The notes beneath the pieces were generated by a model. That model was not told the origin of the DNA and did not search any database. It worked only from the letters and a program-made list of their open reading frames with translations. The translations under genes and the position numbers were made by a program. From positions 1 through 25,076 of the IMG/VR virus record IMGVR_UViG_3300037843_000128: a DNA stretch of 25,076 bases. One strand, given 5' to 3'. This document shows positions 1 through 25,076 of this stretch, in pieces. Each line of letters begins with the position of its first letter. The first letter of the stretch is position 1. The DNA is from a virus.

Positions 1-1177
1 CCATCTTCATGTCGATCTGAGCCTGCATACCGCGTGTAGCGATGCGGGTATTTATGTCTGCTTGCTCATCTGGCGACAGCGGCCCTGCGTTCTCAAGTTG
101 AAGCGCCTCTGCCTGTGCCCTTATCTGCGCGGGCGTCTGCGGCCCCTGCACCTTGTACGCTGGACCCGTTGGAAGCGTTGGTCCTGCTGGCGATTCCATC
201 CCCGGCAAGGTAGCAGCAGGCACACCGGGCTGGGTTGAAGTGGAGATTCTTGCCGGTTTCTGTCCTTCCTGTGGGCCACGCCCCTGTCCCGTGTAGGATG
301 GCGTGTACACTTTTCTGTCCGTCCCGTCATTCGTCCAAGCGTGGGTGTGCTTGGCGTAATCGTTCGCTGCCTCTTTAGTTGAAAAGATTCCCAACTGCTG
401 CTTCGTCTGGTTGTAGTAGGCTGCGGCCTTCTCCTCTTGATCTCCGGTGAGCCTGCCGCCTTTTGGTAGCTTCCCGTCAGGCGTGAAGAATTTTCCGTTG
501 TTGTCGATACCCGGAACGAGGGCATACATTGCAATGTTCGGCGAACCCCAAGGCACGGCATTCTCGTCCTTGTCAAGGGGGACCGTAACCGAAAAGATAC
601 TGCTACCCGATCCATCGGCGTTCTTGATCTGGATGCGATGGTTCACATCGATGTTGCCGCCCTTAAGCATATCCGGGACAGGCTGTCCTGCCAATGGGCC
701 TACATCGTAAGTCGTTCTCCCCGGCTCCCCTTTGCCTGACGAAGAAGCGCTGGTTTGCTGGTACGCCGGTTGTGCGGGAAATACCACTGGCTCAGTCGTC
801 GATGCTGGCATTTGCATCGTTGACTGTCCGTAGACGGGAGGAGCCGCAGCAGTGGGTTCTGCTTTCTTTGAAAACTTCAAATCCTGACCAAGCATCTTTC
901 CAAACTTGAGGATAGCGTTTGGGTGATCGAGGCTTCTCCAATGCTCATCCCTCTGTTGCAATGCTTGCGCCAATTGGTCGTTGAGTTTTAGATAGTCCGT
1001 GCTGGTTTTGTCTGGAATCGTTGAGAGTCTGGTTTGCAGGTTGTCGATCATGCCCTGAATTTCATTATGCTTCTCCTGAAATTCAAGGTCGGACATGGCC
1101 TGCTTGTGAGCGCGTTGCTCTCCACGGCGCGCGACTCCTTGCTCATACCCAGACTCAAAAACGCCTACATTAGCCAC
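1..1177 (-). CDS. Putative virion protein, 3' end beyond window
   Basis: About 392 residues are visible and the stop codon lies beyond base 1. I do not recognise the family. The GTG start at 1177 follows AAGGGG by about 7 nt. It gives an N-terminus (ANVGVFESGYEQG) that matches the upstream gene's start (ANVETFNEGFDLG), which supports it over the later in-frame Met28. Residues about 20-85 are charged, Gln-rich and probably helical or coiled coil. Pro/Ala/Thr-rich low-complexity stretches follow, with a more ordered stretch between them. The start lies 3 nt after the TAG of the preceding gene and in the same frame. Position at the end of a structural operon suggests an internal or ejected virion protein, but this is inference. 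Confidence 0.75.
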   Translation of the reverse strand, partial: MANVGVFESGYEQGVARRGEQRAHKQAMSDLEFQEKHNEIQGMIDNLQTRLSTIPDKTSTDYLKLNDQLAQALQQRDEHWRSLDHPNAILKFGKMLGQDLKFSKKAEPTAAAPPVYGQSTMQMPASTTEPVVFPAQPAYQQTSASSSGKGEPGRTTYDVGPLAGQPVPDMLKGGNIDVNHRIQIKNADGSGSSIFSVTVPLDKDENAVPWGSPNIAMYALVPGIDNNGKFFTPDGKLPKGGRLTGDQEEKAAAYYNQTKQQLGIFSTKEAANDYAKHTHAWTNDGTDRKVYTPSYTGQGRGPQEGQKPARISTSTQPGVPAATLPGMESPAGPTLPTGPAYKVQGPQTPAQIRAQAEALQLENAGPLSPDEQADINTRIATRGMQAQIDMKM

Positions 1178-1180
1178 ATG

Positions 1181-1435
1181 CTACCCCTTCGACGAGACTC
1201 TCTTCCGCGCGCTCTTTTTGAAGCGCTTCTTTACTTGCGCTTTGGTCAGTACAACTTCTCCGCGATGCAGACGTCCATATCCGGACCGTTTAACAGTGCC
1301 GCCCTTCTTATAGGAGCGAGGGATCGCGACCCCTCCAATGCCGGTTTCCTCTGCTTTCTTCGCGGCCTTCTTCTTAGGGGGTTTCTTCCCTAGACCCAAA
1401 TCGAAGCCCTCATTGAACGTCTCAACATTTGCCAT
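1181..1435 (-). CDS. Small basic phage protein with RKRVSSK tail
   Basis: An 84-residue, Lys/Arg-rich protein. It opens with MANVETFNEGFDLG, shared with the next gene. It then has a Lys-rich stretch (PPKKKAAKK), a central segment KKGGTVKRSGYGRLHRGEVV and ends KKSARKRVSSKG. The GG-x-V-x-R-x-G-x-G-x-L-H-x-G-E-x-V-L pattern is one I associate with small uncharacterised phage proteins and with tape-measure C-termini. The function is unknown. The basic C-terminal tail recurs in several other small proteins of this window. It sits 2 nt after the stop of the 169-aa gene and directly before the left-edge gene, so it belongs to the late operon. Confidence 0.85.
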   Translation of the reverse strand: MANVETFNEGFDLGLGKKPPKKKAAKKAEETGIGGVAIPRSYKKGGTVKRSGYGRLHRGEVVLTKAQVKKRFKKSARKRVSSKG

Positions 1436-1437
1436 TT

Positions 1438-1947
1438 TTATGCTCCTAAAGCTGCGCCTAATCCATATCCAGCAGCCTTCGTGATTCCAAGACCAAGGAT
1501 CGAGTTGTTCCAGTTCTCCATCTGCTGCTGGACTGCTTCCGTCTCCGCCCCTAAGGATTGAAGACCTGTGCTTGTCATCGTGGTCCCTAAACTCCCCAAA
1601 TTAGTTGCGGCACTTCCCGTCAGTTGCCCGATAAGATCGGCAATGTAGCCGTGGATTGTGTCGGAAGAGGATGCGTTCTTTGCCGCTGTCCCGCCTGAGC
1701 GCGGGCCGAACATCGTGGCAGTTTTGATGTCCTGAGAAGATGATTTTTTGGCTGCGTCTATGGCAGGGGCCATGACCCGCATCTGCTTGGTCGGGTCTCC
1801 AGATATAATGTCCGAATAAAAATCTCCGGCTTTATTTGTGTATTTCTGGCCCTGCCCGGTTTGATATTTCCCAATTTGCCCGAACTCCGATATGAGAGCC
1901 GAAAGTTCGGGCGATGAACCACCAAAGATGCTACTGAAAAAAGACAC
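1438..1947 (-). CDS. Putative structural protein, Gly/Ser-rich
   Basis: A 169-residue protein with no recognised family. The frame is open back to 1980, but no Shine-Dalgarno precedes the GTG there. A second GTG at 1947 lies 8 nt after GGAGG (1956-1960), so I take it as the start (MSFFSSIFGGSSPEL). The N-terminus is amphipathic, the middle is Gln/Ser/Thr-rich with helical character, and the C-terminus is Gly/Ala-rich (GITKAAGYGLGAALGA), possibly membrane-active. Such Gly/Ala-rich ends occur in phage internal or ejection proteins, and the neighbours fit that. The assignment is inference from position and composition. Confidence 0.75.
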   Translation of the reverse strand: MSFFSSIFGGSSPELSALISEFGQIGKYQTGQGQKYTNKAGDFYSDIISGDPTKQMRVMAPAIDAAKKSSSQDIKTATMFGPRSGGTAAKNASSSDTIHGYIADLIGQLTGSAATNLGSLGTTMTSTGLQSLGAETEAVQQQMENWNNSILGLGITKAAGYGLGAALGA

Positions 1948-2018
1948 AATGTCATCCTCCGTGCCGCTCCCGGACGACACCTATCGGTTAGATTGTACAA
2001 CCGTTTCTCTCCCTATGA

Positions 2019-2141
2019 CTATTTCTTTTTCTTCTGTTTTTGCACCCAAGTAGTACACAGGGCGCAGTATCCATTTACGGTTGGACGGTGTTGAATAGCC
2101 CCACATCGCTTGCACCGCCTTGGCGTCACCGGGTTTTTCAT
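2019..2141 (-). CDS. Zinc-ribbon mini-protein, 40 aa
   Basis: A 40-residue ORF, MKNPVTPRRCKRCG onwards, with two CxxC pairs (Cys10/13 and Cys26/29) and a Lys-rich end (QKQKKKK). It is a minimal four-cysteine zinc ribbon. Its ATG overlaps the TGA of the methyltransferase gene (ATGA at 2138-2141), implying translational coupling, and AGGA/AAAGGA lies just upstream. A very similar mini-ribbon is encoded at 4743-4910. Nucleic-acid binding is plausible from the zinc ribbon and basic tail but not shown. The next 71 bases, up to the GTG at 1947, hold no further gene that I can see. Confidence 0.7.
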   Translation of the reverse strand: MKNPVTPRRCKRCGAIQHRPTVNGYCALCTTWVQKQKKKK

Positions 2142-3352
2142 CTGCCTAATCCTTTTCCTAAAAAGATTTTCTCAGGCCGCTTTGCACCCTCGGTCTTGAC
2201 TCGCATCTTCTCAATAATCGCGTGATCTACCAGATCAGGATGAACGTACCAGTCCTCGAAGTTTTCATAGCCGTCCGCAGCGATGTCTCCCACAACCATG
2301 ACATAGCCGTGGGATTGCAGATAGCGGCGGCTGCGCGCCTCGGCTTCGGGACATTTGAAACCTTCGTGCTCGAAGGTGATGACGGCGAATTTGTGCTTCT
2401 CAAATGGGATTTTGAGCAGGACGGTAAGCGACTGCAAGGCTGGCTCGATGTCGATCTGGAGGTAATCGTAATCGTGGTCGATCAGCGCGTCGTAATCGAG
2501 CGTCTGCGCGTCTGCTGTGATGACCTTGGCCGTCCGCTGCCCCTCCCACTTGGCAGTCATCTGCGCGTCCCTGTCGATGGAAATGCCGGTCCATCCCCAT
2601 TCCTCAAGCAGCTTCGTGTTGTTGAGATCAGAGGGATCATTGCAGCCGATCTCCAAGAACGTCCCGTTCCGCTTTCCGTTGAGCATCGTCAGGACAAACA
2701 TATCCTGGTAGACCTGTGAGTAGTTCCGCTCGATGCCGCGTGCGCCGGGGAATTTCACGCGCAGCCGCTCATACATCTCCCTCTCGTAAAAGCGCGGCTC
2801 GCGCCAGACTGTTCCCTCTAAGCGTTGCAGGTTGTCCCGAACCGAGTTGACATGGATCGGCAGCATGGTGGGGTCTTTCCTGAGTTGGCGTAGGAGATGC
2901 AGGGACTCGTCGTATAGTCCGATCCACCACGCGGATACGGCTTGCTCAAAAACTAGAGCGTAGCGGCCCGGATAGTCTACGTTGGTACGTAGGGGAGGCG
3001 CGGCGTATAATCGCTGTCCCATGACAGCAAAAGTATAGGATTCCTGCCACGCCTTGTCCTCTTCGTAAAGACGACTGAGCAGGAAGTATGCCTCGGGCCG
3101 GTCGGGGAGAAGAGAGATGGCGCGGAGCAGAATCCCCTTGCACATGTAGACCCGGCCACCCAGTTTGGTAAAACACGCGGCGAGGCGAAGAAGTGATTCG
3201 TAAGACAGGAGATCGTCGTCGGCATGGACGGCGGCACGCAAATAGAAACCGGCTGCGGCGGCGTAGTGAGAGTCGCGGTCGTAGGCACGCGCCAAGTCGA
3301 AGTTGTACTCCGCGTTCTTGGGATCGTTCACGTAGTCGAGCAGTTGTTCCAT
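2138..3352 (-). CDS. TPR-FkbM family methyltransferase
   Basis: A 404-residue two-part protein. Residues about 15-180 are helical repeats of TPR type (for example AYFLLSRLYEEDKAWQES). Residues about 205-404 match the FkbM-type SAM-dependent methyltransferase fold. SQVYQDMFVLTMLNGKRNG leads into TFLEIGCNDPSDLNNT (motif I, residues 231-246), followed by GWTGISIDRD (254-262) and YLQIDIEP. Known FkbM enzymes O-methylate sugars or natural products; the substrate here is unknown. It follows a beta-propeller glycan-type protein by two genes, which suggests modification of a glycan, either a virion glycan or a host surface one. The ATG at 3352 lies 3 nt after the previous stop. The TPR part may dock it on a partner. 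Confidence 0.85.
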   Translation of the reverse strand: MEQLLDYVNDPKNAEYNFDLARAYDRDSHYAAAAGFYLRAAVHADDDLLSYESLLRLAACFTKLGGRVYMCKGILLRAISLLPDRPEAYFLLSRLYEEDKAWQESYTFAVMGQRLYAAPPLRTNVDYPGRYALVFEQAVSAWWIGLYDESLHLLRQLRKDPTMLPIHVNSVRDNLQRLEGTVWREPRFYEREMYERLRVKFPGARGIERNYSQVYQDMFVLTMLNGKRNGTFLEIGCNDPSDLNNTKLLEEWGWTGISIDRDAQMTAKWEGQRTAKVITADAQTLDYDALIDHDYDYLQIDIEPALQSLTVLLKIPFEKHKFAVITFEHEGFKCPEAEARSRRYLQSHGYVMVVGDIAADGYENFEDWYVHPDLVDHAIIEKMRVKTEGAKRPEKIFLGKGLGR

Positions 3353-3355
3353 TTT

Positions 3356-3553
3356 TTACTTGTTTTCCGTTTGACCATACGCGCCCAAAGCGCGTGAGAA
3401 ATTCCAACTATAGCCAATCTTCTTAAGTTTGCGAGCAATTCTGGCTATCTTACGATAGTCGCTATCGCGAAATGCCGAAAACATCTGGCTCGTCAATATT
3501 TGCGATTCTGAATATGCTTGTTCGCCGTGCGGTTTTTTCCAAAACATCATCAC
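3356..3553 (-). CDS. Hypothetical small protein, 65 aa
   Basis: A 65-residue basic protein starting with three Met codons (MMMFWKKPHGEQ), preceded by AAAGGA. The middle, residues about 20-50 (QMFSAFRDSDYRKIARIARKLKKIG), looks like two short amphipathic helices rich in Lys/Arg. There is no recognised motif. It lies between the beta-propeller gene and the methyltransferase gene with gaps of 16 and 3 nt, so it is co-transcribed with them. Which of the three Met codons is used cannot be decided. Confidence 0.65.
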   Translation of the reverse strand: MMMFWKKPHGEQAYSESQILTSQMFSAFRDSDYRKIARIARKLKKIGYSWNFSRALGAYGQTENK

Positions 3554-3569
3554 ACCATCCTTTCTTTCA

Positions 3570-4565
3570 TCATACGTTCTTACCGATAAGCGAAGGGATC
3601 ATCGTCGCTTTTATCCTGAGAATGTAACTGGCATTGTCCTGAAACGCGAAGCTGACCAGCAAATCATCCTGCCATAGCGCCATGCCGCAGCAGAACTCGA
3701 TCTCACCGTCCATGAATGAAAACGCATCCCCGATCCACGGATTCTTAAAGTCTTGATCCCACCGTACAAAACGCTGGCGATACGTGGCGTTTTTCTGCCC
3801 CATCCGATTCTGCTTCATGGTGCACTCGTGAACGAGGTAAATATACGAATCGCGCCAGCGGATGACTTGGGAACCACCGCGCAAGTCGGGTAGGTTTGGA
3901 ATCTTCGCAGACTCGTTCACGGGTCGGACCTGCTTGGCTTCGAGAGTTACCAGATCGACCTCGACCAGTTCTAGCGGGTTGGTCCATTTGATGAATCGGT
4001 AAGGTTGGTCGAGTATCGGAACCCAGTTCTTCTCACAGTAGGAAGTCCTGTCCGGCGGCTCGATGCGGTAGCGCCCGATCTCTTTCACTGCGTCCGCGCT
4101 TACTTCCAGTTCCGAGAACTCCATGCGCCCCTGACCGTTCGGCTGCGTGTCGCGCCGCACCCCGATTCCATAGAGATGCCCGTTCCATCGCACTAGCCGC
4201 GCATCCTCCAAGCCGACAAATTCCCAGACTTCCTCCTTATCGAACGCGCTGGTGTCGATCTTCCAGTAGTGCTCGATGTCCAAATCCGGCGTCAGCTTGC
4301 ACAGGTAGTTAGTGGTCCGCAAGTGCTGGTCGTGCTCGGGATTCAGATAGCTCAGCGGCCCCCAACGGTTGTTGAAGAGTTCTCCAGTTTCGCAATGGTA
4401 GAGCACGTAGTTCACATGCCGTAGAATCGCCCAGATTTCGCCGTTATCGACAAAGACCGAGGGGTTGCAGAAGGGCAGGCCACCGGAGACGGAGGCGGGG
4501 AGGATCAAGGGCTTTATGCTGCCGCCCTCGGCCAACACTGAACGGACGAAATTACGGTTGCCCAT
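3570..4565 (-). CDS. GH130-like five-bladed beta-propeller protein
   Basis: A 331-residue protein. The frame is open to 4718, but the upstream 51 codons overlap the well-supported 64-aa gene in another frame. ATG 4565 is preceded by AGGGAAGGG, so I start there. The text is rich in propeller-like blades with W-x-n-G-x-L-Y and D-x-R-L-V patterns, notably GLEDARLVRWNGHLYGIG (residues 118-135). This resembles the E-D-x-R signature of GH43/GH130-type glycoside hydrolases or phosphorylases. Later blades carry DLRGGSQVIRW and FCCGMALWQDDLLVSFAFQD. A glycan-processing or glycan-binding role fits the neighbouring FkbM methyltransferase. The catalytic residues are not certain. Its first 15 codons are duplicated at 4979-5023. 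Confidence 0.7.
   Translation of the reverse strand: MGNRNFVRSVLAEGGSIKPLILPASVSGGLPFCNPSVFVDNGEIWAILRHVNYVLYHCETGELFNNRWGPLSYLNPEHDQHLRTTNYLCKLTPDLDIEHYWKIDTSAFDKEEVWEFVGLEDARLVRWNGHLYGIGVRRDTQPNGQGRMEFSELEVSADAVKEIGRYRIEPPDRTSYCEKNWVPILDQPYRFIKWTNPLELVEVDLVTLEAKQVRPVNESAKIPNLPDLRGGSQVIRWRDSYIYLVHECTMKQNRMGQKNATYRQRFVRWDQDFKNPWIGDAFSFMDGEIEFCCGMALWQDDLLVSFAFQDNASYILRIKATMIPSLIGKNV
4521..4565. repeat. Direct repeat, copy at start of propeller gene
   Basis: About 45 bases covering codons 1-15 of the 331-aa gene. They match 4979-5023 closely; the core AACCGNAATTTCGTCCGTTC is identical apart from N. The two copies are about 458 bases apart, in the same orientation, and bracket the 64-aa and 55-aa genes. 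Confidence 0.75.
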
Positions 4566-4746
4566 GCCCTTCCCTACCAGCAGTTTCGATCCTGCGTTGC
4601 TGAGATGCGTACTGTTGCTGATCGCTTTTAATACGGGCTTCCATCTCTGGAGTCCATTGATCTTGTGGAGTGCAAGCCATGCGCCTGTCGAGATTATCGT
4701 AAGGACGCACCGCCCCACCTACCCATACCTCAGTTGGCTCGTTCAT
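4552..4746 (-). CDS. Hypothetical small protein, 64 aa
   Basis: A 64-residue protein, MNEPTEVWVGGAVRPYDNLD onwards, with a Gln/Arg/Glu-rich probable helix at residues about 33-60. It has an excellent Shine-Dalgarno (GAGGAGAAGCA before ATG). Its ATG overlaps the stop of the 55-aa zinc-ribbon gene, and its end overlaps the start of the beta-propeller gene by 14 nt. This packing and the strong ribosome site are the main evidence that it is real, and they explain why the longer propeller frame should not be used. No family is recognised. Confidence 0.7.
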   Translation of the reverse strand: MNEPTEVWVGGAVRPYDNLDRRMACTPQDQWTPEMEARIKSDQQQYASQQRRIETAGREGHGQP

Positions 4747-4910
4747 TGCTTCTCCTCATAACGCAATTTCTGTCGGCGGCTGCGTTTGCGCGCGCATTTC
4801 CGGCAAAGTGTTAGATTGGCCCGATCCGGCTCTCGCTTTTCGCCGCAGGTCGCGCACTTGCCTTCGCTCACGCGCTTCTGTTGCCAGTCGGCTTGTCGTG
4901 TCGAACTCAT
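4743..4910 (-). CDS. Zinc-ribbon mini-protein, 55 aa
   Basis: A 55-residue ORF, MSSTRQADWQQKRVSEGKCA onwards, with Cys19-x2-Cys22 and Cys36-x2-Cys39 and a strongly basic end (CARKRSRRQKLRYEEKQ). It is a four-cysteine zinc ribbon of the kind found in small phage DNA-binding or HNH-related proteins. No catalytic HNH residues are visible. Both ends overlap neighbours by ATGA: the start with the 38-aa ORF and the stop with the 64-aa gene. Nucleic-acid binding is inference from the ribbon and charge. Confidence 0.7.
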   Translation of the reverse strand: MSSTRQADWQQKRVSEGKCATCGEKREPDRANLTLCRKCARKRSRRQKLRYEEKQ

Positions 4911-5023
4911 GCCAATCTGAAAACACCATACGCTTTGTTCCTTGACGTGTCAAGGACTAAACGAAAAGATTTTCCCATACCGCCTTGCGCCAACACCGAA
5001 CGGACGAAATTGCGGTTGTTCAT
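4907..5023 (-). CDS. 38-aa ORF, duplicated 5' end of propeller gene
   Basis: A 38-residue ORF whose first 15 residues (MNNRNFVRSVLAQGG) match the start of the beta-propeller protein (MGNRNFVRSVLAEGG), at DNA as well as protein level. The match stops after the GG and the rest (MGKSFRLVLDTSRNKAYGVFRLA) is unrelated. It starts 2 nt after the stop of the 712-aa gene and overlaps the next gene by ATGA. It may be a remnant left when two small genes were inserted between duplicated 5' ends. Alternatively it may be a short gene carrying a shared N-terminal tag. It could be counted as a pseudogene. Confidence 0.5.
   Translation of the reverse strand: MNNRNFVRSVLAQGGMGKSFRLVLDTSRNKAYGVFRLA
4979..5023. 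repeat. Direct repeat, copy at start of 38-aa ORF
   Basis: The second copy of the 45-base repeat, forming codons 1-15 of the 38-aa ORF. The differences are mainly in third codon positions and in codons 2 and 13, as expected for an old coding duplication under some constraint. Confidence 0.75.
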
Positions 5024-5025
5024 TG

Positions 5026-7164
5026 TCATTCCAATGTCACTTTGTGGTGGATCGCTGTAGCGGCAGATACCGAGGAGCGGAAAAACATCATCAGATCGTA
5101 ATAAGTGCTAGCACCCTGCGTGTTGGCCCAGTTCCAAGTGTAAGTCATGGAAGCGTTTGTGGTGTACGGATTGTGCCCGAAGCCGGATGAACTGAAAGCC
5201 AGCGTGTCGCCGTCGTCCTGCCCGGAGTACCACCAAGAATCAAACGATGCTCCTGATGTCGATGTGGCACACTCAGGTCCATCACCGGTTTCTTCTTGAA
5301 TGATGGCGAAGCCCTTCCGGTTCGTCGTTGGAACACCAGTAACTGTGGTATTTGAATTGGCGGTGTTTGTGCAGGTAGCCCCACCATCTGCAACCTGTGT
5401 CCCGCTATTCGTGCCACCGCTCGATGGGGCATCGTAAGCCTCGACACCGACCATCGAGTAGATAACTGACGGCACGGTTTGCGCGGCAGATTTAGTGAAG
5501 GTCAAGAAATTCGAGTCGCTTGTCGGGATGTCGCTGCCCGCGCTGTTCTCATAGAACCCTCTTGGGTAGGCCGTGTTGCTGCCTGTTCCGCAGCCGCTCC
5601 CCCCAGTCCCGCATACCATCGTGAAACTGTTTCCCAGGGCATCGGTCACCTTCGTCGTATTGACTCCTCCGAAGGAACTATTGGTCATCGCCGCCTGTTC
5701 GGTGATCCCGCTGACTGGACATGGAGCCTGATCGACCCAGGGGCTCGTCGAGTTGCTTTGTTTATTGATGCAAGGCATCCACGGGGTCGGGGCAGCGGTC
5801 CCAGCGCTTGCATTCTTGAATGCAATGGAAACCATATTGAAGTTTGATGAAGCGTTCGAGAGGTACATTGCGGGCGTAACTGAACCAGACGATCCACCGT
5901 ATACCAACTGCTCCGCAGCGGTGTCCATGATGTTGTCTAGTGGCAGGAGATTCCATCCCGCAGCGGGTTGAAACCAAGTCCACCCTCCGCAGCAGAACCC
6001 GCCAGTTGGAAATACATAGGTCAGGATTAAGTCTCCAGCCTGTGAAACAGTAATGGCGGTTCCCGAAATTGTCCCCGGTCCCGCAAGTCCAGTGTTTAGT
6101 GTGGGAGTGCCGTCCACCGCGCTCGAAGTGGCGACATTCATATACTGCTCACAGTGAGCAAAGAAGTCCTCCGCCGCCGCCGAGAACACAAACCTGACGT
6201 AGACAGCCCCCGAAGGAGTATTCAATTCGTATGCTTCAGCCAGTGAATAGGTGCCGTCGTTGCCTGTCTTGCCGACTGTTAGCGCGTGCCCGTTGCTATC
6301 GGTGATCGTTACCGTCTGCGTGGTGCCGTGGTAACTGTAGCCGCAGGAAATTAGATTTCCTCCCAAAGATGGATTAGCAAGTGAGACGTAGACCGTCTCC
6401 AGTGCCTCTGCCGCCGCGTCGATTGTGTCATTACTTCCTTGATCGTCGGCGTCGATCAGTGTTGGGCAGTTTGTGGAGCAGGCCGTCAAGACAACAGGGG
6501 CATTGACTTCGATCACTACAGTCGCATAATTGACTGCGGTTCCGCCGCCGGTCACGTTTGTCGAAGGCCAGTTGCCGCTGTAGGTTCCATTCGTGTCCTG
6601 TGCTGCCATGAGATTGTCTGAGCTAATCAACTCCTGCGACATGTTTGTGGGAGCGTTCAGCGCGTTCGTCGAAGTCGCTGAGAGCATGATGACGCCCACG
6701 AACCAACTTGTCGCGGCCCCACCATCATCAGTGGCAGTCGTAGCAGCATAGTTATAAGTTTGAGAGGCAGTCGTTCCGCCTTTCGTCGGCGTGCCGAATA
6801 GTCCACACGTCCGGCTTCCGTTGAAGTTTCCGCCACGGAAAATTTCTATAGCGATGTCGGCGGCATTAGCCATTGTGACCGCTGTAACTACGCCGGGTGG
6901 AACGCGCAGACAGGAGACTCGGTAAGCGATTTCGGTAGTGCTGGTTCCCACAGTGCCCGTAGTGATGGCGGTGCATCCTGTGCATTGGGTTGGGGCTGTA
7001 CCAGACCCTAAACGCCTTCCGGTTATTAAAAGAACATCACCTGTCCTCGCATTGCTTGGCGTGCAGTTAGTCGTCGCCGCAATGCAACCGGCAGGGCGGG
7101 AAATTGCGGCCCACGCGGGAGCCGAGCAAACAAGAAGCGCGAAGATGAATAGAGCCTTTCGCAT
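5026..7164 (-). CDS. Large secreted three-domain adhesin-like protein
   Basis: A 712-residue protein. ATG 7164 is chosen over the in-frame ATG at 7179 because GAGGTAAG precedes it and it places a clean signal peptide at the start: MRKALFIFALLVCSAPAWA, with cleavage expected after AWA. The mature part is Thr/Ser/Gly/Asn-rich with many Cys. It appears to hold three related beta-sandwich-like units, ending near ATVVIEVNAP, MVSIAFKNASAG and the C-terminus. Such repeats are common in secreted bacterial surface proteins. It is the last of three consecutive signal-peptide proteins after the collagen-like fibre. A cell-surface or receptor-related role is inferred; no enzyme motif is seen. Confidence 0.75.
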   Translation of the reverse strand: MRKALFIFALLVCSAPAWAAISRPAGCIAATTNCTPSNARTGDVLLITGRRLGSGTAPTQCTGCTAITTGTVGTSTTEIAYRVSCLRVPPGVVTAVTMANAADIAIEIFRGGNFNGSRTCGLFGTPTKGGTTASQTYNYAATTATDDGGAATSWFVGVIMLSATSTNALNAPTNMSQELISSDNLMAAQDTNGTYSGNWPSTNVTGGGTAVNYATVVIEVNAPVVLTACSTNCPTLIDADDQGSNDTIDAAAEALETVYVSLANPSLGGNLISCGYSYHGTTQTVTITDSNGHALTVGKTGNDGTYSLAEAYELNTPSGAVYVRFVFSAAAEDFFAHCEQYMNVATSSAVDGTPTLNTGLAGPGTISGTAITVSQAGDLILTYVFPTGGFCCGGWTWFQPAAGWNLLPLDNIMDTAAEQLVYGGSSGSVTPAMYLSNASSNFNMVSIAFKNASAGTAAPTPWMPCINKQSNSTSPWVDQAPCPVSGITEQAAMTNSSFGGVNTTKVTDALGNSFTMVCGTGGSGCGTGSNTAYPRGFYENSAGSDIPTSDSNFLTFTKSAAQTVPSVIYSMVGVEAYDAPSSGGTNSGTQVADGGATCTNTANSNTTVTGVPTTNRKGFAIIQEETGDGPECATSTSGASFDSWWYSGQDDGDTLAFSSSGFGHNPYTTNASMTYTWNWANTQGASTYYDLMMFFRSSVSAATAIHHKVTLE

Positions 7165-7165
7165 C

Positions 7166-7951
7166 TTACCTCGTGGCAATTTGCTGGTATCCCCAATAAT
7201 CCACGGTCAGCACGTCAGTTGCGGAACTGCCTGTTTCGACGATGTTGAAGAATGGCGAAAGCACTCCGGTATAGGGAGTGGCATTTACCGTGCATCCAGA
7301 ACACACTTTGATCGTCGAGGTTGCTGGAGTCGTTACGTCTGTAACCGTAGCGGTGATGGTTCCCGTTGCCGAAGAATTCATAAACAGGTCCACATAATCC
7401 GCCGCCGAAGGGTTGACGGTCGTCGCAGCGCAGGTTTCGCTTGACGACGCATCCGAACACACGTTGATGAAGCTGTCGGTGCCATTCAGGAAGCGAAAGT
7501 AGACGCCGTTGGTTGGGATAGCCGTCGCGCTATCTACCGTGCCGAATCCGATGCGATAACTTCCAGTGGAAATTTGGTTGATCTCCTGAATCCACTCTGC
7601 CTGCCAGTTGGTCGTGTTGCCGGGGAATAGTGTGCCGACAGCGTGTCCAAGCGAGATGCCGACGCCGTGCGTAGCCGTTGTATCCGTGCTCAGGGTAATC
7701 AGGCAGGGATGGTTCGCTACTGAGGCCACAGCCGCTACCGGGGTCGTGCCGCTAACGATGTTCGTGATGTCCCAACCCAGTTGACCGACAGTAGTAGTCG
7801 TCGCCGGAGTGTTCCCGCAGAACTCATCCCAGATGTTGACGTTGGGTAAAATAAATTGCCCGCTCACGCCGACGACGGGCGCTTGGTTCTGCGCCGACAC
7901 GATCAAAGCGGCAACCACCACCAACAGAATTGAAAATACAAATTTCTTCAT
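7166..7951 (-). CDS. Secreted protein with signal peptide, lectin-like
   Basis: A 261-residue protein. ATG 7951 follows AAAAAGGAGACCGT and opens a signal peptide (MKKFVFSILLVVVAALIVSA, cleavage before QNQ). The longer frame to 8017 is therefore rejected. The mature part is beta-rich with paired Cys residues and runs of small residues. The middle (WQAEWIQEINQISTGSYRIG) resembles strands of jelly-roll or concanavalin-type carbohydrate-binding domains, but no family can be named. It sits between two other secreted proteins. Carbohydrate binding is a guess. Confidence 0.75.
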   Translation of the reverse strand: MKKFVFSILLVVVAALIVSAQNQAPVVGVSGQFILPNVNIWDEFCGNTPATTTTVGQLGWDITNIVSGTTPVAAVASVANHPCLITLSTDTTATHGVGISLGHAVGTLFPGNTTNWQAEWIQEINQISTGSYRIGFGTVDSATAIPTNGVYFRFLNGTDSFINVCSDASSSETCAATTVNPSAADYVDLFMNSSATGTITATVTDVTTPATSTIKVCSGCTVNATPYTGVLSPFFNIVETGSSATDVLTVDYWGYQQIATR

Positions 7952-7971
7952 ACGGTCTCCTTTTTCCCAAC

Positions 7972-8760
7972 TCACTGTGCATTGTTCACGGTGAAAACGA
8001 TCACCACTTCGTACCAAGTCTGCGCTGCATCAGCCGTCGCTGCGGAGATGTAAAGCTGGTCGCCCGCCGCGATGGTCGTATCCGACAGCGTGACGGTTGA
8101 ACTGCTGGTCGCACCATTATAGAAAATGCAGGTTTGCGAAATCTGCGTCGTGGCGCAGGCCCGTCCTGAAGCTGTAGCCAAAGCCGCCGAGAGGATGCTG
8201 GTAACGCCCTGTACGCCTACCTTGCCGATCTGGACGGAGCTTGTGCCAGTGAAAGTTGGGGCTGTGGCTGATCCGGTCAGGGTCTGCGTGCCGCCCGAGA
8301 CATCTACCTCTACTATGGTCGCATTATAGGGGACCACGCACTTGCCGGAGAACTGCGCGGCGGTCAAGGCCGTAGCCGATTGCGTGTCGTTGTCAATGAC
8401 GCAGGTGCGGCGGACGTTGCTGACCGTGTGCGCGGCAAATAAAGGATTGTTCGTCGTCACCTGGATGGTGGTTGGATTAAAGACTCCCAACGAGGCTAGT
8501 TGAATTCCGTGAGTTACACCGCTGATTACAGGAGGATATTGTGCATAGATATTGTATCCGAGGGGTGTGCAAGCACTTGTCGAAGTACAGTTCACCACGT
8601 AGTAATTGACCGTAGGGTTGCCGAGCACGTTGCTGACGGCAGCTTTCGCCGTGGCTGCTGCGGTTCCGCCATTTGCGATAGGCAGGGTTTCTCCCCAGGC
8701 CATGCTCGCCGCCAGGAGCAGGAGAACTAAATCTCGAACGAAGATCCCAAAACGCGCCAT
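7972..8760 (-). CDS. Secreted tail-fibre-motif protein
   Basis: A 262-residue protein. ATG 8760 opens MARFGIFVRDLVLLLLAASM followed by AWG, a typical Sec signal peptide, and the frame upstream to 8811 is rejected for that reason. The Shine-Dalgarno is weak, and the start lies inside the end of the collagen-like gene (34-nt overlap). Directly after the predicted cleavage site comes ETLPIANGGTAAATAKAAVS, which matches the LPxANGGTGxxTAxxAxxNLG motif of many phage tail fibres. The C-terminal half is beta-rich and ends WYEVVIVFTVNNAQ. A fibre motif behind an export signal is unusual for a phage. Confidence 0.75.
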   Translation of the reverse strand: MARFGIFVRDLVLLLLAASMAWGETLPIANGGTAAATAKAAVSNVLGNPTVNYYVVNCTSTSACTPLGYNIYAQYPPVISGVTHGIQLASLGVFNPTTIQVTTNNPLFAAHTVSNVRRTCVIDNDTQSATALTAAQFSGKCVVPYNATIVEVDVSGGTQTLTGSATAPTFTGTSSVQIGKVGVQGVTSILSAALATASGRACATTQISQTCIFYNGATSSSTVTLSDTTIAAGDQLYISAATADAAQTWYEVVIVFTVNNAQ

Positions 8761-10985
8761 AGCGCACCATCCCAGTAAAACATGGACGCTTGCCATTGCG
8801 TCAGCGTCCACGTACTTTCATTGTCGATATTGCCGCTTGCTGCGGTGACTCCACAGGTTCCCGCGCCTACGCTCTTGACCCAAAGATAGAAGGCTGTTGC
8901 GAACGAAGTTGGAAGAGTGACGGTCTGCGCGGAAGAAAAGTTCGCCTGAATAACTTTTCCCAAGTCTCCAGTAGCCGCCGTGTAGCTCGCTGACTGCGCG
9001 TTGATTCCTAGAAGGAAGGCGTTGCCTGTCGTCCCTTGGACTCCTTGAGTTCCTTGGACTCCCTGTATCCCCTGAGTGCCAGTAGTCCCTTGAGAGCCGG
9101 TTGTCCCAGTCGTCCCCTGTGCACCCGTAGTACCGGTCGTGCCTTGGGAACCAGTCGTACCGGTGGTGCCCTGCGCCCCAGTTGTTCCTGTGGTTCCCTG
9201 ACTGCCGGTTGTACCCGTAGTACCTTGAGAACCAGTTGTTCCTTGCGATCCTGTCGTCCCGGTGGTTCCTTGGGAGCCTGTAGTTCCCGTCGTCCCCTGA
9301 GAACCTGTCGTCCCTTGCGTGCCACTACCTGTTGTTCCTTGATTTCCTTGAATACCTTGAGTACCTTGGATACCTGTCGTCCCCTGCACGCCCTGCGTGC
9401 CTTGGGTACCGCTTCCCGTAGTCCCCTGCGTTCCTGTCGATCCCTGAGTGCCGGTGGTCCCTTGCGTACCAGTTAATCCTTGGGTGCCCGTAGTACCCTG
9501 AGAGCCACTGCCAGTAGTTCCCTGAGAACCCGTTGTGCCCTGACTGCCTGTGGTTCCGGTTGTTCCTTGAGAGCCGGTAGTGCCAGTTGTCCCCTGAGTG
9601 CCTGTTGTCCCTTGGCTACCAGTTGTCCCTGTCGTTCCTTGCGTACCAGTCGTCCCCTGAGGTCCGGTAGCTCCAGCACCTAACTGAAAAATGCTGAAAT
9701 TGGCATCCTCGACCGTGATTACTTCCCCGCCAGCGTCGGTTTGCTCTACCTGCATCAGAATTACGTCGCCGGAGTTCAAACTATCTATCCCGGTTATGGC
9801 TACGGTCACAATATCCGTCGAGGCAGGTTTTACGACGCAGATGTGATCGGGGATGGCGATGTTGTTTTTGAACATCTGAAAAGCGAATGTGTGATTGCTG
9901 CCGCTTGGATAAACTGTGGCAGTGAACATCGTCCCGAAATCGGCTGTCGTGTTCGATGTGATGGTTCCGTTGCCTAAGTTATAAGTGGTTCCTACCGGAG
10001 ACAGATCGTCGGTGTAGTTGGTATTGATCGGGTAAAACTGATTGGCGTTGGTTAGGGTTATACCGGTTGCATTGTTGTTGATGGTGATTTCGCCGAACGC
10101 GCCGCTGCCGGTCGGACCTTGAACGCCTTGGATTCCCTGCGTTCCCTGACTGCCCTGAATCCCTTGAATCCCCTGTGTGCCCTGAGAGCCGGTTGTGCCT
10201 GTGGTGCCTTGCGAACCCGTGGTCCCGGTAGTTCCCTGCGCTCCCGTCGTGCCGGTAGTACCTTGAGCGCCTGTCGTCCCTGTGGTGCCTTGTGCTCCGG
10301 TTGTCCCAGTGGTGCCCTGCATCCCGGTTGTTCCTTGAACTCCCTGAATGCCTTGAATTCCCTGCGGTCCTTGGATGCCAGTTGTTCCCTGAGTACCTTG
10401 AGTTCCGCTTCCGGTCGTACCCTGAGTGCCTTGCGTACCTTGGGTTCCCGTTCCTGTTGTGCCTTGGTTTCCCTGAATCCCCTGCACGCCTTGAACACCT
10501 TGGGTTCCCTGAGTACCGCTGCCGGTTGCCCCTTGAGAGCCGGTAGTTCCCTGCGCTCCATCTGCCCCGGTTGTTCCTTGAGTTCCAGTGATCCCCTGCA
10601 CGCCTTGAGAACCAGTAGTTCCCTGAGAACCCGTGGTCCCGGTAGTTCCCTGTGATCCTGTTGTTCCCTGCGAACCAGTAACGCCGGTTGTTCCCTGAGT
10701 CCCTGTTGTTCCTTGCGGTCCCGTGGAACCCGTCGTGCCCTGTGACCCGCTGCCTGTCGTGCCTTGGGTTCCGGTGCTGCCCTGCACGCCTTGGGTTCCG
10801 GTGGTCCCCTGCATCCCGGCTCCGGTTGTGCCTTGCGTGCCGGTAGACCCCTGAATCCCTGTTGACCCCTGGGAGCCAGTCGTGCCTTGCATACCAACGC
10901 CAGTAGTACCCTGAAGCCCCTGTACGCCCGTCGCGCCTTGCGGCCCTACGGCGGAACTTGGACCGGGATAGGGATCAACGGACAT
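8727..10985 (-). CDS. Collagen-like phage tail fibre protein
   Basis: A 752-residue protein with a good ribosome site (AGGAGA before ATG 10985). The order of parts is: a short head (1-13); a collagen-like Gly-X-Y region rich in GTT/GTQ/GSQ triplets (about 14-292); a globular beta domain (about 293-437, GEITINNNATGITLTNANQF onwards); a second collagen-like region (about 438-653); and a C-terminal fibre domain (654-752) with SASYTAATGDLGKVIQANFS and an end typical of tail-fibre tips. Collagen-like trimeric rods are known in phage fibres. The triplet register is broken nine times by GxGxQ units. Synonymous codons are well scrambled, so the DNA has few long exact repeats. Receptor binding is inferred from family. 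Confidence 0.9.
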   Translation of the reverse strand: MSVDPYPGPSSAVGPQGATGVQGLQGTTGVGMQGTTGSQGSTGIQGSTGTQGTTGAGMQGTTGTQGVQGSTGTQGTTGSGSQGTTGSTGPQGTTGTQGTTGVTGSQGTTGSQGTTGTTGSQGTTGSQGVQGITGTQGTTGADGAQGTTGSQGATGSGTQGTQGVQGVQGIQGNQGTTGTGTQGTQGTQGTTGSGTQGTQGTTGIQGPQGIQGIQGVQGTTGMQGTTGTTGAQGTTGTTGAQGTTGTTGAQGTTGTTGSQGTTGTTGSQGTQGIQGIQGSQGTQGIQGVQGPTGSGAFGEITINNNATGITLTNANQFYPINTNYTDDLSPVGTTYNLGNGTITSNTTADFGTMFTATVYPSGSNHTFAFQMFKNNIAIPDHICVVKPASTDIVTVAITGIDSLNSGDVILMQVEQTDAGGEVITVEDANFSIFQLGAGATGPQGTTGTQGTTGTTGSQGTTGTQGTTGTTGSQGTTGTTGSQGTTGSQGTTGSGSQGTTGTQGLTGTQGTTGTQGSTGTQGTTGSGTQGTQGVQGTTGIQGTQGIQGNQGTTGSGTQGTTGSQGTTGTTGSQGTTGTTGSQGTTGSQGTTGTTGSQGTTGTTGAQGTTGTTGSQGTTGTTGAQGTTGTTGSQGTTGTQGIQGVQGTQGVQGTTGNAFLLGINAQSASYTAATGDLGKVIQANFSSAQTVTLPTSFATAFYLWVKSVGAGTCGVTAASGNIDNESTWTLTQWQASMFYWDGALWRVLGSSFEI
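9028..9675. repeat. Collagen triplet repeat region 2
   Basis: This region codes the second Gly-X-Y block of the fibre protein (residues about 438-653). At DNA level it is a degenerate 9-base periodicity with all four Gly codons and both Gln codons mixed. Confidence 0.85.
10107..10945. repeat. Collagen triplet repeat region 1
   Basis: This region codes the first Gly-X-Y block of the fibre protein (residues about 14-292). It has the same degenerate 9-base periodicity as region 2 and is separated from it by the globular domain. Confidence 0.85.
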
Positions 10986-11312
10986 TTAAGAGTTCTCCTG
11001 GCCGTAGGCTTGAAATGCACAGGTTCCGTTAGCCGAGACCACCTTGATTACATCTGTATTTGCGAGCGTGATACCGCTGGTGTAGGGGACCACTGTGTTT
11101 GCCGGAATCGGAGTATTTGGGAAGACATACTGCTCATTTGAATCCGCTGCGCCGCCCACACATACCCGCACTGAGAACGTATCTGGCGACGCTCCGAAGT
11201 TGCAGATATTCAAGGTGGAGATCACGGCAGAGGTCGTCGCACAGGTATAGAGCGCCGTTTCTACCGTCGCCGTTGGCGCTGCCTGTCCGAGAACTCTGAT
11301 CGTGACTGCCAT
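10986..11312 (-). CDS. Small phage structural protein, 108 aa
   Basis: A 108-residue all-beta protein: MAVTIRVLGQAAPTATVETA, then TTSAVISTLNICNFGASPDTFSVRV, PANTVVPYTSGITL and a short Gln-rich end. This layout is one I recognise from small uncharacterised phage virion proteins, in which four to eight beta strands form a sandwich. It starts 1 nt after the stop of the 200-aa gene with GGGAG at proper spacing, and its stop directly precedes the collagen fibre gene. It may be a decoration, adaptor or fibre-linking protein, but this is inference. Confidence 0.8.
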   Translation of the reverse strand: MAVTIRVLGQAAPTATVETALYTCATTSAVISTLNICNFGASPDTFSVRVCVGGAADSNEQYVFPNTPIPANTVVPYTSGITLANTDVIKVVSANGTCAFQAYGQENS

Positions 11313-11313
11313 C

Positions 11314-11916
11314 TCACGCTCCCATCAACTGAAAAATCTGCGAAAAGTCTAATCCAGATGGAGGCCCCGATGACGAACCGAAAATTGTAAATCCCCAGAA
11401 GTTCGTGCCGTCATAGACCACGGAGACAACATTGCCCTGTGCTACCGGCATTGTGGCAGCGGCTGGATTGCTTGGATATGTTATGCTTCCCGATGCTGGT
11501 GTTAGTGTGGCCGTTCCAGAACCGAAATTAAGGATAGAGCAGTACCAAGGAAGAAGTATTCCGAGAGTAGTGAGCGTGACCGCAATCGGGGAAGAGCCAC
11601 TGAAGAGGATAAATGCTCCGTAGTCGGATTGTTTTGTAGCATACGCGGTATTGCCGATTTGATTATTCGGGTAGCCTATTAGCGAAACTACCTGCTGAAT
11701 GATTGTTTCGCTGCTCTCGCTGAGATTCTCTATTATCTCTGCTGCGGAGGATTTTGCCCCCTCTGTCTTGGCATTTAAGGCAATGATCGACTGGTAGATG
11801 TCGGTAATCGCATTCCACTGAGTCTTGTGGGCCTGTTGGACGCCAAGCGGCTGGTCGTCTAATTGCGTTCCAAAAGCCATCCTGAAACTCGGAGGCGTAA
11901 AGACGGGTGTACTCAT
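11314..11916 (-). CDS. Putative tail fibre/baseplate-type protein, 200 aa
   Basis: A 200-residue protein. The N-terminal half is helical (residues about 20-85, with SSAAEIIENLSESSETIIQQ as probable coiled coil). The C-terminal half is a beta domain (DYGAFILFSGSSPIAVTLTT, FGSGTATLTPASGSI) of the type found at fibre ends, and similar in style to the C-terminal domain of the collagen fibre. It ends in a Gly/Ser linker and FSQIFQLMGA. Its ATG overlaps the stop of the 1349-aa gene (ATGA) with AGGTGAAGG upstream. A trimeric fibre or connector role is likely but inferred. Confidence 0.8.
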   Translation of the reverse strand: MSTPVFTPPSFRMAFGTQLDDQPLGVQQAHKTQWNAITDIYQSIIALNAKTEGAKSSAAEIIENLSESSETIIQQVVSLIGYPNNQIGNTAYATKQSDYGAFILFSGSSPIAVTLTTLGILLPWYCSILNFGSGTATLTPASGSITYPSNPAAATMPVAQGNVVSVVYDGTNFWGFTIFGSSSGPPSGLDFSQIFQLMGA

Positions 11917-14900
11917 CCTTCACCTCCCGAAGACCCAAATATTCGGATTGGCTGGTACTCGCCGCTGGAACCCCAACTGCGAACATAGAAGCAGGTGCCC
12001 TCGAAATTCAATTGAAACGGAGCGGTTGTCGAGAATTGCGCCCAGAGAAGTTTCCACTTGTTAGCTCCCGGACGGAAGAAGTATTTTGTTACTTGACCGC
12101 CAGTGCTCGGCAGCGTAATTGTAGGAGGTCCGTAGCTTCCGTTGCCCACGTCAGCGGCGTAGCAGTTGAGTGTGATCGTAGAGGTTGAACTGTATTCAAT
12201 AACTGCTTCTCCCCAATGAGCGAATCCTTTTCCTCCGATTGCAGCCGAAAGTATAATAGCCGTTGCTGATTCCGTACCAACACTGGAGAATTGACGCACA
12301 CTTCCGTCGTCACACCCGACAAGTACGCCTTGCTGGCTCGGTCCTTCATTCGCCGCGTGGATCGTTGCCGGAGGAGTTGTAATATCCCATTCCCATCCCA
12401 TTGCAGCTTCATCAAATACGAGCGTATGTAGATTTCCGTCAACGCCTTGGTAGTCATAGTACATGTAGCCGTTTTGGTACGAAAAATGTTGCAATTCAGG
12501 CAAAGTATCGTCTGGCGGATAGATCGTAACTCCGTTTCTTGTAACGGGAACTGGCTGATCCCCGGATGCATCCTCACTTTCATGCGAAAATATCGGGTAG
12601 AGAGTATCATCGGTAATTGAGATTGATGATGCCCCACCGCGAGATACATGGATGCCGTCGTCTACGCGGAAATATATGTTTCCACCGCCCGAAACGCATA
12701 CGCATCTTGGAATGTAGAGTCCTCTGGTAATTGACGATTCTTGCAACGACCATGTTGAGCCTTCCGTTCCAGTCACAGTCGCAAGCGCGTTGAAGAAGTT
12801 GGGCAAAATCAACCACGCGCGCTTGATCGAAAAGACTACACCAAGTCCACCACTGATTGCACCGTTCACTAAAGGTTCGCCAGGGTCCGTTAAATCCTGC
12901 TGGTTTGTGTCCGGGGCAGAATCAAGATTTGATCCAGCACACCAATATAGAGTTCCGGCGCGGAGAGGATCGCCAACGCCAAAGGCATAGTTAATATTGT
13001 CGGTCGGACCCCACAGATAAGGTAATGGTTGCGCTGCAAGTATCGGCTGCGGAATTTCATAAGTCAGGTTAGTTCCGTCAGGGACTCCCGGAATCGTAAC
13101 CTGCGTGCTTGAAGTAGGGCGTGCAATAAAGGTATATTCGAGAGAAGTTGGGGAGCCAATAAGGATTTCGGTCCCAGCGAGCCACCGGATATTGAATCCT
13201 GTCGCTGATCCTCCTATAGCACCACCGGAAACCCAAGTGATTACACCGCCAGATACATTGCATATTCCCTTTTGTGGCAGATCAATAGAGGGGAAAGGCT
13301 CGTAATTGTCATAATTGAGAAGCTGAGTACCTAGCTCAGTATCCGTAAGCGAGTCGGTTACTGGCGTATTTGTTCCGCTTCCCGAATCATCGTTCGGCCC
13401 CGTGTTTACATAGGTGAAGCTCGATGTGACAGAATCTAGCCGGTAGTAGTCCACGACATCTACTTGAGGATCAGGAGACCAGAATGAGGTTATCGTATTT
13501 GCCAGCACAGGAACCGATTCAGCCGTTGATTCTGGAGAGGGGTTAGATGTTGCTCCCGTGGCGCTTGACCGATAGGTATAGCGGTATTGTGTATTCTCGC
13601 GTACACCGATAGGCAATGGTGGGATGATGGTCGGCGCACTCGGCCCAGTTCCGGGACCAGGAACAGGCGATCCTTCGAGCAACAAAATGCGGTCTGGCAC
13701 AAGTTGGCTTCCGTAGTTGTAATCGATCTCAATACCGTAGATTCCCGCTGCGGCAAACGACACAACAACCGTGGTCTGCGCATATTCACCAAAAAATCCT
13801 GCGGTCAGTTGTTGTCTTGGAAGCAAACGATAGCCTTGAGCAACGGTAATTGTTTGTCCTGAAGACGAAAGAGATACCGCGCCATAGGCTGGGGTAGTGG
13901 CTGTGGCCGAAATCAGAGTCGCGTCTTGAATCCCCCAGATACAATCCTCCGCGTTGGTAAGCACAAAAGTGTAGTGACCGGGGGCTGGAATATATATCTT
14001 CCCATAAAGGCAGAAATTGAAGTCGTTGTAGTATGTTTGCGCTGGATATGTGGCAGTGATGGGAGAAGGAAACACCGGAGAGCTACCTAGCACTGCGCTT
14101 TCTGGCGATAGCGAGAACCACTGCATCGGAACGTTTGGCGCGTTAGTTCCCGCTGCCCCTGGAGGACCGGGGATTCCAGCAGGAAGTGGAGGCACAGCAG
14201 ATGAGCCAAACGAAGCGTCGAGTATAAAGGAGTTGCCTGCGGTGTTGCCAACTGCATCTGAAATTGTACGCGCCGTTCCGCCGCCCGGATCGCCGGGGTT
14301 CTTCCAGCTATAATATGCCTGCGCAACGGGCGTATCCCCCCAATAGTAGAGAGCGAGCGTGCCGAGTATCGCTGTCACCGTAGGAAGAGCATCTGTTGTC
14401 ACAGTGGTCGAAATAGAGAACGATCCAGAGTTAGCGTGGAACGTATTACCTGCCGAATCAATGCCGATTTGAAACGCCTGCGCGCCGTATGGTACGGTGA
14501 TTCCATTGGTCACGCCAATGACCGCGCCCACATCGACCACAGACGGCACGTAGAGGGGAGCCACACCAACGGGAATGACATGCCCGTCTCCGTCCGTAAA
14601 CGCTCCAGTGATGATCGTGGCACTGGCTGGAGGAAAATGGCCAGTTCCTGCCGCTTGAATGTAATAGGCGGGATGGGTATTTGTCACTGGACCAGATGTA
14701 GTCGGTGTCGCCGAAGAGTTTCCGTTGACAGTTGCCGTGCCCGTGATGGAATTGATTGTAATGAACGATGCATTCGCGCAATCCACAACATAAGGGGCCG
14801 TGCCGTCTGGGGTTGGATCGGGGTTTCCATTCGTCTCACCATAATCGTAATCAGAGTTCGCGGATTGGTAGTTCGTCCACGGGATCGCCGTCGCTTCAAG

Positions 14901-15962
14901 CGTTCCAGACGTAGTAACTTCGGAGTTTGTAGTGGATACCACTGGAGCAAGTTGCGGCTCCTCGATGCCCATTTTATAGGTTAATCCATCGCTTCTTGAC
15001 TTTCCCATGCCGTTCGACACAAAATCGACTGGCGCTCCGCTAATAAGATACTTTGTATCAAGGGTCACATTGCCCATCGGTGCTGAATCACCCCAATACA
15101 TCCATGGCTGTACTGATGTGTTTGGGCGGAAGGGGATCAGAGAAACAGGGTTGTCGCTCAGCCCGGAGGCAACTTGGGTGTTGTTGACGTACATCTTTCC
15201 CGCCGCGCCGATCACCAGAACATAGCCCGATGCGGGGCCGTTTGGCGTTGAATCATTCAATCTGCGAATAGAGTGCGGAGGGTCTGGGAGTTCGAGCGGA
15301 CCCGTAACGTTGTAATAAACAGTAATAACTAAGTTGTTCAGATTAGCCGCAATGGTCCCGATTTCAAGTAGCCCGCTGCCGGTGCTCAGGTTCAGTCCAA
15401 GGCCGCTCGTCCCGTTGATAAGTGCGGTGGTCCAACCATATCCAAACAGTTGTCCTAATCCCCCTGCTGTGATCGTGTAAGTTGATGACCCTCCGGCGTC
15501 AAAATTGAAGGAATTGCCAACCCCTGCTCCGTTCTGCGTCCACTGTCCGGTAATGTCAACGCCACCAACGAGAAATATATTGCTTTGCAGTGTGAGGCCG
15601 ATGCCCGTAATTGTGGCTCCGGCAGGGATCGCAAATCCTAAATCAGTGATGGAAAGAATCTGTGATGACAGCGATTCTCCCGTGATAGAGATTTGCGTGT
15701 AGATCGACGGCGATGTGGCAAAGATATTGCTAGGATTGGTCCATGCGATTCCAGAGCCACTTTGCGTAACTGTACCTGTGTTCTCTGATGCTGTGGCTGC
15801 ATTTACTGCGTCGTCGATTGGGTCGCTGAGAAGATTGCGGAAAGTGACGCCGCCTTTGATGTATGAGCGAACGTTGACACTCAGAGCCGTCCGCCCTGAA
15901 ACCAAGCGGTTAATTGGCGAAACAAGGTCGACACCCTTGTGATCGAACGGACCAAGTGCCAT
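11913..15962 (-). CDS. Large tail protein with nozzle-like beta-propeller
   Basis: A 1349-residue protein. ATG 15962 (MALGPFDHKGVDLVSPINRL) is preferred to 15983 because GAGG lies at proper distance and the sequence is typical of this protein type. The parts I can see are: an N-terminal ordered segment; beta-rich repeats to about residue 640; a PA14-like segment (about 640-765, GKIYIPAPGHYTFVLTNAED); an Fn3-like segment (about 780-860); and a C-terminal propeller-like region. The last includes VFSIKRAWLILP, PRCVCVSGGGNIYFRVDDGI and GVLVGCDDGSVRQFSS, which recall the P22 gp10/T7 gp12 class of tail-nozzle proteins. It follows the adaptor-like protein, as in podoviruses. The fold match is by eye only. 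Confidence 0.8.
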   Translation of the reverse strand: MALGPFDHKGVDLVSPINRLVSGRTALSVNVRSYIKGGVTFRNLLSDPIDDAVNAATASENTGTVTQSGSGIAWTNPSNIFATSPSIYTQISITGESLSSQILSITDLGFAIPAGATITGIGLTLQSNIFLVGGVDITGQWTQNGAGVGNSFNFDAGGSSTYTITAGGLGQLFGYGWTTALINGTSGLGLNLSTGSGLLEIGTIAANLNNLVITVYYNVTGPLELPDPPHSIRRLNDSTPNGPASGYVLVIGAAGKMYVNNTQVASGLSDNPVSLIPFRPNTSVQPWMYWGDSAPMGNVTLDTKYLISGAPVDFVSNGMGKSRSDGLTYKMGIEEPQLAPVVSTTNSEVTTSGTLEATAIPWTNYQSANSDYDYGETNGNPDPTPDGTAPYVVDCANASFITINSITGTATVNGNSSATPTTSGPVTNTHPAYYIQAAGTGHFPPASATIITGAFTDGDGHVIPVGVAPLYVPSVVDVGAVIGVTNGITVPYGAQAFQIGIDSAGNTFHANSGSFSISTTVTTDALPTVTAILGTLALYYWGDTPVAQAYYSWKNPGDPGGGTARTISDAVGNTAGNSFILDASFGSSAVPPLPAGIPGPPGAAGTNAPNVPMQWFSLSPESAVLGSSPVFPSPITATYPAQTYYNDFNFCLYGKIYIPAPGHYTFVLTNAEDCIWGIQDATLISATATTPAYGAVSLSSSGQTITVAQGYRLLPRQQLTAGFFGEYAQTTVVVSFAAAGIYGIEIDYNYGSQLVPDRILLLEGSPVPGPGTGPSAPTIIPPLPIGVRENTQYRYTYRSSATGATSNPSPESTAESVPVLANTITSFWSPDPQVDVVDYYRLDSVTSSFTYVNTGPNDDSGSGTNTPVTDSLTDTELGTQLLNYDNYEPFPSIDLPQKGICNVSGGVITWVSGGAIGGSATGFNIRWLAGTEILIGSPTSLEYTFIARPTSSTQVTIPGVPDGTNLTYEIPQPILAAQPLPYLWGPTDNINYAFGVGDPLRAGTLYWCAGSNLDSAPDTNQQDLTDPGEPLVNGAISGGLGVVFSIKRAWLILPNFFNALATVTGTEGSTWSLQESSITRGLYIPRCVCVSGGGNIYFRVDDGIHVSRGGASSISITDDTLYPIFSHESEDASGDQPVPVTRNGVTIYPPDDTLPELQHFSYQNGYMYYDYQGVDGNLHTLVFDEAAMGWEWDITTPPATIHAANEGPSQQGVLVGCDDGSVRQFSSVGTESATAIILSAAIGGKGFAHWGEAVIEYSSTSTITLNCYAADVGNGSYGPPTITLPSTGGQVTKYFFRPGANKWKLLWAQFSTTAPFQLNFEGTCFYVRSWGSSGEYQPIRIFGSSGGEG

Positions 15963-16004
15963 GCGCTGTGCCTCGCATCCCACGCGGCTCCCGGTCCTTG
16001 TGGC

Positions 16005-16022
16005 GGTGACGCCTACATTTTA
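16005..16022 (-). promoter_or_regulatory. Minus-strand -10 box with GGCGTC motif
   Basis: On the minus strand, TAAAAT (16022-16017) is followed after G by TAGGCGTC (16015-16008). This is the same arrangement and spacing as at the two plus-strand endonuclease promoters. It lies about 55 bases upstream of the start of the 1349-aa gene and could drive it. No convincing -35 box is seen. Confidence 0.4.
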
Positions 16023-16042
16023 GCCTATTATTTAGGGCATCG
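16022..16042. repeat. Direct repeat left of HNH cassette 1
   Basis: The segment AGCCTA-TTA-TTTAGG-G-CATCG matches 17038-17054 (AGCCTA-TTTAGG-CTTCG) except for a 3-base and a 1-base insertion and one substitution. The two copies bracket the promoter, leader and coding region of the first endonuclease gene. Confidence 0.5.
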
Positions 16043-16076
16043 GTGAAAAATCTTTTTCGCTTCATTTTCGCCGTTT

Positions 16077-16087
16077 TGCGATATAAT
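16077..16087 (+). promoter_or_regulatory. Promoter of HNH gene 1
   Basis: A perfect -10 box TATAAT (16082-16087) lies 58 bases before the ATG. The -35 region is poor. A transcript from it should begin near 16093-16095, within the 5' arm of the leader stem. Confidence 0.55.
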
Positions 16088-16088
16088 G

Positions 16089-16154
16089 GAGGCGTCAGGA
16101 GCGACGAACTCCCGGCTCTCACCCTACCGTTCTGGAGGAACGATATGACGCCTC
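16089..16154 (+). promoter_or_regulatory. Leader stem sequestering the HNH1 start codon
   Basis: GAGGCGTC (16089-16096) is exactly complementary to GACGCCTC (16147-16154), which begins with the G of the ATG and covers codons 2-3 and the first base of codon 4. A small inner hairpin follows the 5' arm (GGAG 16098-16101 with CTCC 16109-16112). The Shine-Dalgarno GGAGGAACG lies inside the enclosed loop. The same layout, with compensatory base changes, is present at 18571-18634. Confidence 0.65.
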
Positions 16155-17038
16155 GCAAACTGATTCTACCACCATTTGACGGATGCATCTGCGGCGATCC
16201 TAACTGCCAAATTCCTCATGGGTTGTGCCATTGTGGGTGCGGCGGCAAGACGACAATCCCCGATGAAAGCGATGCATCGAAAAGAGCGATCAGAGGCGTG
16301 CCTCGCAAGTATATACACGGCCATAATTCCTTCAGAGAGGCTAAACTGCCAGATAATTTATGTGTCTGCCGTAACCACGACTGCGAGATTCCCTTCGGCT
16401 ACTGCCATTGCGGGTGTGGAGAAAGAACAAGGATTGCGCCTACAAATAACACCGAGCATGGGTGGGTGAGAGGGTACCCGATTCTCTTTATAAACGGCCA
16501 CTGCCTAGCCGACAGGGTGGACTTGTCAAAATGCGAATGTCCAGAGGGGGCTAGGCTTGTCGCCCTCACATTCGGCAAAGTGGCCATTGTTGACGATGGC
16601 AAATACGAATCAATCAATTCACACAAGTGGCACACTATCGGAAATCGCAAAAGGAAGACTCCAAATATCTATGCTGGGCGAACAGAGGTCATAAACGGAA
16701 ATCTGGTTACAATCCTCATGCACAACGAGATTTTTGGTCTTGAGTACGGCGACGATAGAAAGGTAGATCACGTAAACCGGAATGGATTAGATAATCTTCT
16801 TGCAAACCTCAGACTCGCAGATTGTTCTCAGAATGCGTGGAATCAGGGCCGTAACAGCATAAATACCAGCGGTTTTAAGGGCGTCTCGTGGGATAAGAAA
16901 GAGCACAAATGGAAAGCCAGAATAGCCGCTAGGGGGCGTAGATATTTTTTAGGGTACTTCGATAGTAAAGAAGCAGCATACGCGGCCTATTGCGAAAAAG
17001 CTAAGGAATTGCATGGCGAATTCGCAAATTTAGGCTAA
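16145..17038 (+). CDS. HNH-AP2 homing-type endonuclease, two Cys modules
   Basis: A 297-residue protein read against the structural operon. ATG 16145 has a strong Shine-Dalgarno (GGAGGAACGAT); the frame upstream to 16043 is only the leader. Two Cys-rich modules come first (residues 14-61 and 73-119), each C-x-C-x4-C-x-I-P-x-G-x-C-H-C-G-C-G-x2-T, ending G-x-P-x2-[YF]-I-x-G-H, probably zinc-binding. Then comes an HNH_3-type nuclease core (His193, Asp208-His209, Asn217, Asn221) and an AP2-like DNA-binding domain (about 241-290, SGFKGVSWDKKEHKWKARI). Such genes cut DNA to spread themselves. Its stop is 2 nt from the convergent stop of the adaptor gene. No intron or split host gene is evident, so it would be a free-standing homing endonuclease. 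Confidence 0.9.
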   Translation: MTPRKLILPPFDGCICGDPNCQIPHGLCHCGCGGKTTIPDESDASKRAIRGVPRKYIHGHNSFREAKLPDNLCVCRNHDCEIPFGYCHCGCGERTRIAPTNNTEHGWVRGYPILFINGHCLADRVDLSKCECPEGARLVALTFGKVAIVDDGKYESINSHKWHTIGNRKRKTPNIYAGRTEVINGNLVTILMHNEIFGLEYGDDRKVDHVNRNGLDNLLANLRLADCSQNAWNQGRNSINTSGFKGVSWDKKEHKWKARIAARGRRYFLGYFDSKEAAYAAYCEKAKELHGEFANLG

Positions 17039-17054
17039 GCCTATTTAGGCTTCG
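17038..17054. repeat. Direct repeat right of HNH cassette 1
   Basis: The right-hand partner of 16022-16042. It starts at the last base of the endonuclease stop codon and runs into the end of the adaptor-like gene. Together with the preceding bases it also forms a small palindrome (TAGGC-TAA-GCCTA, 17031-17043). Confidence 0.5.
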
Positions 17055-18546
17055 TGTTGTAGCGGTTTTGCGCTCGTTCCTGTGCTTGGCCGCGTTGCAT
17101 GAGGATGTCGCTAAAAGCTCCCGTAGAACGTAGCATTGTGTTCTTGGCTGAACAAAACTGGATTGCCTCAGCCTCCAGCGCAAGAGCTTCTTTGAACGAA
17201 CTGCCACCACGCTTGAAGAGCGCCCTAGTCTGGGCCAAATTATACATCGTATCAGCATCGCTGGGAGCGATCTGGAGATAGGTGCCGGATGGGTCGGTTA
17301 TGGGAGCGTTACCTAAAACGGTCACCCCCACATTTGAATTTGTTGGCGCAGCCAAAAAATCTATGCCGCCAGTAACGATGACAGGACCAAATCCAGATGG
17401 ATCGGAATCCCAATTGACCGAATAATTATCCATATCCCTAAGCGAGTCGCAGCTAACCGCAACGCCATTGACTTTCCCAAGCATAATCCAAGGAGTTTTG
17501 AGCATCAATTGTAATCCGTCTTGGTAACGACGCATACAATATTCCGCGCGTTCACGATCTGTTGCTTCTGGTTCCCTGCTAAGCAAGTCAGCCAATGCGC
17601 CATATTCGAGCACGAAAACTAGATCGTCTGGGATGCCAAGGAGCGTCGGCGTTGGGGGGGTAAATGGAGCACCTGAGTTGAGCACGACCGCCTCATAGTT
17701 TCCTGGTTGCGTCGGTGGAATATCGACGATCCAAGAAAGTGGTGGCTCCGAGGACAAGCTGAATGTCTGCGGCGTTCCAGAAGGTTGTTGGTAAAGCGGA
17801 GCCTCGTAGAATTCCTGCGCTATTGTGTCGTCTCGGTAGAGTGTATTGGCAGTAAAGAACTGGAGTGTTCCAGAAACAACGCCTGTTGTCGGCTGCGAGA
17901 TTTGAATTGATCCTGATCCTACTCCGCTCACCGTCGTGGGGTAGGCAATTCCTGTTCCCGTCACCAGTTGCCCATTGGCGATTCCGGTAGTAGACGAAAC
18001 GGTGATCGTGCTTGCTCCTGAAGATGCCGCGCCGGATGTGCTGAATTGCAGGGGCAAATATCGAACGCGAGCCACGTCGATGTTTGAACTTGGAAGCTGC
18101 GTGGTGATCGTGTTAGGCGTGAGCGGAATAAATGTCGATAGGCTCTGATTGCAGTTCGATACTTGAATCATTTCGTCCCTGCGCCGCTGGAGAGCCTGCG
18201 ACAGATCGGAGATTGAAAACTGGATGGTGCCGGTCCAAGTGCTTGTCAGATTGCTCGGCTCAAGCAACATATATTCAAGATCAGCGTAAGCCTGCTGATC
18301 GGTGATTGTCCGGAGCCTTGGACTGTCAGTCAGGGCACCAAGAGAGTTCCACAGACTTGTGCTGTTGTATGAAAATTCAACTTTCCAGAAATTAGTCAAT
18401 ACGTTATACATCTGAAGGCTGCGAACAAGATAAGAAAAAAGCTCGTCTGAGGTCCAAAAGGAAGTTGTCGATGGGGTAATGTACAGGCGTTGGCCTAGCT
18501 CTGAAATGGCATCGGAAACCGTTAACCAAGTGAATACGCCCGCCAT
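17041..18546 (-). CDS. Adaptor/connector-like phage structural protein
   Basis: A 501-residue protein. ATG 18546 (MAGVFTWLTVSDAISELGQR) follows GAGGGG and is taken over the longer frame to 18600, which runs into the divergent leader of the second endonuclease gene. The N-terminus, with LYITPSTTSFWTSDELFSYL and helices after it, resembles head-tail adaptor proteins of podoviruses such as the SU10-type. Residues about 170-235 look like an inserted beta-repeat domain (STITVSSTTGIANGQLVTGT). The C-terminal part is helical (EYGALADLLSREPEATDRER). It sits upstream of the nozzle-like protein, the expected order for adaptor then nozzle. The family match is by eye. Confidence 0.75.
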   Translation of the reverse strand: MAGVFTWLTVSDAISELGQRLYITPSTTSFWTSDELFSYLVRSLQMYNVLTNFWKVEFSYNSTSLWNSLGALTDSPRLRTITDQQAYADLEYMLLEPSNLTSTWTGTIQFSISDLSQALQRRRDEMIQVSNCNQSLSTFIPLTPNTITTQLPSSNIDVARVRYLPLQFSTSGAASSGASTITVSSTTGIANGQLVTGTGIAYPTTVSGVGSGSIQISQPTTGVVSGTLQFFTANTLYRDDTIAQEFYEAPLYQQPSGTPQTFSLSSEPPLSWIVDIPPTQPGNYEAVVLNSGAPFTPPTPTLLGIPDDLVFVLEYGALADLLSREPEATDRERAEYCMRRYQDGLQLMLKTPWIMLGKVNGVAVSCDSLRDMDNYSVNWDSDPSGFGPVIVTGGIDFLAAPTNSNVGVTVLGNAPITDPSGTYLQIAPSDADTMYNLAQTRALFKRGGSSFKEALALEAEAIQFCSAKNTMLRSTGAFSDILMQRGQAQERAQNRYNTKPK

Positions 18547-18560
18547 TTTCCCCTCACTTA

Positions 18561-18569
18561 TGCTAAAAT
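18561..18569 (+). promoter_or_regulatory. Promoter of HNH gene 2, extended -10
   Basis: TGCTAAAAT (18561-18569) is an extended -10 box (TG-N-TAAAAT) 56 bases before the GTG start. There is no clear -35. The start of transcription would fall near 18575-18577, inside the 5' arm of the leader stem, as in cassette 1. Confidence 0.5.
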
Positions 18570-18635
18570 GGGGGTGTCGGGTGGTTGAACACCCGGCCAA
18601 AGCCTACTCGCCCAAGGAGCGATTGTGACACCCTC
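18570..18635 (+). promoter_or_regulatory. Leader stem sequestering the HNH2 start codon
   Basis: GGGTGTC (18572-18578) is exactly complementary to GACACCC (18627-18633), which begins with the G of the GTG. One wobble and one more G-C pair extend the stem to 18570/18635. The inner hairpin is GGGTG (18579-18583) with CACCC (18590-18594), with loop GTTGAA. The layout equals that at 16089-16154, with three compensated pairs. Confidence 0.65.
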
Positions 18636-19353
18636 CCAACCGATTCTACCACTTCCAGCGCTGTGCATTTGCGGAAATTTTGATTGCCCGATTCCCTTCG
18701 GATATTGTCACTGTGGATGCGGTCAAAAAACAAATTTGGCCACACGAACATCCTTTTCTGAATACCGCGTTTGCTATATGCCTGTGCGATTTTGTCATGG
18801 GCATCAGGGAAGGATACGCCCGTTTATCGAGGATGCAAAACCCTTCAAACTCGATGGCGTTTATTGCCGCCTCATCCCACTCACGCAAGGTCAGCACACC
18901 ATCGTTTGGGAATCCGACTATTGCTGGCTGATGCAGTGGAAATGGTACGCGCGGCTGAATCCCGGCATGGGAGCCTATTATGCATCCCGCAAGGAAATTA
19001 TCAAGGGGCGTATGGAGACAATTCAAATGCACCGACAAATCCTTGGTTTGGAGGTCGGTGATCTAAGAATAGGCGATCACATTCAATCAGGGGAGACCCT
19101 CTTGAACACAAGGAGTAATTTACGCATCGCAACATTTGCAGAAAACGGCAGGAATCATAGAATGAGAGTGGATAACACTTCTGGATTTATCGGTGTGCGG
19201 ATTCACAAGCGGAGCGGCCTATATGTAGCCTTCATCACCGTGAATAATATACTTACCTACCTTGGCTACCGAAAGACGGCGGAGGCTGCATGGCGCGAAC
19301 TTTACGTGCCAGCGGCACTCAAGTATCACGGCGAATTTGCGAGGATAGCATGA
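18625..19353 (+). CDS. HNH-AP2 homing-type endonuclease, one Cys module
   Basis: A 242-residue relative of the first endonuclease. GTG 18625 follows AAGGAG. One Cys-rich module (residues 14-60: Cys14, 16, 21, 28, 30, 32, then PVRFCHGH) is followed by an HNH_3-type core (His136, Asp151-His152, Asn161, Asn165) and an AP2-like end (about 185-238) that is less typical than in the first gene (the AAYAAY segment is replaced by AAWRELYVPA). Both proteins begin MTP and share an ILPxx segment. Its stop is 5 nt from the convergent stop of the 97-aa gene, so it too was inserted between operon genes without breaking one. Activity is likely but not certain. Confidence 0.88.
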   Translation: MTPSQPILPLPALCICGNFDCPIPFGYCHCGCGQKTNLATRTSFSEYRVCYMPVRFCHGHQGRIRPFIEDAKPFKLDGVYCRLIPLTQGQHTIVWESDYCWLMQWKWYARLNPGMGAYYASRKEIIKGRMETIQMHRQILGLEVGDLRIGDHIQSGETLLNTRSNLRIATFAENGRNHRMRVDNTSGFIGVRIHKRSGLYVAFITVNNILTYLGYRKTAEAAWRELYVPAALKYHGEFARIA

Positions 19354-19358
19354 CTTGC

Positions 19359-19652
19359 TTACGAACGCTTTGCGGAGACTTTCTTCCTTGCAGCCTTCTT
19401 GCCATTCCCCGCCTTCTTTGCCAGTGCGGGAAGATGCGCGGCTGCTATCCTGAACGCGGCGCGAGGGGAAGCTGCTACGAGCGTCTTGGACGTGTATTTT
19501 GGGTTTTTCCCTCCGGGGTCGTGGCTGATATTTATGACGGCCCCGTTCTCGGCAGACCTTATTCCTACGTCCCAATGGCCGCTGCTGCTCGAACTCATCG
19601 GCGTCGCTCCCTGCGTTGCTTGGTTTGTACGCGACTTCTTTTTCTTTGCCAC
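19359..19652 (-). CDS. Small basic phage protein with RKKVSAK tail
   Basis: A 97-residue protein with a GTG start at 19652 after AGAGGTGAT. A Lys-rich head (MAKKKKSR) and a small ordered middle (SGHWDVGIRSAENGAVINIS, residues about 24-43) are followed by an Ala/Lys-rich helix and a tail GKKAARKKVSAKRS. It is not recognised by family. The tail resembles the ends of the 84-, 88- and 69-residue proteins. It lies at the end of a run of small basic genes and starts 4 nt after the stop of the 41-aa gene. DNA binding or packaging with the genome is plausible from charge. Confidence 0.75.
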   Translation of the reverse strand: MAKKKKSRTNQATQGATPMSSSSSGHWDVGIRSAENGAVINISHDPGGKNPKYTSKTLVAASPRAAFRIAAAHLPALAKKAGNGKKAARKKVSAKRS

Positions 19653-19656
19653 TCCA

Positions 19657-19782
19657 TCACCTCTTAGTTACGATTTTTCTGCGCGGCCCTTTTTTCACTT
19701 TCTTACCAACACGCTTCGCAGCACGTGCCGACGATACTTTCATTCTGACCGATTCCTGATTCGACGCAGTGATCTCGTTCAT
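19657..19782 (-). CDS. Very small basic protein, 41 aa
   Basis: A 41-residue ORF, MNEITASNQESVRMKVSSAR onwards, ending KKVKKGPRRKIVTKR. Its ATG overlaps the stop of the 88-aa gene (ATGA at 19779-19782), and its own stop is 4 nt from the next GTG. The ribosome site is weak, as expected for a coupled start. It has 13 Lys/Arg in the last 25 residues and no Cys. It belongs to the same group of basic-tailed proteins. No family is recognised. Confidence 0.6.
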   Translation of the reverse strand: MNEITASNQESVRMKVSSARAAKRVGKKVKKGPRRKIVTKR

Positions 19783-20045
19783 GCTTTGCTCGCTACGCGC
19801 TTGCGGTGAACCTTCTTCTTCCCCTTGGCTTTCTTGATATTGCCGTGCTTTGCCTTTCCCATAAAACGCAAAGCCAGACGGCCACGGGAGGCGATATGCT
19901 TGTCTGGGGATTTTGCTTCGGACTCGGCTTCAACTTTGGTTGAGACGCCTTTTTTTTCTGCTGCTCGCGTCAAGCTACCTTTATGCTTGACCGCTCCCTG
20001 TATCCAGCGCTTTACCTTTTTCTTCGTCTTTTTCTTGGTTGCCAT
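19779..20045 (-). CDS. Small basic phage protein with RKRVASK tail
   Basis: An 88-residue protein. ATG 20045 follows GGAGGAAAGT, so the frame to 20057 is not used. A Lys-rich head (MATKKKTKKKVK) precedes RWIQGAVKHKGSLTRAAEKK, then KHIASRGRLALRFMGKAKHG and a Lys-rich tail KKKVHRKRVASKA. The WIQGAVKHKGSLTRA segment is like one found in many uncharacterised small phage proteins. It is the first gene after an internal promoter and hairpin. Function is unknown; charge suggests DNA or RNA contact. Confidence 0.8.
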   Translation of the reverse strand: MATKKKTKKKVKRWIQGAVKHKGSLTRAAEKKGVSTKVEAESEAKSPDKHIASRGRLALRFMGKAKHGNIKKAKGKKKVHRKRVASKA

Positions 20046-20063
20046 ACTTTCCTCCAAAACGAG

Positions 20064-20092
20064 AACGACCCCAGCTTTACGCTGAGGCCGTT
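20064..20092 (-). terminator. Hairpin between regulator and basic-protein genes
   Basis: A 12-bp stem (20064-20075 with 20081-20092, two G-U wobbles) and a 5-base loop. On the minus strand a short T run (20059-20056) follows after 4 bases, so it may be a weak terminator or attenuator for read-through from the regulator gene. It overlaps the expected start of the promoter just upstream, so it would be complete only in read-through RNA. Confidence 0.4.
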
Positions 20093-20093
20093 G

Positions 20094-20122
20094 CTTATAT
20101 TTCTGGCCGATGCGGCGGTCAG
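20094..20122 (-). promoter_or_regulatory. Minus-strand promoter before 88-aa gene
   Basis: CTGACC (20122-20117) and TATAAG (20099-20094) have a 17-base spacer and match the -35/-10 consensus at 4 and 5 of 6 positions. It lies in the only sizeable gap (102 bases) of this part of the operon, after the regulator gene. Confidence 0.45.
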
Positions 20123-20147
20123 AAAGGGCACGTGCTCCGCATTTCCC

Positions 20148-20717
20148 TTACACTTTACCGTTTTTATTCGCCGCTGGCAATACATTTCTGAGGCTTAAGC
20201 TGCGTGCTATCGCCAAAACCTCATCCCGGTCCCGTGGCCGCACTTTTTTTAATGGCGGCACCCATTCCTTCCACCAGTCAAGACCACTACCTTCAGGCTT
20301 ACCGGCTTTCTCTTCGGCTATTGCCACGATCCTCCACGTCTCCACCTGAAGTGCTCTGGCAAACCTTTCAAGAGAGTGTAGGGTGGGAATTGTCCTATTT
20401 GACCCCTGTGGATTCTCTACTTTGCTAACGTATGTTCTCGATCCGAACTGTGCGCGTTCAGCAACCACTCTCTGTTGGAGATGTGCTTTCTTTCTCAATT
20501 CTTTTAAGGCTAAACAAACACCGTCCTCCAGTCGCTTAAGGTATTCGTCAGTCCCGTATCGGGTTTCTTCTTCCTGCGGCTCTGCTGAAACCTCTTCCAC
20601 AATAGTTAGATTTGCACCGCAGCGCAGACACTTTGGCCGCTCCGGTTTCTGGAACTGTATAATCCCGCACTTCAAGCAATGGATTGTAGGTAATTCTACC
20701 GCGCACGTGCTCCCCAA
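20148..20717 (-). CDS. Zinc-ribbon XRE-type HTH regulator
   Basis: A 189-residue protein. TTG 20717 is used as start because GGGAGGG lies 5 nt upstream. A zinc ribbon (Cys14-x2-Cys17, Cys30-x2-Cys33) is followed by an acidic linker and a helix-turn-helix of the XRE/Cro type, residues about 68-125 (LKELRKKAHLQQRVVAERAQ, SRTYVSKVENPQG, TIPTLHSLERFARALQV). The C-terminus (DWWKEWVPPLKKVRPRDRDE) is not recognised. It probably binds DNA to control phage or host genes. The neighbouring promoter and hairpin at 20064-20122 could be its target, but this is inference. It is unusual inside a late operon. Confidence 0.85.
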   Translation of the reverse strand: MGSTCAVELPTIHCLKCGIIQFQKPERPKCLRCGANLTIVEEVSAEPQEEETRYGTDEYLKRLEDGVCLALKELRKKAHLQQRVVAERAQFGSRTYVSKVENPQGSNRTIPTLHSLERFARALQVETWRIVAIAEEKAGKPEGSGLDWWKEWVPPLKKVRPRDRDEVLAIARSLSLRNVLPAANKNGKV

Positions 20718-20728
20718 TGGCCCTCCCT

Positions 20729-20938
20729 CTACCGCTTCGTCGAGATACGCTTTCGCTGTACTTTCTTCTTGCTAGTCTTCTTTCGTGGTCCTATCCTCCC
20801 TTCCTTGCGAAGATATGATAGCAAGATCGCTTTTGCTTGTTTTTTCTTTCGGACAATTTTTCCTTTCTTTTTACCTTTTCCCGGTCCAGAATGCAGCTTG
20901 CCAGCCCGGAACAGGGGCATGATTTCATCTGCTGGCAT
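20729..20938 (-). CDS. Small basic phage protein with RKRISTK tail
   Basis: A 69-residue protein with a very good ribosome site (AGGAGATTACT then ATG 20938). MPLFRAGKLHSGPGKGKKKG and KKKQAKAILLSYLRKEGRIG resemble a small phage protein type with a K-x-H-S-G and KQAxAIxLS pattern (DUF6496-like). The tail KTSKKKVQRKRISTKR is like that of three other small proteins here. It lies between the lysin and the regulator gene and is about 40% Lys/Arg. The function is unknown. Confidence 0.8.
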   Translation of the reverse strand: MPADEIMPLFRAGKLHSGPGKGKKKGKIVRKKKQAKAILLSYLRKEGRIGPRKKTSKKKVQRKRISTKR

Positions 20939-20955
20939 AGTAATCTCCTGATCTT

Positions 20956-21330
20956 TTACCCGATCAATTCAGTTGTAATGATCGTTTCTGGACTCATTCC
21001 AGTCATTTCGCAAACCTCTGAAATATATTGTGCTGTGTCGTTGCCGTCGCTTGGCGGTGCCCAGTCGGTGATGGCAGCCGCCACGTTCATGCCCAGATAC
21101 TTCCGTGTTAGTAAGGTTCGCATGGCGCTCCAGCCCTGGTCGACGGTCGGGAAACAGGCGAAGCGTGGCCGCTCGTGGTAGCCGTGGGGGATGGTTTCGA
21201 GGACGGCGCAGTAAGGCGGAGCCTCAAGCCATGGCTCAAGATCGAGATCCCCTGGATTATTGCACCGCTGGGCACGGCTACCCTGCACATAAAACCCTTC
21301 CATTCGAGCTATTGCTTGCATGAACGTCAT
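20956..21330 (-). CDS. Lysozyme-like virion or lysis lysin
   Basis: A 124-residue protein starting MTFMQAIARMEGFYVQGSRA at 21330 in an ATGA overlap with the previous gene. AGGAAAG is upstream; the longer frame to 21423 runs inside that gene. CNNPGDL (residues 23-29), FACFPTVDQGWSAMRTLL and the later DWAPPSDGNDTAQYISEVCE follow the G/C-NNPG-n-FaxFpt-G-Al-yAPp-NdtxxY pattern of phage lysozyme-like or P5-type virion proteins that degrade peptidoglycan. The early Glu (residue 11) is a candidate acid. The neighbouring DQF protein and TM mini-protein suggest a lysis module. Whether it is an endolysin or a virion-borne enzyme cannot be told. Confidence 0.75.
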   Translation of the reverse strand: MTFMQAIARMEGFYVQGSRAQRCNNPGDLDLEPWLEAPPYCAVLETIPHGYHERPRFACFPTVDQGWSAMRTLLTRKYLGMNVAAAITDWAPPSDGNDTAQYISEVCEMTGMSPETIITTELIG

Positions 21331-21668
21331 TTGGCCGCTTTCCTGATTGCCATTGTCAGCAGGTTCCCGCTGCTTTCCTCGGCCTGTACGACCAGCAATG
21401 CTCTGTACAAGTCTCCGCAGCACGCCTTACTACCATGATTACTCTCCAGCAGGTCCAGCGCATCGCACATCCGCACAGCCCACCAGACATTGCGCACGGC
21501 CAGCCGGCCAGCATGAGCCGAAATCGTCTCCCCTACCAGACCGCCAAACACCGCTACGTTGATGAACTGGTCGAAGGCGATGAGCACGCGCCGCCACCAC
21601 GGGTATACGGCGCACTCAGCATCGACTACGGCTTGCTGCGCGGGAGTCAGAGGGGAGACAGTGGGCAT
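21327..21668 (-). CDS. Small phage protein of lysis region (DQF type)
   Basis: A 113-residue protein. ATG 21668 begins MPTVSPLTPAQQAVVDAECA; the frame upstream to 21761 overlaps the 49-aa gene in another frame and is not used. The core RVLIAFDQFINVAVFGGLVG followed by ETISAHAGR resembles a small phage protein family with the pattern LIAxDQxxNxxxGGxxxETxSxxAxR, often next to lysis genes. Paired Cys (CC) near the end and a helical C-terminus follow. Its role in the lysis cassette is not known. It is coupled to the lysin by ATGA. Confidence 0.75.
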   Translation of the reverse strand: MPTVSPLTPAQQAVVDAECAVYPWWRRVLIAFDQFINVAVFGGLVGETISAHAGRLAVRNVWWAVRMCDALDLLESNHGSKACCGDLYRALLVVQAEESSGNLLTMAIRKAAK

Positions 21669-21678
21669 GGGATAACTC

Positions 21679-21828
21679 TCAATTGTAAAAGATGAACGCT
21701 GGTTGCCAAATTCCCGTAAAACGTGCCACCTTGAATGTAGCGAACCACCCATTACTCTCACGAAGATATTCAGTTTTCAACCCACAAGAGCATGGGGATT
21801 GGTCATTGTAAATAAACTGAGTGTGCAT
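21679..21828 (-). CDS. Small protein with CxC motif, 49 aa
   Basis: A 49-residue ORF, MHTQFIYNDQSPCSCGLKTE onwards, rich in aromatic residues (SNGWFATFKVARFTGIWQPA). It has a near-perfect ribosome site (AAAGGAGAATT then ATG 21828), which is the main evidence for it. A single Cys-Ser-Cys near residue 14 is the only motif. It lies between the one-TM protein and the DQF protein. The function is unknown. Confidence 0.7.
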   Translation of the reverse strand: MHTQFIYNDQSPCSCGLKTEYLRESNGWFATFKVARFTGIWQPAFIFYN

Positions 21829-21852
21829 AATTCTCCTTTGCCGCATGGGCGC

Positions 21853-21957
21853 CTACCCCCAGAACATCCGGCGTGGGTTCCACAGATAGATTATCCCGCT
21901 TGCGAGTGCCAGCAGGATGCCGGAAACGACGCCGTAGGTGAAGCTGAGCCAGTGCAT
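21853..21957 (-). CDS. Single-TM mini-protein, holin candidate
   Basis: ATG 21957 with GAGG 5 nt upstream gives 34 residues with one membrane span (residues about 3-24: WLSFTYGVVSGILLALASGI) and a basic C-terminal tip (WNPRRMFWG). The frame is also open from ATG 22020 (55 residues) but without a ribosome site. One-span peptides with charged ends occur as pinholins or Rz-type partners, and the lysin is three genes further on. Holin function is inferred from this alone. Confidence 0.5.
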   Translation of the reverse strand: MHWLSFTYGVVSGILLALASGIIYLWNPRRMFWG

Positions 21958-22216
21958 GGTTGCCTCAGTGAATTGCGCGGGCCGGACCCGTTGGGCAGTT
22001 ACCGGCAAATTGGGGGCCATCAGTAGTGAGGCGCAGCCCCGTTCCCATACCGACCATCCACCGTCAGTGTGCCGGACCGAACTATCGTGTTTCTCGTGCC
22101 GCCCAGGCGCTTTCAGTCGAAAACGGCCACGAATAGCTCAGAACCCCGGTAGTAACCCACGGTAGCCTCACACTTGGGAGCGTGTACCAGTTCCACGCCG
22201 CCGCGCAAAGTCTAGT
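21958..22216 (-). other. Gap with only weak short ORFs
   Basis: About 260 bases without a convincing gene. On the minus strand one frame holds GTG 22196 to TGA 22113 (27 residues, MELVHAPKCEATVGYYRGSE onwards). After that TGA it continues as a second open stretch to a TGA at 22025-22023, reading KRLGGTRNTIVRSGTLTVDG and on. Both read like real protein but the second part has no ATG/GTG until late. It may be a degraded or interrupted gene. No promoter or terminator is evident. Confidence 0.3.
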
Positions 22217-22840
22217 TTACTGCCCTACTACCTTCTTGAACGTCATCGCTGCTCGTCTGGCCTTCGCTGCCTTGACGGACTGCTGATTAGCCGAGCACAG
22301 GAACGGGCAGATATTCAAGCCCGATGTAACACCCCAAGTAGAGGGACTGATCCCTATCATGTAGTCTGCGCCGACCACGTTCCAGGTGATCGTGCCGCTC
22401 TGGTTCAAGGCCCAAGCTAGCGTGCCGCCTACCATACCAGCGACGTGCGCGTTGCCCACGTCAGGGTTGTATTCCCCGACTGTGCCGTTGAACTCCAGGT
22501 GTAGTGAATCAGTCGGAACAAGGACTTTCCCGCCGATTTGATTGAGGAATTTCGTAGGCATTACATCGGCTCCAACGCCGTAGTATCCCCAAGCAAACGG
22601 CGAGCTTGGAATAAAGGCATCGCTGCGGACGTTGAACGTGTTGACGTTGCCATTGGTATCGGGTGGTGAGTTGTAGATCGGGACCAGCACCCAAGAGAGA
22701 TCAGCGGCTGCGGTCTGGCCGTTCTGGCGCGCGACCATCGCAGCGGTGCCGGTTTGAACTTCGATGCCAGTTTGCCCGTCCACTCGCGGCACGATGCAGA
22801 GAGCGGCGAGCACGGACAAGATTGCGATGATGTGTTTCAT
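22217..22840 (-). CDS. Secreted protein with signal peptide, 207 aa
   Basis: A 207-residue protein with an excellent ribosome site (AAAAAGGAGACC before ATG) and a signal peptide (MKHIIAILSVLAALCIVPRV-DG). The mature part is beta-rich with Gly/aromatic-rich stretches (SPFAWGYYGVGADVMPTKFL, MVGGTLAWALNQSGTITWNV) that could be membrane-barrel strands. It then has CPFLC and a basic end (KAAKARRAAMTFKKVVGQ). I do not recognise a family. As an exported phage-coded protein near the lysis genes it could act at the host envelope, for example against superinfection, but this is speculation. Confidence 0.7.
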   Translation of the reverse strand: MKHIIAILSVLAALCIVPRVDGQTGIEVQTGTAAMVARQNGQTAAADLSWVLVPIYNSPPDTNGNVNTFNVRSDAFIPSSPFAWGYYGVGADVMPTKFLNQIGGKVLVPTDSLHLEFNGTVGEYNPDVGNAHVAGMVGGTLAWALNQSGTITWNVVGADYMIGISPSTWGVTSGLNICPFLCSANQQSVKAAKARRAAMTFKKVVGQ

Positions 22841-22854
22841 GTGGGGTCTCCTTT

Positions 22855-23112
22855 TTAAGTTCGGTGCTGCTTGTTTGTTTCATTGTCTCTCTGAATTGCG
22901 TCGAAGAGAGATAGTAACGCCTTACGAGTCTCAGGGCTTTGTCCACCGCCGCTTCCACATGTGCAGAATTGCACCTGCGCTTGACGAAACAAGCGACCGC
23001 CAGTTGGCGAGGTCCAAGTCGTCGCTTCTATGATTATGTCTCCATCGTCTTCGATCAAGACCGTTAGTTTGCCATCAGGCGACATATCCTCAAATCGTTC
23101 AGTTTTCCGCAT
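22855..23112 (-). CDS. Hypothetical small protein, 85 aa
   Basis: An 85-residue protein starting MRKTERFEDMSPDGKLTVLI, with a GGAG-type ribosome site 10 nt upstream. A beta hairpin-like start (TVLIEDDGDIIIEATTW) is followed by FCTCGSGGGQSPETRKALLS and a helical polar end. The CTCG is the only motif. It lies between the S53 peptidase and the secreted protein with gaps of 9 and 14 nt. No function can be named. Confidence 0.65.
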   Translation of the reverse strand: MRKTERFEDMSPDGKLTVLIEDDGDIIIEATTWTSPTGGRLFRQAQVQFCTCGSGGGQSPETRKALLSLFDAIQRDNETNKQHRT

Positions 23113-23121
23113 TATCTACTC

Positions 23122-24201
23122 CTACTCCCTTGCAGCGGCAAACAGCGCCGCGAGCTTGCTGCCTACCGGTGCGCCCAAGCCCGTGCATGGGCTAGGCTGA
23201 GGACCGGCGTTGTAGGCTCCGTTGCCGCCGCTGGTAATGAGGGTAAACGCTGCCGGATTCTTCCACAGTGTCGCCAGCACATCGACCAGCTTGTTTCCAC
23301 ACGCGGCGAAAAGTCCTGCGTACAGCGGAGTGACCGCGCTTGTCCCGCCTACGATTTGCTGCGACATGCCTTGGAAGATGATGTAGCCAGTGTTGGGATC
23401 AGCGTCCGCAGCAACATCAGGGACCATACGCCCGAGGCCCACAGGAGCGTTCGGAATGTTGATCTGCCATGCTTGTACGGGAAATACCGTTGAGTATCCT
23501 CCGCCAGTTCCCTCACCGTCCGTTTGGTTCGGATTGTCATTCCACACCACCTCGCTTGTTGCCGTCTTGTTCGTCCCGCCGCAGCCCACGATGCTCGGGC
23601 ACGACGCCGGACAGTCCACGTTGGCCGCACTCTCCCCGCCGTCCGAAGAATCGTTGTCACCCGCAGCGGCGAAGATCGTCATGCCCAACTTCGTCGCCGC
23701 CAGCGCCGCCGCTTCCATCTGCTCGCACGCCTCTGAGCCCCACTCGGCCTCGTCAGCGCCCCACGAGATCGAGCACACGTCGCAGCCGTCTGCTGCCGCA
23801 TTGGTTACAGCCGAGGCGATGTCCTGCGACCAGTACATGCGGATCTGGGCGATCTGGCCGGTAGCGACGTAGAAGGCCGCGCCTGCCACTTCGATGTCCA
23901 AGGCCACTTCCATGTCGGCGTCCTGGCCGGGCGAGTTCGTTGTTCCGTCTACCGAAACGTCGGTGATGTTAGGCGAAGGTTGCCCGATGGATTTGAAATA
24001 GCCGTCCACATCCTCCTGCACCCACCCGCCGCCGAGTTCGATGATGGCGATCTTGGTCCCGCCCGGCTTGCCGGTGGGCCAGTCGTAGGCTTTGCAGAGG
24101 TCGGGGACTTGCCACGCGCCCGAAGAGGTTGGAGCGCCAGAAGCGAGATGTTTGAAATAAGGGCGGCAGTTGAATCGCGGGTATAACGGTTTCAGGTTCA
24201 T
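23122..24201 (-). CDS. S53 (sedolisin) serine-carboxyl peptidase
   Basis: A 359-residue peptidase. ATG 24201 (MNLKPLYPRFNCRPYFKHLA) overlaps the stop of the previous gene (ATGA) with GAGGAAAG upstream; the frame beyond is rejected. The sedolisin residues are all visible: Glu98 and Asp102 in MEVALDIEV, Asp182 (AAAGDNDSSDGG) as oxyanion-hole Asp, and Ser288 in GGTSAVTPLYAG. The spacings are close to those of kumamolisin (E78, D82, D164, S278). The length equals a mature catalytic domain: there is no pro-region and no signal peptide. The usual C-terminal calcium ligands seem lost (see findings). The substrate is unknown, and a role in virion maturation or lysis is only a guess. Confidence 0.9.
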   Translation of the reverse strand: MNLKPLYPRFNCRPYFKHLASGAPTSSGAWQVPDLCKAYDWPTGKPGGTKIAIIELGGGWVQEDVDGYFKSIGQPSPNITDVSVDGTTNSPGQDADMEVALDIEVAGAAFYVATGQIAQIRMYWSQDIASAVTNAAADGCDVCSISWGADEAEWGSEACEQMEAAALAATKLGMTIFAAAGDNDSSDGGESAANVDCPASCPSIVGCGGTNKTATSEVVWNDNPNQTDGEGTGGGYSTVFPVQAWQINIPNAPVGLGRMVPDVAADADPNTGYIIFQGMSQQIVGGTSAVTPLYAGLFAACGNKLVDVLATLWKNPAAFTLITSGGNGAYNAGPQPSPCTGLGAPVGSKLAALFAAARE

Positions 24202-24386
24202 TCGCTTTCCTCTTCCTCTGCTTCTTCGTCCTCTTCCCAACATACGCAGTCACAGCCTTCAATGTTGCACTTCGATGAACCCGGATATTTGGGATCGCCG
24301 CCATGTTCTTCTTCGTCGTGCCCACAAGTGCAGGTTGCCATTCGCTCACCTTCCTTGCTAACCCTATTTCTCTGTGCTTCAGTCAT
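24198..24386 (-). CDS. Cys-rich acidic-tailed mini-protein, 62 aa
   Basis: A 62-residue ORF from ATG 24386, which overlaps the stop of the 28-aa ORF (ATGA). An internal ATG at 24341 (47 residues, AAGG upstream) is a possible alternative start. The core MATCTCGHDEEEHGGDPKYP followed by SKCNIEGCDCVCW has CxCGH and C-x5-C-x-C-x-C patterns of a small zinc-type module common in phage and actinobacterial mini-proteins. The tail is very acidic (EEDEEAEEEESE). Its stop overlaps the peptidase start. The function is unknown. Confidence 0.65.
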   Translation of the reverse strand: MTEAQRNRVSKEGERMATCTCGHDEEEHGGDPKYPGSSKCNIEGCDCVCWEEDEEAEEEESE

Positions 24387-24469
24387 TCGCTTTTTCTCCA
24401 AAATGCCTTTCCAAACACTATAGTCAACACCAGCAGCACGCCTATCGCCACTTGGGAAAACGTGTCCAT
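24383..24469 (-). CDS. 28-aa single-TM peptide
   Basis: ATG 24469 with AGGA 7 nt upstream codes MDTFSQVAIGVLLVLTIVFG followed by KAFWRKSE. It is one hydrophobic membrane span with a basic end. It is coupled to the next gene by ATGA and lies 8 nt after the stop of the 78-aa gene. Packing, ribosome site and the clean TM pattern support it. It could be a lysis-associated or inhibitory peptide; no family is recognised. Confidence 0.5.
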   Translation of the reverse strand: MDTFSQVAIGVLLVLTIVFGKAFWRKSE

Positions 24470-24477
24470 CACGTGTC

Positions 24478-24714
24478 CTATTTCGATGTGTCAGGAACGT
24501 CAGCAGGAAGCGCCTTGAGCACATCGTCTAAGTGTAGGCAGTCTTTGAGATCTGGGCAAGGATCGTTTGGTGCCATCGGCGCGATCTTGCCATTGCAATC
24601 ATTGTTTCCTGCTACCGCGTCGTACAGGATGCCGATAACCGACGCCCCTCCCCATGATGGAAGAAATACAATCTTGTCACCGTTCTTTGCTTCACGCCCG
24701 TTTTTGTAATGCAT
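24478..24714 (-). CDS. Small phage protein, 78 aa (MHYKNGREAKNGD type)
   Basis: A 78-residue protein. ATG 24714 follows GGAGGTAACACA, one of the best ribosome sites here, and replaces the longer frame to 24828. MHYKNGREAKNGDKIVFLPS opens a small beta domain (VIGILYDAVAGNNDCNGKIA), then a Cys-containing PCPDLKDCLHLDD end. The MHYKxGxEAKxGD opening with a later C-N-x-K/V segment occurs in short phage proteins of unknown function. It starts 4 nt after the stop of the 61-aa gene. Confidence 0.75.
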   Translation of the reverse strand: MHYKNGREAKNGDKIVFLPSWGGASVIGILYDAVAGNNDCNGKIAPMAPNDPCPDLKDCLHLDDVLKALPADVPDTSK

Positions 24715-24718
24715 TGTG

Positions 24719-24904
24719 TTACCTCCATTGATCGAGTTCGTCGAGTGTTGGCGTTCGCTTGATATGGCGACCGCAGTTAGGTGGTAGCGGACAGCTAAGA
24801 ACCGACCGCAACTGAGCATTTGCAGCAAGGTTTGCGGGGCTAAAGAACTCTTCCGCCTCTTTCAAATCCTCTTCAGCTTTAGCGTGTACCTGCTCTAAAT
24901 CCAT
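24719..24904 (-). CDS. Hypothetical helical protein, 61 aa
   Basis: A 61-residue protein starting MDLEQVHAKAEEDLKEAEEF. GGAGG lies 4 nt before ATG 24904; a GTG one codon earlier is also possible. The first 20 residues are a charged helix. The rest (LRSVLSCPLPPNCGRHIKRT and on) has two Cys and a basic patch. It overlaps the stop of the right-edge gene and directly precedes the 78-aa gene. No family is recognised. Confidence 0.65.
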   Translation of the reverse strand: MDLEQVHAKAEEDLKEAEEFFSPANLAANAQLRSVLSCPLPPNCGRHIKRTPTLDELDQWR

Positions 24905-25076
24905 CACGCCTCCGGTATCCCAAGCATCTTCTGAATCAGCGGCCAGCTCGCGTGCAGTGTCTTCACAAAAGCGTCCGCGTCCTCGATCATTTGCAGCGCG
25001 GCATCACAAGCAGCAGCGGCTTTTGCTAGAGTTGCCTGCGCGACGAGTTGCGTAGTGTGCAGGTCGTCCGAGGCTT
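24904..25076 (-). CDS. C-terminal part of a helical protein (partial)
   Basis: The 5' end lies beyond the right edge. The visible part (about 56 residues, SDDLHTTQLVAQATLAKAAA through GIPEA) is Ala/Leu-rich and entirely helical, with one Cys and a WPLIQKMLG segment. The stop TGA (24904-24906) overlaps the start of the next gene. Too little is visible for a function. Confidence 0.6.
   Translation of the reverse strand, partial: ASDDLHTTQLVAQATLAKAAAACDAALQMIEDADAFVKTLHASWPLIQKMLGIPEA

Follow-up and report, generated by a model that had tools for sequence, protein, structure and literature searches.

A structured leader with a predicted nested promoter is shared by unrelated nuclease genes of uncultivated phages

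The stretch of DNA analysed here (the window; 25,076 nucleotides) is the entire IMG/VR virus record IMGVR_UViG_3300037843_000128. Each of its two HNH nuclease genes is preceded by a leader of about 65 bases, in which a predicted promoter is followed by an RNA fold. Counting the window's two, 47 IMG/VR contigs carry 53 non-identical leaders built in this way, and the leader is common to unrelated kinds of nuclease. We consider it probable that it acts as a portable promoter-RNA module, in which RNA started at the leader's own promoter would be translated and RNA reading through from elsewhere would be locked.

The two nuclease genes and their leaders

The cassette A gene (16145..17038, + strand) encodes an HNH-AP2 endonuclease of 297 aa with two N-terminal Cys modules and lies antisense to the adjacent virion genes. 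Its matches to AP2 (E 5.6e-7) and HNH_3 (E 0.0056) were both below the Pfam cut-off, and it matched the phrog_99 HNH endonucleases with an E-value of 3e-41. The cassette B gene (18625..19353, + strand) encodes an HNH-AP2-like endonuclease of 242 aa with one Cys module. A Pfam search of this protein gave no match, and its phrog_99 match had an E-value of 2.8e-21; over residues 12-241 it shares 39% identity with protein A. Both proteins therefore belong with the phrog_99 profile (HNH-AP2 homing endonucleases), in a match that covers neither the Cys modules at their N-termini nor the structured leader. A protein search in the phage collection returned HNH relatives at most about 41% identical, over part of the length. 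Like cassette A, cassette B is antisense to its neighbouring genes. Elsewhere in the window, positions 8727-10985 (-) encode a 752-aa protein, probably a tail fibre, that consists mostly of collagen-like repeats (GTTG/GxQG), and positions 23122-24243 (-) encode a subtilase-like peptidase (Peptidase_S8, E 7.9e-10).

In cassette A, the -10 box TATAAT (16082-16087, + strand, as are all leader elements given here) ends 1 nt 5' of the P1 arm. As judged from sequence and fold, this 5' arm, GAGGCGTCA (16089-16097), doubles as the promoter discriminator. The predicted +1 is the G at 16094, the seventh base after the -10 box, by a rule applied to all leaders. The inner hairpin P2 (GGAG-CGACGAA-CTCC, 16098-16112) comes next, and then the hairpin P3 (CGTTC-TGGAG-GAACG, 16128-16142), which holds the Shine-Dalgarno (SD) sequence GGAGG at 16134-16138. 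The P1 3' arm, TGACGCCTC (16146-16154), spans the start codon and codons 2-4. The pairing of GAGGCGTC (16089-16096) with GACGCCTC (16147-16154), extended by A16097-T16146, gives nine Watson-Crick pairs.

Cassette B has the -10 box TAAAAT at 18564-18569 with an extended -10 TGC at 18561-18563, followed by the P1 5' arm GGGGGTGTCG at 18570-18579. Its predicted +1, the G at 18576, would be the first base of an extended P2 (GTCGGGTG/CACCCGGC), of which the inner hairpin GGGTG-GTTGAA-CACCC occupies 18579-18594. P3 (TCGC-CCAAGGA-GCGA, 18608-18622) contains the SD sequence AAGGAG at 18614-18619, and the P1 3' arm TGACACCCTC (18626-18635) spans the GTG start and codons 2-4. The core of P1 pairs GGGGTGTC (18571-18578) with GACACCCT (18627-18634) through seven Watson-Crick pairs and G-U 18571/18634; at its full extent, P1 joins 18570-18579 to 18626-18635 in ten pairs, including two G-U pairs.

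The original prediction had described P1 and the inner hairpin in both cassettes, and on re-checking the sequence we found its arm positions and pairings correct and the inner hairpin present in both. Its compensatory differences were also right: C-G 16093/16150 corresponds to T-A 18575/18630, A-T 16090/16153 to G-C 18572/18633 and, in the inner hairpin, A-T 16100/16110 to T-A 18582/18591. On the coding side, ACG/ACA and CCT/CCC are synonymous changes, as it had claimed. The two helices that it described thus exist, but there are three in all, and the third, P3, which holds the SD sequence, had been overlooked.

When the run length of P1 was compared with that of shuffled leader bases, the probability was 0.0002 for cassette A (Watson-Crick pairs only) and 0.015 for cassette B (with G-U pairs). 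The fold z-scores were -2.0 and -2.3, respectively. Taken alone, the window's two leaders make a modest structural case, suggestive and short of decisive.

A leader family in IMG/VR contigs

Leaders were collected with patterns of the P1 arms only, with patterns of the P2-P3 region that fixed neither P1, the -10 box nor the protein, and from loci found by protein. A Cys-module pattern in viral contigs led to relatives with the same leader (L153, L154, L156 and L172, the last with two copies), and several contigs carry two or three leaders, like the window. The set excludes repeat arrays and was curated partly by P2/P3 and the N-terminus, so the P2/P3 frequencies given below are inflated; the compensatory changes, the swap test and the covariance model R2 are less exposed to this bias. 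Most P1 sequences were gathered with P1-fixing patterns and are not independent evidence for this helix.

R2 was built from nine leaders with the window left out. On the 25-kb record it found exactly the window's two leaders, B at 18570-18636 (E 9e-10) and A at 16088-16156 (E 2e-9). It also recovered most held-out leaders, plus L001, which had been obtained by protein similarity alone. Another model, R1, recovered L009 and L002, both obtained by protein similarity. P1 is imperfect in some leaders: L338, L340, L341 and L002 have one mismatch each, L001 has two, and in L150 the arm is wholly absent. In L338, L340 and L002 the mismatch is repeatedly of C with A, in one and the same portion of the helix, and may be tolerated or reflect a recent change.

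An Rfam search of the window and 12 loci gave nothing above the gathering cut-off and, where it was run, found no intron. Two distant blastn searches of the phage collection with single leaders gave only short, insignificant matches. In a host search, the P1 pattern matched once in 396 genomes (the phylum of an Acidobacteriaceae MAG), a chance-level number. R2, run on 60 of those genomes, gave one match (L348) inside a long bacterial open frame, which we took as false. The matches of the pattern TANAATGGNGGNGTCNGG were mostly chance, and it still yielded L070, L072 and L135. Many P1-pattern matches were GTGTCA/TGACAC repeat arrays or other inverted repeats with neither P2, P3 nor a gene, and these were excluded. 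The GTGTCA/TGACAC inverted repeats form clusters resembling repeated operator sites in L208, L210, L214, L237, L248, L255, L258 and L278. In seven further loci (L207, L211, L216, L221, L223, L252 and L264), a near-identical 77-nt stretch lies between GGGGTGTC and GACACCCC with no long gene behind it.

Evidence for selection on the fold

The P1 arms were exchanged among 19 leaders not selected by a fixed P1 pattern, two of which (L009 and L002) had been picked by the structure model. A leader's own arms formed a mean run of 8.3 Watson-Crick pairs, compared with 5.6 for exchanged arms, and 0 of 2000 permutations reached the observed sum. Between +6 and +12 of the coding sequence the types of P1 pair vary, as do the N-termini encoded: pairing is retained over start regions encoding MTP, MPTP, MTTP, MTNP, MTSP and MPH.

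Helices were parsed by script, and the formal pair count was made on the better-aligned MPTP set. There, 28 cells showed a double change, against 9.4 in shuffles (0 of 500 reached 28). All 28 lie in P2 and P3, P1 being invariant in this set because the search pattern fixed it. Stems of at least 5 were present at P2 in 83% and at P3 in 74% of leaders, compared with 14% and 9% in shuffles. RNAalifold recovered P1, P2 and P3 unaided from the MPTP alignment; in the MTP group it detected only P1, because MAFFT misaligns P2 and P3 there.

As judged from these comparisons, all three helices show compensatory change, indicating an RNA structure conserved by selection, and with the relatives included the leader structure is far beyond chance. 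The original prediction had proposed selection on an RNA structure over the start region. Complementary arms were sought in homologous leaders and were found, together with compensatory change, and the proposal stands. Its further reading, that the structure hides the start, fared less evenly. The structure is indeed kept over the start region, but what P1 chiefly holds is codons 1-4 with the G of the AUG, rather than the entire start codon.

A promoter abutting the 5' arm

The 5' arm also occupies the place of the discriminator, with GGGG following the -10 box, and self-started RNA would lose most of it, a second qualification to the idea of a hidden start. A TATAAT-like -10 hexamer with at least 5 of 6 matches adjoins the arm in 46 of the 53 leaders; seven have no such match. 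The test used a 9-position window beside the arm, for which the null expectation was 2-3.5% (1.9% at random places in the loci and 3.5% upstream of any GGGG). Upstream of the -10 box, G occupies -14 in 32 of the 46 and T occupies -15 in 23, and no conserved -35 was seen among the leaders. Nor did we find a T4-type late promoter (TATAAATA, phage sigma); the leaders carry the TATAAT-like hexamer instead, often with TG before it.

Given that the -10 box abuts the 5' arm, the canonical start falls near the end of the arm. The predicted start, 7 bases after the -10 box, is a G in 38 of the 46 leaders. Counted from there, 4 to 9 arm bases are lost in most leaders, and the maximally extended P2 begins no more than 2 nt from the predicted +1 in 35 of the 46. 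The original prediction had placed the 5' arm just after the -10 box and missed this consequence, that the canonical +1 falls near the arm's 3' end.

In GGGA-type discriminator promoters, a G-rich segment right after the -10 box favours RNA polymerase binding. In the present leaders, unlike these, the segment has a second property, complementarity to the start of the coding region. Some Cys-module nuclease genes without the leader (L158, L151 and L173) have, by eye, a -10-like box 5-7 nt before the ATG, which resembles the arrangement of a leaderless mRNA.

Computed opening cost and gene context

We computed the cost of opening positions -15 to +13 in the two predicted RNAs. It was 8.5 kcal/mol for self-started RNA, 13.8 kcal/mol for read-through RNA and 10.3 kcal/mol for read-through RNA with a shuffled arm. 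In silico, the read-through and self-started RNAs differed by more than 2 kcal/mol in 43 of 47 cases; cassette B showed no difference (8.0 vs 8.0 kcal/mol). The predicted openness of the AUG triplet was nearly equal in the two RNAs (0.50 vs 0.48), and the contrast is, in these computations, in the opening cost of the whole initiation region and not in the AUG triplet. The P1-P2-P3 covariation and the higher opening cost together predict an RNA structure over the ribosome-binding site and start in upstream-initiated RNA. P3 persists in the self-started RNA, whose translation it may likewise reduce.

Leaders were found downstream of genes on either strand, many of them behind antisense genes. 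For 24 leaders, a frame of 90 codons or more on the same strand terminates close by, and in about half of these the stop lies 0-6 nt from the -10 box. Since the upstream stop adjoins the -10 box in such sense cases, an RNA continuing from the upstream gene would carry the arm. The source of read-through is less obvious in the window, because the neighbours of both cassettes are antisense; cassette A could feed read-through RNA to cassette B.

Proposed mechanism and alternatives

The reading that we favour begins with a sigma70-like, often extended, -10 box and the G-rich segment that would be both discriminator and P1 5' arm. A transcript from this promoter would start near the end of the arm, which would make P1 impossible. 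It would open with P2, a hairpin that may shield the 5' end, and continue with P3 and its SD sequence; its start region would be comparatively open, so that translation would be on. An RNA that originated in upstream genes, antisense transcription or an adjacent cassette would contain the whole arm. It would fold into the P1-P2-P3 junction over the SD sequence, the start and codons 1-4 and would be translated poorly, an off state. Because the self-started RNA lacks most of the arm, the lock could act only on read-through transcripts. Wherever the gene inserts, the dose and timing of the nuclease would then depend on its own promoter; as this promoter would be read by the host polymerase, expression may be early rather than late. 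What we observe is the conserved structure with its compensatory changes, the place of the -10 box and the presence of the leader before unrelated nucleases; the +1 position, the on/off behaviour, the protection of the 5' end and the benefit are inferred.

Several other explanations were weighed against this one. If transcription began further upstream and the TATAAT were not a real -10 box, the main mRNA would hold the full arm, and the leader could be a thermometer or a riboregulator controlled by a protein or ligand. The complete structure is well conserved and the SD sequence sits in a hairpin of its own, as would suit a signal-responsive switch. We nevertheless regard this as unlikely, given how much more often than the null expectation a TATAAT-like box abuts the arm, the frequent TG before it, the G at the predicted +1 and the lack of an Rfam match for the window and 12 loci. 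The sense insertions, with about half of their upstream stops so close to the -10 box, would also suit translational coupling, in which the terminating ribosome of the upstream gene opens the arm and the nuclease is co-translated. Many leaders, both of the window's included, lie downstream of antisense genes, and a terminating ribosome would cover the arm only briefly; we judge coupling improbable.

A similarly low, if anything slightly lower, probability attaches to the arms acting as DNA, the inverted repeat at the promoter being an operator. The 5' arm overlaps the promoter, and autorepression of this kind is known for I-TevI (PMC2988022). However, the same leader precedes unrelated nuclease families, P2 and P3 show covariation as RNA hairpins, P3 holding the SD sequence, and the sequence of P1 varies while its pairing stays. 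It is hardly credible that a conserved GGGG discriminator and a conserved Met-Thr-Pro start are complementary by coincidence. Many leaders do keep the sequence of both segments, but the swap test, the compensatory pair types that accompany the changing N-termini and the likeness of nonhomologous proteins in their first residues only all speak against chance.

Enzymes behind the leader and known systems

The original prediction had treated the leader as a feature of the Cys-module HNH-AP2 group, a restriction that does not hold, since many unrelated nucleases are also preceded by it. The leader precedes HNH-AP2, EndoVII (PF02945), phrog_1035 EndoVII-like, HNH_2 and HNH_3 proteins, and also GIY-YIG (with a weak NUMOD3 match), T5orf172/MUG113, PDDEXK_5 [PD-(D/E)XK] and DUF559 proteins. 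The sole clear non-nuclease behind it is a C5 cytosine methyltransferase (L070 1114-1986, - strand). Apart from this gene, the family matches of the downstream genes are mostly homing-endonuclease-like.

The P3 region is identical in L307 (HNH-AP2) and L320 (EndoVII). We relied on such single pairs and set aside a count of cross-family neighbours (40 of 53), as the automatic labels left many HNH-AP2 proteins unassigned. Because the closest likeness between leaders can be found between enzyme families, exchange of leaders is plausible. We lean, with some reserve, towards the leader itself being the inherited or exchanged unit. On this reading, HNH/EndoVII, GIY-YIG and PD-(D/E)XK nucleases and a methyltransferase would have acquired a promoter-RNA lock that makes free-standing genes safe to insert in foreign operons and ties their expression to their own promoter. 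If true, a regulatory module defines a class of selfish phage genes irrespective of the enzyme.

In I-TevI, I-TevII, I-TevIII and segB of T4 and mobE of Aeh1, an RNA structure hides the ribosome-binding site in upstream-initiated RNA, and transcripts from the genes' own promoters lack sequence needed for the structure (PMC2988022). The leaders described here resemble these in the endonuclease gene, the hidden ribosome-binding site and the nested promoter, here predicted. Those of T4 and Aeh1 were described singly, with T4-type late (or middle) promoters and the SD sequence in one hairpin, whereas the window-type leader has a sigma70-like -10 box, three helices, a P1 reaching codons 1-4 and many unrelated nucleases behind it. 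The original prediction had cited start-sequestering hairpins in T4-type homing endonucleases. The principle is indeed known, but the precedents extend to free-standing HNH and GIY-YIG genes (mobE and segB). In T4, long transcripts that reach gene e from upstream fold and stay untranslated, and those from a promoter close upstream lack the 5' strand and are translated (PMC3014915). As in our reading, the promoter is nested within an inhibitory RNA, at its arm. Unlike the present genes, both e (lysozyme) and soc (PMC3014915) are phage late genes with T4 late promoters and not nuclease cassettes.

A literature search of open-licence papers found no report of such a leader. The principle was already known from T4-type genes; what is new is the promoter type and the sharing of one leader. 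Uncultivated phages thus add a family of recognisable leaders to a mechanism of a few T-even phage genes, which suggests that regulation, and not the enzyme alone, has been passed around. The covariance model and the -10 rule provide a handle at the DNA level, by which nuclease genes can be found by their switch and transcription starts predicted. How selfish nucleases avoid harming their phage becomes a question directly testable by reporter.

Intact or near-intact leaders also stand before truncated nuclease frames in L220, L259, L302, L331, L327 (217-288, - strand) and L246 (9794-9861, + strand), as though decay of the enzyme preceded that of the leader.
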